From contig VHAX01000007.1 in assembly GCA_016872215.1 (NCBI GenBank), positions 1 through 64,000 of the forward strand: a stretch of DNA of 64,000 nt, written 5' to 3'. The notes below the pieces were generated by a model that made no database searches, had not been told where the DNA came from, and worked only from the letters and a program-made list of their open reading frames with translations. Of this stretch, positions 1 through 64,000 are shown one piece after another. The stretch is from Sphingomonadales bacterium. GTDB lineage: Bacteria > Bacteroidota > Bacteroidia > UBA7662. How positions within the stretch are numbered: position 1 is the stretch's first letter; every line of letters starts with the position of its first letter. The position numbers and the translations under genes are program-made.

Positions 1-2
1 TC

Positions 3-194
3 CCGGCTGGCTTCAGAAGAGAAACGGGTGCATTCGATGGTTTGCTCAGCCACACTTATTGGTGGTCATCGACCCCGGTACCCGCAAACAGCGCAAATGC
101 CTACCACCGGAGGGTGTCGTTCAGCGCTCAAAACTTGTTTCGCGACAACAGCGACAAGCGCCTCGGCTATTCCGTTCGTTGTCTGCAAGATTAG
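3..194 (+). CDS. FISUMP-domain protein, C-terminal end only (partial at left edge)
   Basis: This is an open reading frame that enters from the left edge and stops at the TAG at 192-194; no start codon is needed because the gene begins outside the window. The 63 visible residues read like the end of a FISUMP (Fibrobacter succinogenes major paralogous) domain: PAGFR, then SHTYWWSST, then a polar stretch, then RDNSDKRLGYSVRCLQD at the very end. The family usually ends in a GFSVRC(L/V)(R/K)D motif after a WSS motif. These domains occur in secreted or surface proteins of Bacteroidota and Fibrobacteres, with unknown function. The gene converges on the OstA-like gene, with 64 bp between. The assignment rests on motif recognition alone. 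Confidence 0.72.
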   Translation, partial: PAGFRRETGAFDGLLSHTYWWSSTPVPANSANAYHRRVSFSAQNLFRDNSDKRLGYSVRCLQD

Positions 195-258
195 TCGGTC
201 TCCAAATACCCCTACGAAAAAGCCCTTTTAGAAAGGAAACCGCAGGTTCACCTTGGAG

Positions 259-1980
259 TCACCTTCTTCTACTCTTTCTTTTGAGATTTCGACCCCCATT
301 CAGATCTACAGCATCCACCTGATTCGGAACGGAGAATAATTCATACCCTCCCCGATCGGGATTTTTAAGAATCACTCCCTTAATCTGCTCCTGAACCGAT
401 ATTTTCAATTTTCCCATCCACTCAAATCCAGCAACCGTATCCTCCCCGGCAGGCACCTGGGCTAGCGGCCAAAGCACGCCCTCTGGCTTCCCAAGAAAGA
501 TCATTCTGTTGGGGCGTTGGCGGGCGAAGTATATATTGACCGAATCGGATGCTATTCGGTTTAGTCCCACGTAGCCGCTGTCCTCACCCGGAATATGGTA
601 GAGAGTCAGCACCTGCCCCACCGCATGCAGGTATTGAATGGAACCAGAATCAAAAGAAACCTGCATTCTGGCTGCGGTTATTTGATGAAACAAGCTATCC
701 TCCAAACGATCGGCGAGCACACCACCCTCGGGCAAAAGCAGTGTTCCGGAATTCTCTCCCCTATTGTAGAACTTCATAGTGGGTCCGCTCACCTGAAAAG
801 TCGCAGGCCACAGCAAGGGTGTTCCCATGAGCAGTGCCAAGCTGTCGGACTGAAGGTATACCAGTGAATCGCAGCTCAATTGCGCATCACGTGATTGTCC
901 AGCCACCCTGCCCCATGACTTAAACAACCAGGAAGTATCGATTCCGGCTTTACTATTTTCAGAAAACTTATCTGCGATATTTGTACGAGACGACACGCGC
1001 ATGGCCATAAGGGTATCGGCTGTTAGGCTGAGTGTATCCGGAACCCATGAACTGCTTTGGGTTGACCTCCTTCCTTGAAGTGAATCGCCTTCACCCCCGC
1101 CAAATGACCGAAGCAGGGGATCGCCCCAGGCTTTATAGAAGGCTCGGGTACGATCGAATTGCACATGATTGGCCCGAATTTCTATTTTCCATAGCGTATC
1201 TATCCACTGCACCCGACCGTTTGCTGTTCCTAAACCCCGATTTTGGTCAAAATACAGGCTATCGGACCACAGAAAATGATGGTCGTAGTGCTGGACCCGG
1301 CAAAAGGGATACAAATGGCTGATTCTCGTGCGCATTTCATGCCAACCACCACTTGTCTCAACATCTGTTCCCTGTATAACGAAATGCGTGGGAGCCACAA
1401 AATACAAACGACCCCATTTGCGGTTGTAGCGCAGGGAATCGGTTGAAAGCGTTAGGGAGTCGTCCTCCAGTTTTACCTCACGATTAAAAATCATCTCGCC
1501 TGATTCTACGGCATAGCGGCCGAGGCGACTACTCAATCGTGCGCTGCCGTCCTCCATTCGTGCCCCTTGCGTGTAATTTACCACCCGCTTTGAGGTGTTG
1601 TAGGTCAATTCTGGAGAATATAATCGAAGTACGTCGTCGGACAAGACAACGTCCTGATAGAGGCGGGCAGATCCCGTTTCAGCATCATATTCGAGGTAGC
1701 GACAACGCACCAGCAGATTTTCACCCGGTTCCACAATCCGCACGCGACCATAAGCCCGCGCCTGTCTTCCGCCATCAAACATAAGTGCACTGTCGCAATA
1801 CAAAACAGTCCGGTTGTGACGGAGGCGAACATTGCCCTTCAAGGCTCTGACTCCGGCCGATCCACTGTAACTAAACTCATCCGACTGCTCTATCACAATT
1901 TGTTGAGCACCCTGTGCTGCGACACGTCCCGGAAGGAGTATGCATACGAGGAGAACCATCAACCAAACCAGGAGTTTCAT
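259..1980 (-). CDS. OstA/LptA-like LPS-export-related protein
   Basis: A 573-residue exported protein. I start it at the ATG at 1980 because the protein then opens with a clean signal peptide (MKLLVWLMVLLVCILLPG, cleavage after VAAQ); the longer frame adds 68 residues of no character and would run into the divergent gene. After the signal come beta-strand repeats typical of OstA/LptA folds: GNVRLRH, LYCDSALMF, ARAYGRVRI, all near residues 45-90, repeating along the chain. LptA-type proteins bridge LPS between the inner and outer membranes. Bacteroidota commonly carry this long 'OstA-like' form, whose exact role is less clear than that of E. coli LptA. It ends in a basic tail (KRKSRRR). It is divergent from the glycosyltransferase at 2064. 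Confidence 0.85.
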   Translation of the reverse strand: MKLLVWLMVLLVCILLPGRVAAQGAQQIVIEQSDEFSYSGSAGVRALKGNVRLRHNRTVLYCDSALMFDGGRQARAYGRVRIVEPGENLLVRCRYLEYDAETGSARLYQDVVLSDDVLRLYSPELTYNTSKRVVNYTQGARMEDGSARLSSRLGRYAVESGEMIFNREVKLEDDSLTLSTDSLRYNRKWGRLYFVAPTHFVIQGTDVETSGGWHEMRTRISHLYPFCRVQHYDHHFLWSDSLYFDQNRGLGTANGRVQWIDTLWKIEIRANHVQFDRTRAFYKAWGDPLLRSFGGGEGDSLQGRRSTQSSSWVPDTLSLTADTLMAMRVSSRTNIADKFSENSKAGIDTSWLFKSWGRVAGQSRDAQLSCDSLVYLQSDSLALLMGTPLLWPATFQVSGPTMKFYNRGENSGTLLLPEGGVLADRLEDSLFHQITAARMQVSFDSGSIQYLHAVGQVLTLYHIPGEDSGYVGLNRIASDSVNIYFARQRPNRMIFLGKPEGVLWPLAQVPAGEDTVAGFEWMGKLKISVQEQIKGVILKNPDRGGYELFSVPNQVDAVDLNGGRNLKRKSRRR

Positions 1981-2063
1981 GTAGAGCAGCAAAATGGACC
2001 GACACACGAAGGTACAAATAACGGGGGGACTGCGTTTTACTGGTTGTGGCGTATTTTTCGACC

Positions 2064-3266
2064 ATGAACAAGCAGAACGGCGCTCAAGCCACTGGAAGGG
2101 CTCATGTATTGGGCCTACCCAGTTGGTATCCGTCGGGTGAAGATGACCACAACGGACTGTTTTGTCTGGCTCAATTGGATGCACTGGCCACGGTGGGCCA
2201 CCAGGTGGGCATCGTGGCAGCAGTCCCCCATTTAGCAGCTAAAGAAATAGAGCGCGTTGAGGTTCAGCAGCACAGTTGGGGCGCAGCCTGCGTGGCCCGA
2301 TATCGCTCAGGGACCATTCCTTTGTTGCAAGCACTTCGCTACTGCCTGGCCATGCACAAAGCCTGGAAGTTGTATCAAATCACATACGGTCGTCCTCAGT
2401 ATGCGCTCGTGCTGGTGGCCTGGAAAGCAGGCCTTTTTGCCCGCTGGCTGCGTGCCCGATATGGAATATCCTACAAAATCATAGAACATTGGTCTATTTA
2501 TATATCTGATCAATATATAAATACACCTATATATTTAAAGTGTTTATTTAAATGGATTTTTTCGGGATCTCAAGCGGTGGGAGCCGTGAGTCTACCACTT
2601 GCACATGCCCTACGCGCCCACAAACTCAGCAGCGAAAGTCCAGTTATTGTACCGAATGTGGTGGATACCGAAATATTTCGCCAATCTGCTGAGGTCTCCC
2701 AAATTGCGGGCTATGAGGGCAGCGAAAGGGAAACGCACCAAACCGACTTCTCTCCCCTGTTGCTTCATGTAAGCAACCTGGCCGAGGTCAAAAATTTTGG
2801 CTTTGTACTCGATGTATTCTGTGCTTTCAGAAAGCGCTTTTCCAACGCCCGACTCTGGGTAGCGGGGGCCTTCAACCCAACAGAAGCACGCAACCGTTAT
2901 GCATCGAAATGCCCGAACGTAGAATGGGTGGGATTCACGGATTCTCAAACCCTCGCAAGGCAGTACAGGCAGGCCACGGCCCTACTTGTGACTAGTCACC
3001 ACGAGACCTTCAGCATCGTTACTGCCGAAGCCATGGCATGTGGATGTCCGGTCATCAGCTCCCCACTACCAGCCCTGGAGGCATTCGACGCTTTCGGCAC
3101 ACATCGGAGTTTGCACACGCATGACCCTGAACAATGGGCCGAGATTTTGGAATGCTGGACAGAATCGAGGCCTATGGCTATACCCGGAGTCTGGGAAGGC
3201 ATACAGAGAGTCTACGGCAAGGAATCAGTGGGAAAATTGATAAGTCAATGGATAATAAATTTTTAA
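2064..3266 (+). CDS. glycosyltransferase, GT4/GT1 type
   Basis: A 400-residue GT-B glycosyltransferase, probably acting on a cell-surface polysaccharide. The N-terminal half opens with a typical LPSWYPSGEDDHNG motif (residues about 13-26). The C-terminal half carries LHVSNLAEVKNFGFVLD, where the nucleotide-sugar domain starts, and TSHHETFSIVTAEAMACG near residue 320, matching the family's ExxG/E-rich donor site. I chose the ATG at 2064; the GTG at 2046 would add only six residues. The next gene, a flippase-like membrane protein, starts inside its end with a 19-bp overlap, so the two are translationally linked. Acceptor and sugar cannot be read from sequence. The middle of the gene (about 2490-2560) is much richer in A+T than the rest. 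Confidence 0.87.
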   Translation: MNKQNGAQATGRAHVLGLPSWYPSGEDDHNGLFCLAQLDALATVGHQVGIVAAVPHLAAKEIERVEVQQHSWGAACVARYRSGTIPLLQALRYCLAMHKAWKLYQITYGRPQYALVLVAWKAGLFARWLRARYGISYKIIEHWSIYISDQYINTPIYLKCLFKWIFSGSQAVGAVSLPLAHALRAHKLSSESPVIVPNVVDTEIFRQSAEVSQIAGYEGSERETHQTDFSPLLLHVSNLAEVKNFGFVLDVFCAFRKRFSNARLWVAGAFNPTEARNRYASKCPNVEWVGFTDSQTLARQYRQATALLVTSHHETFSIVTAEAMACGCPVISSPLPALEAFDAFGTHRSLHTHDPEQWAEILECWTESRPMAIPGVWEGIQRVYGKESVGKLISQWIINF

Positions 3267-4468
3267 CATTATCTAATAAAACTATCGCTTTTACTATTTT
3301 AAGTAGGGCGGGACAAGCACTGGGCTCTGTTCTGCTGCTATTTCTCACTGCACGTTGGGGTGGCGCACATGTACGGGGCGAAATCAGCCTGCTGCTGGCC
3401 ACCCTCACTCTCGGCAGTCATCTGGCCTCCTGGGTGGGAGGTGGAACCTTGGTGTATTGGGTGAACCGCCATTCACCGCGCCAATTACTTTTTGTGGCCC
3501 TGTTGTGGAGTCTGGGGGTAAGCCTTGCGTGTGGACTGTTGTTGCCTGCCACATCGTATGGATTGTCGATGCACACCTTCAGCTGGACCACCACGTTGTT
3601 GCTGTTGAACACCACGGTTGTGGTTCGCAGTATGCTCGTGGCCCTGAACAGGATCCGGACCGACAACCTGCTGGGACTACTGGGGCTTGGCGTGCAATTG
3701 CTGGTTGTTGCTTATGAAATGGGATACCGTGGTCAGAACGTTCTTTCGGGATTCCTCACGGCCTTCAACAGCGGCCAACTCGTACTGCTTTTGGTTGCAC
3801 TAATCCCCCTTCGTCACTCACTAATCGCCAAAGACAACTCAAAGGAAATATCCCCCGTTGCTTCCTTATGGCGTTCATTACTCCGAACTGGCAGTTGGGC
3901 ACAAATGGCCAGTTTATCCCAGTTTTTTGCCTATCGCCTGCTCTACTATTTCCTGGGCACACAAAACGGACTCAGTTCTGTGGGCCGGTTTTCCGTGGCG
4001 GTTGCCCTGGGTGAATCGGTATGGCTGCTGACCCGGTCGGTTTCGCTGTCACAGGCCACGGCAATCTCCCAGATGGATAATGAACAGGATGCCCATACAC
4101 TCACGTTAAAATGGTATAGAAGGGTCAGCCTACTGAGTGCCCTGTCGATTGGAATCCTCCTTATCGTTCCCAATTCGGTTTGGATCCGGTTGCTCGGTCC
4201 GGAATATGGGGGAATCCCCAGACTGCTCATATTTATGGCTCCGGGCTTGTGGTTTTTGTCACGCTCAAACATCCTGGCCCACCACCAGGCCGGGCTGGGC
4301 CGATACCCCGTCAACGCCTGTTCGTCGCTCGCAACCCTTATGACCCTCGCAATCGGGTTAGTCGTAGTGCCGGGTACAACACTAGAATCGGTAGCTGCGC
4401 TGCAAAGCATAGCCTATTTGGCTGGATGGGCTGTTCAATATCGGGCCTTTCAGAAAAAATCGACCTAA
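3248..4468 (+). CDS. polysaccharide flippase-like membrane protein (Wzx/MATE-like)
   Basis: A 406-residue integral membrane protein with about a dozen hydrophobic segments spread evenly along its length and short basic loops, the pattern of the polysaccharide transporter/oligosaccharide flippase superfamily. I start it at the ATG at 3248 (MDNKFLTLSNKTIAF), which overlaps the glycosyltransferase end by 19 bp; the longer frame is only a shadow of that gene. An early GGAHVRGEISLLL stretch (about residue 33) resembles the first loop of O-antigen flippases. Such proteins move lipid-linked sugars across the inner membrane, which fits the glycosyltransferase partner. No single catalytic motif defines the family, so the call rests on topology, length and context. 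Confidence 0.8.
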   Translation: MDNKFLTLSNKTIAFTILSRAGQALGSVLLLFLTARWGGAHVRGEISLLLATLTLGSHLASWVGGGTLVYWVNRHSPRQLLFVALLWSLGVSLACGLLLPATSYGLSMHTFSWTTTLLLLNTTVVVRSMLVALNRIRTDNLLGLLGLGVQLLVVAYEMGYRGQNVLSGFLTAFNSGQLVLLLVALIPLRHSLIAKDNSKEISPVASLWRSLLRTGSWAQMASLSQFFAYRLLYYFLGTQNGLSSVGRFSVAVALGESVWLLTRSVSLSQATAISQMDNEQDAHTLTLKWYRRVSLLSALSIGILLIVPNSVWIRLLGPEYGGIPRLLIFMAPGLWFLSRSNILAHHQAGLGRYPVNACSSLATLMTLAIGLVVVPGTTLESVAALQSIAYLAGWAVQYRAFQKKST

Positions 4469-4481
4469 TGTACGCTCTCGA

Positions 4482-6170
4482 TTACCCGCCCAGTTTGGTG
4501 CGAACGGCATCGAGCAACACCGGCTCTAGTTTCAGGCAATCCTGTAGCAGGGCGTCGGCATCGCGGCGGTAATCCGCAGCCTTTTTTTGATCGGCTAAAC
4601 TGGCTGCGTTGATGGTGACATTCATCCAGGCACCATAGATCGCACTGCGTATGCACAACAAGGCCACGCCCACATCTGAAACGGAGTTGGGGTTGCCATT
4701 TTCGATGAGTTCACGAATGGGCTCGAGACAGGCAAAAGCCTGCTTCATAGTTTCCAGAGGAACCCGAATGGCTTCATCTGTGGCCAGTTCAATACAGTTG
4801 CGGCGGTGAAGCTGTTCTTCTGGTGTGCTTTTGGGCAATGAGAATGCGTTCATGATTCCGTAGAAGGCAAAGGTATCTTCGTCGACCTTCTTCAGAAGAG
4901 CCTCCTTGTAGCTCTGGCATTCCCTTGCCAAGACACTGAAGCGCTCAAAATGCGCCTCCCATCCCCTTTTACCGGCCGATAAATTTGCGACCATAGCGCC
5001 CAGTGCGGCGGCCAAAGCCCCGACCGCTGCTGAAATGGAGCCGCCACCGGGGGCTGGCGATTCGCTGGCTGTTTCGTCAGAAAGATCTGAAAGAGAGAGG
5101 TGAATCAACCTCTGGTCGGAGGCGGCAGCCATTTTGTATTCTATAATTCGCTCCTCGGGGTGGAAGGGCGAAAGCTCAGATAATCCCATCGTACGAACCG
5201 CGCATTCGATAAGTTCTTTTTCCGACACCCCTTCACTCCTACCCATTTTACGCAGAAAATGTCGACCCGAGTCAGTGAGGCAGATAAGTGGCACCAGTCC
5301 CACCAACTCGGAACCCGTTACGCGAATGCCACGGGCTGTAGCGGCCCGAACCACTTCATCGAATGCGATGTGCAGGGGGGTCTGTGACAAATCGGTCAGA
5401 TTCATGGAGATCTGTGCCGTTTTGTACTCCTCGATATACCATCCCACTGCCTTAACAGCCTTCAAAGTTCCGGGAATGCGCACGGGTTGACCTGTCTCAT
5501 CCTGCACAACCTTCCCCGTAATAGGGTGGCCCTCGCGTTTCACCCTTCCCGCTTCCCGTACATCAAAAGCCACAGAGTTGGCAAGTCGCACCGAGGGTGT
5601 ATTCAGATTCACATTATAGGCCACCAAATACGGCCGTGCTCCGACGACTGTGGCGCCCGATTGTGGGTTGAACACAGCGGGACCAAAATCAGGCTTCCAA
5701 TCAGGATCCTGCATTTTGGCAGGGAGTCCCTCGTATTCGCCCGCGCGGATGTCGGCCAAATTCCTGCGGGAAGGGTGGGTAGCCGATGCTTCGTAGAGGT
5801 AGACCGGAATGTTCAGCTCCTCGCCCACCCTTTTTGCCAGGGTGCGTGAATACGCCACGGTTTCCTCCATGCTGATTCCAGATATCGGGATGAACGGGCA
5901 AACGTCGGTGGCACCCATACGGGCATGCTCGCCTTGGTGCTGTCGCATATCGATGAGACGGGTAGCCACGGAAATCGCCCTGTATGCTGCTTCAACCACC
6001 GCTTCAGGATGGCCCACAAAGGTGTACACGGTGCGGTTGGTGGCCTTACCCGGGTCGCGGTGTAGCAGGCGTACGCCCTCAGTACTGGAAATGGCAGCGC
6101 TGATCTCGTCGAGTACGCGTAGGTCGCGCCCTTCTGAAAAATTGGGCACACATTCAATGATGGGATTCAT
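4482..6170 (-). CDS. ftcD: glutamate formimidoyltransferase / formimidotetrahydrofolate cyclodeaminase fusion
   Basis: A 562-residue bifunctional enzyme of histidine breakdown. Residues 1-300 match the formiminotransferase domain: the start IIECVPNFSEGRD and the later block GARPYLVAYNVNLNT are family signatures. Residues about 355-560 are the cyclodeaminase domain, with the glycine-rich SPAPGGGSISAAVGALAAAL stretch that opens that domain. The first domain moves the formimino group from formiminoglutamate to tetrahydrofolate; the second releases ammonia to give methenyl-THF. Many bacteria encode the two halves separately, while Bacteroidota often fuse them. No other hut gene is adjacent. A TATATTTG sequence (6175-6182, minus strand) sits only four bases before the ATG at 6170; if it is the -7 element the transcript would be nearly leaderless. 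Confidence 0.95.
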   Translation of the reverse strand: MNPIIECVPNFSEGRDLRVLDEISAAISSTEGVRLLHRDPGKATNRTVYTFVGHPEAVVEAAYRAISVATRLIDMRQHQGEHARMGATDVCPFIPISGISMEETVAYSRTLAKRVGEELNIPVYLYEASATHPSRRNLADIRAGEYEGLPAKMQDPDWKPDFGPAVFNPQSGATVVGARPYLVAYNVNLNTPSVRLANSVAFDVREAGRVKREGHPITGKVVQDETGQPVRIPGTLKAVKAVGWYIEEYKTAQISMNLTDLSQTPLHIAFDEVVRAATARGIRVTGSELVGLVPLICLTDSGRHFLRKMGRSEGVSEKELIECAVRTMGLSELSPFHPEERIIEYKMAAASDQRLIHLSLSDLSDETASESPAPGGGSISAAVGALAAALGAMVANLSAGKRGWEAHFERFSVLARECQSYKEALLKKVDEDTFAFYGIMNAFSLPKSTPEEQLHRRNCIELATDEAIRVPLETMKQAFACLEPIRELIENGNPNSVSDVGVALLCIRSAIYGAWMNVTINAASLADQKKAADYRRDADALLQDCLKLEPVLLDAVRTKLGG

Positions 6171-6256
6171 GGGGCAAATATAATTGGCAAGACAAAAGCC
6201 TGTTCCCTCTTCTTTATGCCGATATTTGCATTCTGTTTTTATCTGGTTATTTGTTT

Positions 6257-6712
6257 ATGTCGAAAGTTCATTTATTCCTGTTGTTGCTCATCGTTGTGGT
6301 CGCAGGAGTAATCCTCAGCACGGTCGATGAAAGCAGTTCGTATGAGGATTTTGCCACAGCTGAGGCATACCCCGGCAAAGAATTTCATGTGGTGGGAACG
6401 CTACACAATCCTGGTGATATGCAGTACGATCCCTTAAAGGACCCCAACTTGTTTCGCTTCTATCTGAAAGATCAGGCGGGTGCGGTTCGACTGGTGGTGT
6501 ACCACGACAGTAAGCCTCAGGATTTTGAGCGTTCAGAGCAAGTTGTGATCATCGGGAAAATGGAAGGTTCCGAGTTTACGGCCAGCAAAATTCTCACGAA
6601 ATGTCCGTCGAAATACAACGAGGATAGTGTGGACGTTACTCCTCAGACCCGTACATCGTTCTGGTCCATGGATGATCCTTTACGAAACCTCACACTCGAT
6701 CACGCACTATGA
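6257..6712 (+). CDS. ccmE: cytochrome c maturation protein CcmE, Cys-type
   Basis: A 151-residue periplasmic heme chaperone: an N-terminal membrane anchor (residues about 5-22), then an OB-fold beta barrel including GKEFHVVGTL. CcmE hands heme to the CcmF lyase. The heme-binding motif of the E. coli protein is HxxxY; here the equivalent is CPSKY (Cys116, Tyr120), so the covalent heme-binding histidine is replaced by cysteine. CxxxY forms are known from other bacteria and archaea, and I believe they are usual in Bacteroidota. I use the ATG at 6257 rather than the TTG at 6251. It is followed by ccmF with an ATGA overlap (6709-6712), so the two are translationally coupled. Confidence 0.92.
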   Translation: MSKVHLFLLLLIVVVAGVILSTVDESSSYEDFATAEAYPGKEFHVVGTLHNPGDMQYDPLKDPNLFRFYLKDQAGAVRLVVYHDSKPQDFERSEQVVIIGKMEGSEFTASKILTKCPSKYNEDSVDVTPQTRTSFWSMDDPLRNLTLDHAL

Positions 6713-9156
6713 CCTATATGGGTGAATGGCTGGTTCCGGGAGAACTCGGACACGCTTCAGTACTTATTTCTTTTATTACTGCGCTGCTCGGGGTGATTAG
6801 TTACGGTGCCCACACCCGCGGGCTGGAGGGGGGACGAACCCTAAGCTGGCAGGGACTTGGAAGATGGGCGTTTGGACTGCATTCTCTGGCCGTGGTGACC
6901 ATTGGAGTGGTGCTCTTTGTGATCATATACCTGCACCGCTACGAATACCATTACGCCTGGTCGCACGCCTCCCGCGCCCTTCCCACACATTACATTATAT
7001 CATCTTTCTGGGAGGGGCAAGAAGGTAGTTTTCTGCTGTGGATGTTCTGGAATGTGGTACTTGGGTTATCGCTGATCCGAACCGCCGGCCGGTGGGAGGC
7101 TCCGGTGATGTCCTTCGTTTTCCTTGCCCAGCTGATGTTGTCATCGATGCTCCTGGGCATTTATATGGGTGACATCAAAATCGGCAGCAGTCCGTTTATT
7201 CTCCTGCGCGAAACCATGCAGGCCCCTATTTTTGAACAGGCCGATTACCTCAAGTACATCACAGATGGAAAAGGTTTGAATCCCCTGCTTCAGAATCCGT
7301 GGATGGTGATCCACCCCCCTGTGCTGTTCCTCGGATTTGCGTCTACCCTGGTGCCTTTCGCCTATGCTATGGGTGGGCTCGCCACCCGTCAATACGGGGA
7401 ATGGGTGCGGCCCGCCCTTCCGTGGACCTTGTTTGCCATAGCCATGTTGGGAACGGGTATTGTTATGGGCGCTGCATGGGCCTATGAATCACTGAACTTT
7501 GGGGGCTACTGGGCATGGGATCCGGTTGAGAACGCGTCCCTCATTCCTTGGCTTTGTCTGGTTGGTGGTTTACACCTGATGCACATCTGGCAGAAAAGGA
7601 AACAGTCGTTGCCCTCAGCCACGATTTTGATTATATTATCGTATATTCTGGTGTTGTATGCCACCTTTCTCACCCGTTCCGGCATATTGGGCGACAGTTC
7701 GGTGCATGCATTCACAGACTTGGGCATGTCGGGCCAGCTGCTGGTGTTTCTCTTCGCATTTGTTTTATCGGCTGCCCTCCTCCTGGCCCTGTCTTGGAAA
7801 CATCTTCCCCGTCAACAACAAGAAGAACCCCTATGGTCGCGCGAGTTTTGGCTCTTTATGGGATCACTCGTGATGGCGCTGAGTGCCTTTCAGGTGTTGT
7901 TTAGTACATCAATCCCTGTCTGGAACCGCATATTCGGATCCAATATGGCGCCACCTGCCGATGTTGTGGCCTACTACAACCGTTGGCAGTTGCCCATTGC
8001 GGTGCTCATCCTCCTGCTTGGCACACTCGCCCATTTGTTACCCTACAAAGGTTCCACACGAATACCGTGGAAAAAATGGTTTCTATATCTCATCCTCCCC
8101 ACCTTGCTCCTCACTGCTGCGGTGGCCATTCCCCTGAAATACACAAACTGGACCTACATCTTATTGCTCGCTTCCGCTCTACTGGCCATCATCGGACATT
8201 TTGGACTGCTGTGGCAACAACAAAAAATATGGCTTCATTCGGGCGGTGCTGTTGCCCACATTGGCTTTGCAATAATGATGGTGGGGGTACTGATTTCGGC
8301 CTCCGGACGGGAAGTGGTTTCCCTGAACCGCTCCGGATACGCGTATGGCGGACAGTTTGACGAAAAACAAAATCGCGAAAACGTCCTGCTGTGGGAGGGT
8401 GAGGGCCTGGATATGCCCCCTTATCGGGTGACCTATCTGGGAGATTCGGTGGCTGAACCCAACCATTACTACAAAGTTCAGTACGAGGAACTGGATGACG
8501 AGGGGCATGTGATCGATCGATTTATTTTGCTTCCCAACGCTCAAATCAACCCTAAAATGGGCTTGATCGCAACGCCGGATACCCGACATTATGCGCTCAG
8601 TGATCTATACACCCATGTCACCCAAGTGATGGACAAAGAGGCCACAGGGAGCAGCAAGGAGTGGGCTCCACCCGAACCCCTGATGCTTTCAGTTTCAGGA
8701 GATACGATAATGGTACGGGATGGGTTGTTGATTTTTGAGGGGGTGACCACCGAATTACCGGTCGATCTGGCAACACAACTGCAGGACGCCGATGCAGCTG
8801 TTGCCGCCAGAGTAATCTGGAAAACACTCAATGAGACCTACGAGCTGCGGCCGGTTTATGCCATCCGCAAAGGTGTGGAGTTCCGGTTCGATGATATGCG
8901 TCAGGAAGCTGGAATTAACCTTAGTTTTCGCAGAATTCACCCCGACAAAAAGCAAATTGAGCTCGCAGCCTCTGTAGCAGCACCTGAGCCGCGCGATTAC
9001 ATCATCATGAAAGCGCTTCGATTCCCTATGATTAATTTGCTGTGGCTGGGTGCGGTTCTCACCACCTTAGGACTGTCAATGGCGGTGGTTGTTCGCCACC
9101 GCGAGAAGAACGGACCCCGATCATTTTCCCTTAGCAAGAATGTCGACGAAACCTGA
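6709..9156 (+). CDS. ccmF: heme lyase CcmF/CcsA-type cytochrome c biogenesis protein
   Basis: An 815-residue multi-spanning membrane protein. It has the tryptophan-rich heme-handling motif of the heme-handling protein superfamily: GGYWAWDPVENASLIPWL, around residues 265-282. Further conserved blocks are EGQEGSFLLW near residue 103, the periplasmic-facing HPPVLFLGF near residue 201, and a late periplasmic domain followed by a final membrane helix. CcmF attaches heme, delivered by CcmE, to apocytochrome c CxxCH motifs. The start overlaps the ccmE stop (ATGA), and the next gene begins 17 bp before this one ends, so the three form a tight operon. ccmA, ccmB and ccmC are not in the window. Confidence 0.94.
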   Translation: MTYMGEWLVPGELGHASVLISFITALLGVISYGAHTRGLEGGRTLSWQGLGRWAFGLHSLAVVTIGVVLFVIIYLHRYEYHYAWSHASRALPTHYIISSFWEGQEGSFLLWMFWNVVLGLSLIRTAGRWEAPVMSFVFLAQLMLSSMLLGIYMGDIKIGSSPFILLRETMQAPIFEQADYLKYITDGKGLNPLLQNPWMVIHPPVLFLGFASTLVPFAYAMGGLATRQYGEWVRPALPWTLFAIAMLGTGIVMGAAWAYESLNFGGYWAWDPVENASLIPWLCLVGGLHLMHIWQKRKQSLPSATILIILSYILVLYATFLTRSGILGDSSVHAFTDLGMSGQLLVFLFAFVLSAALLLALSWKHLPRQQQEEPLWSREFWLFMGSLVMALSAFQVLFSTSIPVWNRIFGSNMAPPADVVAYYNRWQLPIAVLILLLGTLAHLLPYKGSTRIPWKKWFLYLILPTLLLTAAVAIPLKYTNWTYILLLASALLAIIGHFGLLWQQQKIWLHSGGAVAHIGFAIMMVGVLISASGREVVSLNRSGYAYGGQFDEKQNRENVLLWEGEGLDMPPYRVTYLGDSVAEPNHYYKVQYEELDDEGHVIDRFILLPNAQINPKMGLIATPDTRHYALSDLYTHVTQVMDKEATGSSKEWAPPEPLMLSVSGDTIMVRDGLLIFEGVTTELPVDLATQLQDADAAVAARVIWKTLNETYELRPVYAIRKGVEFRFDDMRQEAGINLSFRRIHPDKKQIELAASVAAPEPRDYIIMKALRFPMINLLWLGAVLTTLGLSMAVVVRHREKNGPRSFSLSKNVDET

Positions 9157-9958
9157 AGAAATTCGACATCCTTGTCCCGATCGTCTGATCATTGTGGGCA
9201 GTGGCCACCTTGCATGGCAAATGGGTGAGGCACTCATCAACTCGGGCGTTACATGTGTGGGGGTTTTGGCCCGCAAACGATCGTCGGCCAGTGCCCTCGC
9301 TACACGGCTCGGTACTGTGCCGCTCGACAGCGATCCAACGCTCTGGCCAGAAGCCGAATTCGTTCTCCTGGCAGTAAGCGACTCCGCCATCTGTGAATGC
9401 GCCCAACGTATTCCGGTTCGTTCTGCACAAATTTTGGTTCATGCCTCAGGCTCGGGCACTTTATCGCAGCTTTCACCCCATCCCCGATGCGGTATTTTGT
9501 GGCCATTGGCAGCCCTCAGGCGGGAGAGGAGTCCCGACTGGCCTAACACACCCCTGTTTGTTGAGGGTTCGGAATCAGAATGCACGGGTCGAATTTTGGA
9601 GCTGGCCCAACGAATTTCCGGGGTTGTTATTCAGGCCGAAGCTCCGATCAGGCATGCACATCACCTCTCGGCTGTAAGCTCGGCCAATTTCACCCTCTTT
9701 CTTTTAGCGGAAACCAGTGAGTGGCTCAGGGCAAAAGGAGGCAATCCTCGTTTGCTGAGCCCCATTTTGCATCAGGTTTTGAGTGACTTCCTTGAAGAGT
9801 CGAACCTACACGATCGGCAGACTGGTCCTGCATCGCGTGGTGACTACGAAACAGTCGAACAACAATGGCGGGAGGTATACGAGCAGCCCGCCCTTGCGGC
9901 TCTATACCGCCTCTTTTCCGACCTGATCTGTTTGAAACACGCGTCTACAAAAAGATAG
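9140..9958 (+). CDS. Rossmann-like and DUF2520 domain protein
   Basis: A 272-residue soluble protein. Residues about 13-40 hold a dinucleotide-binding turn (IIVGSGHLAWQMGEAL), followed by a Rossmann half with VLLAVSDSAI near residue 76. The second half contains IRHAHHLSAVSSANFT, a typical DUF2520 helix resembling the C-terminal domain of ketopantoate or pyrroline-carboxylate reductases. An NAD(P)-dependent reductase is likely, but the substrate is unknown. I start at the ATG at 9140; the longer frame from 9089 lies entirely within ccmF. It overlaps ccmF by 17 bp, so it is probably expressed with the cytochrome maturation genes, although a role in that process is not established. Confidence 0.85.
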   Translation: MSTKPEEIRHPCPDRLIIVGSGHLAWQMGEALINSGVTCVGVLARKRSSASALATRLGTVPLDSDPTLWPEAEFVLLAVSDSAICECAQRIPVRSAQILVHASGSGTLSQLSPHPRCGILWPLAALRRERSPDWPNTPLFVEGSESECTGRILELAQRISGVVIQAEAPIRHAHHLSAVSSANFTLFLLAETSEWLRAKGGNPRLLSPILHQVLSDFLEESNLHDRQTGPASRGDYETVEQQWREVYEQPALAALYRLFSDLICLKHASTKR

Positions 9959-9998
9959 GTTGCCCCAAACTTTATGAGCGGGAGCGTGTTTTCTCTCC

Positions 9999-10172
9999 AT
10001 GTTCGGTTTCTTTAAGAAAAAATCACCCCTAGAGGCATTGGAGTTGCGCTATCGAAAATTACTTGAGGATTCATTTAAACTCTCCAACACCAATCGGAAG
10101 GCATCTGACCAAAAGAGGGCCGAGGCCGAAGAGTTTGCCCTTGAGATCGAAAACCTACGAAATCAGTCATAA
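9999..10172 (+). CDS. Lacal_2735 family small protein
   Basis: A 57-residue protein read directly from the sequence, with ATG at 9999 and TAA at 10170-10172. It begins MFGFFKKKSPLEALELRYRK and continues through KLSNTNRKASDQKRAEAEEF, the pattern of the Bacteroidota Lacal_2735 family, which is short, charged and largely helical, with a conserved MFGxFKKKS start and an SxTNRxxSD block in the middle. Function is unknown. It lies 40 bp after the DUF2520 gene on the same strand, so it may be read through from the ccm operon. It converges on the TonB receptor gene, which ends at 10219. Confidence 0.85.
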   Translation: MFGFFKKKSPLEALELRYRKLLEDSFKLSNTNRKASDQKRAEAEEFALEIENLRNQS

Positions 10173-10218
10173 CGACTTTTGCCAGCTAGCTTAACAATAA
10201 TTTAGAGTCCGTTCTCTT

Positions 10219-12660
10219 TTAAAAATCCACTATGATACCTATGGTGGGCAAACGGGTGCCTACTGTATTGGGGATGAGTGACTTCTGGTACCTACCTGGG
10301 TTATCAGGGTCGGGGAGTGGTTTTCCCTCGGAATCGGTTCGGGCTACCCAAAAGTCAGGAAAACGGGTCTGCTGGTTCAGTAGATTTTGAACATCCAGAT
10401 AGAGATTCAGAGCCCAATTCTTATAGTTCCATTTTTTGTCGACTCGTACATCCAGCTGCTGGGTGGCCCCGGCCCGTTGGGTGTTAAGTCTGCCGAAATC
10501 AAAAACGGCACGGCCAAATGCGTTCCAAACGGCCGTATCCAACGCATATTCCGCATATGGGGTTGTGGGGGCACCACCCACATAGCGGTAGCGAATGCCC
10601 AATTCCCAGTTGTTGGGTATGATCTTACCAGCCGTGAGCGTTAGGATATGGCGGTTGTCCCACGACGAGGGTATATACTTACCTTCTTCGTCCTCAAATT
10701 CCGATCTCACCCAGGTGTAGGCCAGAATTCCGTAGGTACCCTTATAGAGCTTCTGTTGGGCGAGATACTCAATGCCATAGCTGCGACCCCGACCGTTACT
10801 GAGCGCGGGTGCGTTTCCGATGACCCCGAAGTCACCCCCAAGATTGGCAAGGCTGATCTGCTGATCGGTGAGGAAGGGGTATTGGCTGTAGAGCTTGAAG
10901 AATCCCTCGAGTGTGGATCGGAAATTGTTACGACCCAAAAACTCCAAACCAGCCACTGAATGGTTCGCTGCGATGTATTGTAGTTTGTTTACACTATTCA
11001 GCAGTCTACCGTTGCCATCGCGGTAACCCATCACGGTATAGGGTGGCAGTTGAAAATAGCGGCCTAAATGCGCATTGAAGCTCAGACTGCTGCCCAGGCG
11101 CCACGACATGGCCACCCTCGGCGAGAGCTGATCGAGCGGGTTCTGCATTTCCGGTGAATAGGTATTGCCGTCCATTCTGAGGCCTGCGCTGAGTTGCAGT
11201 CGATCCTCGGCCAACGTTCTTGAAACCTGGCCAAACAAACCATATCGGGTCAGGGAAATTTTGCTGTTAAACGAGCGAACCACCAAGGTATCTCTTTGCA
11301 ATTCACACGATACATTTCGCACCGTATATCGCGCCCTGTCGAAGTTGATTCCATAGTTCACTTTCCACAAGCCGCTGTGCAGGAGATGCTCATAGCGAGC
11401 GTGGTTTTCGCTCTCCTGGCTGTGGTAATCCTGTATGCGCTCACGGCTCTCATCGTTTCCGGGATGCTTGTAGCTGACGTTATTTAACATATTCCGACTC
11501 AAAACGAAAGTTTTGTAGCCTTTTTTGCCATACCGCTTATACACCAGTCCATTTGTATAATGCCATTGGGTCGTCACTGGCAGGTATCCCAGAATATAGC
11601 GTTGCTGTTCAATCAGAGCCGAATCTATATCGGGGTTCTGGCCTGGGTCTAAACTCAGGTTCAGGCCCGTATTGAGACTAAACTGATCGATGCTTCCGAG
11701 TCCGACGAAACTAATTTCATTGCGGTTGTCGATTTTATGCCTGATTTTGGCTTGGAAACCATTGAATGTCGGCAAAAAGGGCAGGCCAATCGCGGCGAAG
11801 AGGAACTGCAGGTAGGAACGGCGCGCCGAAACCACATAGGATGTTCTATCGCTGATCGGACCCTCGGCTATTAAACCCACGTCGCTGGCCCCCACTATAG
11901 CCCGAAAACTTTTTTGGTCCGTCCGTGGATCCTTCTGCTTGAATTCAAAAACCGAGCTGAGGGTGTTTCCCCGATTAGCAGGAAAAGCCCCGGAAAAAAA
12001 ATCAACCTCGCGAATCATATCGACATTAATGATGCCCACCGGACCTCCTGAGCTACCTTGGGTGGCGAAATGGTTGATGACGGGCACCTCTACTCCATCG
12101 AGGTAAAAACGGTTCTCGTTGGGAGCGCCACCCCGGATGATGATATCGTTTCTGAAACTCACCCCGCTTGAAACGCCGGGCAATGATTGTACTGCCTTGC
12201 TGATGTCGCGGTTGCCACCCGGATTGCGTTGTATTTCTGACACCCCCAGAGTATTGACGGAGACCGGACTCTCTTCCAGTCGTGTGTAGGGTGATGCAAT
12301 AATCTCAACTGCCTCTAGTTTACGGACATCCTCTTCCAATTCTACATTCACAATTGCGGGGCGTGAGCCGAATACCTGAATATCGACCACCGTTCGGGTT
12401 TTGAAGCCCAAATAACTGATCTGCAGGCTGTAGTAGCCGGGTTTGAGAGCCGACAACCGAAAATTGCCCCGATCATCGCTGGTGGTTCCGGTGGTGGTAC
12501 CCTGAATAAGTATGTTCGCGAAAGGAATGACTTCATTGGTGGACAGATTTCTGATTTGCCCCCGGATCTCCCCCGTTTGCGCCGAAACGCACTGAAATCC
12601 CACAGCCATCCAAATCAGAAGTAAAGAAAATATTGTATTTTTATTTGTAATATTTTGCAT
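10219..12660 (-). CDS. TonB-dependent outer membrane receptor with carboxypeptidase-like N-terminal domain
   Basis: An 813-residue outer membrane receptor. After a signal peptide (to about residue 28, ending VSAQ) comes a CarboxypepD_reg-like domain (GEIRGQIRNLSTNEVIPFAN, about 31-110). The plug follows, with DISKAVQSLPGVSSGVSFRN and IIIRGGAPNENRFYLDGVEV near residues 150-195, then a long beta barrel ending in a terminal phenylalanine (TIGIIVDF), as outer-membrane barrels do. It imports an unknown ligand using TonB energy. No SusD-like partner is adjacent, so polysaccharide uptake of the Sus type is not supported. It lies downstream of crtW on the same strand, 62 bp away, but a functional link is not obvious. 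Confidence 0.92.
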   Translation of the reverse strand: MQNITNKNTIFSLLLIWMAVGFQCVSAQTGEIRGQIRNLSTNEVIPFANILIQGTTTGTTSDDRGNFRLSALKPGYYSLQISYLGFKTRTVVDIQVFGSRPAIVNVELEEDVRKLEAVEIIASPYTRLEESPVSVNTLGVSEIQRNPGGNRDISKAVQSLPGVSSGVSFRNDIIIRGGAPNENRFYLDGVEVPVINHFATQGSSGGPVGIINVDMIREVDFFSGAFPANRGNTLSSVFEFKQKDPRTDQKSFRAIVGASDVGLIAEGPISDRTSYVVSARRSYLQFLFAAIGLPFLPTFNGFQAKIRHKIDNRNEISFVGLGSIDQFSLNTGLNLSLDPGQNPDIDSALIEQQRYILGYLPVTTQWHYTNGLVYKRYGKKGYKTFVLSRNMLNNVSYKHPGNDESRERIQDYHSQESENHARYEHLLHSGLWKVNYGINFDRARYTVRNVSCELQRDTLVVRSFNSKISLTRYGLFGQVSRTLAEDRLQLSAGLRMDGNTYSPEMQNPLDQLSPRVAMSWRLGSSLSFNAHLGRYFQLPPYTVMGYRDGNGRLLNSVNKLQYIAANHSVAGLEFLGRNNFRSTLEGFFKLYSQYPFLTDQQISLANLGGDFGVIGNAPALSNGRGRSYGIEYLAQQKLYKGTYGILAYTWVRSEFEDEEGKYIPSSWDNRHILTLTAGKIIPNNWELGIRYRYVGGAPTTPYAEYALDTAVWNAFGRAVFDFGRLNTQRAGATQQLDVRVDKKWNYKNWALNLYLDVQNLLNQQTRFPDFWVARTDSEGKPLPDPDNPGRYQKSLIPNTVGTRLPTIGIIVDF

Positions 12661-12722
12661 TATAAATAGAAAAATAAATTTAGCATTCGTATAAAAAATT
12701 CTCCTATCCGTTCCTCACCCAT

Positions 12723-13427
12723 TCAACGCACTCTGGGTAGTCGCCACCAGGGAACCGCTGGCTGTTCGTGGTGCTCTTGATGGTAGCCAAAAAAATAGCA
12801 GGTGATGAATGCACACAGGTGATTTTTCAACTGTGAGCGCGCACGATGAATATTGGCCTGTTCATGTTCGCCCCGATGCGGCAAATAGGTGCCGAAGTAG
12901 AAGAGCTGAAGGAGACTCAAGAGCGAAGGGATGATGTAGAAGGCCACCATATTGGGCTTCGGGATCCAAAATGCGGCCACATTAAACAGGATCGCCATCA
13001 CAAGAATTTGGTGCCACCGCACATAGTAGGTGATGAATCGGAAAAACCAGCGGAAAAAGGAAGGTGGACCATAATCGGGATCCTCCTCGGATGCCGGATG
13101 TCGGTGGTGCGCATGGTGTGCCGGCAGCAGACGTGACCATCGGTTGCACGCGAAAAGCAGCAAGCTAAGTCGACCAAAAAAACGATTTAATTGCGGTCGG
13201 TGGGGCGCCACAGTGCCGTGCATGGCATCGTGGGCCGTTATGAAAAGCCCCGTAAACAAATGCGTTTGGATGAGGATGCGCAGGCTTGTGAGTGGATTCG
13301 ATAAGTCCAAAGGCAGATACAGACCCAATCCCAGGGAAACAACCCACATGAATAGCATCAGGGAAGCAATCAGCATCCCTGTGTATCGGTAGGGTTCCAA
13401 CACCACAGCGCGTTTATCTACAGTCAT
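12723..13427 (-). CDS. crtW: CrtW-type beta-carotene ketolase (membrane di-iron oxygenase)
   Basis: A 234-residue membrane enzyme with four hydrophobic regions and the histidine clusters of the fatty-acid desaturase/CrtW superfamily: HDAMH (residues 66-70), HHAHHRHP (104-111) followed by EEDPDYG, and YHQEHHEQPAVPWWRLP near the C-terminus. The FYFGTYLPHR block and the PWWRLP ending are characteristic of CrtW ketolases rather than lipid desaturases. CrtW adds a 4-keto group to beta-ionone rings, as in canthaxanthin, astaxanthin and flexixanthin. It starts nine bases after the glutathione peroxidase stop, so the two are very probably co-transcribed. It lies about 20 kb from the main crt cluster, which has the other steps. 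A different desaturase is possible but less likely. Confidence 0.85.
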   Translation of the reverse strand: MTVDKRAVVLEPYRYTGMLIASLMLFMWVVSLGLGLYLPLDLSNPLTSLRILIQTHLFTGLFITAHDAMHGTVAPHRPQLNRFFGRLSLLLFACNRWSRLLPAHHAHHRHPASEEDPDYGPPSFFRWFFRFITYYVRWHQILVMAILFNVAAFWIPKPNMVAFYIIPSLLSLLQLFYFGTYLPHRGEHEQANIHRARSQLKNHLCAFITCYFFGYHQEHHEQPAVPWWRLPRVR

Positions 13428-13435
13428 CCCCGTAC

Positions 13436-13996
13436 TTAATTCTCCAGATGACGGGTGATCCGACGGCTGCTTGGTTTGGTAAATGAGAAATAATAATCGA
13501 TGAGCTGCCCGTTTTCATTAACCAAATACTTCTGAAAATTCCACCAAACGCGACTTGAACTTCGGCCGTTGAGTTGCTGTTGGGTCAACCAGGCGAAGAC
13601 CGGATGTTGATTGGGACCGCGGGACGAACATTTTTCTAACATAAGAAAGTCAACCCCATAGTTACGCGCGCAAAAAGTACCGATCGATGCATTGTCGAGC
13701 GGCTCCTGACCCCAAAAATCGTTGGTGGGAAGGCCCACCACCACCAATTTGTGGCCATATTTCTTATGCAGACCTTGCAGCGCCTCGTATTGGGGTGTGA
13801 ACCCGCACTCGGAAGCCGTGTTCACCAACAAAACTTTTTTGCCCCTAAATGAGGAAAAATCAACGGTCTGCCCCTCCAGCGTCTTAGCTTTAAGGTCATA
13901 AAAAGAAATCGGCATTTGAGTTGGATTGGATTGGGGTTGTGACTCGCTGCACGCAACGGCGCACAGTAACAAGGCCAATAGCGATCTAATATACAT
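13436..13996 (-). CDS. glutathione peroxidase family lipoprotein
   Basis: A 186-residue thiol peroxidase of the glutathione peroxidase family. The catalytic tetrad is visible: Cys64 in NTASECGFTPQYEALQ, Gln97 in NDFWGQEPL, and Trp152-Asn153 in WWNFQKYLVNENG. The enzyme is therefore cysteine- rather than selenocysteine-dependent and in bacteria probably uses thioredoxin rather than glutathione. The N-terminus (MYIRSLLALLLCAVAC) is a lipoprotein signal with lipidated Cys16, which puts it in the periplasm or outer membrane. It reduces hydrogen peroxide or lipid peroxides. It sits directly upstream of crtW in the same operon, linking peroxide defence to carotenoid production. Confidence 0.93.
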   Translation of the reverse strand: MYIRSLLALLLCAVACSESQPQSNPTQMPISFYDLKAKTLEGQTVDFSSFRGKKVLLVNTASECGFTPQYEALQGLHKKYGHKLVVVGLPTNDFWGQEPLDNASIGTFCARNYGVDFLMLEKCSSRGPNQHPVFAWLTQQQLNGRSSSRVWWNFQKYLVNENGQLIDYYFSFTKPSSRRITRHLEN

Positions 13997-14129
13997 TCTC
14001 TAGTAACAAACAATCCTTTGCAATTGTTCAGGAAAGCAGATGATCATTCCATCCCACTCAAGAAATCCGTCCATCACATTCAAGAAATCACCCTATCCCA
14101 ATCGAAAAATCAGTTCAGCGAAATACTCC

Positions 14130-14137
14130 TATTTTTG
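14130..14137 (+). promoter_or_regulatory. candidate -7 promoter element for mtgA
   Basis: TATTTTTG fits the Bacteroidota -7 consensus TAnnTTTG and lies 27 bases before the mtgA ATG, giving a short leader of about 20 bases. No clear -33 TTTG was found at the usual distance, so this rests on one element only. Confidence 0.35.
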
Positions 14138-14163
14138 TGGCGTATTATACGCTCTACAGTTTC

Positions 14164-14865
14164 ATGTCGACCTTAGCCCGAATTGCGCGGCGAGTTTTCA
14201 GATTTTTCCTTTGGCTGGCAGCTTTTGTGCTATTCTGTCTGGTTCTTTTCCGATGGGTTCCCGTGCCGGTGACCCCGATGATGATGCTACGGCTCGCGGA
14301 AGGAAAACAGCCAGGTCAAGAATACAGCCTCTATAAAGACTGGGTTCCACTCGAAAAAATATCTCCCCATCTGATTCGTGCCGCAGTAGCTGCTGAAGAC
14401 CAGCGATTCATGGAACACTACGGATTCGACTTTGAGGCGATGGAAAAAGCGATGGATTACAACCGTAAAAACAAAGCGGGTCGCACACGGGGCGCTAGCA
14501 CCATCAGCCAGCAGACGGCAAAAAACGTGTTTTTGTGGCCGTCCAGAACATGGGTCCGCAAAGGGTTCGAGGCTGGATTTACCTTGCTCATTGAGGGCAT
14601 CTGGGGAAAGCGGCGTATAATGGAGGTTTATCTGAATGTAATTGAAATGGGTCCCGGCATCTATGGGGCCGAGGCCGCATCCCAGGCCTACTTTAACAAA
14701 AACGCGGAAGAACTTACTGCGCGGCAAGCTACATTGATTGTGGCTGCCTTTCCCAACCCCCGAGAACGATTCCCTGATCGACCGAGTCGCTACCTCAAGA
14801 AGCGCGCCCGTAGAATTGCCGGTATGGCCAGAAATTTACCGGAAGAGGCCTACCCACAGCCATAA
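14164..14865 (+). CDS. mtgA: monofunctional biosynthetic peptidoglycan transglycosylase
   Basis: A 233-residue GT51 enzyme: an N-terminal membrane anchor (about residues 12-32), then the transglycosylase domain alone, without a penicillin-binding domain. The donor-site motif AAEDQRFMEHYGFD (about residues 77-90) contains the catalytic glutamate, and RGASTISQQTAKNVFLW and KRRIMEVYLNVIEMGPGIYG are the other conserved GT51 blocks. It polymerises lipid II into glycan strands at the inner membrane. I use the ATG at 14164; the GTG at 14137 would overlap the probable promoter box. The length fits the MtgA family (about 230-240 residues). Confidence 0.95.
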   Translation: MSTLARIARRVFRFFLWLAAFVLFCLVLFRWVPVPVTPMMMLRLAEGKQPGQEYSLYKDWVPLEKISPHLIRAAVAAEDQRFMEHYGFDFEAMEKAMDYNRKNKAGRTRGASTISQQTAKNVFLWPSRTWVRKGFEAGFTLLIEGIWGKRRIMEVYLNVIEMGPGIYGAEAASQAYFNKNAEELTARQATLIVAAFPNPRERFPDRPSRYLKKRARRIAGMARNLPEEAYPQP

Positions 14866-14911
14866 ACAAACCCAATATTCTCATCGGTTTATTGATTGTC
14901 CCGCTGTTCTT

Positions 14912-16339
14912 TCACTGAACCATGAGTCGAAATGGGCGGATGTGGGGGTGATTAACAAGAGAGGTTGTATAAACCCCAGGCGACCAGCCGGTAATGTCGA
15001 GGTCTGTTCCGTAGGTCACCCTGCCAGCGAAGCGCAACCGACCGAAGGCATCGAAAACACGCACTTCAGGCTCATCAAAATCGTCCAATCCTATGAGGCG
15101 CACTCGTCCACCCGACGGATTGGGATACCACCTTACGTTGGTCATGATGAGATTGGGATCGGTAGTCGGCATTCGCCTAAGCAGCCATCGGTAGGCCTCC
15201 GGGAACTCGCGGCGCCAGAACCACTCGGCGTGCTGACCATCGGCCCTGATCCGCAGGGCCAAATCTGTGCTGTCGAACCCCACATCGTGCAGGGCTTGTG
15301 CAAGCTGCTGCGTCTGTGCCACCATGCTGCTGCTTTCGAGGGCACCGGCAAGCAGGTAAAAGCGGATCGGCAGTCGACGGCCCTCCAAGGGAATCTGTGC
15401 AAATACCTGGGAGGAAAACCAGAGACTGGGAGAAAATATACCAGCCATCCCGAAAATCTCTTGGTGGCGCATCGCCCCAAACTGGGAGATGAGTCCACCC
15501 ATACTGCTCCCCCACAACCCGGCAGACGCTCGTGCTGTGTCGGTTCGGTAGTGGGTATCGATGAAGGGTTTAAGGGTTTGAACGATGAAGTCTACGTAGG
15601 CCTCACCCTGTCCGCCTCCGTATTGGGGGTTAACCCACGGGCTGTATTCATTGATCCGCTGACCGCCTCCGTTGCTGATTCCCACCACTATGGCACCGTA
15701 ATCACCTTGTCCAAACAAACGTGTTATATGCTCGTCGACCTCCCACTCCCCGGCGAATGAGGTTGTGGCATCAAATAGATTTTGTCCGTCGTGCATATAA
15801 AAAACCGGATATCGCTTTGAAAGCGCGGTGGCGTAATCGACTGGTAAATACATCCAGATACGCCTGTAGCGCTGCAGCTGGGGGATGTAGAAACTATCGG
15901 TGAGCAGAATCACCTGGGCATTCGCGCTGGAACCACCACCTCCTCCGCCCCCTCCGTGGAGGTCCTCCCAACTCTCAATGCTGATGCGGACGGTGTCGGC
16001 GCTTCCGAATACAAACTGACGATTGGGCCGCTGGGCGCCTGCTGCATTCCCTTCAACTTTTGTCCAATTGCCCCGGGTAAATTTGTATTGAATACTGCCC
16101 GTTGCAGGCGGAAGGGTAATCATCCAACTGTTGTCGGGCTGCCTGATTAACCGATGGGTCGCGCTGCCCGGGTTCCATCCGTTGAAGGTGCCCGCTACAT
16201 ATAAGGTGTCGGTTGGTGGGGTATACGAAGGTAATTGCGTGATGTGAAAGGTGACCTGAGCCCGTACCATCGGGCTACATGTCGTCAGAATCAGTCCCAG
16301 CAAAAAAAAAACTTTACGTGGGTGAATTGGCTCTTTCAT
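14912..16339 (-). CDS. T9SS-secreted esterase: carbohydrate-binding-like domain, alpha/beta hydrolase, sorting signal
   Basis: A 475-residue exported enzyme in four parts: signal peptide (to about residue 28); an E-set/starch-binding-like domain (about 29-120, with LYVAGTFNGWNP); an eight-glycine linker (129-136); and an esterase of the Fes/EstD-like alpha/beta type. The nucleophile is Ser279 in GSSMG, and DGQHAEWFWR near residue 365 supplies the catalytic histidine. The C-terminal 80 residues (WYPNPSGGRVRL, then VFDAFGRL and WSPGVY) are a type A T9SS sorting domain, so the protein should leave the cell through the secretion machine encoded at 54.4-60 kb. The substrate is unknown, probably an ester or siderophore-like compound. 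A run of ten T residues lies in the signal-peptide codons. Confidence 0.88.
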   Translation of the reverse strand: MKEPIHPRKVFFLLGLILTTCSPMVRAQVTFHITQLPSYTPPTDTLYVAGTFNGWNPGSATHRLIRQPDNSWMITLPPATGSIQYKFTRGNWTKVEGNAAGAQRPNRQFVFGSADTVRISIESWEDLHGGGGGGGGSSANAQVILLTDSFYIPQLQRYRRIWMYLPVDYATALSKRYPVFYMHDGQNLFDATTSFAGEWEVDEHITRLFGQGDYGAIVVGISNGGGQRINEYSPWVNPQYGGGQGEAYVDFIVQTLKPFIDTHYRTDTARASAGLWGSSMGGLISQFGAMRHQEIFGMAGIFSPSLWFSSQVFAQIPLEGRRLPIRFYLLAGALESSSMVAQTQQLAQALHDVGFDSTDLALRIRADGQHAEWFWRREFPEAYRWLLRRMPTTDPNLIMTNVRWYPNPSGGRVRLIGLDDFDEPEVRVFDAFGRLRFAGRVTYGTDLDITGWSPGVYTTSLVNHPHIRPFRLMVQ

Positions 16340-16441
16340 TCGTTGAATATTTCATAGGTCATGGCCCACCCGAAAACAAGCCCAAGCCATTCTCAAAAAT
16401 AGCGTAAATATTGAAGCATTTTTGAGGATTTTTGACCCCGA

Positions 16442-17524
16442 ATGCGCCTGCTCGACCGTTATATCCTCCGGTACTTCATTACCACCTACCTGTTCACCCT
16501 CGGTCTATTTGTAGGGATTGCGGTGGTATTCGACCTCACAGAGCGGCTCGATGCGCTGGTAGGTAAGCGGGTGCCTATACAGGAAATCCTATTCGACTAT
16601 TACTTCAACCTGATTCCCTACCTCGCCAATCTGTTCAGTCCCTTGTTCGTTTTCGTAGCGGTCATCTTCTTCACGGCCCGGCTGGCGGCCCGCAGTGAGG
16701 TGGTGGCCATGCTCGGCAGCGGCATACCCTTCGGTCGTCTGATGTACCCCTACCTGCTTGGAGCCACCCTAATCGCGGGCGGGAACTGGTATCTGGCCGG
16801 CTATGTCCTCCCCCCGTCGAATAAAAAACGGATTGAATTCGATAACCGCTACTTCCGGGAACGCTTTTACTTTAACCGTCACCACTTCCACTTTCAGCCG
16901 ATGCCCGGACAACTGGCCTATGTGGAAAGTTACTCCACCCCCGACTCTACTGGGTTTCGGTTTACGCTGGAGCATTTTATAGGCGGACAACTGCGCTCGA
17001 AGCTGATGTGCGAACGGATTCGCTGGAATGGGCAAATGGGACTATGGACACTTGAGGATTGTCACCTCCGCCGCATCGAAAGTAAAAAAAGGGAACAAAT
17101 TCTCTTTTTTCCACACATCGACACATCACTTCGCTTCACCACCGAAGATTTCGGACGCCCACTGGTGGAAGATGCGGCCTTACTGGACAACCGACAACTT
17201 GAAGCCTACATCGCACGTGAGCGGTTGAAGGGCAGCAGTGGAATCGAGCCTTTTCTGGTCGAAAAACACAACCGCCTGTCTATTCCATTCTCGGCCTTTA
17301 TCCTAACCCTTATGGGCGTAAGCCTTTCTTCACGCAAGGTACGGGGTGGAATAGGCCTGCAACTCGGTGTGGGGGTTGGTCTATGTTTCGCCTACATCAT
17401 GCTCATTCGATTTGCTCTCACCTTCGCCATCAAGGGAAACATGCCGCCCATGCTCGCAGCATGGACTCCCAACCTGATTTTTATGGTCATAGCCCTATAC
17501 CTGTATCGTGTTGCGCCTAAGTAA
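16442..17524 (+). CDS. LptF/LptG family LPS export permease
   Basis: A 360-residue YjgP/YjgQ family protein. It opens with MRLLDRYILRYFITTYLFTL, the standard first helix of the family, has three membrane helices in the first 115 residues, a periplasmic beta-jellyroll middle and three helices at the end (from about residue 275). LptF and LptG form the membrane part of the LptB2FG ATP-driven LPS extractor. Only one is present here; Bacteroidota often keep the second elsewhere, and the sequence alone does not tell F from G. The EamA gene begins inside its last codons. Confidence 0.9.
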   Translation: MRLLDRYILRYFITTYLFTLGLFVGIAVVFDLTERLDALVGKRVPIQEILFDYYFNLIPYLANLFSPLFVFVAVIFFTARLAARSEVVAMLGSGIPFGRLMYPYLLGATLIAGGNWYLAGYVLPPSNKKRIEFDNRYFRERFYFNRHHFHFQPMPGQLAYVESYSTPDSTGFRFTLEHFIGGQLRSKLMCERIRWNGQMGLWTLEDCHLRRIESKKREQILFFPHIDTSLRFTTEDFGRPLVEDAALLDNRQLEAYIARERLKGSSGIEPFLVEKHNRLSIPFSAFILTLMGVSLSSRKVRGGIGLQLGVGVGLCFAYIMLIRFALTFAIKGNMPPMLAAWTPNLIFMVIALYLYRVAPK

Positions 17525-18413
17525 GTACCAGAAGTCGCTGGCAGAGCTCCATTTGGTGGTCTTCATCTGGGGGTTTACGGCGATTCTGGGTAAGCTGATC
17601 AGCCTATCTGCCCTCGATCTTACCCTATACCGGATGCCCGTGGCCCTAATGGCGATGATGGCCCATACCCACTGGCGCACCGGCCTCCCGATCCTACCCC
17701 TTCGGGCCCGCATGGCACTTTGGGGAACAGGGCTCATCATAGCGTTGCATTGGCTAACCTTCTACCATGCTATAAAGATTTCCAATATTTCGGCAACTCT
17801 GGCTGGTTTTTCTTCGGGTGCCTTCTTTGCGGCCCTCTTCGAACCACTGATCGAGCGAAGGAGGGTGAGCCGATACGAAATTGGCTTAGGCCTGGTGGCC
17901 ATCGCAGCGCTCTATCTCATTTTTCAGGCTGAATCAGCTTATGCGGGGGGTATGCTGATAGCGGTATTTTCAGCCTCCCTTTCCGCCCTGTTCGCCGTAC
18001 TCAACGGACGATTTGCGCGTATTTATCCCCCTTCGGCCGTGGCAATACACGAAATGGCTGGCGGCTGGCTGGGTATCGTACCCATATGGCTGTTGATGGG
18101 GACTACGGGTGGTGGCTTCCAAACCCCAACCGTACAAGATGCCGGGTGGATAATGATACTCTCCCTTTTATGCACAGCCTATCCATTTCTAGCCAGCATC
18201 CGACTCATGAAACAAATCACGGCCTTTACGCTCGTTCTCACGGTCAACCTGGAGCCTTTGTATGGCATTGTCTTTGCGCGACTGATTTTTGGGGAATCCG
18301 AGCACATGAGCGGCTCCTTCTATTTCGGCACCATTCTGATCCTCCTGAGCCTATTGCTCAATGGATGGATCAAAAGCCGCCAAAAACCGACTACACCAGA
18401 CGCGATCGCTTGA
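17508..18413 (+). CDS. EamA/DMT family drug-metabolite transporter
   Basis: A 301-residue membrane protein with ten hydrophobic segments arranged as two EamA repeats. The first repeat opens AELHLVVFIWGFTAILGKLI and the second follows the AESAYAGGMLIAVFSASLSA stretch. The ending VNLEPLYGIVFARLIFGE is a common EamA signature. Transporters of this superfamily export amino acids, metabolites or drugs, and the substrate cannot be read here. There is no nearby ATG; I use the GTG at 17508 (TTG at 17511 is the alternative), which overlaps the LptF/G end by 17 bp and suggests coupling. The last 23 bp overlap the convergent DUF58 gene. Confidence 0.85.
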   Translation: MLRLSKYQKSLAELHLVVFIWGFTAILGKLISLSALDLTLYRMPVALMAMMAHTHWRTGLPILPLRARMALWGTGLIIALHWLTFYHAIKISNISATLAGFSSGAFFAALFEPLIERRRVSRYEIGLGLVAIAALYLIFQAESAYAGGMLIAVFSASLSALFAVLNGRFARIYPPSAVAIHEMAGGWLGIVPIWLLMGTTGGGFQTPTVQDAGWIMILSLLCTAYPFLASIRLMKQITAFTLVLTVNLEPLYGIVFARLIFGESEHMSGSFYFGTILILLSLLLNGWIKSRQKPTTPDAIA

Positions 18414-19302
18414 GCAGATAGGGCATCAGAATCTGTGCAAAGCCCAGATTGGCGTCGGCTTCGATAAAATCGATTCGGTATTGCCGGCAGCGCAACATAA
18501 GCTCCTTTCGGAAATCGGTGGCTCTTTTGCGATAAGATTCCTGAATTCCTATTGGATTGAGACGCACCTCTTCGCCCGACTCCATATCCACAAACACGTG
18601 TGGACGATTTTCATAGTCGAGCTGCAGCTCCAGAGGCTTGTCGACCACATGAAACAAGAGTACCTCGTGCTTGTTGTAGCGGAGATGACCCAGCGCCGCA
18701 TACAAATTTTCCTGGGTGGCGGAGGGTTCGAACATATCCGAAAACAGGATGATGAGCGAGCGTGGCGGGGCCGTGTCGGCTACCTCATGCAGGGCCTGTA
18801 CGGCTCGGGTGCCGTGTTGCGGCGTGGGCTGCCCCAAAGCGGATTCGAGTTGGGCCAGTAGCAGTTTGTGGTGGGCTGCGTGTCCCCGGGCCCGAAGCGA
18901 CAAGTTCACCTGTTCGTCGAACAAGGTGAGACCCACCGCATCGCGCTGACGTTTGAACAGGTTCATCAGGGCAGCGCAGGCATAGACAGAGAAGCGGATT
19001 TTGCTGCGGCTGTTTTCGGGAAAATACATAGAGGCTGAGGTGTCCACAACCAGTTGGCAACGCAGATTGGTTTCTTCTTCATATCGCTTAACATACAGTC
19101 GGTCGCTACGGGCAAACAATTTCCAGTCGATATTGCGGGTCGACTCACCGGTGTTGTAGAGTCGGTGTTCGGCAAATTCCACCGAAAAACCGTGGTATGG
19201 ACTTTTATGAAGGCCAGTGATGAACCCCTCCACCACCTGCCGGGCCAGGAATTCCAGTTTGTCGATGCCCTCCAGAGTTTTCAGATCGAGTGTTTCTGCC
19301 AT
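18391..19302 (-). CDS. DUF58 domain protein (von Willebrand A-like)
   Basis: A 303-residue cytosolic protein. It carries the DUF58 signature YNTGESTRNIDWKLFARSD (about residues 57-75) followed by a von Willebrand A-type fold with the metal site DTSASM near residue 93 and a later LIILFSDMFEP strand. DUF58 proteins usually work with a MoxR-family AAA ATPase, but no moxR is adjacent here: upstream lies a decayed methyltransferase gene. I start at the ATG at 19302 (MAETLDLKTLEGIDKLEFLA), the conserved beginning of the family; the longer frame is not supported. It may be cut off from its usual partner by the surrounding decay. Confidence 0.88.
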   Translation of the reverse strand: MAETLDLKTLEGIDKLEFLARQVVEGFITGLHKSPYHGFSVEFAEHRLYNTGESTRNIDWKLFARSDRLYVKRYEEETNLRCQLVVDTSASMYFPENSRSKIRFSVYACAALMNLFKRQRDAVGLTLFDEQVNLSLRARGHAAHHKLLLAQLESALGQPTPQHGTRAVQALHEVADTAPPRSLIILFSDMFEPSATQENLYAALGHLRYNKHEVLLFHVVDKPLELQLDYENRPHVFVDMESGEEVRLNPIGIQESYRKRATDFRKELMLRCRQYRIDFIEADANLGFAQILMPYLLKRSRLV

Positions 19303-19519
19303 GTCCCAAAAATACAGCAAACTCCCAAGCGATAAGCCCCAAATTCTGTGATCTATGGGGATCACTTGGCAATCAAAAATTATTATGCTGAATCGTACAG
19401 GAACATGTCCGGAAATTATTCCATGACACCAAATCGTTCGCTCCGGCGCGCGTACCCTGTACTCCCACCCCGACGTACTGAACGTGCGCCGTTCGTTGCA
19501 AGCCAATGAAATCTAGAGG

Positions 19520-20486
19520 TTTGTGAACCTGCGCAACCAAACCAAATCGGTGGCCGTGCCTGGCGCGCTCAATAGCACACAGTGGAATGGGCAGCTAACT
19601 GGCACCGCCGCTGGTTCGACCAAAACACGCTAATGCATGGCCGCTGTTGTATGCATCGGGTGACCGCATGCCAGACGTAATCGCCGATTTATATGATCAA
19701 ACCGTGGTGCTTCAAGTGCTGATCAGTGAGAGTGATCGTCTCCTTCTTATCCTGAAATCGGTACTCTTCGAGGCGGGCTTCAAACACCTTTATCTATAGC
19801 AAAAAAGTTATACACGGTACCTTGAAGGGCTCCAGCAAGACTCGGGGTGGCGCACCCATTCCAAATCAGAATACCCCAACCTCATCCGGAAGCATGACTG
19901 TCTATTAGAAATGGATCCTTTGGTTGGACAAAAAACAGGGTTTTTTCTCGACCAGCGTGAAAACCGGTGAATAGTTGGATAATACAACCAAAATCGATGT
20001 GAACTCAATGCATTCAGCAATACTGGAGGTTTCAGCGTATACGCCCTCAAAGGAGGCACCCAATCGGTCCGGTCGATTAGTCACACCGCAACGTCCTGTT
20101 AAACAATCTTCAGATATCCCATCGGGCCATAACCGCCGATTGTTTTGATTTTCTGTAGCAGTCTGATTCAGGCGAATACGATCTTATCATACTCGATTCA
20201 CCGGTATTTGCTAAAAAAACAGGGGCGGTTCCCAATGCCCTACAAGCTCAATGAGTTAATCCTCGAGACTATGAGAAAAATCGCACCAGGCAGTCTGTAG
20301 TTAAGCTTCAGTTGTTCGCAAGTTATTGAACCAATGCTTTTCCGTAAAATGCTCTTTGGTGCAGCGGTCGATGCCCGCCGACAGGTAAGACTACTTCAGT
20401 ATCTGAGAAAACCCGCTGACCATCCTGTCGATATCGGGCATACAGAGGGTGAATACCTTAAAGGTTGGCTCATAGCTGTCGATTAA
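19520..20486 (+). pseudogene. decayed rlmI/rlmK-type class I rRNA methyltransferase
   Basis: No open frame of useful length survives, but reading the plus strand in shifting frames recovers family blocks in the right order: RMPDVIADLYDQTVV (about 19666-19710), VGQKTGFFLDQRENR (about 19922-19966), NAFSNTGGFSVYALKGGT (about 20008-20060), YDLIILDSPVFAKK (about 20180-20220), and finally HPVDIGHTEGEYLKGWL with a TAA at 20484-20486. These match RlmI-type enzymes (xGQKTGFFLDQRxNR, NxFxYTGGFSVYAL, LDPPxFAK, HPxxxYHxEGEYLKG). At least three frameshifts and several stops break it. Even conserved residues have drifted, for example PP to SP in the catalytic motif. The N-terminal PUA-like part is poorly recognisable, so the left boundary is approximate. 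Confidence 0.82.
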
Positions 20487-20543
20487 ATCTGTTTAATCCT
20501 ATTCTCACCCGCACCCCATGGCCGCGGTTTATTTGGAATTCTA

Positions 20544-20571
20544 CAAAAAAAAGCGCGCTCTTGTGCGCCTT
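20544..20571 (-). terminator. probable rho-independent terminator after secDF
   Basis: Read on the minus strand: AAGGCGC, a short loop, GCGCGCTT, then a run of eight T residues. The stem has one G-G mismatch. It begins 22 bases beyond the secDF stop codon, as expected for a terminator of that gene. Confidence 0.5.
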
Positions 20572-20592
20572 GTATTTTATGGAATCAAAAAA

Positions 20593-23500
20593 TCACTTTG
20601 ACTTACGCTTATTGAACCAATTATCGGTATCCACAACCAGCGACGAGGCCACGAAAATGGAGGAATAAGTCCCGACTACTAATCCCACGAGCAGGGCAAA
20701 TGAGAAGCCTTTAATTATCTCGCCACCAAACAAGAACAACACCAGAACAACCATAATGGTGGTTAAGGCAGTAATGATCGTTCGGCTCAACGTATCATTC
20801 AGGGCAGTGTTGATGATCTTCTGATTTTCCGAAACATGGTGAACCCCAAGGTATTCACGTAAGCGGTCAAACACCACCACCGTATCATTAATGGAGTAAC
20901 CCACAATAGTGAGAATCGCAGCTATAAAGGCCTGGTCGACCTCCATACCAAAGGGCATAAATTTCCAGAACAGGGAGAACACAGCCAAAACCACCAGCAC
21001 ATCATGCAACAGCGCCACTGATGCACCGATTGAGTAATTGAGTTTGCGGAAACGAAGCAGGATATAAAGTCCGATCACCAAAATAGAAACCACGATCGAC
21101 AAAACTGCTGAGGTCTTGATGTCGTCAGCAATGGTTGGGCCCACCTTTTGAGAACTCAAAATATGCTTGTCGCGGAAGGTTCCAAAATCGACCTTGCTAC
21201 CCAGTATAGGACTTAAACCCTCAAATACTTTACGTTGCACCTGCTCATCAATCTCCTCTCCTTTTTGACCGATTAAATATGAAGTGGTGACCTTAAACTT
21301 AGTATTGCTGCCAAAAGTTTTCACCTCAGGTGCTGAGGTCAGTGGTCCAGCCAAGGAAGCCCTTATTTCCGTTGATTTTTGTCCCTGCGGCACCTCAATG
21401 ATATAAGAACGCCCACCCTTGAAATCAACACCAAGGTTGAAACCCTGAGCAAACATGCTGATCAATCCGGCTACTATTACGGCACCAGAAATGCCGTACC
21501 ACAACCTACGGCGACCAAGAAAATCAATGTTGAGGTTACTAAACAGACGCATACTCCAACCCGTACCAAAACTCACCGACCTGTTCTTCTCCGCCATATA
21601 ATCAATGATCAGTCGACTGATAAAAATCGCACTGAAGAGCGAACAGAGAATACCTACAATGAGTGTTGTGGCAAAACCCCGTATGGGACCCGTACCAAAT
21701 GAATAAAGAATGATACCAGTCAGGAGGGTCGTTACGTTCGCATCAATAATCGATGAATAGGCATTTTTGAATCCGTCCGCAACGGCCATCCGCATGCTCT
21801 TACCCCCCGACAATTCCTCGCGAATACGTTCAAAAATCAACACGTTGGCATCCACCGCCATACCGATTGTGAGCACGATACCTGCAATACCGGGGAGGGT
21901 TAATACAGCCTGAAGGGATGCCAATACACCAAAAATGAAAAACACGTTGGCCAAAAGGGCGACGTTAGCCACCACACCCGCGCGGGCATAATATGCAGCC
22001 ATGAACAAAAGAACGCAGAGCATTCCGGCAACAATAGACCACAGGCCGGAACTGATGGCCTCTGCGCCCAAACTTGGACCAACTATAGCTTCTTCAATGA
22101 TTCGCGCGGGTGCAGGCAATTTACCCGCCTTCAGAATATTGGCAAGGTCTTTCGCCTCGTCGACCGTAAAATTGCCGCTGATGGACGACATGCCACCACT
22201 GATTTCGGAGCGAACCGTCGGATAAGAATAAACATAGTCATCCAATACAATGGCTATACTTCTTTCAATGTTATCCGCTGTCATGCGCCTCCAGGTTTTG
22301 GCACCCTCAGGGTTCATAGTCATGCTCACCTCAACCTGACCCATGTTGTCGAGTGACTCCCGCGCATCGGTAATCACATCCCCTTCCAATGGTGCACGAG
22401 AATCATTGGAACGCATTTTCACCGCGATTAAATCCAAAAAGCGTTCGCCCTCGCCCCTACCCTTAACGGTCCAAAGAAGACGCAGGTTTCTCGGCAGAAG
22501 TGCACGCACATCCTGACGGGCAAAAATGGCGTTGACCTTGGCAGTATCGCGTGCGTTCGAAGTGCCAATTACAGGACCCTTTACAGATCGTGAACTACCG
22601 TCGCGTTCCTGGGTCACGGCTGGCATCATCAGGGAAAACAATGGGTTCTCCAAACGAGTCCGGGCCATACTCTTGCTAGTATCAGAATCCGCAGCGGTAT
22701 CTGCCTTGGCCAGCTGTTTCATTAAGTCATTATTGTCCGACGTGTCGGATTCTGTGCGGGCGCTTGAGTCGGTCGACATTTCACCCGTAGCGGCTAATAC
22801 AGCCAAGGCTGAGTCCTCCGCACTTGTGCTGCGCTTTTTCTCCTCACCCAAAAGCTTGTTTACATCAAAAATGCGCTGGATGATGTCGGCATTTTCATAA
22901 GTCTCCCAAAATTCCAGTTTGGCGGTACCCTGAAGCAGTTTGCGCACACGCTCCGGGTTGTCGACACCCGGTAGCTCTATGATGATGCGACCTGTACCCT
23001 GCTGACGTTGAATGTTTGGCGAGGTAACCCCGAATTTGTCGATACGCGTACGAAGAATATTAAAGGAACGATCGATGGCTCCATCAGTCTCGGCCCGGAT
23101 CACATCAATAATCTCCTCATCGCTGCTGTTGAAGGTGATACGGCCTTGGTTTTCTCGGGTAGCGAAAACGGCCGACAAACGGGCACCGCTGCTCACTTCC
23201 TTCCAAGCCTGCCCAAACAGCGTCACGAAATCGCTCTGGCTGCTGCTCTGCCGGAGCTCGGCCAGTTCCATTGCTTTGTTAAAGGTGGCGTCCTTACTAA
23301 AATTACTGAGCGCGCGCACCACCTCCGAAACCGACACCTCCATAATCACGTTCATCCCCCCTTGAAGGTCAAGCCCCAGGTTGAGCTTATGCTCTTTGAT
23401 TTGCTGAAAGGTAAACTTCCGTATACCCATATTCAAGACTTCTACATCGGAGATAGAGTCGAGATAGGCCTTCTCTCGGGCGCTGTCGCCCTTGGCATAT

Positions 23501-23610
23501 TTCTTCGCACGATTTAGGTAGATTCCCTCCAGAAAACTGAAGCTCAGCTGATAGAGGCACACCACCAAAAAGGCGTACACCAAAAATTTAACAGCTCCTT
23601 TGCTTTTCAT
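20593..23610 (-). CDS. secDF: protein translocase subunit SecDF (fused SecD-SecF)
   Basis: A 1005-residue fusion of both RND-type accessory subunits of the Sec translocon. The SecD half has LGLDLQGGMNVIMEVSV near residue 80, the P1 periplasmic domain, and FERIREELSGGKSMRMAVAD with DANVTTLLTGIILYSFGTG in the membrane part (about 600-660). The SecF half starts with FNLGVDFKGGRSYIIEV near residue 725 and ends with NDTVVVFDRLREYLG and the final helices. Twelve membrane segments are expected. SecDF pulls preproteins across the inner membrane using the proton gradient. A serine/threonine/aspartate-rich stretch (about residues 265-310) lies inside the P1 domain, as is common in Bacteroidota. Confidence 0.96.
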   Translation of the reverse strand: MKSKGAVKFLVYAFLVVCLYQLSFSFLEGIYLNRAKKYAKGDSAREKAYLDSISDVEVLNMGIRKFTFQQIKEHKLNLGLDLQGGMNVIMEVSVSEVVRALSNFSKDATFNKAMELAELRQSSSQSDFVTLFGQAWKEVSSGARLSAVFATRENQGRITFNSSDEEIIDVIRAETDGAIDRSFNILRTRIDKFGVTSPNIQRQQGTGRIIIELPGVDNPERVRKLLQGTAKLEFWETYENADIIQRIFDVNKLLGEEKKRSTSAEDSALAVLAATGEMSTDSSARTESDTSDNNDLMKQLAKADTAADSDTSKSMARTRLENPLFSLMMPAVTQERDGSSRSVKGPVIGTSNARDTAKVNAIFARQDVRALLPRNLRLLWTVKGRGEGERFLDLIAVKMRSNDSRAPLEGDVITDARESLDNMGQVEVSMTMNPEGAKTWRRMTADNIERSIAIVLDDYVYSYPTVRSEISGGMSSISGNFTVDEAKDLANILKAGKLPAPARIIEEAIVGPSLGAEAISSGLWSIVAGMLCVLLFMAAYYARAGVVANVALLANVFFIFGVLASLQAVLTLPGIAGIVLTIGMAVDANVLIFERIREELSGGKSMRMAVADGFKNAYSSIIDANVTTLLTGIILYSFGTGPIRGFATTLIVGILCSLFSAIFISRLIIDYMAEKNRSVSFGTGWSMRLFSNLNIDFLGRRRLWYGISGAVIVAGLISMFAQGFNLGVDFKGGRSYIIEVPQGQKSTEIRASLAGPLTSAPEVKTFGSNTKFKVTTSYLIGQKGEEIDEQVQRKVFEGLSPILGSKVDFGTFRDKHILSSQKVGPTIADDIKTSAVLSIVVSILVIGLYILLRFRKLNYSIGASVALLHDVLVVLAVFSLFWKFMPFGMEVDQAFIAAILTIVGYSINDTVVVFDRLREYLGVHHVSENQKIINTALNDTLSRTIITALTTIMVVLVLFLFGGEIIKGFSFALLVGLVVGTYSSIFVASSLVVDTDNWFNKRKSK

Positions 23611-23777
23611 AAAACTCTAATTTTTAAATGGTTAATTATAAATTGTAAATGATAGTTATTAATGATGAATTTTTAATAATAAATGATTAATTATAAACAA
23701 TAAAATTCCAAATCTAGGGATGAGTGATTCCCGGTTTACGAATCTTTGTGGGGAATTCCAGGGGAATTCGGGGTCGA
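23611..23777. promoter_or_regulatory. very AT-rich leader and candidate secDF promoter
   Basis: About 90 bases of nearly pure A/T with short TTAATGATTAAT-like motifs lie between secDF and a TAGATTTG element (23709-23716, minus strand) that fits TAnnTTTG. If this is the -7 box, secDF has a leader of about 90 bases. No matching -33 element was seen. Confidence 0.35.
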
Positions 23778-24311
23778 TCAGGGTGCCTGGGCGGGCATAA
23801 TGCAGGTGAACCAGGTGCGCAAGCGCAGGGCTCGTTGCCATAAGCGGCTGATATGCCTGGTGGTGTAGCGCTGATCGTTGATGCTGTGGAATCTGCATCG
23901 TTGCAGGTCTTGAAAAGACCAGTTAAGGACAGCTGTTGAAGAGGGCGAACCCAGTAGAACACCCGTAGGCAGATAGGTCGTATGGGCCGCCGAAAAGAAT
24001 AAAGGACTTGGTGCAGGAAGGGCCGGTTCGTCGGAGTCAGATTTTTGACCCGGGCCAGAATTATTGCTGGAGCCGGAACTTATATCAGAATTAGATCCTG
24101 GATCAGAATCGGAATTTTGATCTGATATAGAATTTTGATCCGGGCCTGATTCTTGTCTGGTGTTCGTCTCTGCACCCGCTGCTAACAGTATAGGTGAATG
24201 TCTTTTCGTGTTCTCCTCAGAGAAATGACTTTGCTTCCATCCACCCCACGATCCAAGAAGACCTGGTAATAAGAGCAACCATACCCATACTGACAAATTT
24301 CTTTTCGTCAT
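23778..24311 (-). CDS. hypothetical exported protein with a Ser/Asp/Asn-rich segment
   Basis: A 177-residue frame that I do not recognise. It opens with a plausible signal peptide (MTKRNLSVWVWLLLLPGLLG). It then has a low-complexity region rich in Ser, Asp, Asn and Gly (about residues 52-95), built from imperfect repeats of the units DQNS, DPGSNSD and GPGQKSD, also visible as repeated GATCC/GGGCC-type blocks in the DNA at about 24040-24165. The C-terminal 60 residues are rich in arginine and tryptophan with no known motif. It sits alone between secDF and the divergent ABC-F gene. It could be a real orphan lipoprotein-like gene or a chance frame in a repetitive stretch. Confidence 0.4.
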   Translation of the reverse strand: MTKRNLSVWVWLLLLPGLLGSWGGWKQSHFSEENTKRHSPILLAAGAETNTRQESGPDQNSISDQNSDSDPGSNSDISSGSSNNSGPGQKSDSDEPALPAPSPLFFSAAHTTYLPTGVLLGSPSSTAVLNWSFQDLQRCRFHSINDQRYTTRHISRLWQRALRLRTWFTCIMPAQAP

Positions 24312-24404
24312 TTTTTAAAGAGAAGAGGTGCGAAGATAAGAAATAAAGAGTACAAACAGAAAAACCGCCTTAAAATCCGGATATTCGCACCCAAAATCGA
24401 GAAC

Positions 24405-26027
24405 ATGTTGCAGGTGTCGGGGGTAACTCTAAAATTTGGAAAACGCGTACTGTTTGAGGATGTAAACCTCAAATTCGCACAGGGAAATTGCTACGGAATT
24501 ATAGGGGCGAATGGGGCCGGGAAGTCGACCTTCCTCAAGATTCTTTCAGGTCAGCAAGAGGCCAGTTCCGGGCATGTTTCCATAACGCCGGGCGAACGAA
24601 TGGCCGTGCTAAAGCAGAATCACTATGCATTCGACGATTTTCCGGTATTGGAGACGGTAATCATGGGCCACAGGGAGCTATATGACCTCATGAAAGAAAA
24701 GGACACCCTCTATGCCAAGGCCGATTTTAATGATGCGGATGGCATCAAATCGGGTGAACTTGAGCAACGATTTGCGGAGATGAATGGCTGGAATGCGGAA
24801 AGCGATGCCGCGAGCCTGCTCAGCAGCCTTCAGATTCCTGAAGAGTTGCACAACCGACTGCTCAGAGAACTTGACAGCCGAAAAAAAGTGCGGGTGCTGC
24901 TGGCTCAGGCCCTATATGGCAATCCGGATATTTTGTTGCTCGACGAGCCTACGAACGACCTCGATTTGGAGACCATCGACTGGCTGGAGAATTTTCTGGC
25001 AGATTATCCACACGTAACCCTGGTGGTGAGTCACGACCGCCACTTCCTCGATGCAGTTTGCACGCACGTAGTGGATGTTGATTTCGGGAAAATGAATATC
25101 TACTCGGGCAACTACAGCTTCTGGTATGAATCGAGCCAGCTAGCCATGCGCCAGAAGGCCGATCAGAATAAAAAGCTTGAGGACAAAGTGCGTGAACTTC
25201 AGGAGTTCATCAGCAGATTCAGCGCCAACGCATCCAAATCCAAACAGGCCACCAGCCGCAAGAAAGCATTGGATAAGATTAACTTGGAGGAAATCAAGCC
25301 ATCCAATCGAAAGTACCCCGCTATTCTATTCAATCAGATGCTGCGCGAAGCGGGCGACCAGATCCTAGAGGTGAATAACCTTTCGGCTTCGGTGGATGGA
25401 ACGGTATTGTTTTCTGGTCTCGATTTTCAGGTTAACAGGGGCGATAAAATCTGCATCCTTTCGCGCAACAGCCTGGCCGTTTCGGCCCTCTACCGAATTC
25501 TCGCAGGTGAACTCCAACCCACTTCGGGTGAAGTACGCTGGGGTGTGACCGTGCATAAGGCCTACCTGCCGGCCGACAACTCGCAGTATTTCGATGGCAA
25601 AAACCTGAATCTGGTCGACTGGCTTCGCGAGTATTCACCAGGTGAAAAGGACGAGCAATTTATCCGCGGGTTTTTAGGCAAAATGCTGTTCTCAGGCGAA
25701 GAAGTGCTCAAATCCTGCACGGTACTCAGCGGGGGCGAAAAAATGCGCTGTATGTTCAGCCGGATGATGCTGCAACAAGCCAATGTTCTCCTTATGGATG
25801 AACCCACCAACCACCTCGATCTGGAGTCGATTACAGCCCTCAACAATGGCCTGAAAGAGTATAGGGGCACGGTGCTCTTCACCACCCACGACCACACGAT
25901 GGCACAAACCGTAGCCAACCGCGTGATTGAAATCGGACGCTTCGGGTACCTCGACAAGCTTATGGATTTCGACGAATACATGCACAGCAAAGCCCTGATT
26001 GAGCAAAGAGCCGCGCTGAATGCATAG
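24405..26027 (+). CDS. ABC-F family ATPase (YbiT/YkpA-like), second ATP site degenerate
   Basis: A 540-residue protein with two ABC domains in one chain and no membrane segments, as in ribosome-associated ABC-F factors. Domain 1 has a normal Walker A (GANGAGKST, about residues 36-44) and Walker B (ILLLDEPTNDLD), but its signature reads ELDSRKKVRVLL instead of LSGGE. The linker (about residues 245-300) is charged and helical (KKLEDKVRELQEFISRFSA). Domain 2 has a normal signature (LSGGEKMRC) and Walker B (VLLMDEPTNHLD), but where Walker A should be it reads LSRNSLAVSALYR, without the GK(S/T) lysine. ABC-F proteins act on ribosomes, in translation factor or antibiotic protection roles. The exact role is unknown. 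Confidence 0.9.
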   Translation: MLQVSGVTLKFGKRVLFEDVNLKFAQGNCYGIIGANGAGKSTFLKILSGQQEASSGHVSITPGERMAVLKQNHYAFDDFPVLETVIMGHRELYDLMKEKDTLYAKADFNDADGIKSGELEQRFAEMNGWNAESDAASLLSSLQIPEELHNRLLRELDSRKKVRVLLAQALYGNPDILLLDEPTNDLDLETIDWLENFLADYPHVTLVVSHDRHFLDAVCTHVVDVDFGKMNIYSGNYSFWYESSQLAMRQKADQNKKLEDKVRELQEFISRFSANASKSKQATSRKKALDKINLEEIKPSNRKYPAILFNQMLREAGDQILEVNNLSASVDGTVLFSGLDFQVNRGDKICILSRNSLAVSALYRILAGELQPTSGEVRWGVTVHKAYLPADNSQYFDGKNLNLVDWLREYSPGEKDEQFIRGFLGKMLFSGEEVLKSCTVLSGGEKMRCMFSRMMLQQANVLLMDEPTNHLDLESITALNNGLKEYRGTVLFTTHDHTMAQTVANRVIEIGRFGYLDKLMDFDEYMHSKALIEQRAALNA

Positions 26028-26216
26028 GTCGACTTTGGAATCCTGAGGTTTCGCATCCGAAAGAACCCAATCCACGTGAATGGCTTTTGAATCATTGCTG
26101 ATTCGCAACAGCAAAACGCAAAAATCCCGGAACTTTTAACGTCTGTTTTTTGTTACTGATTTTTTCTAATCATCACAGAAATAATCAGAGCCTTTGCCCT
26201 TACAAACTAAAAGAAC

Positions 26217-26630
26217 ATGGATGAAATCGAAATTCAGGAACCCCCAGTCAAAAAACCCAAGACCCGGGTAAGCAAATCCGTTCAACGGAAACTGAAGGAA
26301 TCGCTACAAGCGGAAGGTCAGGTGGTAGTACATTGCAGTCTTAGACCACCAGTTTTCGGTACCCTTATCCGAATCTGGAAATCAACATTTCTGATTCCCA
26401 AAGGCACAGATCTTCGTTGTCCCATGCTATATTGGGAAAACATCACCCTCCATCCCCGTTGGATGAAGATTCCGGGGGGAAAAGGGCACCGCTTTACCCT
26501 CATATTCGCCCCACTTCCTTCCTCCTGCACCCTATTCAATCTGGAAGAAATCATCCCGGAGCCGGGTGGATTCTCAATTCAAAACATCAGCAGGAATGAC
26601 TCGGATGTATACCATGTCGAATTGGACTAA
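26217..26630 (+). CDS. conserved-looking hypothetical protein
   Basis: A 137-residue soluble protein without a signal peptide or membrane segment. I do not recognise a named domain, although I have an impression of a Bacteroidota family with an RIWKSTFLI core. The basic N-terminus (VKKPKTRVSKSVQRKLKES) is followed by a compact, beta-rich region: PPVFGTLIRIWKSTFLIP, then PMLYWENITLHPRWMKIPGG, then FTLIFAPLPSSCTLFNLEEI and a PEPGGFSIQNISRN ending. The regular alternation of strands and prolines suggests a folded domain under selection. It stands alone, with 189 bp upstream, and converges on the symporter gene. Confidence 0.65.
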   Translation: MDEIEIQEPPVKKPKTRVSKSVQRKLKESLQAEGQVVVHCSLRPPVFGTLIRIWKSTFLIPKGTDLRCPMLYWENITLHPRWMKIPGGKGHRFTLIFAPLPSSCTLFNLEEIIPEPGGFSIQNISRNDSDVYHVELD

Positions 26631-26682
26631 TTCAAATACCAGCAGAGCACCGATTATTATTCGCATACCACCAAAAGGACAA

Positions 26683-28419
26683 TCACCTGTTTAGTCGTGA
26701 TTCCACAAACAAAATGGATCGAAATCTGGGCCATTGCTCAATCAGCCAGGCTGGAATAAGTATACCGATGGAACCGATTATGTTGAACCAAAGAAACGGG
26801 AGCGCGTCCGTCCAAAACAAAATAAAAATTACCCCCTGGTTCACCAAAGCCAGTCCAAGCACCCAAGCAGAGGTGATGCGTTTCAAAAGAAACGCGCACA
26901 GAAATACCCCTAGAATAGTCCCATAAACCAACGAGCCCAACAGATTAACCGCCTCAATGAGGGTGCCCAAATGACGGGCCATCATGGAGAACAATATGGC
27001 GTAAATGCCCCAGCCCAACGTGCTCCAACGGCTGACCCACAAGCATTCAGCATCATCGGCCATCGGACGAAAGAGACGCTTGTAGATGTCGACCACAGTT
27101 GTAGAAGCCAATGCATTTAACTCACTGCTAGTACTAGACATAGATGCTGCCAATATCATCGATACTATAAGTCCGATGATGCCCGTTGGCAGTCTTTCAA
27201 ATACATAGTACAGGAAAATATAATTGGTGTCACCCGCATCGCTGTTGGGCAATTCCTCTTTGGCAAGCTTATGGGCCCGACTGCGCAATTCATCAACCCT
27301 TCGCTGCGATTCGTTGAGCGAACTAACAACCGCCTGTCTATCGGCCTGCGCAGACCCTTCTCCATTTAGACTGCCCGTTTCTTGAATACGCAAATATTGG
27401 GTTGCCGTCGCTTTTCGTTCCATGAGCACCGATTGGTACTCGGATTCCAGTTGTTGAAACTGAGCACCGGCTTTACCCGAAACAAGCTGAGATCGAGCCT
27501 CTGTATTGAACAACAATGGCGCCGGTTGAAAGAGATAGAACACAAAAACCAGTACCCCAACCAGCAGAATTCCAAATTGCATGGGGATCTTCAGGAGTCC
27601 ATTCATGATCAGGCCCATGCGTGAATGCCGGATGGATTGTCCACCCAAATAGCGCTGAACCTGACTTTGATCGGTTCCAAAGTAGGACAACATGAGGAAG
27701 GTGCCGCCCATTAGGCCGCTCCACACCGTATACTTTTCATTCCAGTCAAATCGCCAGTCGACCGCATTCATGCGCCCCATGGTGTCGGCCAAATCCAAAG
27801 CCTGTGCCATACCCACCCCTTCCGGGAGTCCGTCCACCACCAACCAGGCTGCCAAGAACATAGCTGCCAGAATGATTGCCATTTGTATTTTCTGTGTACG
27901 AGCAACAGCAGTTGTTCCGCCCGTCAAGGTATAGCCCACCACTACAACCCCGATCGCCAGGCAGGTCAGGGTCAGATTCACATGCAATACAACGCTGAGT
28001 ATAAGGGCCGGTGCGAAGATGGTGAGCCCCGCCGCTAATCCCCTCTGGGTCAAGAACAAGAAGGCCGCCAGCGTGCGCAGTCGAACATCGAATCGGTGCT
28101 CAAGGTATTCGTATGCTGTAATAACATTCATGCGGTAGTAGAGGGGCACCGCTACTACGGCTATCAAGACCATGGCAATGGGCAAACCGAAATAGAACTG
28201 CACAAAGCGCATACCATCGGTGTAGGCGAGTCCAGGGGCCGATAAAAACGTAATGGCACTGGCTTGGGTGGCCATGATCGACAAGCCTACAGTAAACCAA
28301 CCCATATTTCGACCCCTCAAATAATCCGCGGAACCAACATCCCTGCGATTCACGTAGAGTCCGTATACCACGATTCCGACCTGCGTCAACAACAAAACCC
28401 ACCAATCCAGCATACTCAT
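26683..28419 (-). CDS. sodium:solute symporter (SSS family)
   Basis: A 578-residue transporter with about 13 hydrophobic segments. The SSS signature regions are clear: GLSIMATQASAITFLSAPG (about residues 46-64), YFGTDQSQVQRYLGG near residue 245, and SMILAASMSSTSSELNALAS near residue 425, where SSS proteins bind sodium. A hydrophilic, partly coiled insertion of about 85 residues (roughly 310-395) interrupts the membrane domain. The gene starts 12 bases after the PIG-L deacetylase stop, so the two form an operon. This pairing recurs in Bacteroidota and suggests that the transporter imports the sugar or amide product the deacetylase handles. The substrate is unknown. Confidence 0.9.
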   Translation of the reverse strand: MSMLDWWVLLLTQVGIVVYGLYVNRRDVGSADYLRGRNMGWFTVGLSIMATQASAITFLSAPGLAYTDGMRFVQFYFGLPIAMVLIAVVAVPLYYRMNVITAYEYLEHRFDVRLRTLAAFLFLTQRGLAAGLTIFAPALILSVVLHVNLTLTCLAIGVVVVGYTLTGGTTAVARTQKIQMAIILAAMFLAAWLVVDGLPEGVGMAQALDLADTMGRMNAVDWRFDWNEKYTVWSGLMGGTFLMLSYFGTDQSQVQRYLGGQSIRHSRMGLIMNGLLKIPMQFGILLVGVLVFVFYLFQPAPLLFNTEARSQLVSGKAGAQFQQLESEYQSVLMERKATATQYLRIQETGSLNGEGSAQADRQAVVSSLNESQRRVDELRSRAHKLAKEELPNSDAGDTNYIFLYYVFERLPTGIIGLIVSMILAASMSSTSSELNALASTTVVDIYKRLFRPMADDAECLWVSRWSTLGWGIYAILFSMMARHLGTLIEAVNLLGSLVYGTILGVFLCAFLLKRITSAWVLGLALVNQGVIFILFWTDALPFLWFNIIGSIGILIPAWLIEQWPRFRSILFVESRLNR

Positions 28420-28431
28420 AGAACGATTCTA

Positions 28432-31110
28432 CTATTGGTTATCCTCTCGCCTTTGTTGGGGCACACGACCGCTTCCGAGCTCCACGCAGCTCGACAATAG
28501 TCGAAATGCCCCGGGAATGCCGGCGGGCAACTGCCTGAACAGACTAAGTCCTGTGTAGATCCACCAGCCCCTGCCAACTCTTCCCACGATCAGGGCACCG
28601 TATTGTTCCGCTTCTCCTGGATCGGCCATCGCAAACAAAGCATCGGCCGATGAACTGTCCCATCTCGCGGCATAGTAGAGGCCCCGCTCCTGTACCCATC
28701 CCATGAAATCCCCAACTCCCAATTTATTCGGGTAATTCAGCAACGGATGATCCGGCATCAGTATTCGCACGGATGCTTCTTCCACAGTGGTACGCTGGCT
28801 GCCCAGTTGCATAAGAAATGGAGCCAGAGAATCGCTCAGCAAACCACGACTGGTTTGGTACTGCATGAGCACGGTTCCTCCGTTGTGGGCAAAATTCCGA
28901 AGCATGGGGTACAACTTTCGGTATTCTTCATCAGTGTTCACCAATCGAACCCCCAAAACCACCGCTTGGTGATCGCTGAGCTCTTCAGGTGTCCACTGAC
29001 CCGCCGGGTGCTCCGTAACCTCATACCCGAGGGCGCGCAGGGCAGCCGGGATCTCATCGCCCGTTCCCGGCACATAGGCAATTTTAGTGCGTATTCGGTT
29101 GACCTCCGCGTGAAGAATGGGAATGCCCGCTTCTGGCAACATATTGAGTTGCGGGAGATGGGGATAACTCAACACCTGCTGGTTGCGTGAGAACTCCTGA
29201 TTGCCAATACGTGCCCGAACGCGGGCAATACCGGTAGTGGGATTGTCGTTTGCGTTGACCACAAAACGCAGGATGCGGCTCTCACCTGCCCCCAAAACGG
29301 GAAGAGTATGCTGATAAGGTTCTACCATCCACCCCGGAGGGAGATCAAGGCGCACATCAAGCTCACCGATGTCGGCACCTGACGAAACACGAACCCCTAC
29401 CTGAATCGGGCCTGGACCTGTGTGCAGTGCGATAGGATCAACAAACGACAGATACAAAGGTGGCACAACTGTGAATGGTCGGTAGCGTTCGCCCTCTGCC
29501 GGGTCGGTGTATCGGTGCAAAACGTCGACCGGGACATGAATACACACTTTCCTTTTCCCTGAGAAGATTGTGTAGTTTGCCATTGCCCGCACTGCAGCGG
29601 GGTCTGTCGGAACGCCCGCCCATGCTTGTCCGGGAAAATCGAAAAAGCCCGTACGCCCCACACGTCCTTGCAACCAAAATGGATGGGAAAGGGGGACGTT
29701 GTCTGGCAAACGAACACGTTGATTCCGTATGACGAACCGGTTGTACGGCAAAAAAGTATCGACCGCCAGAGCGCCCCTGTTCGTCTGCCATTCTGGTTCG
29801 TTGGCAGCCATCCCCCCAACCTGTCCACCCTGTGTTTGCCACTGAATAGAATCGAGGCGAACCACAACCGGATGTCTTCGGATGGTTCGGAACGACATGA
29901 CAAGAGTGTCACCTGGGTGTGCATTGTGCTTTGGGGAAGTAAATTCGTGCCAGATGCCGGCGACTTTCAATATCAGGCGATCGAGTCTCAGGAGATCGTC
30001 ATTTCGATGTGCGTTGTCGGGCAGTTGAAGCAGCTGATCCCGGGCCGATATCAATTTGGTCAGCATTTGCCACGGATGGTCTATTCGAAAAGCCCGTTCA
30101 GCATCCGAAAGCGTCCGATAATAGGTTGATCGCGAAGCCAAACCCCGTTCCCTCCTGCCCTGATCCAACAAAAGTGCGCTGAGGCCGCCCGCAAAGGAAT
30201 CTCCCGCCAACCACTTCAGGTACTCCAATTCTTCCCCCCTCTGCAAAGACGAGCCAAAGCCCTGACTTCGGTGCATCGAGCGACTTAAAGCGGCTGTCTC
30301 CCCATAACTACGACCGAGAATGGGAGAAAAACCACCTACATCGATCGCCTCAAGTCCTTTCTTATCGAAATCCGGTCGCCCGAAGAACCACCAGCTGGTG
30401 TTCCAATATAGAGTGCGCGTACTCCATACGTCGACGCCCCTTAATAATTGATCTGGGAATTGATTGGGGTCGGCTGCGGCGGTGAAGGCTTCCACGGCCA
30501 GTTGCGCCGAGGCGGTATGGTGGCCATGCGTAGCGCTGGGCTCTGGAGTGAAGCGGGTGATGATGACATGCGGACGAAACAAACGGATCACCCAAACAAC
30601 ATCAGAGAGAAGGCTATCGTGATGCCACTGTTGAAAGGTCTCCTCCGATGTCTTGCTGTAGCCGAAATCATTGGCACGAGTAAAAAACTGCCGTGCCCCA
30701 TCGAGCGAACGTGCCCCCATCGATTCATAGGTGCGTATCAGACCCAACTCATCGCCAGTTTCCTTTCCGATTAGGTTTTGTCCACCATCGCCGCGGGTGA
30801 GCGATAAATACGCGGCATCCACCCGCATTCCCTTCGACAACCAGGTAAGCATCCGTGTATTTTCATCGTCGGGGTGGGCCGCAAGATACAAAACCCGGAC
30901 AGGCATCTGAAGGGCCCTGACCTCCTCCAACAATTCACCGGATGAAGCACTCGCTGCTGGTCCAAAACCAGTTTGTGCATTTGAAAATGTCGACCCAAAC
31001 AAGAAAATGAGTAACCCAAGCCCGAAAACATGACTACCTAAATATCGTAGGCCTAAAGACTGCAGACCCAAAGAACTCCGGGCAGAAAACCACATGCTCA
31101 TAAACCGCAT
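28432..31110 (-). CDS. large PIG-L/LmbE family deacetylase, exported
   Basis: An 892-residue exported protein. After a signal peptide (ending FSNAQ) comes the LmbE-like deacetylase domain with its zinc motif AAHPDDENTRM (about residue 75), the LTRGDGGQNLIG block and the second zinc-ligand region ATHGHHTASAQLAVEAF (about residue 185). The rest is a C-terminal extension of about 550 residues with beta-sandwich-like segments (VGVRVSSGADIGELDVRLDL) and a late Rossmann-like part (YVPGTGDEIPAALRALGY). PIG-L enzymes remove acetyl groups from N-acetylglucosaminyl or similar groups. Several starts are possible: TTG at 31164 and ATG at 31110, 31101 and 31095. I use 31110. It is co-transcribed with the symporter. 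Confidence 0.88.
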   Translation of the reverse strand: MRFMSMWFSARSSLGLQSLGLRYLGSHVFGLGLLIFLFGSTFSNAQTGFGPAASASSGELLEEVRALQMPVRVLYLAAHPDDENTRMLTWLSKGMRVDAAYLSLTRGDGGQNLIGKETGDELGLIRTYESMGARSLDGARQFFTRANDFGYSKTSEETFQQWHHDSLLSDVVWVIRLFRPHVIITRFTPEPSATHGHHTASAQLAVEAFTAAADPNQFPDQLLRGVDVWSTRTLYWNTSWWFFGRPDFDKKGLEAIDVGGFSPILGRSYGETAALSRSMHRSQGFGSSLQRGEELEYLKWLAGDSFAGGLSALLLDQGRRERGLASRSTYYRTLSDAERAFRIDHPWQMLTKLISARDQLLQLPDNAHRNDDLLRLDRLILKVAGIWHEFTSPKHNAHPGDTLVMSFRTIRRHPVVVRLDSIQWQTQGGQVGGMAANEPEWQTNRGALAVDTFLPYNRFVIRNQRVRLPDNVPLSHPFWLQGRVGRTGFFDFPGQAWAGVPTDPAAVRAMANYTIFSGKRKVCIHVPVDVLHRYTDPAEGERYRPFTVVPPLYLSFVDPIALHTGPGPIQVGVRVSSGADIGELDVRLDLPPGWMVEPYQHTLPVLGAGESRILRFVVNANDNPTTGIARVRARIGNQEFSRNQQVLSYPHLPQLNMLPEAGIPILHAEVNRIRTKIAYVPGTGDEIPAALRALGYEVTEHPAGQWTPEELSDHQAVVLGVRLVNTDEEYRKLYPMLRNFAHNGGTVLMQYQTSRGLLSDSLAPFLMQLGSQRTTVEEASVRILMPDHPLLNYPNKLGVGDFMGWVQERGLYYAARWDSSSADALFAMADPGEAEQYGALIVGRVGRGWWIYTGLSLFRQLPAGIPGAFRLLSSCVELGSGRVPQQRREDNQ

Positions 31111-31184
31111 ATTCGTACATCTCAGACCCTTAAATCGCGGGCCCAATCTTAGTTTCAAAACCAAAAAGCAGTAATGCGATGAAA

Positions 31185-32084
31185 TTATTTCTTTTTATCT
31201 CTACCGCCGGGCACCATCCAGTTTTTAATGGACGCTTCGATTTCGGGACGGGTCGACTCGAACCATTCGCTGGTTTTGGCCTCACCTACAGCGATCGACT
31301 GCCGGGCCGATGCCAGTGCATCATTGATGTTTCCGGAAGCGGCAAGGGCACGGGCTTTGGTGTAGTGTGGCATAAAATGCTCGGGGTTCAATTCTGCCGA
31401 ACGAGTGGCAAAACGAAGCGCCTCTGTGGTATTGCCTCCATTAGTCATCAGATACGATGCGGCATTGTGATGGGTATACCAATCCGTCTTTGAATTGTGA
31501 AAGTACTGGTTGATGTTTTCCATGGTCAATGCCTTCAGATCGGTGGTAATCCCAAACGAAACCCGCATTTTTTCCCAACGAAGAACCACATCCGCCCGAT
31601 CCTCTCCTGTCAACTCCACAGCAAAGTTCATTCGCTCCTGAAGGCGCTCGCTTATGCTCGGTCGAACCGTGAACCGAATCACGTCCAATTCTTTCTTGTA
31701 GTTGGTGGAGCCCCACTGACCTTCATTCGAATTCAGAATGATGGTCCAGTTGTCGCGCCCCGGGATGGTGAAGAGAGCATATTTACCTGCCTTGACCGGA
31801 TTACCAGCAACCTGAACGGCTGTGCTAAAGCTGATTTCCGTGGCCGAATTCGCCCCGGTACGCCAAACCTCGTCAAAAGGAACCAGATCGCCCCAAATCA
31901 CACGGCCTTTGACACCGGGACTGCTGTAGGTGACACTAACTTCAGTAACACCGACCACCTGCATCACATTGGCCTTTGGGCTGGGCTGTGGCAATACGAG
32001 CTGAGAATAGGCCCGGTTGCCCATCAAACAAAAGACCAACAGCACCGAGGCTGTCCACAAACGAAATTTGGAGAAAGTACACAT
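31185..32084 (-). CDS. DUF2911 domain protein, exported
   Basis: A 299-residue exported protein: signal peptide ending AYSQ (about residue 28), then a DUF2911 domain (about 38-185) with ITV-like beta strands, VFDEVWRTGANSATEISFS, AGKYALFTIPG and WTIILNSNEGQWGS, which are the hallmark blocks. The last third is a TPR-like helical region (NTTEALRFATRSAELNPEHF). DUF2911 is common in Bacteroidota and of unknown function, probably in the periplasm. It ends 75 bp before the deacetylase start and may be read through into it. Upstream lies a heptanucleotide repeat. Confidence 0.9.
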   Translation of the reverse strand: MCTFSKFRLWTASVLLVFCLMGNRAYSQLVLPQPSPKANVMQVVGVTEVSVTYSSPGVKGRVIWGDLVPFDEVWRTGANSATEISFSTAVQVAGNPVKAGKYALFTIPGRDNWTIILNSNEGQWGSTNYKKELDVIRFTVRPSISERLQERMNFAVELTGEDRADVVLRWEKMRVSFGITTDLKALTMENINQYFHNSKTDWYTHHNAASYLMTNGGNTTEALRFATRSAELNPEHFMPHYTKARALAASGNINDALASARQSIAVGEAKTSEWFESTRPEIEASIKNWMVPGGRDKKK

Positions 32085-32093
32085 TTTAAATAA

Positions 32094-32134
32094 TTAATGA
32101 TTAGTGATTAATGATTAATGATTAATGATTAATG
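32094..32134. repeat. tandem TTAATGA heptanucleotide repeat
   Basis: Six consecutive copies of the seven-base unit TTAATGA, the second with one change (TTAGTGA) and the last lacking its final base, lie 10 bases before the DUF2911 start and just inside its likely promoter region. Similar but unordered TTAATGATTAAT motifs occur before secDF. A variable-number repeat here could shift promoter or leader spacing. Confidence 0.85.
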
Positions 32135-32215
32135 TAAAAATACAGCAAAAAGACGCTCGATTATTGAGGCATTTGATGGAAATTTGTAAGAAATTCGCAT
32201 TATTTCCTTCTAAAT

Positions 32216-32995
32216 ATGAATCCCACCTACCTTATTGTTGAAACCCGGAGCGAACCCAACATAGCGCTCATCCGACTGAACCGCCCTAAAGAACTCAACG
32301 CCCTGAATCTTGAGCTCATGGCCGAGTTGCGCGACACCCTGAAGCAACTGGATCAGGATGATGAGGTTCGGGCGATTGTGATCACGGGTGATGACCGGGC
32401 CTTCGCCGCGGGAGCCGACATCCGACAGATGTCGGGAAAGGGCGCTGTGGACATGCTGCTAATCGATCAGTTTTCGACCTGGGACACTATCAAGAAAATA
32501 AAAAAGCCCCTGATTGCCGCCGTTTCAGGATTTGCATTGGGGGGAGGCAACGAGTTGGTGATGCACTGCGATTTGGTGGTGGCCTCCGAAACGGCCCAAT
32601 TCGGTCAACCCGAAATCAAGCTTGGTGTAATTCCGGGCGCCGGGGGCACTCAAAGACTTACCCGGCAGGTGGGAAAAGTACGGGCCATGGAGATGATGTT
32701 GACCGGGGAATTCATCAGCGCGCATCAGGCGTTGACGTGGGGACTGGTGAACAAGGTGGTGCCTGTAGAGCTCTATCTGGAAGAGGCGCTGAATATGGCC
32801 CGACAACTGGCCCGGCAGTCACCCCTGGCCATACGCCTCGCAAAAGAAGCTGTCCTTAAGGCCCACGACACCCATCTCGCGGAGGGACTTGAATTCGAGC
32901 GCAAGAATTTCTATCTGCTCTTCGCAGGACAGGATCAAAAAGAAGGCATGCAGGCTTTTATCGAAAAGCGCCCTCCAAATTTCATCGGTCGCTGA
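32216..32995 (+). CDS. enoyl-CoA hydratase/isomerase family protein
   Basis: A 259-residue crotonase-fold enzyme. The oxyanion-hole motifs are present: AFAAGADIRQMSG (about residues 62-74) and AVSGFALGGGNELVMHCDLV (about 102-121). Both usual catalytic-glutamate regions are seen: QPEIKLGVIPGAGGTQRLTR and MEMMLTGEFISAHQALTWGL. It most likely hydrates 2-enoyl-CoA in fatty-acid or amino-acid breakdown. The length and motif order match short-chain enoyl-CoA hydratases. It stands alone, divergent from the DUF2911 gene, with no other beta-oxidation gene in the window. Confidence 0.93.
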   Translation: MNPTYLIVETRSEPNIALIRLNRPKELNALNLELMAELRDTLKQLDQDDEVRAIVITGDDRAFAAGADIRQMSGKGAVDMLLIDQFSTWDTIKKIKKPLIAAVSGFALGGGNELVMHCDLVVASETAQFGQPEIKLGVIPGAGGTQRLTRQVGKVRAMEMMLTGEFISAHQALTWGLVNKVVPVELYLEEALNMARQLARQSPLAIRLAKEAVLKAHDTHLAEGLEFERKNFYLLFAGQDQKEGMQAFIEKRPPNFIGR

Positions 32996-33141
32996 TCTAC
33001 GACAACCCCCCGGCAAGTCACTGAACGGCATTAATGCTTTTCGAATTTCTAATCAAAGTCAATCCCATCAGAGAAATGAGGGACGCCGTAGCCCATCGAG
33101 GAGATAAGCTGGATTAACCCCCTTCGAGTCACTGAACCAAA

Positions 33142-33933
33142 TCAATCCCCATCGACGAGATTGCCCAATCCGCCAAGTAGGGACCCCTCCTCCTTCCGGC
33201 CGCCTGCACCTGTACCATAACTCAAAATGCGCGCAGCTAACCTCGAAACGGGAAGACTTTGCAGCCAGATCTTTCCAGGCCCCGTGAGTGTGGCAAAAAA
33301 TAAGCCCTCGCCTCCAAAAATCATATTTTTTACGCCGCGCACCATCTGAATATCATAACCGACCCCGGCGGTAAACGCCACGATACAGCCTGTATCGACC
33401 CGCAAAACCTCACCGGGCTGCAGGACTCGCTCCAGAATATATCCGCCGGCATGCACAAACGCCAAGCCTTCACCCTCCAATTTTTGCATAATAAAACCTT
33501 CTCCACCAAACAAGCCTGTACCAAGACGCCGCTGAAACTCAATTCCCACGCTCACGCCTCTGGCCGCACACAGGAACGAGTCCTTCTGACAAACGACCTT
33601 TCCCCCCAATTTTTGCAGGTCGAGGCAGATGATCTTACCAGCATACGGACCAGCAAAGGTAACGCGTGACTTACCCGACCCGTTGTGCGTAAAGGCTGTC
33701 ATAAAAAGCGACTCACCTGTGAGCAAGCGCTTACCCGCGCCCATAAGTTTCCCCAAAAAACCACCCCCATGAGTCGATCCATCGCCGAAAAGTGTAGTCA
33801 TTTCAATGCCTGGATCCATAAACATAAAGGCCCCACTCTCCGCAATCACCGTCTCCTGCGGATCCAACTCAATCTCCACGCACTGCATTTCCTCACCAAA
33901 AATTTTATACTCGATTTCGTGATTTTGTCTCAT
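33142..33933 (-). CDS. AIM24/TIGR00266 family protein
   Basis: A 263-residue soluble protein of the TIGR00266/AIM24 family, a glycine-rich beta-helix-like fold of unknown function found in bacteria and yeast mitochondria. Signature parts include MQCVEIELDPQETVIAESGA (about 16-35), the LFGDGSTHGGGFLGKLMGAG loop, AFTHNGSGKSRVTFAGPY and MVRGVKNMIFGGEGLFFATL (about 195-215). It ends in a GLGNLVDGD tail. It lies 30 bp after cruF on the same strand, so it may be read as the last gene of the carotenoid operon, although no role in pigment synthesis is known. Confidence 0.88.
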   Translation of the reverse strand: MRQNHEIEYKIFGEEMQCVEIELDPQETVIAESGAFMFMDPGIEMTTLFGDGSTHGGGFLGKLMGAGKRLLTGESLFMTAFTHNGSGKSRVTFAGPYAGKIICLDLQKLGGKVVCQKDSFLCAARGVSVGIEFQRRLGTGLFGGEGFIMQKLEGEGLAFVHAGGYILERVLQPGEVLRVDTGCIVAFTAGVGYDIQMVRGVKNMIFGGEGLFFATLTGPGKIWLQSLPVSRLAARILSYGTGAGGRKEEGSLLGGLGNLVDGD

Positions 33934-33963
33934 TTGACTTGATATTATTGAGTTGAATATTAT

Positions 33964-34638
33964 TTAGTTGAAAATCATCAGTGCATTGAGCAAGAAGAAA
34001 AAAATTAACTGAAATGCGGCATAAAGCAGCACCACCGGGTTCACACGTCTGATTCCGGCTATTTCGGCAAGCGACAATAAAACCACCGAAAACACCCACC
34101 ATGCCATGTAGTTGCGCATAGGAGCTACGAAAAAGCTACCCTCCCCTGGGGTGTCCCAGTCCCAGAAACCGAGAAATGCGGCAACAGGTTCAATAAGTAT
34201 ATCGGCCAGCATGACTGCCGTTGCACCCAAAAAGGGACGAATTTCGGGGGAGATCTGAGCAGCGAAGGATAAGTGGGCTGAGGCATAAATAAGCACCGTC
34301 CAGTTGACGCCAATTACCAGCGGTGCGCCTGCGGGGGCATATCCCAGTACGCTTCCATAGTGATAGGCCCCAAAAACATTTCCGGTTGCTACCCCATACA
34401 CCTCAATAAGCCAGCCCGCCAAACAACCTAATAAAAGCAAGACCGTGTGCGGCATGGGCACCGGGCGCTCCATCAACCAAACGTGCAGGGCGCCCAGAAA
34501 TAAAACATACGGTACAAACATTAAGAAAAATCCTCTGGTTGCGGGCCATGCCAATCCCAGTGCACCAATTCCATATACCATGCCCCAAAACAGGAGAAAA
34601 TAGCTGCGAACAGTTAGAATTTCGAGCAACCGCAACAT
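33964..34638 (-). CDS. cruF: CruF-like carotenoid 1',2'-hydratase (carotenoid biosynthesis membrane protein)
   Basis: A 224-residue membrane protein of the PF04240 carotenoid biosynthesis family. About seven hydrophobic segments surround the family blocks: GWLIEVYGVATGNVFGAYHY (about residues 72-91), PLVIGVNWTVLIYAS, and LADILIEPVAAFLGFWDWD (about 143-161). Members of this family (CruF) add water at the 1',2' position of gamma-carotene or lycopene, giving the 1'-OH seen in flexixanthin, myxol and saproxanthin. I start at the ATG at 34638, which overlaps the crtD stop by one base (TGATG); the longer frame lies in crtD. It should act just before the CrtD desaturase encoded upstream. Confidence 0.82.
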   Translation of the reverse strand: MLRLLEILTVRSYFLLFWGMVYGIGALGLAWPATRGFFLMFVPYVLFLGALHVWLMERPVPMPHTVLLLLGCLAGWLIEVYGVATGNVFGAYHYGSVLGYAPAGAPLVIGVNWTVLIYASAHLSFAAQISPEIRPFLGATAVMLADILIEPVAAFLGFWDWDTPGEGSFFVAPMRNYMAWWVFSVVLLSLAEIAGIRRVNPVVLLYAAFQLIFFFLLNALMIFN

Positions 34639-36317
34639 CAACGCTGGTGTTTTCTCGTTGCTTTTGGGTGGGGATGCCCGCGTTCCACAAGATCGGCAGT
34701 AATGGCAGCCGAGTGCAGGCACAACGGAATCCCACCTCCAGGGTGCACGGTTCCTCCACAGTAAAACAAACCCTTGATGCGGCGATCGCGATTCGCCTGG
34801 CGCAGGAAGGCCGAGCAGCGGCTGTTGGAGGCGGGGCCATACAAGGCACCGCCTACTGCCCCTGTGGCACGTTCCATTTCTATTGGCGTCAACACCCTCT
34901 TTTCTTCTATCAACGGGCGTAGATCTACCCCTACAGCCTGACCGATTCGATCCATAGCATCCTGACGCAAACGATCCAGTAACTCTTCCGACGGCAGTTC
35001 ACGCCGGGCGGGCACATTGGCCATCACAAACCAGTTTTCATAGCCATCGGGAGCATCGGTTGAGTTTTTCTTTGAGCTGATGTAGACATACCAAGTGGGG
35101 TCAATGTCAATGTCACCGCGCTGCAAATACTGGAATTCGCGCCGGTAATGGGAAGAAAAAAATACATTGTGCAAATCTAATTGAGGGAACACTCCCAGCA
35201 CTGCCCAATGAAACACAACGGCCGATGTGCTGAGTTCCTGCAATTGAAATCGAGATCGTCGGTATTTGCGGGGCAACTGTTTACGCTGCACCTGTAGTAT
35301 GTCGTTGGCGCAAACCACTATGGGGTAGATTTCGCGGTCCTCCCCCACGAGCAAACCCTTCAAACGGGTTTCATGAATCCACAACTGATCCACTCGGGTG
35401 CTGACTCTAACATTCACGCCCAAGTCCAATGCTAACTGGTGCAGGGCATCGCGAAGGGCCACCATACCCCCGCGGGGATAATATGCACCGCACTCTTGTT
35501 CGATATGGGCAATCATACTGAGGGTTCCGGGCGCCCTGTAGGGATCGCTGCCGTTGTAGGTCGCAAAGCGGCCGAACAACTGCAGACTACGTTCATGGCT
35601 CAGCCACCTTTTTTGAAAGCGGTGCATACTGGTGAAAATACCCAGGCGGGGAATCGCCAAAAGCCGCAAAAACGTAGTCGGCCGAAGCAAATTGCGCCAA
35701 TCGTGCAAGGATCGCTTAATAAAAACCGGAGCGGTAATGCGGTATATGAAAGACGCTCGTTTTAAAAAAGCCAGAACCTGTTGGGCAGGTTCTCCGATTT
35801 TCTGTTCCATTTCAGTGGCCAGTCGCCCGGGCTGTGACCAAGCATTGAGCTGGGTGCCATCGGTATAGAAATAGCGGGTCACCAAATCCAGCCGATCGTA
35901 GTGGACATAATCCGACATTTTTTTTCCACAGTCGGTAAACAGCTGCTCCATAACTTCCGGTAAGGTAAACAGTGATGGTCCACCGTCGAAACGAAATCCG
36001 TCGGACCGATAGTCGCGCATTTTCCCCCCCGTTTCCGGACCCGCCTCCAGTAAATCTACCTTGTAGCCACGCGTTGATAGTCGTGCCGCAGTGGCCAATC
36101 CCGCTACCCCACCCCCAATGACCGCCACCCGTTTGCCTGTGACCCCATACTCTTCCGACCGAGAGCGGTCAGGTCGCCGATGTCTGTGCCTGATCGGTTC
36201 CGCCTGGCTCAGTTCAGAATCCACGGAGCTGTCGCCTCGATTTTCTGCATTTTCTACCGGATGTGATTCCATCCCATATGCGGCTGAACGATGCTGTCTG
36301 CGGTGTCTGTGTTTCAT
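34638..36317 (-). CDS. crtD: CrtD-like carotenoid 3,4-desaturase with unusual N-terminal extension
   Basis: A 559-residue FAD-dependent carotenoid desaturase. The FAD-binding GGGVAGLATAARLSTRGYKV begins near residue 68; the family block GFRFDGGPSLFTLPEVMEQLF (about 110-130) has the GPSLFTLP form usual in CrtD, unlike the GPSWYWMP form of CrtI. The C-terminus has FYCGGTVHPGGGIPLCLHSA. CrtD introduces the 3',4' double bond in 1'-hydroxy carotenoids. The first 60 residues are unusual: a basic, polar tail in which an RHRHRR motif appears twice (about residues 3-8 and 43-48), each followed by a YG pair. No closer start exists except an ATG at residue 16. It is translationally linked to cruF. Confidence 0.85.
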   Translation of the reverse strand: MKHRHRRQHRSAAYGMESHPVENAENRGDSSVDSELSQAEPIRHRHRRPDRSRSEEYGVTGKRVAVIGGGVAGLATAARLSTRGYKVDLLEAGPETGGKMRDYRSDGFRFDGGPSLFTLPEVMEQLFTDCGKKMSDYVHYDRLDLVTRYFYTDGTQLNAWSQPGRLATEMEQKIGEPAQQVLAFLKRASFIYRITAPVFIKRSLHDWRNLLRPTTFLRLLAIPRLGIFTSMHRFQKRWLSHERSLQLFGRFATYNGSDPYRAPGTLSMIAHIEQECGAYYPRGGMVALRDALHQLALDLGVNVRVSTRVDQLWIHETRLKGLLVGEDREIYPIVVCANDILQVQRKQLPRKYRRSRFQLQELSTSAVVFHWAVLGVFPQLDLHNVFFSSHYRREFQYLQRGDIDIDPTWYVYISSKKNSTDAPDGYENWFVMANVPARRELPSEELLDRLRQDAMDRIGQAVGVDLRPLIEEKRVLTPIEMERATGAVGGALYGPASNSRCSAFLRQANRDRRIKGLFYCGGTVHPGGGIPLCLHSAAITADLVERGHPHPKATRKHQR

Positions 36318-36405
36318 GAACGGGCGAATACGCTAAGCGACAAATGCCGATATTGACATAGAGTCAACGCGACTCAAAAAAAAGAAAAAAAAGGATATTC
36401 TCGGC

Positions 36406-37245
36406 CTAGAGCCAAGAAAGGCGATGCGACAAAACAGAACCGGCCAACAAGGCTGCCTTTTCCAAATTGCTGATCCGAATCCTCGTCTCCATCACGCGCG
36501 ATGGTTCTGTCCGCCGAATTTTGCGGAATAGATTCAGATAGAACCGATAAGCGGTAAGTACCCCCGTTCTGGAACCATGAGGCAACTGACGTATACCCTC
36601 ATAGGCCTTTCTGAAATCCTCTTCAATGTCGGCTTCAATCGCATTTTTGGCCCGTTGGTCGAAGTGAATGCCCAAATCCACGCCAGGAAAATAGGTGCGC
36701 CCCCTGTTTTGGTAATCATCTCGGATATCGCGCAGAAAATTAACCTTTTGGAATGCGGCACCGAGGTGGCGGGCAGCTGGTTTGAGACGGTCATATAGTT
36801 CGTTATTTCTCGCGCAAAACACGCGCAAACACATCAGGCCCACCACTTCTGCCGAGCCATAAATATACGTGTGGTATGAATTCTCGGCATATTCAATGTC
36901 CTGCAGATCCATAGCCATACTGTTGAGGAAGGCCTGAATTAAATCACGACCAATTCCATATTCGGAAACGATTTTCTGAAAGGAATCGAGTACCGGATTC
37001 AGACTGATGCCCCGCTCAATGGCATTCCAGGTATCCAGGGAAAATTCCTTAAACAGTTCTTCTTTATTGTAGTCGTGAAAAGTATCTACAATCTCATCGG
37101 CATAACGCACAAAAGCGTAAATCGCGTAGATGGGATCCCGGAACTTTTTGTCGAACGCCAGAATCCCCATGCTGAATGAGGTGCTGTAGTTGCGGGTAAT
37201 AATCCGACTGCATTCAATATTAGTGTGGCGGTAGAGTGATAACAT
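36406..37245 (-). CDS. crtB: phytoene synthase
   Basis: A 279-residue squalene/phytoene synthase. The two aspartate-rich motifs are present: ADEIVDTFHD (about residues 49-58) and NFLRDIRDDYQNRGRTYFP (about 172-190). NYSTSFSMGILAF near residue 19 is the usual N-terminal block. It joins two geranylgeranyl diphosphates to make phytoene, the first committed step to carotenoids. I use the ATG at 37245 (MLSLYRHTNIECSRI), which aligns with the family start, rather than the upstream GTG at 37305. It lies between crtI and crtD in the same direction. Confidence 0.94.
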   Translation of the reverse strand: MLSLYRHTNIECSRIITRNYSTSFSMGILAFDKKFRDPIYAIYAFVRYADEIVDTFHDYNKEELFKEFSLDTWNAIERGISLNPVLDSFQKIVSEYGIGRDLIQAFLNSMAMDLQDIEYAENSYHTYIYGSAEVVGLMCLRVFCARNNELYDRLKPAARHLGAAFQKVNFLRDIRDDYQNRGRTYFPGVDLGIHFDQRAKNAIEADIEEDFRKAYEGIRQLPHGSRTGVLTAYRFYLNLFRKIRRTEPSRVMETRIRISNLEKAALLAGSVLSHRLSWL

Positions 37246-37335
37246 AGATTCTTTTACCAACAAGAACCAACCAAACGGGATAAATGTTTTGAACAACTTA
37301 TCCACAAGAACTGGCAGTGGGGAAAAGCCGTACGG

Positions 37336-38814
37336 CTACAAGGGCCAGTCACGCTGGATTTCTCCGGTCACCACCTGCCCGGAAATTATGGTGGGGGGCA
37401 CGCCCGGACCAGGTATGGTCAGCTGACCTGTGAAATATAGATTCGTTAGTTTCTTGTGGCGCATCGACGGCTTAAAAATCGCGGTTTGGGCCAGGGTGTT
37501 GGCTAATCCATAGGCATTCCCCCCGAATGCGTGGTAGTCGCGCCGAAAATCGGAGTGGGCATAACTGTGGCGAAACTCTACCTGATCGCGGATGCCCATA
37601 CCCACCATATGTTCGAAGCGATCCATAACCTGATGATAGCAGCGTTCGCGGGCTTCATCCGGATCGGGCAGATCTACCGCCAGGGGTACCAGAATCACTA
37701 GGTTTTCTTTTCCTTCAGGCGCCACGGTGGAATCCGTTTTGCTGCTGAGTGAAGTGTAGAACAACGGATGATCTGGCCAGGATGGTCGTGCATAGATTTG
37801 TTCGGCGTGACGATCGAACTCCTCATCGAAAAACAAGCTGTGGTGTGTAAGTCCCGGCAACGGATTTTTCAGACCAATGTAGAACAGGAGGCTCGACGGC
37901 GCCATGGTTCTGCTTTTCCAATAGGCTGGACTGTATTGACGATGCGATGCGGGCAGCACATTCTGTTCGATATGGTGGTAATCGCCTGCGGCCACAACCA
38001 CATCGGCCTCATAGGTACTATGTGCCGCGTGTACGCACTTGGCGTGCGAACCCAAACACTCAATCGATTGCACTTCTGCATTGGCCATCAGCTCTACTCC
38101 CTTTTCCCTGGCGAGCGACACAAATGCCTTTACGATTTCACCCATACCGCCCATTGGATACCAGGTGCCGAGCGATAAATCGGCGTAGTTCATAAGGCTG
38201 TAGAGGGCGGGTGTGTTTTGGGGGGTAGCACCCAAAAAGAGAACCGGAAATTCCATGAGTTTGCGCAGGCGGGGCTCTTTAAAATGAGCATAGACATGGC
38301 TGCGCATCGACTGAAACACGTCCATTTTAAGCATATTCCGAAGCAGGGAAACGCTGGCGTATTCCATAACAGACCGATTTGGCTTGTAGACCAGGTCGCG
38401 CATACCAATCTGATATTTCTCACCTGCCTGAGCTAAAAACGATCTTAGTTTTTTCGCTGATCCAGACTGGTACTGCTCAAACATCCGTTCGATTTCTGTC
38501 ATTTGTGCTGGAATGGTCATCACATCATCCTTGCCAAAAAAGACCGAATAGCCAGGGTCGAGCCGCTGCAGTTGGTAGTAGTCGGACACTTTCTTGCCGA
38601 ACTGCGCGAAATAGGCTTCGAATACATCGGGCATCCAGTACCACGACGGCCCCATATCAAAACGAAAACCATGGCTTTCCATAACCCGGGCCCGCCCGCC
38701 GAAATGCGCGTTTTTTTCGAGCAGGGTAACCTTGTAGCCATTGTGTGCGAGGCTCGTGGCGGCAGATAATCCTGCGAACCCCGAGCCGATTACGATTACC
38801 CTGTTTTTTGGCAT
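37336..38814 (-). CDS. crtI: phytoene desaturase
   Basis: A 492-residue FAD-dependent CrtI desaturase. It opens with the dinucleotide fold VIVIGSGFAGLSAATSLAHN. Then come GFRFDMGPSWYWMPDVFEAY (about residues 50-69), the form typical of Bacteroidota CrtI, and near the end LYFTGQLTIPGPGVPPTIIS, the C-terminal FAD-contact block. CrtI turns colourless phytoene into lycopene or a related coloured intermediate. It is the first gene of the crtI-crtB-crtD-cruF row. About 90 bp downstream lies crtB, and a terminator separates crtI from the sigma-factor gene upstream. Confidence 0.95.
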   Translation of the reverse strand: MPKNRVIVIGSGFAGLSAATSLAHNGYKVTLLEKNAHFGGRARVMESHGFRFDMGPSWYWMPDVFEAYFAQFGKKVSDYYQLQRLDPGYSVFFGKDDVMTIPAQMTEIERMFEQYQSGSAKKLRSFLAQAGEKYQIGMRDLVYKPNRSVMEYASVSLLRNMLKMDVFQSMRSHVYAHFKEPRLRKLMEFPVLFLGATPQNTPALYSLMNYADLSLGTWYPMGGMGEIVKAFVSLAREKGVELMANAEVQSIECLGSHAKCVHAAHSTYEADVVVAAGDYHHIEQNVLPASHRQYSPAYWKSRTMAPSSLLFYIGLKNPLPGLTHHSLFFDEEFDRHAEQIYARPSWPDHPLFYTSLSSKTDSTVAPEGKENLVILVPLAVDLPDPDEARERCYHQVMDRFEHMVGMGIRDQVEFRHSYAHSDFRRDYHAFGGNAYGLANTLAQTAIFKPSMRHKKLTNLYFTGQLTIPGPGVPPTIISGQVVTGEIQRDWPL

Positions 38815-38916
38815 AGTATGGTTTTCCTATCAACAACAAAAACCAAACGCCATAGTTTGTGAAGCGGCTGAATTTATCCTATCAAAATCAATTCAAGCAG
38901 TTGCCTCGCCCAACAA

Positions 38917-38950
38917 AAAAGGCTTCCAAGAGGAAGCCTTTATTTTTAAA
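38917..38950 (-). terminator. strong terminator between the sigma-factor gene and crtI
   Basis: A perfect 10-bp stem, AAAGGCTTCC (38918-38927) and GGAAGCCTTT (38932-38941), with a four-base loop. It is flanked by T runs on both strands, so it can work in either direction. It sits 25 bp past the sigma-factor stop and should limit read-through into crtI. Confidence 0.85.
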
Positions 38951-38965
38951 TTTAATATGGAAATA

Positions 38966-39493
38966 TTAAGCAACCTGCATTCCGTAGGCTTCACCAAACA
39001 CATGAAGCTTTTTCTTAAGAATTTGTCGCGCCATATGGATGCGAGTCTTCACCGTTCCGATGGGGATGCCAAAATGGTCGGCAATTTCCTGGTATTTATA
39101 ACCCCGGAAATTCATCATAAAGGCTTCCTTTAAGTCATAAGGTAAGCGATTTATATGCATATGAATCTGTTCCATATTGAGACGCTCAAGGCTCTCATTG
39201 GGCACGGCATGTGCTGAACTGTTGAGGTAGTACTCATTTTCCGTGGAGTCAAGCAAAGTACTGCGCTTTACCTTTCTCCTGTACTGATTGATAAAGGTGT
39301 TCTTCATGATGGTATACAACCAGCCCTTCAGATTGGTATCGTCGGTAAACCGCTCACGATGGGTGAACGCCTTGAGCAGCGTCTCTTGCATCAGGTCGTG
39401 GGCGTCCTCCCGATTCTGTGATAAATAAAGGGCATACGCTTTCAGGGCTACTCCATTCTCTCTCACTTTGACACTGAAGGTATTAGAATCCAT
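38966..39493 (-). CDS. ECF-type RNA polymerase sigma factor upstream of the crt genes
   Basis: A 175-residue ECF sigma factor. Region 2 is visible as the NREDAHDLMQETLLKAFTHR helix (about 27-46) and NLKGWLYTIMKNTFINQYRR (about 53-72). Region 4 near the C-terminus (LPYDLKEAFMMNFRGYKYQE, then FGIPIGTVKTRIHMARQIL) has the helix-turn-helix that reads the -33 element. I start at the ATG at 39493 (MDSNTFSVKVRENGVAL). No anti-sigma gene is adjacent. Its position just above crtI suggests control of carotenoid genes, but a strong terminator lies between, so any effect would act in trans through crt promoters. Confidence 0.9.
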   Translation of the reverse strand: MDSNTFSVKVRENGVALKAYALYLSQNREDAHDLMQETLLKAFTHRERFTDDTNLKGWLYTIMKNTFINQYRRKVKRSTLLDSTENEYYLNSSAHAVPNESLERLNMEQIHMHINRLPYDLKEAFMMNFRGYKYQEIADHFGIPIGTVKTRIHMARQILKKKLHVFGEAYGMQVA

Positions 39494-39516
39494 GTTTAAG
39501 TTTTTTGGTTGAATTG

Positions 39517-39590
39517 TTAAACAAAAGTATAGTGCCTGCAACTAATTTCCAAACTTTTGTTTAACTTTTTTTAATTTTACTTAAACAAAA
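39517..39590. promoter_or_regulatory. three copies of TTAAACAAAA in alternating orientation (operator candidate)
   Basis: The 10-mer TTAAACAAAA occurs at 39517-39526 (plus strand), inverted at 39555-39564, and again at 39581-39590 (plus strand). The first two are part of a longer perfect 13-bp inverted repeat, GTTAAACAAAAGT (39516-39528) and ACTTTTGTTTAAC (39553-39565), with a 24-bp spacer. This repeat brackets the sigma-factor promoter: the left arm covers the -7 box and the right arm the -33 box. That is where a repressor or a MerR-type regulator would bind. Confidence 0.65.
39522..39553 (-). promoter_or_regulatory. promoter of the ECF sigma-factor gene
   Basis: On the minus strand, TTTG (39550-39553), 20 bases, then TACTTTTG (39522-39529) fit the Bacteroidota TTTG/TAnnTTTG pattern with the usual spacing. 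The transcript would start near 39516, leaving a leader of about 23 bases before the ATG at 39493. Confidence 0.65.
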
Positions 39591-39755
39591 AAATATTCAT
39601 CATTTTTATAATATATATTCTACTCTTTTGCAGACATTTATATATATTTATTATGATAATTCAATCAACGAATTTTCGCAAAAACAACAACAAGTAGTGT
39701 AAATTGAATATTTTTAATCCAACTGACAGAAATAAACAGGGTAGATTAAAAATTA

Positions 39756-40247
39756 TCACATTACAAAATATCGTTTATACCGTGGAGATCGGTAACGCAT
39801 CAGAAGTAAGAGCATCCACCGCATCAGGAAACGTGGAATCCATGGGGCCTCACGAAAACGTATGGCATCGGTAATGTAAGTCACGCGCGCGCTTATCTCA
39901 ATGATCCCATGAAAATGCTCCCAACTGCGCAGGAAAAATGGCAGACGAACTCCCTGGTCCACAAACCAGTAATGGCTGTAGGACTCAGCCTGGGCTGTAA
40001 TCACGCCCGTCCAATCTTGGGAGAAGAGTCCGAAATCCAACTTGAGTTCGATTCGATGGCCCGGTAAATTACCATCCATACGGATCAGGTGGGTGCGGGG
40101 AAACGGCGGGTTGAGGACACTAAAGAGGGGTGAGCCGAAGCCAGCAACGACACGATCAAAGGGGGCATCCACGAGTGTGCCGACTACAACATCGGCCGGA
40201 CCAGGTGAATGAAAGGGATAATGAAGGAATTGGTGGCTCACGTTCAA
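39756..40247 (-). CDS. SRPBCC-family protein (START-like)
   Basis: A protein of about 163 residues resembling the SRPBCC/START-like family often found near photolyase and carotenoid genes in Bacteroidota. Core blocks are LNPPFPRTHLIRMDGNLPGH, the strand pair ELKLDFGLFSQDWTGVIT, and YWFVDQGVRLPFFLRSWEHF. These proteins have a cavity for a hydrophobic ligand; here the ligand is unknown. There is no ATG at a sensible place: the TTG at 40247 or the GTG at 40241 are the likely starts, and the longer open frame runs into the photolyase remnant. It lies 55 bp after that pseudogene on the same strand, so the two were once probably an operon. Confidence 0.72.
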   Translation of the reverse strand: MNVSHQFLHYPFHSPGPADVVVGTLVDAPFDRVVAGFGSPLFSVLNPPFPRTHLIRMDGNLPGHRIELKLDFGLFSQDWTGVITAQAESYSHYWFVDQGVRLPFFLRSWEHFHGIIEISARVTYITDAIRFREAPWIPRFLMRWMLLLLMRYRSPRYKRYFVM

Positions 40248-40302
40248 TTTTGTTAATAAGATGTAATATAAGTCAAAATCTAGTCTACAATTGTTCAATG
40301 CG

Positions 40303-40962
40303 CTAAGAGAGCGCTTCAGCCTTGAACAAAAGAGCTTCACGCTTGCTTCTGTCCGTATGGTCCCAATTGCGGTAGACCATAGCCAGACAAACATTAGAGT
40401 TCAACAATCGTTCATGTCGATCGTGGAAATGCCAGTAGAGGCTGTTAAATTGACAAACATTCGGCTCGGTAGAAAGGTTGGGGTTGTAGCGACAAGAACC
40501 ACAGTAGTCACCCATTCGCCTGATGTATTGACCCGACGAGGTATAGGGTTTGCTCACCATAAGTCCACCATCGGCAGACTGACTCATGCCACGGGTGTCG
40601 GGCTGCTGGCAGGCACCTCCAGCGCCCGGATACCAAGCCAGGACACGTTCGAGGTTGCCGGTAATCGACTGGCAGTTCTCCGGGTCATTCAGATATATGT
40701 AGTGTAGTGTATGTCCATAGTCATTCAACCACCGGGAAAATGAGCGCATGGACATGAAAAATGTTACAACTTTCTGGATGTGGTGCTGGCAGTAGTCGGT
40801 ATCGCTCCTGCATTTCATCATCACATACAAGACGTCAGGTCTACACTTCCGAAACCAGCTGTGCAGATGGTTCAGCTTGTCGCCCAATATCAATCGGATT
40901 TCGGTGATTGGCTCCAATGGAAAATCGCGAGATGCTTCGATGCTTTGCAACCTTGCAAACAC
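40303..40962 (-). pseudogene. FeS-type bacterial cryptochrome/photolyase (PhrB-like) with large internal deletion
   Basis: An open frame of 219 codons made of two ends of a protein normally about 500 residues long. The N-terminal part has IRLILGDKLNHLHSWF, VLYVMMKCRSDTDYCQHHIQ and FSRWLNDYGHTLHYIYL, the photolyase-like nucleotide-binding domain. After NLERVLAWYPG it jumps to DTRGMSQSADGGLMVSKPY, IRRMGDYCGSCRYNPN and CQFNSLYWHFHDRHERLL, the FAD-domain end. Three of the four FeS-cluster cysteines (CxxC, then Cys) survive, but the fourth, the substrate region and most of the FAD pocket (about 290 residues) are gone. A stop also falls early: the out-of-frame-free reading RIEQL continues past it. 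It is therefore a nonfunctional DNA-repair/photoreceptor gene. Confidence 0.85.
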
Positions 40963-40989
40963 CTAAGCAGGCAGGCATGTTCGCTTGAT

Positions 40990-41244
40990 ATGCTTAAATC
41001 GCTATCGATTTTTTGTGCGTTGATCCTGCACCTCTCGCTTCTTGTTGTGTTTGGATGCCGATCGCCCCTATCGCGGGTATAGCCAGAACAACCCGAAAAT
41101 CCCGGTTTCACCCTGCGTGCTTCCAATCCGTTGTTTTTCATCAGCACCAGAAGCTACTACTACCAACAGTACAAGACACTCTGCAGCCGATGGGTGTATA
41201 TCGCTGGCGCAACTTTTCCAATCATCCTACAACACCATAAATAA
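40990..41244 (+). pseudogene. small lipoprotein-like ORF interrupted by an in-frame TAG
   Basis: Reading from the ATG at 40990 gives a lipoprotein signal (MLKSLSIFCALILHLSLLVV, then FGC) and a TAG at 41080-41082 after 30 residues. The same frame then stays open for 53 more codons (ending with TAA at 41242-41244), including NPLFFISTRSYYYQQYKTLC and WVYIAGATFPIILQ, which look protein-like. I do not recognise a family. It is divergent from the photolyase remnant by 27 bp and may have shared its promoter region. A one-base change would restore an 84-residue lipoprotein. Confidence 0.45.
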
Positions 41245-41621
41245 AGCCTCTGCTCGTGATCAATCCCCTACACGACAGGGCAGTGATGTTGGTTGAGTTG
41301 AGAATGCCCAACGGCAATCAAGCAAACGATTTTCGTCTGCTTGTCACAACAATGGCCACTCAAAACCTCTGCGACAATCTGTTCTGTAGCGCCCCAGATC
41401 CACCCCTGAAACACCACCATATCTTAGCCCGACCATATCGGGCTATCGAAAACCTGAAGAAAATCGAATAGCTGACAAACAAACATAATAATATAACATT
41501 ATATAATACATATAGGGAACGTTCCGATTTCGGTTTACAGGTTCGGGGTTTCCTTCGGCTCACCGGGGGCTTATGATTGAATTATAAACCGTTCTACCCA
41601 TACTGCGCCCTTGCTTTAACC
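41245..41621. other. stretch without a recognisable gene
   Basis: This 377-bp stretch between the broken lipoprotein ORF and the proline dehydrogenase promoter has only short frames on both strands. One plus-strand frame (41256-41471, from a GTG) reads VMLVELRMPNGNQANDFRLL and ends YRAIENLKKIE, which has protein-like composition and could be a further remnant, but I cannot name a family. Confidence 0.3.
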
Positions 41622-41629
41622 TATCTTTG
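41622..41629 (+). promoter_or_regulatory. candidate -7 promoter element for proline dehydrogenase
   Basis: TATCTTTG matches TAnnTTTG and ends 21 bases before the ATG at 41651. No TTTG or TTG was seen at the usual -33 distance. Confidence 0.4.
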
Positions 41630-41650
41630 TAGCGATCCACATCACCCTAT

Positions 41651-42835
41651 ATGCAGTCCGGCCCCCTACCCGATCTCAACAATACCCGAATCGCATTTTC
41701 GCGATTTTCCAGTGCCGAACTACGGGATTCCTATTTTTTGTTTCGATTGTTGGGCATTCCATGGATGGTGGAATGGGGAAGCCGACTGGCTCAATGGGCC
41801 ATTCGAATCGGCCTCCCCGTACAATGGGCGATTAGGAAAACGGTGTTCCATCAGTTTTGCGGGGGGGAGACCATCGTGGGATGCGAACCAGCGGTGGCTC
41901 AATTGGCCATGGGTGGGGTTGGCACCATTCTCGACTATTCAGTAGAGGGAACTGATGGGGATGAGGCCTTTGATGCCTGTGCCGAAGAGATCATCCGCAC
42001 CATCCACAAGGCCCGTGGCGATGACCGGATCCCTTTCGCCGTTTTTAAAGTGAGTGGGGTGGCATCTGTTGAACTCATGGAGCGGATTAGTGCCCAATCG
42101 CAACCCGCAAAACAAGATATAATGGAATGGAATACGGTTCGAGTGCGTGTGCGTCGCATCATTCAAGCCGCTGCGGATGCCAATCAGGCTGTTTTGGTGG
42201 ATGCAGAAGAGAGCTGGATCCAGGATGCAATCGACGGGCTCGTGCATGAGTTGATCTTGAAATATAACCGGGTAAAGCCACTGGTTTACCAAACCGTGCA
42301 ACTTTACCGTCACGATCGGTTGGAATACCTCAAAAAGACCTATGCTCAGATAAGCGCAGAGGGTTGCCATTTTGCTGTGAAACTGGTGCGGGGAGCCTAT
42401 ATGGAAAAGGAGCGGGAGCGGGCGGCCGAAAGGAACTATCCAAGCCCGATACAGCCCGATAAGGCATCGACCGATCGCGATTTCGATGAAGCGGTGCGTT
42501 TCTGCCTAGAGCATATAGAGCAAATGGCCCTTTGTTGCGGAAGTCACAACGAAGAGAGCAACCTGAGAATGATTAATCGGATGCGGGAGCTTGGCATTGA
42601 GGCGAGTAATCCGCGGGTTTGGTCGGCTCAGTTGAAGGGAATGAGCGACCATATCAGTTTTAATCTGGCCCATGCCGGTTACCGGGTAGCGAAATACCTT
42701 CCCTACGGACCGGTGCAAGCGGTCTTGCCATATCTTGTGCGCCGCGCCCGGGAGAATACGAGCATCGCCGGACAAATGTCGCGCGAACTGACCCTCTTAT
42801 CGGCGGAGCGCAAGCGAAGAAGAACTGATAATTAG
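41651..42835 (+). CDS. proline dehydrogenase
   Basis: A 394-residue FAD-linked enzyme of the PRODH family (a beta/alpha barrel). Conserved blocks include AVFKVSGVASVELMERIS (about residues 130-147), VLVDAEESWIQDAIDGLVHE (about 180-199), YNRVKPLVYQTVQLY (about 205-220), FAVKLVRGAYMEKERERA (about 239-256) and, near the C-terminus, YLPYGPVQAVLPYLVRRARENTS split across the flavin- and proline-binding region with the RRxxEN motif. It oxidises proline to pyrroline-5-carboxylate and passes electrons to quinone. The P5C dehydrogenase is not adjacent. It is intact although both neighbours are pseudogenes. Confidence 0.93.
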   Translation: MQSGPLPDLNNTRIAFSRFSSAELRDSYFLFRLLGIPWMVEWGSRLAQWAIRIGLPVQWAIRKTVFHQFCGGETIVGCEPAVAQLAMGGVGTILDYSVEGTDGDEAFDACAEEIIRTIHKARGDDRIPFAVFKVSGVASVELMERISAQSQPAKQDIMEWNTVRVRVRRIIQAAADANQAVLVDAEESWIQDAIDGLVHELILKYNRVKPLVYQTVQLYRHDRLEYLKKTYAQISAEGCHFAVKLVRGAYMEKERERAAERNYPSPIQPDKASTDRDFDEAVRFCLEHIEQMALCCGSHNEESNLRMINRMRELGIEASNPRVWSAQLKGMSDHISFNLAHAGYRVAKYLPYGPVQAVLPYLVRRARENTSIAGQMSRELTLLSAERKRRRTDN

Positions 42836-42853
42836 GTTAATTGCTGTCGATTC

Positions 42854-43771
42854 TTATCCGAAATCCTCAGGGGTAGTCCACCTTAGGGTGTATAAGCCGA
42901 CAGGATCAGATAGCTCGGCCTGTAAATCGGGATTGAACACCCTATTGGGTTTTGTATCGGTACCTACTCCGGCCACATAGGTCCAATTGCCATAATTACT
43001 TGCCACAAAATAATTAATCATATGGTGCTCAAACCGGGCAGCCCACGCGCCAGTCACACTACAAATTGTCCACCAGTAAGCTTGCCAAAACCCGTCGCTC
43101 GCAATTTCTCATCCAACCGGTGGCCGCCGGCTCAATCATATGCGTGTCAATATATTTATGCCCGTTCATTCCCTGGCACCAGCGTGCGAATGACACACCC
43201 ACCCGTCCAACCTGTGGAAAATATGCAGTCTGTCCACCCCCGACAAAAACATGCGGTGACTCCATCACTGCAACAAATGCCGAAAAAATTCGCACTCTAT
43301 AGTAACTGAAACTGCAACATGAGCAAATGCTAATCCGATGGGCAGTTAATCAAATCAGCCCCTGACAGGACTCTACATTCAATCCCCAAAGCAGCCGCAC
43401 ATTCCATCAATCTATTGGCATCCTGCTGCTCGTCAAAACTATGCTCGTCGTGAAAAACAATTGATGCACCCCACCCCTACTGAAGTCTTTGAGATTGAAT
43501 TTCGACCAGATTTTCATAGGCTATGTGTATGATTTGTCCGTATTGTTCAAATTCAATTTGTAGTTCCTTTAGATTAGCCAGCACTCAGGCCTGTCTTCGC
43601 TGTCCATCCATTGGAATCCCACATGACGTTGGATTCATCAGACTGCTGTCGTACACATAAACCAACTCGATCGGGCTTTCCCCCTTAGCAGCCTCAAACA
43701 GAGCGGGGGTTGCCGTGTAACCTGAGATCGTTGCGCAACCAAACCAGATTGAATGCAAGCCGGAGATTCAT
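42854..43771 (-). pseudogene. DASH-type cryptochrome/photolyase, multiply broken
   Basis: Read on the minus strand from the ATG at 43771: MNLRLAFNLVWLRNDLRLHG is the canonical DASH N-terminus. A one-base shift in a C5 run (about 43705-43709) then gives PALFEAAKGESPIELVYVYD and MNPTSCGIPMDGQRRQ, followed by an in-frame TGA, then a TAG and another TAG. After ECRVLSGADLINCPSD about a third of the gene is missing. It resumes with FARWCQGMNGHKYIDTHM and ATGWMRNCERRVLASLLVDN (43059-43200), is stopped and frameshifted again near 43058, and finishes with INYFVASNYGNWTYVAGVGT and NRVFNPDLQA before the stop at 42854. The domain order and conserved WCxGxTG, ATGxMxNxxR and SNYGNWxYxAGVG motifs identify it. 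Several independent lesions make a sequencing error an unlikely cause. Confidence 0.9.
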
Positions 43772-43807
43772 AACACGATAGAATCTATCGATTCCGATCT
43801 CAGGCGG

Positions 43808-44521
43808 TTAAGTGCTGTTTGTATCCTGACGTTTACGAACTGTGCGTTGTTCGATGCGTTTTTCATAGCCGCTGCCCTGAAAAATACGGTGCACATAAAT
43901 ACCCGGGGTGTGGATCTGATTGGGGTCGATTGAGCCTGCCGGAAGCAGTTCCTCAACCTCAGCAATGGTGATGTTGCCCCCCATAGCCATAAGGGGATTT
44001 AAATTTCGGGAGGTAGCACGGAAAATCAGGTTCCCATGGGTGTCGCCCTTCCACGCCTTCACCAGGGCAAAATCGGCCTGAAAAGCTATTTCGAGTAAAT
44101 AGTCTTTGTCACCGAACCGCCGCACCTCTTTCCCCTCAGCCACCTCGGTGCCCACCCCCGCAGGTGTATAGATTGCCGGCATGCCGTAGCCCGTCGCGAG
44201 ACATCGGGTGGCAAGTGTGCCCTGCGGAATGAGCTCAACTTCCAGCTCTCCACTCAGCAATTGCCGCTCAAACTCGGCATTTTCACCAACATAACTGGAG
44301 ATCATTTTGCGAACCTGCCTCCTTTGCAACAGCAATCCAATGCCAAAATCATCAACGCCGGCGTTGTTGGAGATGCAGGTCAGGTCACGGACCCCGCTAT
44401 CGACCAGAGCGGAGATACAGTTTTCGGGGATTCCACATAATCCAAAACCGCCCAGCATGAGAGTTGCCCCATGGGGGATATCGGCTGTGGCCATTCGTGC
44501 ATCGGGATAGACCTTATTCAT
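43808..44521 (-). CDS. 3-oxoacid CoA-transferase subunit A (orphan)
   Basis: A 237-residue class I CoA-transferase alpha subunit. The family pattern is clear: GATLMLGGFGLCGIPENCIS (about residues 18-37), LTCISNNAGVDDFGIGLLL (about 47-65), YVGENAEFERQLLSGELEVE and, later, MAMGGNITIAEVEELLPAG. With subunit B it would move CoA between succinyl-CoA and acetoacetate. Subunit B, which carries the catalytic glutamate, normally follows directly in the same operon; here the next thing downstream is the ruined cryptochrome. The enzyme would be inactive unless subunit B is encoded elsewhere. Confidence 0.9.
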   Translation of the reverse strand: MNKVYPDARMATADIPHGATLMLGGFGLCGIPENCISALVDSGVRDLTCISNNAGVDDFGIGLLLQRRQVRKMISSYVGENAEFERQLLSGELEVELIPQGTLATRCLATGYGMPAIYTPAGVGTEVAEGKEVRRFGDKDYLLEIAFQADFALVKAWKGDTHGNLIFRATSRNLNPLMAMGGNITIAEVEELLPAGSIDPNQIHTPGIYVHRIFQGSGYEKRIEQRTVRKRQDTNST

Positions 44522-44615
44522 GGATTCGGCTCTGGGTTTAGTTTAGGCATATTGACTGATGCCAGGACAAATATAGTATTCCATTATGCTGTTGGAGGTG
44601 ATCAGGGGAATTCGC

Positions 44616-47162
44616 TTATTTCAAAAAAACAACGGTTACACCATCGCCACCCCGTTCCTGTTCCTCATCCTGAAAACCGGACACGAACGATTGTCGCCGC
44701 ACATGATCGCGCACCGAGCGACGCAGGATACCACCTCCGCGACCATGGATTACGCGTATGCTGGGATGGCCGACCACTAAGGCACGCTCCAGCACTTTAT
44801 CGAGCATTTCAACAGCCTCTTCGGCACGCATGCCACGGATATCCAGTTCGGTTTTGAGTTCTTCCACCATCCGAAAGGCAGCCGCGGAGGCCGATGATCC
44901 AGACGAACTGCGCAAAGCTATACCACCCGATACAGGGGTCTCAGTGTTCAGCCCACTCGTTTTCCGTGCCACTTCCCCCTCCTTATGCGCAGGTTTGTTG
45001 CCTTTAGCTTTCCCCATGCTGGCAGAAGTCTGGGTCCAACTGCGAAGACGCGACAAAGGCACCCGCAAAAATCCGTCACCCGCAAGCACCACCGCCTCCC
45101 GGTCGTGAATGGACTGTATGACACCCCGAAATCCCTCCGGTTCCACCACTACCGGGTCACCATTTCCCAAAGCTCTATCATTTGACGGTGTGGATACGGC
45201 TGATTCTCCGACAGTTGCCGGCGCCTCCTCAGCCTGTTGCGCTTCCTTGAGCAGTACATCGGATTGTGACCATTCACCATCCACCTGGCGCAGCAGTTGT
45301 CGCAGCCTATCCTTACTTCCTTCCGATTTGCGTGCCTCAGCCAAAAAGTTTTCGGCTTGACGGCGCACCTGCATCAACAATTCTTGCGCTTGTGTGCGGG
45401 ATTTTTCCCACAACCTCTTGCGCTTTTCGGACAGATCGGCAAGTTGACCGTTCCAGCGTGCGAGCACTTCATCCAGCAGGCGGTCCTTTTCCTGGAGCAA
45501 GCGCTCACGATCGGCCAGCTCCTGTTCGCGGGCCATCAGCTGTATCAGGAGAGCCTCCACATCTTGTTGGCGACCTGCCATTTGGGCACGCGCAGTATCG
45601 ACCAATGTACGTGGCAGACCGGTGCGGCCGGCAATTTCAAAAGCAAACGACGAGCCAGGTCTACCTGGCTCGAAGGTGTAGCGTGGACGAAGGGCGGCCA
45701 CGTCGAAACCCATGGCTGCATTGCGCATGGCATCGGTGCGGTTCGCCAGCAGCTTCAGATTGTTATAGTGCGTGGTGATGAGTCCCCAGCATCCCTTTCG
45801 CACCAACTCTGCAAGCACCACTTCTGCCAATGGGCCGCCCATGTGTGGGTCGGTACCCGAACCCATTTCATCAATCAGCACCAGCGATTGATCACCGGAT
45901 CGTTCGAGAAACGACTTCATGTGTGTAAGGTGGGCACTATATGTACTGAGTTCATCGTCCATGCTTTGCTCATCTCCGAGTTCGACAAGTAGATTTTTGA
46001 ATATGCGCATCCGGCTGCCATCGCGGACAGGCAGGGGTATTCCGGCTTGAAACATCCACTGAAAAATTCCAAGGGTTTTTAGGACAACCGATTTTCCGCC
46101 TGCATTTGGACCGCTCAACACGATCATTCGAGCATCCAGACTAAGGTGTATGTTGAGGGGGACGGTGCAGCGGGCGCTTTCGGGATCGTGCAACCACATG
46201 GGGTGTACGGCCTCACGCAGGTCTATGTTTTGTTGATCAATTTCCGGGCAACAGGCATATGGCCATTCCATGGCGAGCAATGCTCGGGCCCTAAGTTTGT
46301 CGACCTCCACTGCTCGGGCATGGGCGTCGTAGAGCCAATCGATATAAGGCCGTAATTTAGAGGTAAGGTCTTGAAGGATTTTTCGAAGAGCTCGTTCCAG
46401 AGCCAGTTCGGTGACCCGAATCTCGTTGTTGATTCCCACCACCGCAGCCGGTTCGATGTAGACCGTTTGTCCGGTTGCCGACGCATCATGCAGCAGTCCA
46501 TCCACCTTGCGCTTGTGTTCAACCTTAACAGGCAACACCAGTCGCTCGCTGCGCAGGGTCACCCCGGAATCGGCCACCCAACCTTCGCGGGCACCATGGC
46601 GATAAATCTGGTCCATTTTCCCCCTGACTTCATTCTGGAGACGATTCAGTGTTACACTCAGCTTGGCATATTCGCTGCTGGTGTGGGGGCGCACCTTCCC
46701 ATCTGGTCCTATTACACGGTCCATTTCCACCAGCAGATTCGTAGGCACCACAACCCGTTCGAAAAGGGCTGCCAGCAGCGGAAATGGGCGGCCGGCGCCA
46801 TGCAGGCGCTTGAGCCACCTGTTCAGCATGTTCAATAACCTCCGTATATCAGCTATTTTCTCGGCTTCCAACCAGGAGTCTTCCGGTATGGCCTTGGCCA
46901 GAAATACGGGCAAGTCTGCTATTGGGTCATCCGAAAGCTGTGCATCGCCCTGCATCATCCTCAACATCTCGCGCATGAGGCGCTGAGCCGAGGCCACCTG
47001 TTCAGAGTCGGACTGGGGTCGAAGCGTCATAAGCTCCTGTGCGGCCGACTCACTCCGGCAGTAGTGGGCCAACCGCACACGAATGCTCTGGTAGTCGAGC
47101 CGTGCGGCCGACAACGGCGGATCCAGATACATATAGTTTTGGTACTGTTCCAAGGATTTCAT
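44616..47162 (-). CDS. mutS2: endonuclease MutS2
   Basis: An 848-residue MutS2 protein, start at the ATG at 47162 (MKSLEQYQNYMYLDPPLSAA). It has the MutS core and ATPase domain with Walker A GPNAGGKSVVLKTLG (about residue 345), Walker B and signature VLIDEMGSGTDPHMGGPLAE, then a long coiled coil (about 530-650) and a C-terminal Smr nuclease domain with the LDIRGM motif and HGRGGGILRRSVRDHVR. MutS2 lacks the mismatch-recognition domain of MutS and is linked to recombination control or ribosome rescue. The only oddity is a perfect 9-bp hairpin within the coding part (45652-45671), probably chance. Confidence 0.94.
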   Translation of the reverse strand: MKSLEQYQNYMYLDPPLSAARLDYQSIRVRLAHYCRSESAAQELMTLRPQSDSEQVASAQRLMREMLRMMQGDAQLSDDPIADLPVFLAKAIPEDSWLEAEKIADIRRLLNMLNRWLKRLHGAGRPFPLLAALFERVVVPTNLLVEMDRVIGPDGKVRPHTSSEYAKLSVTLNRLQNEVRGKMDQIYRHGAREGWVADSGVTLRSERLVLPVKVEHKRKVDGLLHDASATGQTVYIEPAAVVGINNEIRVTELALERALRKILQDLTSKLRPYIDWLYDAHARAVEVDKLRARALLAMEWPYACCPEIDQQNIDLREAVHPMWLHDPESARCTVPLNIHLSLDARMIVLSGPNAGGKSVVLKTLGIFQWMFQAGIPLPVRDGSRMRIFKNLLVELGDEQSMDDELSTYSAHLTHMKSFLERSGDQSLVLIDEMGSGTDPHMGGPLAEVVLAELVRKGCWGLITTHYNNLKLLANRTDAMRNAAMGFDVAALRPRYTFEPGRPGSSFAFEIAGRTGLPRTLVDTARAQMAGRQQDVEALLIQLMAREQELADRERLLQEKDRLLDEVLARWNGQLADLSEKRKRLWEKSRTQAQELLMQVRRQAENFLAEARKSEGSKDRLRQLLRQVDGEWSQSDVLLKEAQQAEEAPATVGESAVSTPSNDRALGNGDPVVVEPEGFRGVIQSIHDREAVVLAGDGFLRVPLSRLRSWTQTSASMGKAKGNKPAHKEGEVARKTSGLNTETPVSGGIALRSSSGSSASAAAFRMVEELKTELDIRGMRAEEAVEMLDKVLERALVVGHPSIRVIHGRGGGILRRSVRDHVRRQSFVSGFQDEEQERGGDGVTVVFLK

Positions 47163-47222
47163 AAACACAATAAAATCAAACGGGCACCCAAATACTTAGG
47201 TTTCCCCAAACATAAAGTATGC

Positions 47223-47594
47223 TCATCGGTATTGTTCGGTCAAGCGCTCGTTGAGGCGGCGCGTCACCCCGCTGTAGAGGCTGTCCATAACCACCGGATG
47301 CTGCTGTTCGTAATAGGCATAAGAAGCCAAAAACCGTTCTGGTGAAACCCCATAGGGCTTCAACAGTTGCCGGTAGAGATTGGCCATTTCGCCCCGAGAA
47401 AGGGTGTCGGCCGGCGTGAGAACCTGATGCAGATTCTGATAGCTTTCGGCCAGGTGCACCTCCACCAACAACAATTCCATACTGTCTGGCGGCACGATTC
47501 CGCTGTGATATCCACGGAGGGCATGGGGGTCGCGACAAGCAGTCAGAGCCCAACAAAAGCAAAGGCAAATCCGTAATTTTGGGTTGATTACCAT
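47223..47594 (-). CDS. DUF4296 lipoprotein
   Basis: A 123-residue small lipoprotein: a signal ending WALTAC (the lipidated cysteine at about residue 20), then a helical DUF4296-like body with MELLLVEVHLAESYQNLHQV (about 39-58) and FLASYAYYEQQHPVVMDSLY, ending with a basic tail. DUF4296 is a Bacteroidota-only family of unknown function. It is divergent from the YggS gene, with only 17 bp between the start codons, and lies 61 bp upstream of mutS2 on the same strand. Confidence 0.8.
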   Translation of the reverse strand: MVINPKLRICLCFCWALTACRDPHALRGYHSGIVPPDSMELLLVEVHLAESYQNLHQVLTPADTLSRGEMANLYRQLLKPYGVSPERFLASYAYYEQQHPVVMDSLYSGVTRRLNERLTEQYR

Positions 47595-47611
47595 GAATCA
47601 CAAAAATACGG

Positions 47612-48283
47612 ATGAACCCGGTTGCCGCGGCATTAGAGCGAATTAGGCTCAAGTTGAACCCCTCAGGTGCACGGCTGGTGGCGGTTTCCAAATACCAGAC
47701 CGACGAGCGGGTTATGATGGCCTACGAAGCCGGTCAGCGCATTTTTGCGGAAAACAGGGTACAAGAGCTGTTGGCGAAAAAGAAGAGGTTCCCGGTCGAC
47801 ATCGATTGGCATTTTATAGGTCATTTGCAGAGCAACAAAGTGCGTGCACTGCTGCCTGCTGTTGGCCTCATTCACTCGGTTGACTCCGCCGCCCTGTTGG
47901 ATCACATCCACCGCGAATCGTTGCGGATCGGCACACAAACCCGGATCTTGCTGCAGGTGCACATTGCTCAGGAAGAACATAAATTCGGACTGAAGCCCAG
48001 CGAGGTTCTCCCCCTGCTGGGTCGTTGCGCGGAAGGTGAATTTCAAGGCGTACGGGTAGGTGGTCTCATGGGCATGACCAGCCTGTGCGACGACCTCGGG
48101 CAGATTGATGAAGAATTCCGCAGTTTATCGGAGCTTTTTTCTCAGGCCCGAAATCAATTTGAACAGAAACTACCCGAATTCAGTGAAATCAGCATGGGTA
48201 TGTCGGGCGATTACCTTCTGGCGCTGCGGCACGGATCAACCCTGGTGCGAATGGGATCCGCCCTGTTTGACGCCGACAATTGA
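47612..48283 (+). CDS. YggS/PLPBP-family pyridoxal phosphate homeostasis protein
   Basis: A 223-residue PLP-binding protein. The lysine that holds PLP lies in ARLVAVSKYQTDERV (Lys about residue 27). The other blocks are RIFAENRVQELLAKK, DIDWHFIGHLQSNKVRAL and HSVDSAALLDHIHRES. The C-terminal SMGMSGDYLLALRHGSTLVR contains the phosphate-binding residues. It balances free vitamin B6 rather than acting as a racemase. The coding frame is followed directly by a remnant of another gene (48284-48470). Confidence 0.94.
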   Translation: MNPVAAALERIRLKLNPSGARLVAVSKYQTDERVMMAYEAGQRIFAENRVQELLAKKKRFPVDIDWHFIGHLQSNKVRALLPAVGLIHSVDSAALLDHIHRESLRIGTQTRILLQVHIAQEEHKFGLKPSEVLPLLGRCAEGEFQGVRVGGLMGMTSLCDDLGQIDEEFRSLSELFSQARNQFEQKLPEFSEISMGMSGDYLLALRHGSTLVRMGSALFDADN

Positions 48284-48470
48284 AAATTTCGATCAAACCC
48301 CATTTTCCTTTCGCGCAACACGCGATACCCAAAAAATATTACCGGAGGGCATGACCGAAAACATCCTCAAACTCAGGAGCATTGAGGCCATGCTGGAGGT
48401 ACTCAAATCACCCAAAGCCAAGGTGTTCATCACAGACGGAAAAACGCCCTACATTATACCCCAGGCTTAA
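48284..48470 (+). pseudogene. C-terminal remnant resembling an SPFH/prohibitin-like protein
   Basis: Immediately after the YggS stop, an open frame encodes ENFDQTPFSFRATRDTQKIL, then GMTENILKLRSIEAMLEVLK and SPKAKVFITDGKTPYIIPQA before TAA (48468-48470). The ILxxxSIEAMxxLxxSPxAKV...G pattern resembles the tail of prohibitin/SPFH proteins. No start, membrane anchor or SPFH core precedes it, so it looks like the last 60 residues of a gene whose front was lost. A short real gene starting at the ATG at 48351 (39 residues) is less likely. Confidence 0.42.
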
Positions 48471-48540
48471 AGGCATTCTTAAACAGATTCTGGGACATTT
48501 CTATCTATATAATATGTAATAATATTAAAATAGCTTAGCG

Positions 48541-48914
48541 CTATTCGACACAGTAAATAGCCAGTTCAATTTTAAGATATTCCTTCCAGGCTGATGCGCA
48601 GTCGGGTAGTCGGGTGGCCAATAACTTGAAGTACCATAAAGTGTAGACCCGCGTAACAGCGGTTGTCGGGCTGCTCATCAAACGGGGTACTCCTCCCGTG
48701 CCAAACGATACAGCAGATTCTTTGTGTCCCACACGTCGGAATCAACCCCAACTCGTCCAATTGCTGTAACAAACAACAGCATGGCACTCACCTGAACCGG
48801 GTCACCCACAACCGTTTTCACGGCGTATGTACCCTCCTATATGGATGGAAGTGTACGCACCACCACAACACGCGCCTGTCCGTTGACCGGGAATGTATTT
48901 TGTGATTTCCTCAT
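48541..48914 (-). pseudogene. decayed ORF resembling the start of a GlgE-type maltosyltransferase
   Basis: Read on the minus strand from the ATG at 48914: after MRKSQNTFPVNGQARVVVVR the frame meets an in-frame TAG at about residue 26, then EGTYAVKTVVGDPVQVSA, then LYRLAREEYPV and a TGA. A further frame shift leads to YTLWYFKLLATRLPDCASAW and a last stop at 48541. The first part resembles the N-terminal domain of GlgE (RVVIxxVxPxIxGGxYPxKRVVGdxVxVxA). The rest is not diagnostic. The length (about 125 codons) against about 650 for GlgE means most of the gene is gone. Confidence 0.4.
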
Positions 48915-48969
48915 ATTTGACTTTATCGGGATATGCAAAAATAGCAAAGGCTGATTACGCGGCCTGTGA

Positions 48970-50262
48970 CTACACAATTTCAATCAAATAATAATTTTTC
49001 TTGCCTTTCTGCACTAAAATAAAATGTCCACAAAGTAGATTTTCTGTTGTTACAATCTGATTTTCATCAACAGACTTCTGCTTGTTGAGCGACACACCAC
49101 CTGCCTCAATCATCTCCCGCGCTTGTCCACGCGATGGAAATATGGGTGAATCATCCACAAGTAGAGCCAACAACGAGCGGCCGGCCTCAATGGAAGTCCG
49201 CGGAACAACATAACGAGGTACGCCCTCCATAATATCCAACAAAAGAGCAGGCTGAAGTCGCCTGAGGGCATCGGCCGTATCCCGTCCAAACAAAATGGCC
49301 GAGGCATCCTGTACCTGTGCTAGTACATCCACACCATGAACTCGCGTGGTGAGGTCTTCTGCCAATAAACGCTGCATCCTGCGCTCATGGGACGCCTGAT
49401 CGTGGTCGGCCTTCAACTGCTCTATATATTCCCGATCTCGAAGTGTGTAGGTCGCCACCAGTCGCCGTGCATCATCGTCTGCCACATTCAACCAAAACTG
49501 GTAGAACTGGTAGGCCGAGGTGCGTCCGGCATCGAGCCATACATTCTTTCCCTCCGATTTACCGAACTTGTTGCCGTCTGAACGAGTAACCAGCGGCGCA
49601 GTGAGGGCATGCGCTTCCCCCTGATCCATTCTTCGAATCATCTCCGCACCGGTTATGATATTCCCCCATTGGTCGGATCCCCCCATCTGGAGCCTGCAGC
49701 CGTAGTGCCGATACAGGTGAAGGTAATCGTAGCCCTGAATCAATTGATAACAAAATTCGGTAAACGATATCCCAGTTTCCATACGTGACTTCACCGAATC
49801 CTTCGACAGCATGTAAGCGACCGGAATATGCTTGCCCGCATCGCGGATGAAATCAAGAAAGGTAATGTTCCTAAACCAGTCGTGGTTGTTCAACAGTCGC
49901 GCCGGATTTCCACAAGCCGGGTCAAAATCCAAAAAACGGCTAAGCTGCTTACCAATGCACTTCGCGTTATGGTCGATTTCCTCTACCGATAGCAATGGAC
50001 GTTCAGTGGTGCGCCCGCTGGGATCCCCAACCAGACCTGTGGCTCCACCCAAAAGAGCTATGGGATGATGTCCATTTCGTTGCATATGCAACAAAAGCAT
50101 TATGGGGATCAGATTCCCAATGTGCAGCGAGTCGGCAGTGGGGTCGAAACCTACATATACCGTTTGGGGTGACTGCCCGAGCATAGCCGACGTTCCGGGC
50201 GTTAGATCCTGCAGCAATCCACGCCATTGCAGTTCCTGAATCAAGGGATGGGTATCATTCAT
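48970..50262 (-). CDS. tyrS: tyrosyl-tRNA synthetase
   Basis: A 430-residue class I aminoacyl-tRNA synthetase that charges tRNA-Tyr. It has the HIGH-like motif (DSLHIGNLIPIMLLLHM, about 47-63), the tyrosine site (YQLIQGYDYLHLYRHYGCRL, about 175-194, and MGGSDQWGNIITGAEMI), and the KMSKS-like motif KFGKSEGKN (about 235). A C-terminal S4 RNA-binding domain follows (SRGQAREMIEAGGVSLNKQK). I start at the ATG at 50262; the longer frame adds 14 unsupported residues. It is divergent from the kynurenine monooxygenase gene. Confidence 0.96.
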   Translation of the reverse strand: MNDTHPLIQELQWRGLLQDLTPGTSAMLGQSPQTVYVGFDPTADSLHIGNLIPIMLLLHMQRNGHHPIALLGGATGLVGDPSGRTTERPLLSVEEIDHNAKCIGKQLSRFLDFDPACGNPARLLNNHDWFRNITFLDFIRDAGKHIPVAYMLSKDSVKSRMETGISFTEFCYQLIQGYDYLHLYRHYGCRLQMGGSDQWGNIITGAEMIRRMDQGEAHALTAPLVTRSDGNKFGKSEGKNVWLDAGRTSAYQFYQFWLNVADDDARRLVATYTLRDREYIEQLKADHDQASHERRMQRLLAEDLTTRVHGVDVLAQVQDASAILFGRDTADALRRLQPALLLDIMEGVPRYVVPRTSIEAGRSLLALLVDDSPIFPSRGQAREMIEAGGVSLNKQKSVDENQIVTTENLLCGHFILVQKGKKNYYLIEIV

Positions 50263-50329
50263 GTTGTGCAAAAATAGGATGTCGAGGCTACTTTCCACCG
50301 CCATAAGCTAAAATATGGGGTGGGTTTAC

Positions 50330-50360
50330 TTGCCTCATCGCCCGCGAAGCGGTAATTTTG
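50330..50360 (+). promoter_or_regulatory. candidate promoter for kynurenine monooxygenase
   Basis: TTG (50330-50332), 20 bases, then TAATTTTG (50353-50360) fit the Bacteroidota promoter pattern. The start of transcription would fall near 50367, which supports the ATG at 50399 as the translation start rather than the earlier in-frame codon at 50315. Confidence 0.5.
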
Positions 50361-50398
50361 CATCCGATATAAAATCAAGAGGCCCGCACACCATCCCC

Positions 50399-51820
50399 AT
50401 GATCCCAAACAGCCAATCTTCCCGTTCCGATTCGAATTCGGTCAACACGGCAAACACCCGTACTTTGCCTGATTTTACCCTGCTCGGCGCCGGGCTCGTG
50501 GGCTCCCTGCTGGCAGTCTACTTGAGAAAACGGGGATACCAGGTAGACATGTATGAGCAGCGCCCCGATCCCCGGTTAAAAGGGGCCTACGCCGGTCGTT
50601 CCATTAACCTCGCTCTGAGTGCCCGCGGCATAGAGTCGCTCAAAAATGTAGGGGTCGATCAGGATGTACTGCGCACCGGAATGCCCATGAAGGGCCGAAC
50701 CATGCACAGTACATCGGGCGTCACGACCTACCAACCCTACGGTAAGAAAGGCGAACATATTTATTCTGTTTCGCGCGGTGGACTAAACCAAACCCTGATG
50801 AGCTTGGCCGAACAAGAGGGCGCACGCCTCCATTTCGAGCAACGGTGCACACAAGTCGACCCACCGAACAAACGGATTTACATGGAGCAGCACCATGAAC
50901 CTACGGCACACAGCATATTCTACAAGCGGTTGATCGGTACAGACGGCGCCTATTCAGCGCTCCGTGATTACCTCATGCGCAGCGACCGCTTCGACTATTC
51001 ACAGGATTATTTGCCGCATGGCTACAAGGAGCTCACCATCCCACCCAAATCTGATGGATCATTTGCCTTGTCGCCAGATTCATTACACATCTGGCCCCGG
51101 GGAACCTATATGATGATTGCCCTGCCCAATCCCGACCATACTTTTACCTGTACCCTCTTTTTCCCCTTCGATGGCAACCCGTCCTTCAGCAGCCTAAAAG
51201 ATCCGAGCGACATACATCACTTTTTTCAGCAGCAGTTTCCCGATGCCCTTGTCCTCATGCCCAAGCTCGTCGATGAATACCTGCGCAATCCCACCTCGAG
51301 TCTGGTGACCGTACGCTGCACACCGTGGCACCTGGGCAGTGACCACCTGCTCATGGGCGATGCAGCCCACGCAATCGTGCCGTTCTACGGGCAAGGTATG
51401 AATTGTGGTTTCGAGGATGTGCGGGTGTTCGACCAATTGATTGACGCCCACCGGGAAGACTGGAACCAGATTTTTCCGGAATTTGGTGCCCTGCGCAAAG
51501 CCAATACCGATGCAATAGCCGATCTGGCGAAAGCCAATTTTATTGAAATGCGCGATAAAGTCGCAGACCCGGAGTTTCTCCTACGCAAACGCATAGAAGC
51601 ACGTATTAACGAACAATACCCCAATCGTTGGACGCCCTTATATTCGATGGTCACCTTTCGCCCTGATATTCCCTACCACATCGCCCTTCAAAAAGGTAAA
51701 ATGCAGGATGTATGGATGGATCAACTCATGGAACAGGGTAACTGGCACCGCGATTTTGGCACACCCGCCATGGATGAGGCCATAGCGCGCGGCATGGAAA
51801 CATACAATGAGGGCGTATGA
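50399..51820 (+). CDS. kmo: kynurenine 3-monooxygenase-like FAD enzyme
   Basis: A 473-residue flavoprotein monooxygenase. It has the FAD-binding turn LLGAGLVGSLLAVYLRKRGY (about 27-46), the GRSINLALSARGIESLKNVG block (about 64-83) typical of KMO, and the second FAD motif LLMGDAAHAIVPFYGQGMNC (about 318-337) followed by GFEDVRVFDQLI. KMO hydroxylates kynurenine, a step in tryptophan breakdown and in NAD synthesis from tryptophan. The next gene, a small membrane protein, starts inside its stop (ATGA, 51817-51820). A cyclase-family hydrolase that may act as kynurenine formamidase lies 0.5 kb away on the other strand. Confidence 0.92.
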   Translation: MIPNSQSSRSDSNSVNTANTRTLPDFTLLGAGLVGSLLAVYLRKRGYQVDMYEQRPDPRLKGAYAGRSINLALSARGIESLKNVGVDQDVLRTGMPMKGRTMHSTSGVTTYQPYGKKGEHIYSVSRGGLNQTLMSLAEQEGARLHFEQRCTQVDPPNKRIYMEQHHEPTAHSIFYKRLIGTDGAYSALRDYLMRSDRFDYSQDYLPHGYKELTIPPKSDGSFALSPDSLHIWPRGTYMMIALPNPDHTFTCTLFFPFDGNPSFSSLKDPSDIHHFFQQQFPDALVLMPKLVDEYLRNPTSSLVTVRCTPWHLGSDHLLMGDAAHAIVPFYGQGMNCGFEDVRVFDQLIDAHREDWNQIFPEFGALRKANTDAIADLAKANFIEMRDKVADPEFLLRKRIEARINEQYPNRWTPLYSMVTFRPDIPYHIALQKGKMQDVWMDQLMEQGNWHRDFGTPAMDEAIARGMETYNEGV

Positions 51821-52269
51821 AATCGGGCGTACATAATCTGAAACAGATTATTTGGTTTAGGGGACTTGTCTTCGTGGTGGTGGCTGCTGGCACACTGGCA
51901 CTCTTCTCCGATATACCGGAAGCCCTGGGAATCGCAATTTTTATCAGCACTCTGCTCCTATTGGTAGCCATTTGGGTCATGATCCGCCCCGGATATATGG
52001 CTTTTGAAGTCAACGCGGGCACCATCTATATATCGACCGACCAGGAAGCGCAGAATGAGGTATTTCTGAGCCTGCCTGCGTCCGAATTAACCGGGCATGA
52101 GGTGATCCGGCAATTTTCCGGCCTCCGCCGAACCCTCTACCTGTACCGCGCCACCGATCGGGGCATTATGCGCAGCAAAGGTGTGCCACTCGGACTCCTA
52201 TGCCCAAAAGACACACGTAAAATGCTGGATGTCCTGACGGAAATCAGCCGAACCAACGGATATAAGTAG
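51817..52269 (+). CDS. hypothetical two-helix membrane protein coupled to kmo
   Basis: A 150-residue protein that I do not recognise. Two hydrophobic segments fall at about residues 14-31 (FRGLVFVVVAAGTLALFS) and 36-56 (LGIAIFISTLLLLVAIWVMI). A soluble domain follows, with beta-like stretches (AFEVNAGTIYISTDQEAQNE, SGLRRTLYLYRATDRG) that vaguely recall a PH-like fold. The start overlaps the kmo stop as ATGA, so it is made with kmo. A role in the kynurenine step is not implied by its sequence; linkage may reflect operon structure only. Confidence 0.7.
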   Translation: MKSGVHNLKQIIWFRGLVFVVVAAGTLALFSDIPEALGIAIFISTLLLLVAIWVMIRPGYMAFEVNAGTIYISTDQEAQNEVFLSLPASELTGHEVIRQFSGLRRTLYLYRATDRGIMRSKGVPLGLLCPKDTRKMLDVLTEISRTNGYK

Positions 52270-52293
52270 TCCAACATCTCAGATCGCCTGAAC

Positions 52294-53097
52294 CTATCGT
52301 TTCAATAGACTGTATAAAATCGGCTTGGAGGGACTCGCATCTGAAAGCAGCGGGGCGATCATGAGATTCAGATGGTAGAATCCATTGGGAAGATCAAGCG
52401 GAACCCGGATGATTTCCGTGATGGTGGCCTCCCTGCGGGGCGCACTTGGGTAGTTCCAAAAAGCATGGTGAGCGGAAAGTTGACCCCCATCGTCCTCACG
52501 GTCGACCGAAGGCAGATCAGTCAGAAGATGCAACACGCCCATTTCCCGAACGTATTCCATTGCCGACGCTTCGAAATAAGGTGGATTTGCGCCGGAGTAG
52601 ACGGGACAAGCACCTGAATTTTCACACCAACTCGGACCTCCTGCGCAAACGATCAGGGCCTCAATACCACAATCCGAGGCCCCTATCCGTTCGCCTGATA
52701 CCGTGTTCATCACCATAGATTCCCAGACTCGTTTCAGATCCTTCCTCGAAATAATCCGGTCGCCGGTCACTTCACGGGGTATCACCCGAAATAAAAGGGC
52801 ACGGAACCAGAATCTCTGCAAGCAGTCATTGAGGTAGATGGGCTCACGAGAAATATGACCCACACATTCGGTGTGGGTTCCCTGTCCGTGGGGATGTAGC
52901 GAAAGCGCAAAAACATTACAACTACCACCTTCAGACACCGAACCCACAAAGGCACCCATCCTGAGAGGCTCACGGCTAGGTGAAGGTATAGAAAACGCGC
53001 TGGGATTGGGACCATTGAAATTCAATGGCCATGACAAGTCGATGGGACTATTCCATTCCGGTACCCCCCATATTTCATCGGTAATCAACTTTTTCAT
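52294..53097 (-). CDS. cyclase-family (kynurenine formamidase-like) metal hydrolase
   Basis: A 267-residue protein of the cyclase family (PF04199), metal-dependent hydrolases that include bacterial kynurenine formamidase (KynB). The metal-binding motif is present as LHPHGQGTHTECVGHI (about residues 67-82), close to the HxGTHxDxPxH of KynB, with CGIEALIVCAGGPSW near residue 145 and LLTDLPSVDREDDGGQLSAH near residue 192. The location 0.5 kb from kmo makes a role in tryptophan breakdown attractive, but the first histidine context and the CVGH variant differ from classical KynB. The substrate therefore remains open. Confidence 0.78.
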   Translation of the reverse strand: MKKLITDEIWGVPEWNSPIDLSWPLNFNGPNPSAFSIPSPSREPLRMGAFVGSVSEGGSCNVFALSLHPHGQGTHTECVGHISREPIYLNDCLQRFWFRALLFRVIPREVTGDRIISRKDLKRVWESMVMNTVSGERIGASDCGIEALIVCAGGPSWCENSGACPVYSGANPPYFEASAMEYVREMGVLHLLTDLPSVDREDDGGQLSAHHAFWNYPSAPRREATITEIIRVPLDLPNGFYHLNLMIAPLLSDASPSKPILYSLLKR

Positions 53098-53192
53098 TCC
53101 TTCTGTATCAAAAAACCATCAAACCATAAGCCATGCAAAACCCAGCTCTTCAGCCTCGAATGTAGCCAAAAATTACCTGAGAACCGCCACAG

Positions 53193-54347
53193 TCATTCCT
53201 TGGGCGGATTCGGGTAAGTGGAATCATCGGCAAATAAACTGGCGCTGATCCCATCGGCATAAAACCTGCCCTCCCTAGTCAAGATTAACCGTCCATCGCC
53301 GGAATAAACCCAATCCGGATTGATATTCTGCAAACTCCTTCTGAAATCTCGACCAAAATAAGCACCAAACAATGTATTGTATTCGGCCAGATCTATACCA
53401 GTATCCATACGAAGACGCGTCATAACATACTCGTTGTGGCGGTTAGCCAGCGTTAGCACCTCAGAGGTTTGGGGCAGATCACCGCCTCGAATGGATCGCA
53501 TATAACGGACATTGTTCGATACATTCCACCACCGAACGCCATCCACATAAGAGTGGGCCGACGGACCCATACCTAAATAATTGGTGCCCTTCCAATAGGC
53601 TGAATTGTGCTCAGATTCCATGCCCGGAAGGGCCAAATTCGAAACCTCATAATGACGATAGCCCCTCTGATCGGCAAAGTCCATTAGCAATTGGTATTGC
53701 GTACGACTGGTTTCTTCATCGGGCACGCTCATTTTCTTTTGCTGCACCCTCCTGTGCCAAACCGTGCCTGGCTCCAGAGTCAAACCGTAAGCAGAAATAT
53801 GCGAAACACCAAAATTGGCAATCTCATTCAGGGAATCGACCCACTCAAGATCTGTCAAATGAGGTAAACCGAACATTAAATCCACCGAAATTCGATGAAA
53901 CCCCGTTGACTGAGCCATAGACAGGGATTGTCTCGCCATATGACTGTCATGTGCCCGATTCATGTAACGGAGCGATTCATCATTCAAAGACTGTATGCCG
54001 ATGCTGAGGCGATTGACACCCGCCTCACATACAGACGCAAGAAAATCCGATGACACATCGTCGGGATTAACCTCCAAAGTAATTTCAGCATTTGAACGGA
54101 CAGAATTTCGGGTGCCAACCACATCGATCAATCGTTTAATATCACCGGGAGGAAGTATACTCGGTGTACCTCCACCCAAATAAATGCTGTTCACCTGCTC
54201 CCCATTCAGCACATGATGTACTTTTTCCCACTCGAGCACCAAACAGTTCACCATCTCAGAATAATGTATACGCCCAGTACTAAAATGGAAATCACAGTAG
54301 TAACAGGCCTGTCTACAAAATGGAACGTGAAAATATACAGAAGCCAT
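53193..54347 (-). CDS. hemW: HemW-like radical SAM protein
   Basis: A 384-residue radical SAM protein. The iron-sulfur motif is CRQACYYCDF (about residues 11-20, CxxxCxxC). GGGTPSILPPGDIKRLID and EVNPDDVSSDFLASVCEAGV follow, with GVNRLSIGIQSLNDESLRYM and VDLMFGLPHLT as further conserved blocks. The family was annotated as oxygen-independent coproporphyrinogen oxidase but most members are HemW heme chaperones. I start at the ATG at 54347 (MASVYFHVPFC). It lies downstream of gldN beyond a strong terminator, so it is probably transcribed separately or at a low level by read-through. Confidence 0.92.
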   Translation of the reverse strand: MASVYFHVPFCRQACYYCDFHFSTGRIHYSEMVNCLVLEWEKVHHVLNGEQVNSIYLGGGTPSILPPGDIKRLIDVVGTRNSVRSNAEITLEVNPDDVSSDFLASVCEAGVNRLSIGIQSLNDESLRYMNRAHDSHMARQSLSMAQSTGFHRISVDLMFGLPHLTDLEWVDSLNEIANFGVSHISAYGLTLEPGTVWHRRVQQKKMSVPDEETSRTQYQLLMDFADQRGYRHYEVSNLALPGMESEHNSAYWKGTNYLGMGPSAHSYVDGVRWWNVSNNVRYMRSIRGGDLPQTSEVLTLANRHNEYVMTRLRMDTGIDLAEYNTLFGAYFGRDFRRSLQNINPDWVYSGDGRLILTREGRFYADGISASLFADDSTYPNPPKE

Positions 54348-54396
54348 GTGCGGATTAGGTAAGATACAGGCACTAACCGAAAACACCCAACAATAA

Positions 54397-54426
54397 AAAG
54401 CCCCGGATCTAGAAATCCGGGGCTTT
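54397..54426 (-). terminator. rho-independent terminator after the gldKLMN operon
   Basis: A perfect 12-bp stem, AAAGCCCCGGAT (54397-54408) and ATCCGGGGCTTT (54415-54426), with a six-base loop and a T run on the minus strand. It begins 18 bp past the gldN stop and should end the gliding/secretion transcript before hemW. Confidence 0.9.
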
Positions 54427-54444
54427 CATCAATCTCAGGTTAGA

Positions 54445-55269
54445 TTAATATTGCCAAAGTGATTGCTCAAAATCCAGTAGTTTGTTCTTAATGCGTTCCG
54501 ACTCGTAAAAGGCGTCTCGTCCTTTTGCGTAATCTTCAACACGCAAGTCCTTCACGTTTGGCTCCTTGATGATGTTGCTGGTGAACATCCGACGTATGAA
54601 GACTTCGTCATAGGTTAATTTCTCCGATTCACTGCGCCAGTTAAAAACCTCAGAGTTTGACAATACAGGGCGGATATAAGGATAATAGACCCAGAACATA
54701 GCGGTTTGTCCAACCACCCTGCCCTCAGACTTAATGTTGGTGACGGGTGCCAGCGCAACAATACGAACATCTAGTCCACCCGTGCGACGATCGAAAACCC
54801 ACTCCTCTTTTAAACGTATACCGATCACATCATTAGGATTAAACTCCTTCTTTTCAACCTTTTGAACCATTTCGTAGCTGACCGGATCCATCGTAATAAC
54901 GGTGTCGTAACTTTCCAAGGATTTCAAAATGGCGTCAGAAGTGATTGCATTTTCAGGAATCAGATCCTCTGTCTTGTAAATGTAGCCCTCCAATTCACCG
55001 CCCTTTAGTGAGCCCATCAAATAATTGATGAACATGCTGCGCGGATAGGTGAAGAAAAAATTAGGTTTCTGATTCAGGTCAATCAAACGGATGATACTCC
55101 AAGAGAACATAGCGTCTGGTTGTCGAACCATGTAGAGATCATTCGTCCGACGCGTCTTTTCCACGCGCCTGAATGCCCCATCAATGATTTCAGGGCTTTG
55201 TACCTGTGCAGACAAACTTCCTGTCAACAAACAGGTCATGAATCCGAAAACAATGAGAACTTTCTTCAT
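54445..55269 (-). CDS. gldN: gliding motility/T9SS protein GldN
   Basis: A 274-residue exported protein, last of the gldKLMN set. It has a signal peptide (MKKVLIVFGFMTCLLTGSLS) and GldN blocks such as FRRVEKTRRTNDLYMVRQPD (about 33-52), GIRLKEEWVFDRRTGGLDVR (about 150) and VEDYAKGRDAFYESERIKNK near the end. GldN forms a ring with GldK at the periplasmic side of the outer membrane, contacting the GldLM motor. Seven bp separate it from gldM, so they are one operon, ended by the terminator at 54397. Confidence 0.93.
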   Translation of the reverse strand: MKKVLIVFGFMTCLLTGSLSAQVQSPEIIDGAFRRVEKTRRTNDLYMVRQPDAMFSWSIIRLIDLNQKPNFFFTYPRSMFINYLMGSLKGGELEGYIYKTEDLIPENAITSDAILKSLESYDTVITMDPVSYEMVQKVEKKEFNPNDVIGIRLKEEWVFDRRTGGLDVRIVALAPVTNIKSEGRVVGQTAMFWVYYPYIRPVLSNSEVFNWRSESEKLTYDEVFIRRMFTSNIIKEPNVKDLRVEDYAKGRDAFYESERIKNKLLDFEQSLWQY

Positions 55270-55276
55270 AAATCAA

Positions 55277-56863
55277 TTAATTAAGGCCATAAGTTACAGC
55301 CGGCAAGGTACGGGTTACTTTATCAGGACCCACCGCTTTCACTTCATCAAAAATAAAGCGATCACCTGGCTTGGCATTACGAATAATGTTCTGAGCAGCA
55401 GCAGAAAAAACCGGGCCGGTCACCGATACAACTTGGGCATCCTTTCTGGGCGCCAAGTAGATCAATCGGAAACTTCTTACCTCAAAACGAAGGTCAAAGT
55501 CGAAATCTTTTAGCAAAGCAATCATACCACCCTGAGCTTTAAACTTCGTGGTTGGTGTTTGTCCTGCTGTAAGACCCCCTACAGTGGCAATTGGGTCCGG
55601 AACGTATTTCACCCTGAACTCAGAACTTCCAAGCATACTGCTACCTTTACCCGCTTCTCCCTTGGAACGCACATCTACATTAACCTTACCAGGCTCCATC
55701 ACACGAACCACATATTTGCCTCCTGAACCCGTTAATGTTCCTTTGGAAATAGCGGGAGTTAGATCCGCTGGTTTCACACCCGGCGCAGAAATCGATACCG
55801 GATTGTCGACACCAATGTAGAATACATTCATCTTATCAGGAGAAACAACCGCAGCAGGACGTGCGACCGTATAGGATGTGCTGAATGGGTATTTGGTCTC
55901 TTCACCCGTTCCAGGATTCTTTACCAAAATGTATCCGTTCAGTTTCTTTTCACCTTCTGATGTGGCCCGAGCCTTATACTTACCCAAACCATTTTCTACA
56001 GGAACAATCGTTCCGCCATCCAATCTAATGTCCAGATTTTGACGACTATCGTAAGCAACCAACATTACATCTGCTTCAAAGTCCTGACCGGTAAGTACAT
56101 AGCTGCTTTTGGCTATCACTTTGGCTTCAATCTGATCAAACTTGAAGGAAGCAGCGTCAATGGACTCAAGTAAATAGGCCAGAATCTCACTCTCTGTGTT
56201 AAGTATATCACTCTCATACTTTGAAAGTAAAGTAATAACACCAGACAATGGCATTTCTCCAAAATTGGATTGCAGCCAATTCTTCTTCACGCCACTGCCT
56301 TTTGAAGGGGCCGGATCAGCAGGATCGTCTAAATGAATTTTTACTTTACCCCGATCTGCTTTCGGAATCAATGCAATTAGCTTTTTCCTAAAGTCATTGA
56401 ACTTATCTTTCATCTCCAAGCCCAATTTGCTCTTACCATCCGGGTTAACCAGGAGGGTGGAACTGATATCGATGTTACCATCATCCAAAATACGGCGAAC
56501 GCCACCTTCAGTTTTAAAATCAAGCTCGTCTAGCTTGTTGTTTTCGTTACCACCTTCATCAATCAATTTATCCTTGATCTTTTTAACAAACCCCAAAAGC
56601 TCCTTGGTTTCACGTTTAACCACCATTGCCTTGTCGTATGCTGCTTTAGTCTTACCTGGTTCGTCCATCATCTTCTCTTCGAATGTCGCATATAGAGCCC
56701 CATTCTTTTGAAGGATGGTTAGGTTGGTATCCTCGAGGCTTTTATTAATCATCGCAAAAGCCTTTAGGATCTCCGCTGATACATTCAGCGCCAACATCGC
56801 GGTCAGCACCAAATACATCATATTTATCATTCGTTGTCTGGGTGACAATCTAACTGATGCCAT
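55277..56863 (-). CDS. gldM: gliding motility/T9SS motor protein GldM
   Basis: A 528-residue protein with one N-terminal membrane helix (RMINMMYLVLTAMLALNVSA, about 9-28) and a long periplasmic rod of several domains (FEKMMDEPGKTKAAYDKAMV, then beta domains to the C-terminus with RDIVRRAxxGD-like NIIRNAKPGDRFIFDEVKAV). GldM pairs with GldL to form the proton-driven motor and reaches up to the GldKN ring. The length is normal for the family. It is in the middle of gldK-gldL-gldM-gldN. Confidence 0.94.
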   Translation of the reverse strand: MASVRLSPRQRMINMMYLVLTAMLALNVSAEILKAFAMINKSLEDTNLTILQKNGALYATFEEKMMDEPGKTKAAYDKAMVVKRETKELLGFVKKIKDKLIDEGGNENNKLDELDFKTEGGVRRILDDGNIDISSTLLVNPDGKSKLGLEMKDKFNDFRKKLIALIPKADRGKVKIHLDDPADPAPSKGSGVKKNWLQSNFGEMPLSGVITLLSKYESDILNTESEILAYLLESIDAASFKFDQIEAKVIAKSSYVLTGQDFEADVMLVAYDSRQNLDIRLDGGTIVPVENGLGKYKARATSEGEKKLNGYILVKNPGTGEETKYPFSTSYTVARPAAVVSPDKMNVFYIGVDNPVSISAPGVKPADLTPAISKGTLTGSGGKYVVRVMEPGKVNVDVRSKGEAGKGSSMLGSSEFRVKYVPDPIATVGGLTAGQTPTTKFKAQGGMIALLKDFDFDLRFEVRSFRLIYLAPRKDAQVVSVTGPVFSAAAQNIIRNAKPGDRFIFDEVKAVGPDKVTRTLPAVTYGLN

Positions 56864-56881
56864 AGCCTTGTAGCGATTGGA

Positions 56882-57505
56882 TTATTGGCGGGGTGCCGAC
56901 ATGGCACTCAGCATATTACCGTAAACAGCGTTTAATGCACCCAGATTCTTGTTCAACAGAGCGATTTGATCCTGGTACATCTTTAAATCAGTTCCCATTC
57001 CAACGACCTGATTCATTTCTTCCACAAGCCGATTCGCCTCGGTCATGTTGCGAGAAAATCCGGCCATCGATCCCGCCACTTCACGCACCTGCTTCGTGTA
57101 TTCGTTGGTAGCTACAGTCGCCTGTGAAATATCTGACATCTTCCCAACATTTTCGGTTAGCGACTTAAATCCTTCACCCAAACGCTCCAGAGTGCCTTTA
57201 TTGATGCCTGATTCACGCATCATGCCATCAAAATCGGTAGCCCGCGCAGGTTTTGAATTGGCCTCTCCGTCTGAAAGCTCCGGATAAACAAGTGACCAAT
57301 CGGTATCTACACTCGGCTTTTCAAAGCCTGAAATGAAGAAAATCACCGCCTCAGTTCCCAAACCTATGGTGAGCATTAAATCAGCTCCATCCAGGTGGCG
57401 GATTTTGAACAAGGCCCCGATGATTACAACAGCAGCACCCCATCCGTAGGCATAATTGAGGAGTACTTTACCCCGCTTCGACTCTAAAAAACTGGAATCA
57501 CGCAT
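56882..57505 (-). CDS. gldL: gliding motility/T9SS motor protein GldL
   Basis: A 207-residue inner-membrane protein: two helices in the first 60 residues (KVLLNYAYGWGAAVVIIGALF and MLTIGLGTEAVIFFISGF), with the conserved glutamate (about residue 49) thought to carry protons, then a cytoplasmic coiled region (SLTENVGKMSDISQATVATN, TEANRLVEEMNQVVGMGTDL). GldL anchors and powers GldM. It lies 18 bp upstream of gldM and 49 bp after gldK. Confidence 0.94.
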   Translation of the reverse strand: MRDSSFLESKRGKVLLNYAYGWGAAVVIIGALFKIRHLDGADLMLTIGLGTEAVIFFISGFEKPSVDTDWSLVYPELSDGEANSKPARATDFDGMMRESGINKGTLERLGEGFKSLTENVGKMSDISQATVATNEYTKQVREVAGSMAGFSRNMTEANRLVEEMNQVVGMGTDLKMYQDQIALLNKNLGALNAVYGNMLSAMSAPRQ

Positions 57506-57554
57506 AATAAATGAATTTGTTTAGATTAAAATTTTACGAATTGATTAAAAATAG

Positions 57555-58943
57555 CTAACGACCTGTTTGTCCAGTTCCGATAACGTCCATGACGCAACGG
57601 AAACCAATGGTAGATTTGGCAGAATCGCCATACTCATAGGAACGCGTACTGGTCTTAATTAAATGACCAACATCATTCCAGCTGCCTCCGCGAACTACCT
57701 TACGCTGCATCACCACATCATTGGGATTCTCAGGCGCATAACGGAAATCCGGGTTTAAGTCGTGGGTAAACCACTGGGCCGACTCATCAAAAGTGGTGTT
57801 GGTCCATTCAGCCACATTTCCAGACATATTGAACAACCCAAAATCGTTCGGGTTATATTGATAAACCGGTCCGGTGTATAAATTTCCATCCATCGTGTAA
57901 TTTCCACGACCCGGCTTAAAGTTGGCTAATACACAGCCCCGATCGTTGCGCGTGTATGGACCTCCCCATGGATAGGTAGCGATGTTGCGACCACCTTTTG
58001 CGGCATACTCCCACTCAAACTCAGTTGGAAGACGAAATTCTAACTGCTGATACAAACCATTCCTGTAGCGGAATCCGTTGAATACCCTGGAGCGCCAATT
58101 GCAAAAAGCGTTTGCCTGATCCCAACTAACACCCACAACGGGATACTCGTCGAATGAGGGGTGGGAAAAGTAGGTCAGGGCCTGAGGTTCATTGTATGAA
58201 CCACCATCTTCCTTCACAAAATCACGAATCCACACCAAGGTATCGGGATAAACGTTTACATTATACTTACGAACAAAATCCTTACGCGAGCGTGTCCGAT
58301 CCTTATTAAGGGCAGCGGCTTTAAAATCTAAGGTTTGATAAACATAGTTGAGGCGGCGGGTATCCAGCTCATGACCGCCAAATACCATATCTCCGCCCGA
58401 GAAAATCATTTCAGAAACTTCTTCCAGAAAATCCGGGTCGGTCCAATCAAGAGGCGCCTCCCAGTTGATCAATTCATTACCATTTTCATCCTCCTCCATG
58501 TTACCCATGATGGTATGTGCGATTGAGTCGCGAACCCAATACACAAACTGTCGGTACTCGTTATTGGAGATCTCGGTGTCGTCCATATAGAAGGCCTTCA
58601 ATGAGATGGTTTTGGGTGTTTGGTAGTTGCTGGAGAAGGCATCCTGCTCGGCCTGCCCGACCTGAAGAGACCCCCCCTTCAACAAAACCGTGCCGTATGG
58701 AACAGCTTGCGACCATTTTGGCCGATCGAGACTACCTGTCAACTCGCCTGAATTTCCCGAACCGCAACCGGAAAGCAAACTGATCGCGATAACCGAAAAA
58801 ATGGACCAAAAAGATAGTTTTAAGCAGGGTTCAGCAATTGCTGACGGGGCAGAGCGCCTGTCCCCCTGAACATATTGACACCTTGAAATGGAGGAAAGCG
58901 ATTTTGGACTCAAATAATTCAGCATAGTAAGGATTGGGTACAT
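57555..58943 (-). CDS. gldK: gliding motility/T9SS lipoprotein GldK
   Basis: A 462-residue outer-membrane lipoprotein. The lipidated cysteine is Cys60 in VIAISLLSGC; the body is a formylglycine-generating-enzyme/sulfatase-modifying-like fold, with MDDTEISNNEYRQFVYWVRD (about 105-124), YPVVGVSWDQANAFCNWRSR, RLPTEFEWEYAAKGGRN and GNVAEWTNTTFD blocks. GldK caps the GldN ring. The start is uncertain: ATG at 58943 or 58925. Both give an unusually long polar stretch before the lipoprotein signal. The much longer frame to 59144 would run into porP. Confidence 0.92.
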   Translation of the reverse strand: MYPILTMLNYLSPKSLSSISRCQYVQGDRRSAPSAIAEPCLKLSFWSIFSVIAISLLSGCGSGNSGELTGSLDRPKWSQAVPYGTVLLKGGSLQVGQAEQDAFSSNYQTPKTISLKAFYMDDTEISNNEYRQFVYWVRDSIAHTIMGNMEEDENGNELINWEAPLDWTDPDFLEEVSEMIFSGGDMVFGGHELDTRRLNYVYQTLDFKAAALNKDRTRSRKDFVRKYNVNVYPDTLVWIRDFVKEDGGSYNEPQALTYFSHPSFDEYPVVGVSWDQANAFCNWRSRVFNGFRYRNGLYQQLEFRLPTEFEWEYAAKGGRNIATYPWGGPYTRNDRGCVLANFKPGRGNYTMDGNLYTGPVYQYNPNDFGLFNMSGNVAEWTNTTFDESAQWFTHDLNPDFRYAPENPNDVVMQRKVVRGGSWNDVGHLIKTSTRSYEYGDSAKSTIGFRCVMDVIGTGQTGR

Positions 58944-59004
58944 AGATTTTAAAACGATGGCCAAAAATAGAAATATTTGACAAAAAGTGTATGCGATGGG
59001 AAAT

Positions 59005-59946
59005 TTACATGAATCGGGGTGAGCGTATGATAACCTTTGGGCGCTCTGGAAATTTGATGGTGAAATCGTAGCCCACAAAAATCTCGTGCGAACCATCATT
59101 GAAACGCGATAAACCGGATAAATTGTAATCATAGGAATAGCCAATTCTCAAATGCTTCCCCAAATTGGCTCCAAGCAAGGCCACAACAGCGTCACCGGTT
59201 GAATAACCCAAACCCGACCAAAACTTGCCTTTGTAGGTGGCCAACAGGTTAACATCCGCCTGGAAGGCAGATAGATTTGACTTGATGAGCGTTGAAGGAG
59301 TGATTGACCATATATCGCCCAGGGGGATCGTGTACCCAGCAGAGAGAAATAGGTTTCTTTGGTAAGTCAAAGCAGCGTTACCCGTGCTGTACCTGATTTT
59401 CGGGTTATTGAGTCGATTACCTGAAAGGTTTACATAAAACCGATCTGAGATGTAATGAAATCCGAAACCTGCGTCTATAGCGAACGCGGTGGCTTTCGAG
59501 TTAATCAGCAATGGATCATTGGGGTTTTCCGGCTTGAACTTGGTGCCGTCTAAAATACTCTGAATGCCTCCAAAATATGCTCCAATACCCAACTCCCCTC
59601 CCTTCCAATCCGTTCTGTAAGCATATGCAAATCTAAAATTGGAAGTCTCATTGAAAAAATCCTGGTCGGTATTCACCATCAGGCCCAATCCACCATGCAA
59701 AAACTTAGCAGGTGCATGTACGCTCAGCACAGTTGTGCGTGGACTCGCATTATCGGGCAGATTCACCCACTGGTAGCGGTGAATAAGGAATGTGCTGATT
59801 TTTCCCCTCGATCCTGCAGCAGCCGGATTGTAGAAGAAGTCGTTGAACATATAATGATTCCATTTCGGCTCCTGTTGGGCAAATGCCATGAAAGGCACCC
59901 AAATAAACAAGAGGACAATCAGGAATGGTATGTAGTGTTTCATCAT
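59005..59946 (-). CDS. PorP/SprF-family T9SS outer membrane protein
   Basis: A 313-residue outer-membrane beta-barrel protein with a signal peptide (about residues 1-24, ending FMAFAQ). The PorP/SprF pattern is clear: PKWNHYMFNDFFYNPAAAGS (about 27-46), RYQWVNLPDNASPRTTVLSV, then a strand-rich barrel ending PERPKVIIRSPRF. In gliding Bacteroidota such genes lie beside gldK or beside an adhesin gene (sprB). Here it sits 61 bp upstream of gldK, so it belongs to the secretion operon. I start at the ATG at 59946; 59943 is equally possible. Confidence 0.9.
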   Translation of the reverse strand: MMKHYIPFLIVLLFIWVPFMAFAQQEPKWNHYMFNDFFYNPAAAGSRGKISTFLIHRYQWVNLPDNASPRTTVLSVHAPAKFLHGGLGLMVNTDQDFFNETSNFRFAYAYRTDWKGGELGIGAYFGGIQSILDGTKFKPENPNDPLLINSKATAFAIDAGFGFHYISDRFYVNLSGNRLNNPKIRYSTGNAALTYQRNLFLSAGYTIPLGDIWSITPSTLIKSNLSAFQADVNLLATYKGKFWSGLGYSTGDAVVALLGANLGKHLRIGYSYDYNLSGLSRFNDGSHEIFVGYDFTIKFPERPKVIIRSPRFM

Positions 59947-59999
59947 ATGCAATAAATATTGACGGGTCGAAATAACGAAAAGTAAGTGTCAATGTAAAA

Positions 60000-60779
60000 C
60001 TATCGGGAAAATTTTTTTATGTAATCTTCAATAGCCATCGACATTGACGGGAATTCGGTATTGGGAGCTGTAATGTCCAGTCTTAAGCCCCGATCGATAA
60101 TAGCGGCATGCGTACGGGCACCAAATCCGCCAATCCGGGTGTTTCCCTGTATAAAATCCGGAAAATTTTCAAACAAAGATTTGATGCCTAGTGGACTAAA
60201 AAAAACGAGCAGATCGTATTTGATGTCCGACAAGTCACTCAAATCGCTTGATACCGTCCGAAACATAACTGCAGGTCGCAAATCGATGCCAACACCTTCA
60301 GCCTCTTGAATCCAATCACCCTCCATCGCATCAGAACAGGGCAACATAAATGGCTCTGATTTGAAGCGTGCCATCACGGGAAACAAGTCGGATAACTTAC
60401 CCTGCCCGAAGTATATTTTCCTCTTACGCAGGGTTACGTATTTCTGTATATAGACCCCGACATTCTCCGAAATGCAGAAATAACGTGTTTCCGGGGAAAC
60501 CTCAACACGCAACTCCTGGCAAATCCTAAAGTAGTGGTCGATTGCATTCCGACTGTTGAACACTACCGATTTGTAATCCGTAACATTTATTTTTAGCTTT
60601 CTAAAGTCCTTACCTTCAACAGAAACCACTTGGATAAAAGGCCGAAAATCAACTTTAATGTTGTACCGCTTCGCAAGATCATAAAAGGGCGATTTTTCAG
60701 AATCCGGCTTAGGTTGAGAAAATAGGATGGACTTGATTTTGCCGACTGGCACTGAAGACTGCTCGGGTTGTTCTGGCAT
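60000..60779 (-). CDS. hemD: uroporphyrinogen-III synthase
   Basis: A 259-residue HemD-like protein: a two-domain fold with little sequence conservation. The clues are VDFRPFIQVVSVEGKDFRKL (about 43-62), the YKSVVFNSRNAIDHYFRICQ strand-helix (about 68-87), YDLLVFFSPLGIKSLFENFP (about 187-206) and the FGARTHAAIIDRGL ending. It closes hydroxymethylbilane to uroporphyrinogen III for heme and B12. I start at the ATG at 60779, which leaves one base after the DUF4271 stop. In Bacteroidota the order DUF4271-hemD-gld is commonly seen. Confidence 0.85.
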   Translation of the reverse strand: MPEQPEQSSVPVGKIKSILFSQPKPDSEKSPFYDLAKRYNIKVDFRPFIQVVSVEGKDFRKLKINVTDYKSVVFNSRNAIDHYFRICQELRVEVSPETRYFCISENVGVYIQKYVTLRKRKIYFGQGKLSDLFPVMARFKSEPFMLPCSDAMEGDWIQEAEGVGIDLRPAVMFRTVSSDLSDLSDIKYDLLVFFSPLGIKSLFENFPDFIQGNTRIGGFGARTHAAIIDRGLRLDITAPNTEFPSMSMAIEDYIKKFSR

Positions 60780-60780
60780 A

Positions 60781-61746
60781 TCAGATGAAGTGGACAGTGG
60801 TGTACTTGAGTGCCAACAGAATAGGTAAAACTTCGAAGAGGCAAAAATAGAAAATAATATACCCAAAACCGACACCCTTGGCATGAGCCGCTCTGATCCA
60901 TCCCAATATCAAACGGTAAGACCAACCCACAAACAGCAAAACTGAAAAAATAATCATCGAAGGGATGACCTGCCGGACCGGCAAGGTAGCGCCAAGTAAA
61001 ACAGCGATCATTAGAAATGGAAGTGCGAACTGAACGAAAACTAAAGTTGTACGCAAATGGCTACTCGTCCACTCACTGTGGTCAAAGACCAGGCCCAGCA
61101 GAAAGTGTATGAGCAATAAAAATGATAAGAGTAAAACCGCCGCCCCAAAAATCTGAACCCAATCCAATAAGAGCTGATCTGTTGTCACTTCCAATCGTTG
61201 CCTGAAAATGGCAATCCAGATCGAAAACAACATGAAGAAGTAGAAAACACGGGCGATCGACCAGCCTGAACTCTGAACGCCGCCTTGCTGCCTGAGAAAT
61301 TGTTCAAATAGTCGAGGTTGAACAAATGCACGAGCCAGCAGCCCAAACCGATGCCGATCTGCTGCCAACAACATCATTCCCATAATCAGAAGCACAAACG
61401 AATAGGTTGCCGCCCTTCCGTTGTCAAGCCGAACGGCACCCTCAGCTCGGCTATTGGATTCCGAAGTATATGCATACTCATTTGCCCAACGGTCCCACTC
61501 CTTCGGCACGACTGCTTTGAATTGGGGCGCGTCGACTGCCAATCCCGAAAAAGAGTCAGGTCGCAGATTTATTAAATTGGGAAAGCCGTGGTCGTTTTTC
61601 GTACTGTCAAGCCCACTCCCAACCTTTGCCGCTAAGCTGTAGGACTCGCGTCCATAGACCTGAACGTGAAAAATGTAGGTAGTGAGGCTCATCCACAAAA
61701 TGTATTTGAGGCAGACTGAATACCTGTGAGTCACAATAAAAGACAT
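60781..61746 (-). CDS. DUF4271 membrane protein
   Basis: A 321-residue membrane protein. A signal-like start and a long soluble N-terminal part (to about residue 110) precede seven or so hydrophobic segments (FVLLIMGMMLLAADRH, FYFFMLFSIWIAIFRQ, AAVLLLSFLLLIHFLLGLVF and others). The WILLxFLLLIHF-like pattern and the position before hemD match DUF4271. Function is unknown. It is the first gene of the hemD-porP-gldKLMN row; one base separates it from hemD, so expression is linked. Confidence 0.85.
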   Translation of the reverse strand: MSFIVTHRYSVCLKYILWMSLTTYIFHVQVYGRESYSLAAKVGSGLDSTKNDHGFPNLINLRPDSFSGLAVDAPQFKAVVPKEWDRWANEYAYTSESNSRAEGAVRLDNGRAATYSFVLLIMGMMLLAADRHRFGLLARAFVQPRLFEQFLRQQGGVQSSGWSIARVFYFFMLFSIWIAIFRQRLEVTTDQLLLDWVQIFGAAVLLLSFLLLIHFLLGLVFDHSEWTSSHLRTTLVFVQFALPFLMIAVLLGATLPVRQVIPSMIIFSVLLFVGWSYRLILGWIRAAHAKGVGFGYIIFYFCLFEVLPILLALKYTTVHFI

Positions 61747-61828
61747 GATGGCTTTGTGGGGTGTAAAAATACACCGATTAGGAATCTTCCACCTAAAAGA
61801 AGCGAGCCATTCTCGTCAACCAACCCTC

Positions 61829-62308
61829 TCAACGGGCAGGATCTCTTCTGAGATCAGAATCGGCTCTCTGGTCGGAGAAGTAGCGGTAATGAAAAAAGAG
61901 CAGGCCATAACTTTCGCCGGGCTGGGCTGTGGTGTGCTTGTGGTGCATACGGTGTGCCGTCCTGAGGGCTATTAAATAACGGGAAACTGGCTTTGGGAAT
62001 GAGCCCAACCGTGAATGAACCAAAATATCATGCAAAACGAAATATACGAGTCCATATACAGATACGCCTGCACCTGCATATCCCCAAAAAATGGGAATAA
62101 TCTCAAGGAATCCACCAAAAAGCAAAGCCACTCCAACTGAACCGAACAACACAGCAAACCAATCATTTAGTTCCCATCCACCTTTCGGTTTGTGGTGTGT
62201 TTGATGAATCCACCACAGGGGGCCATGCATTAGGTAGCGGTGAATGAGAGAAGATACCACTTCAATGCCCAGGAAGCCGGTGATCCATCCAAAAATTACC
62301 GTCAGCAT
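61829..62308 (-). CDS. crtZ: beta-carotene 3-hydroxylase
   Basis: A 159-residue sterol-desaturase-superfamily membrane enzyme of the CrtZ type. The four histidine motifs are SSLIHRYLMH (HxxxxH, about 20-29), WIHQTHH (HxxHH, about 33-39), FVLHDILVHSR (HDxxVH, about 91-101) and RTAHRMHHKH (HxxHH, about 117-126). CrtZ adds 3-hydroxyl groups to beta-ionone rings. It starts seven bases before the merR stop, so the two are translationally linked. It lies 23 kb from the crtI-crtB-crtD-cruF row. Confidence 0.93.
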   Translation of the reverse strand: MLTVIFGWITGFLGIEVVSSLIHRYLMHGPLWWIHQTHHKPKGGWELNDWFAVLFGSVGVALLFGGFLEIIPIFWGYAGAGVSVYGLVYFVLHDILVHSRLGSFPKPVSRYLIALRTAHRMHHKHTTAQPGESYGLLFFHYRYFSDQRADSDLRRDPAR

Positions 62309-63249
62309 ACTGTCTCAAAACAATCTATCAAATCCGAAAAATCGCTCATGAGAGTGACCCCATGAAGGGAATTCTCCGACGATGCATTTAGGGCAGATTT
62401 TCCTGAGGCTAAAATTTCAGTCTGGGGGAAATCAGTACACAATTGCATCAAATAATCAGCAGCGGTTATGTCAACCTGCGCCGATGTTAAAATACACAAA
62501 AGCGCCTGTGGCTTGTAGGTCAAATAGATCGTTTTGAGATCACAATAGGGCACATTCGCCCCTAAATATACTGTATGGTGGCCTCTGGATCGAATCACGT
62601 AATGGGCAAAAAGAAGTCCCAGTTCGTGAAATTCATCTTCTGGCAGAAAGAGCAGGTATTTTCTGGAATTCTCGTGCTCAGCAAAATCGATTTGGTCGAT
62701 CGAAACAATCAGCTTCTGACGGATCAAATGGGTTATGAAATGCTCATGAGCTGGGGTTATGGTTCCGGTCTGCCACATGAAACCGATGGCCCGAAAAAAT
62801 GGAAAAACTATATCGAGCATGACCCGCTCCAAGCCCGAATCCCGAATAAATACGGAGAGTAGCTGAGTGAAACCCGGCTCATTGAGCTGCAGCATGTGCA
62901 TGGTGAGCGATTGGATGCGGATTTCATTGCCAGTGCAGGTCAGACTCAGGTCCAATACCCGGCTCGACAATTCCTCCTCACTCATCCGGGCCAAAACCGA
63001 TACTTTGTAGCCTTGTTGACTCAAGTAAGACAGGTTGAGCAGTTTTCTGAGATCAGTTTCATTATAGTATCTGATGTTTCCAGGGGTGCGACGGGGCTCG
63101 AACATTTGGAATCTTTGTTCCCACATCCGAATGGTGTGTGCCTTCACACCACTCAAAACCTCCATATCTTTGATTGAGAACTGTTTCACCCCAACAAAAC
63201 ACCCTATTGGGATTTTTGTTTTCCGTGGCTCCTTCTTTATCATCAACAT
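62302..63249 (-). CDS. MerR-type regulator with B12-binding domain (CarH/LitR-like photoreceptor)
   Basis: A 315-residue regulator. Residues about 22-90 are a MerR helix-turn-helix (FSIKDMEVLSGVKAHTIRMW, then RYYNETDLRKLLNLSYLSQQ). The rest is a B12-binding domain: the light-sensing helical cap motif W-x9-EH is Trp159...Glu169-His170 (WQTGTITPAHEHFI), and the cobalamin site is Glu206-Phe-His208-Glu-Leu-Gly211 (the ExHxxG variant of DxHxxG), with HTVYLGANVP following. Such proteins (CarH, LitR) bind adenosylcobalamin, repress carotenoid genes in the dark, and release DNA when light breaks the Co-C bond. Co-transcription with crtZ fits. Light sensing itself is inferred, not shown. Confidence 0.9.
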   Translation of the reverse strand: MLMIKKEPRKTKIPIGCFVGVKQFSIKDMEVLSGVKAHTIRMWEQRFQMFEPRRTPGNIRYYNETDLRKLLNLSYLSQQGYKVSVLARMSEEELSSRVLDLSLTCTGNEIRIQSLTMHMLQLNEPGFTQLLSVFIRDSGLERVMLDIVFPFFRAIGFMWQTGTITPAHEHFITHLIRQKLIVSIDQIDFAEHENSRKYLLFLPEDEFHELGLLFAHYVIRSRGHHTVYLGANVPYCDLKTIYLTYKPQALLCILTSAQVDITAADYLMQLCTDFPQTEILASGKSALNASSENSLHGVTLMSDFSDLIDCFETVC

Positions 63250-63376
63250 ATTCTGTTGGATCTAAATATGATTGAAATTATATCCTAAACCACTACGATC
63301 CGGCTTATGGTTTTACCGAAATAACCTTGCGCGCTTTGTAGAAAACCGCTATAATTGTCCGTCAATTGAATAGAAT

Positions 63377-63913
63377 ATGAATCGCACATCTATCATTCAA
63401 ATAGCCTTGTTTTTGGTCGTTGTGGTACTCTCCTATATGTTGGTGGAGGAGATCGCTGAACCCATACGATTCGAAAAAGAACGTGACAGGCGCTATGCAC
63501 ATGTCATCGATCGTTTGAAACTCATTCGTGACGCACAGGTAGCTTATCGGGAGGTTAAGGGGCAGTTTGCCGACAATTGGGATTCGCTGATGATTGTTGC
63601 CCGTGACGGCAAGTTTAAGGTGATTAAAGTAATCGGTAACCCTGACGACTCGCTTGACATTCTCAAGGGAATAGAATACGAAACGATATATGTAAGCATC
63701 AAGGACTCCATTTTCAGGGACAAATCGATAGATTCATTGCCGTTTATTCCCTTTACCGATGGTAAAAAATTTGAACTGAGGGCTGGAAAAATTAAAAAAG
63801 GTGCGGTGGAAATCAGCGTTTTTGAAGTAGAAGATACAGCACCCTTCGATACCAGAAAGGTGTTGAGGGTAGGTTCCATGACCGATGCCAGCCTCTCTGG
63901 AAATTGGGAATGA
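63377..63913 (+). CDS. hypothetical membrane-anchored protein
   Basis: A 178-residue protein: one N-terminal helix (IIQIALFLVVVVLSYMLVEE, about 5-24), then a charged helical stretch (FEKERDRRYAHVIDRLKLIR, about 32-51) and QVAYREVKGQFADNWDSLMI, a pattern like the helical stalk of pilin- or secretion-related proteins. The C-terminal half (VEISVFEVEDTAPFDTRKVL) looks beta-rich. I do not recognise a named family. The next gene starts inside its end, and the upstream merR gene is divergent. Confidence 0.75.
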   Translation: MNRTSIIQIALFLVVVVLSYMLVEEIAEPIRFEKERDRRYAHVIDRLKLIRDAQVAYREVKGQFADNWDSLMIVARDGKFKVIKVIGNPDDSLDILKGIEYETIYVSIKDSIFRDKSIDSLPFIPFTDGKKFELRAGKIKKGAVEISVFEVEDTAPFDTRKVLRVGSMTDASLSGNWE

Positions 63914-64000
63914 CCCAAGCTTCTGGCTCTGGTCGGCTCAGAATCTGGAAGAATTAACATCAGCCCAAAAATCCTTTCGGCTGGTTTTAACCATCGGGCA
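63885..64000 (+). CDS. DUF3822-like protein, N-terminal part (partial at right edge)
   Basis: A frame that opens with ATG at 63885 and runs off the right edge: MPASLEIGNDPSFWLWSAQN, then LEELTSAQKSFRLVLTIG. The ordering (a short lead, a polar helix, then SFRLVLTIG as a first beta strand) resembles the N-terminus of DUF3822 proteins (an FtsA/hexokinase-like fold found in Bacteroidota). It overlaps the preceding gene by 29 bp. With only 38 residues visible the call is weak. Confidence 0.45.
   Translation, partial: MPASLEIGNDPSFWLWSAQNLEELTSAQKSFRLVLTIG

Follow-up and report, generated by a model that had tools for sequence, protein, structure and literature searches.

The ECF-type sigma gene at the head of a carotenoid (crt) cluster in this bacterium is preceded by several copies of one short sequence, which raises the question of what binds there and whether this binding controls pigment synthesis. 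Light-induced carotenoid synthesis has been described in the Bacteroidota for Chryseobacterium lacus, with the regulator not named (PMC7064467). We analyzed a window of 64,000 nt (the whole stretch of DNA presented here), the 2.09-Mb genome to which it belongs, and related genomes from the Bacteroidia. The features discussed are collected in Table 1.

Table 1. Features of the sigma promoter, the carotenoid cluster and the carH locus in the window.
Feature	Position	Strand	Basis or remark
Candidate operator site A	39557-39588	-	TTGTTTAA-N16-TTAAACAA, 0 mismatches; abuts the -33 box on its upstream side
-33 element TTTG	39550-39553	-	Sequence; TTG kept in most aligned relatives
-7 element TACTTTTG	39522-39529	-	20 nt from the -33 box; TAnnTTTG kept in most aligned relatives
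Candidate operator site B	39492-39524	-	TTGTTTAA-N17-TTAAACAT, 1 mismatch; ends over the sigma start codon
ECF-type sigma factor, at the head of the crt cluster	38966-39493	-	Pfam Sigma70_r2 and Sigma70_r4_2
crtI, phytoene desaturase	37336-38814	-	NCBIfam CrtID, above cut-off
crtB-like phytoene/squalene synthase	36406-37251	-	Pfam SQS_PSY, E 5e-46
crtD-like carotenoid desaturase	34638-36317	-	NCBIfam best match CrtD, below its cut-off
CruF-like carotenoid hydratase (Caroten_synth)	33964-34722	-	Pfam PF04240, E 2e-25
CrtZ-like FA_hydroxylase gene, overlaps the end of carH	61829-62308	-	Pfam PF04116, E 9e-11
CarH-like MerR/B12-binding regulator, proposed to bind sites A and B	62302-63249	-	Similarity to solved CarH

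Two inverted repeats at the sigma promoter

The first-pass annotation described three exact copies of the 10-mer TTAAACAAAA on alternating strands upstream of the sigma gene, and we find them at the positions it gave: 39517-39526 (+), 39555-39564 (-) and 39581-39590 (+). It saw no comparable cluster elsewhere in the window, and our scan of the 64,000 nt indeed returned no further exact copy. The genome as a whole contains 11 exact copies in 2.09 Mb, three of them at this promoter; with a background of about 8 per 2.09 Mb, we estimate that only about 3e-7 clusters of three copies in 74 bp are expected per genome. Single half-sites with one mismatch are found in the window at the expected frequency (7 versus 6.1 expected), and the cluster alone is unusual. 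Had the motif been common and shown no enrichment close to crt or stress genes, this would have spoken against the original proposal, but it is not what we observe.

The perfect 13-bp inverted repeat that had been placed over both promoter boxes exists as well (GTTAAACAAAAGT at 39516-39528 and ACTTTTGTTTAAC at 39553-39565); its first arm overlaps the -7 box and its second touches the -33 TTTG. However, the half-sites had been paired incorrectly. The two arms of the 13-bp repeat come from different units, which its 40-bp gap bridges, and relatives keep pairs separated by 16 nt; we therefore rejected it as the unit. The set of three half-sites was also incomplete, since a fourth, ATGTTTAA at 39492-39499, over the sigma start codon, had been overlooked. 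Judged from the sequence comparisons, what is conserved as a unit is an inverted repeat, TTGTTTAA-N16-TTAAACAA, of which the sigma promoter carries two copies.

The sigma gene reads leftwards from an ATG at 39493. On its strand site A, which reads TTGTTTAAGTAAAATTAAAAAAAGTTAAACAA (39588-39557), is followed by the -33 TTTG (39553-39550), 20 nt, the -7 element TACTTTTG (39529-39522), and site B, which reads TTGTTTAACAATTCAACCAAAAAACTTAAACAT (39524-39492); site B begins with the TTG of the -7 box. TAnnTTTG is the -7 consensus of the flavobacterial primary sigma factor and of the Bacteroidota (PMC9723704). Site A is the sole exact N16 repeat in the 2.09-Mb genome, and site B is the top N17 match genome-wide. 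Outside the sigma promoter this genome holds no N16 or N17 match with fewer than two mismatches, and matches with two occur at background level. Because sites A and B are the best matches, the main target in this genome seems to be the sigma promoter.

The repeats are conserved well beyond the genus, within which the sigma orthologues are 95-96% identical. We collected the upstream regions of 30 sigma orthologues from the genus, family, order and class, counting N16 or N17 repeats with at most two mismatches. At least one repeat is present in all 30, compared to 0.15 expected from dinucleotide shuffles, and 21 of the 30 carry two, mostly 62-65 bp or about six helical turns apart. The equivalents of site A lie at about -95/-71 and those of site B at about -31/-7, and both inverted repeats are retained despite diverging spacers. 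Shuffling the window region 3000 times never produced a perfect repeat. The spacing itself is distinctive: 60 genomes yielded 66 exact half-site pairs with spacings from 6 to 36, of which 31 show N16 and 8 show N17, and every other spacing accounts for at most 4. In one relative (L022:1421-1439; G022:C34:39366-39384) two half-sites of the sigma promoter form a tandem direct repeat of 11 bp, which is the canonical CarH spacing, and a weaker inverted pair is also present.

Association of the repeat with CarH-like genes

In 247 Bacteroidia genomes, with the presence of a CarH-like gene called at E<=1e-20, the exact N16 repeat is found in 95 of the 159 genomes that contain such a gene and in 2 of the 88 that do not (Fisher p 2e-22, a value that overstates independence since the genomes are related and not phylogenetically independent). 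Counted as sites, 149 are in genomes with the gene versus 2 in genomes without it. Divided by gene content, the exact repeat occurs in 23 of 27 genomes with CarH only, in 0 of 26 with the sigma factor only, in 72 of 132 with both, and in 2 of 62 with neither; the contrast between the first two groups persists at stricter sigma cut-offs. No exact repeat is found in 64 of the genomes with a CarH-like gene, some of which have versions with one or two mismatches. The two genomes that have the exact repeat and no CarH match at this threshold are G096 and G161.

The repeat also lies next to carH itself. In about 20 genomes an exact copy is found within 300 bp of the gene, either past its 3' end, mostly in the gap between it and the sigma or crt genes, or 6-68 bp upstream; in some instances crtI comes next, with the sigma gene absent nearby. 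The gene order carH, sigma, crtI, crtB with the repeat between carH and sigma is found in Schleiferia thermophila (L144), Thermaurantimonas aggregans (L146) and several species of Brumimicrobium. In this lineage, carH is located beside the crtZ-like gene and separated from the operator by about 23 kb, whereas much of the class has it directly upstream of the sigma gene. We looked for the repeat upstream of the window carH and found none there.

Away from crt, we assigned targets as the genes nearest to exact repeats. The exact repeat directly precedes a rhodopsin gene with blh (L118:1501-3031) and a rhodopsin gene with a lycopene cyclase gene (L124:1501-3030), which suggests that CarH may control rhodopsin in some Bacteroidia. 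It precedes or flanks PTPS-folE (L103) and folE (L120), genes for fasciclin proteins (L125, L081) and for an SDR-DUF2867 protein (L128), and it lies beside genes for DUF4397 proteins in five genomes (L074, L089, L107, L108, L116). In Pseudomonas, the CarH relatives PplR and PmlR have photolyase, cryptochrome and folE among their light-inducible targets (PMC9758184). Targets without known function that flank the repeat are no evidence for light.

The first-pass annotation had named the CarH-like protein of the window, or another repressor, as a possible binder, and the comparative data strengthen the case for the former: the repeat follows CarH and not the sigma factor, adjoins carH, and precedes light-related genes. 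These patterns suggest that the repeat is very probably the docking site of a vitamin-B12 light-sensing repressor of the CarH type.

The CarH-like protein and known operators

The regulator in the window is similar to solved CarH structures (3whp, E 9e-21; 5c8d, E 4e-20), and its domains (MerR_1, 1e-13; B12-binding_2, 5e-6) give it the N-terminal MerR HTH and B12-binding bundle of these proteins. The NCBIfam CarH equivalog is its best match, but with 96.6 bits against a cut-off of 400. The W-x9-EH motif and the lower cobalt ligand are present as Trp131, Glu141, His142 and His177, and the cobalamin pocket is nearly invariant among 48 CarH-like orthologues (Trp131 in 46; Glu141, His142, Glu175 and His177 in all 48). 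His132 is replaced by Gln in the window protein and by residues other than His in 47 of the 48; G192 is kept in 39, and R176 and D201 are mostly replaced. In Thermus thermophilus CarH, His132 takes over the cobalt after light exposure, giving bis-His ligation, and the H132A variant is largely tetrameric after illumination (PMC10442372); according to an earlier report, as cited in that paper, full-length H132A still disassembles in light. R176 and D201 form the salt bridge of the CarH dimer, and G192 is located at the interface between dimers (PMC8221060). With the pocket residues kept, and with His132 and the R176/D201 pair changed, the window protein likely binds adenosylcobalamin (AdoCbl), but its light-release step and its oligomer may differ from those of T. 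thermophilus CarH.

In T. thermophilus, Bacillus megaterium and myxobacteria, the known CarH operators consist of 11-bp direct repeats in tandem, nnnnTnnACAn, with the core TnnACA (PMC9304148). The repeats described here share this core, which reads TAAACA in every consensus arm, and they likewise overlap the promoter boxes of a carotenoid transcription unit. However, their half-sites are inverted, with a pitch of 24 bp, and form two separated units, and the proteins that we propose to bind them differ from the characterised CarH proteins at His132 and in the R176/D201 salt bridge. Exact tandem 11-bp CarH repeats are not clearly enriched in the 247 genomes (11 sites versus 6 control sites), and we rejected these canonical repeats as the operator here.

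The class II LitR proteins of Pseudomonas (PplR1/PmlR2) recognize T(G/A)TACA-N12-TGTA(C/T)A, and footprinting of PmlR2 revealed a pair of sites at each promoter, the first at the -35 box and the other between the start site and the ATG (PMC9758184). Spaced half-site pairs, two sites per promoter in a matching layout, and folE in the regulon are features in common with our repeats, whereas the half-site is TTAAACAA instead of TGTACA and the pitch 24 bp instead of 18 bp, with N16 in place of N12. The class II LitR of P. mendocina is controlled by a LOV protein (PMC9758184), whereas the window CarH keeps its cobalamin-pocket residues. The CarA operator of Myxococcus xanthus consists of inverted repeats that overlap promoter elements and bind two dimers cooperatively (PMC9304148). 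The sites described here resemble it in having inverted repeats over the elements of one promoter; the sequence is different, and CarA is B12-independent and uses the antirepressor CarS (PMC9304148). As an arrangement of genes, the closest parallel in kind is Streptomyces LitR-LitS, in which an ECF sigma gene is under the control of a B12-based MerR regulator and its product directs the carotenoid genes (PMC12705666). That system belongs to another phylum, its LitR is described as promoting litS transcription in light (PMC12705666), and it also differs in that carH and the sigma gene are about 23 kb apart in our window. The type of switch, from B12 regulator through ECF sigma factor to carotenoids, is thus already known; the site sequence and its inverted 24-bp geometry set the present case apart. 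We know of no TTAAACAA operator for LitR-LitS, and our search of the open-access literature found no paper describing the TTGTTTAA-N16-TTAAACAA site.

A proposed light switch and its alternatives

Taken together, the sequence evidence makes it probable that the region is a double operator through which the CarH-like repressor, gated by AdoCbl and light, governs the promoter of the ECF sigma-crt unit. What the sequences show is that the sites exist, are conserved, overlap promoter elements and go together with CarH; we infer that CarH binds them directly as a repressor, that it depends on AdoCbl and responds to light, and that the sigma factor amplifies crt expression. CarH carrying AdoCbl, as dimers or a tetramer, would occupy both TTGTTTAA-N16/17-TTAAACAA inverted repeats in the dark. 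Since site A is adjacent to the -33 box and site B extends across the -7 box and the predicted start site to the start codon, their occupation would keep the housekeeping RNA polymerase off the sigma promoter. Light would break the Co-C bond of AdoCbl and CarH would leave the DNA; the sigma factor would then be made, and crtI-crtB-crtD-cruF behind it would be expressed.

Chance similarity might be suspected, as the intergenic region is AT-rich and single half-sites with one mismatch are no more frequent in the window than expected; but the presence of the repeat before every sigma orthologue examined, the failure of any shuffle to reproduce it, and its distribution by CarH status refute this explanation, whose probability we regard as negligible. 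One could also assume that the ECF sigma factor itself recognizes the repeats and autoregulates its promoter, given that its gene lies directly downstream and that the TTG of the -7 box falls in one half-site. However, sites of sigma factors are directional -35/-10 pairs and not inverted repeats extending to the start codon, and the promoter matches the housekeeping consensus TAnnTTTG (PMC9723704). The contrast between CarH-only and sigma-only genomes led us to reject autoregulation, which we consider very unlikely.

Another possibility is that a different dimeric regulator that co-occurs with CarH binds the repeats, with CarH acting indirectly or elsewhere. Binding by CarH is here a prediction, and the residues involved in the light response (His132) and in dimerisation (R176 and D201) have changed; nevertheless, the position of the repeat beside or before carH in many genomes and the agreement of its core with CarH/LitR half-sites make this explanation rather improbable. 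There is a small but appreciable chance that CarH does bind, but without gating by light and AdoCbl, either constitutively or under redox or antirepressor control as in CarA or PmlR2. The loss of His132 in nearly all orthologues and the largely tetrameric state of illuminated T. thermophilus H132A (PMC10442372) are in line with such a repressor, as is the finding that CarA and class II LitR repress without a B12 light switch of their own (PMC9304148, PMC9758184). On the other hand, the near invariance of Trp131, Glu141, His142, Glu175 and His177 would be surprising in proteins that make no use of AdoCbl, and full-length H132A still disassembles in light according to the report cited in PMC10442372. 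Of these explanations we prefer the AdoCbl- and light-gated double operator; the unusual operator geometry, the loss of His132, the replacement of R176 and D201, the distant window carH with no site of its own upstream, and the 64 CarH-containing genomes that lack an exact repeat weigh against it.

More tentatively, and with slightly less than even confidence, we suggest that the Bacteroidia may possess a distinct branch of CarH proteins that lack His132, with a private operator TTGTTTAA-N16-TTAAACAA, a light regulon of carotenoid genes, rhodopsin pumps and pterin/folE genes, and a release photochemistry unlike that of T. thermophilus. Our comparisons as a whole predict, across the class, a candidate regulator together with the site it binds and the genes it targets, rhodopsin genes among them, which provides a testable answer to how Bacteroidia turn on pigment in light. 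The loss of His132 poses the mechanistic question of how such CarH proteins would release DNA in light, and the short, specific site could be used to build light-controlled promoter parts in Bacteroidota.

Two genes upstream of the cluster deserve mention. A DPRP photolyase-related gene (40303-40962, -) encodes 219 aa, with an N-terminal part joined to the C-terminus, and its counterpart in a sister genome encodes 544 aa (L133:3519-5153); the short version looks like the result of an internal deletion or an assembly error. Between this gene and the sigma operator lies a gene for a small protein of about 161 aa (39756-40241, -), without a Pfam match, that is kept in the genus and in G006 (L099).
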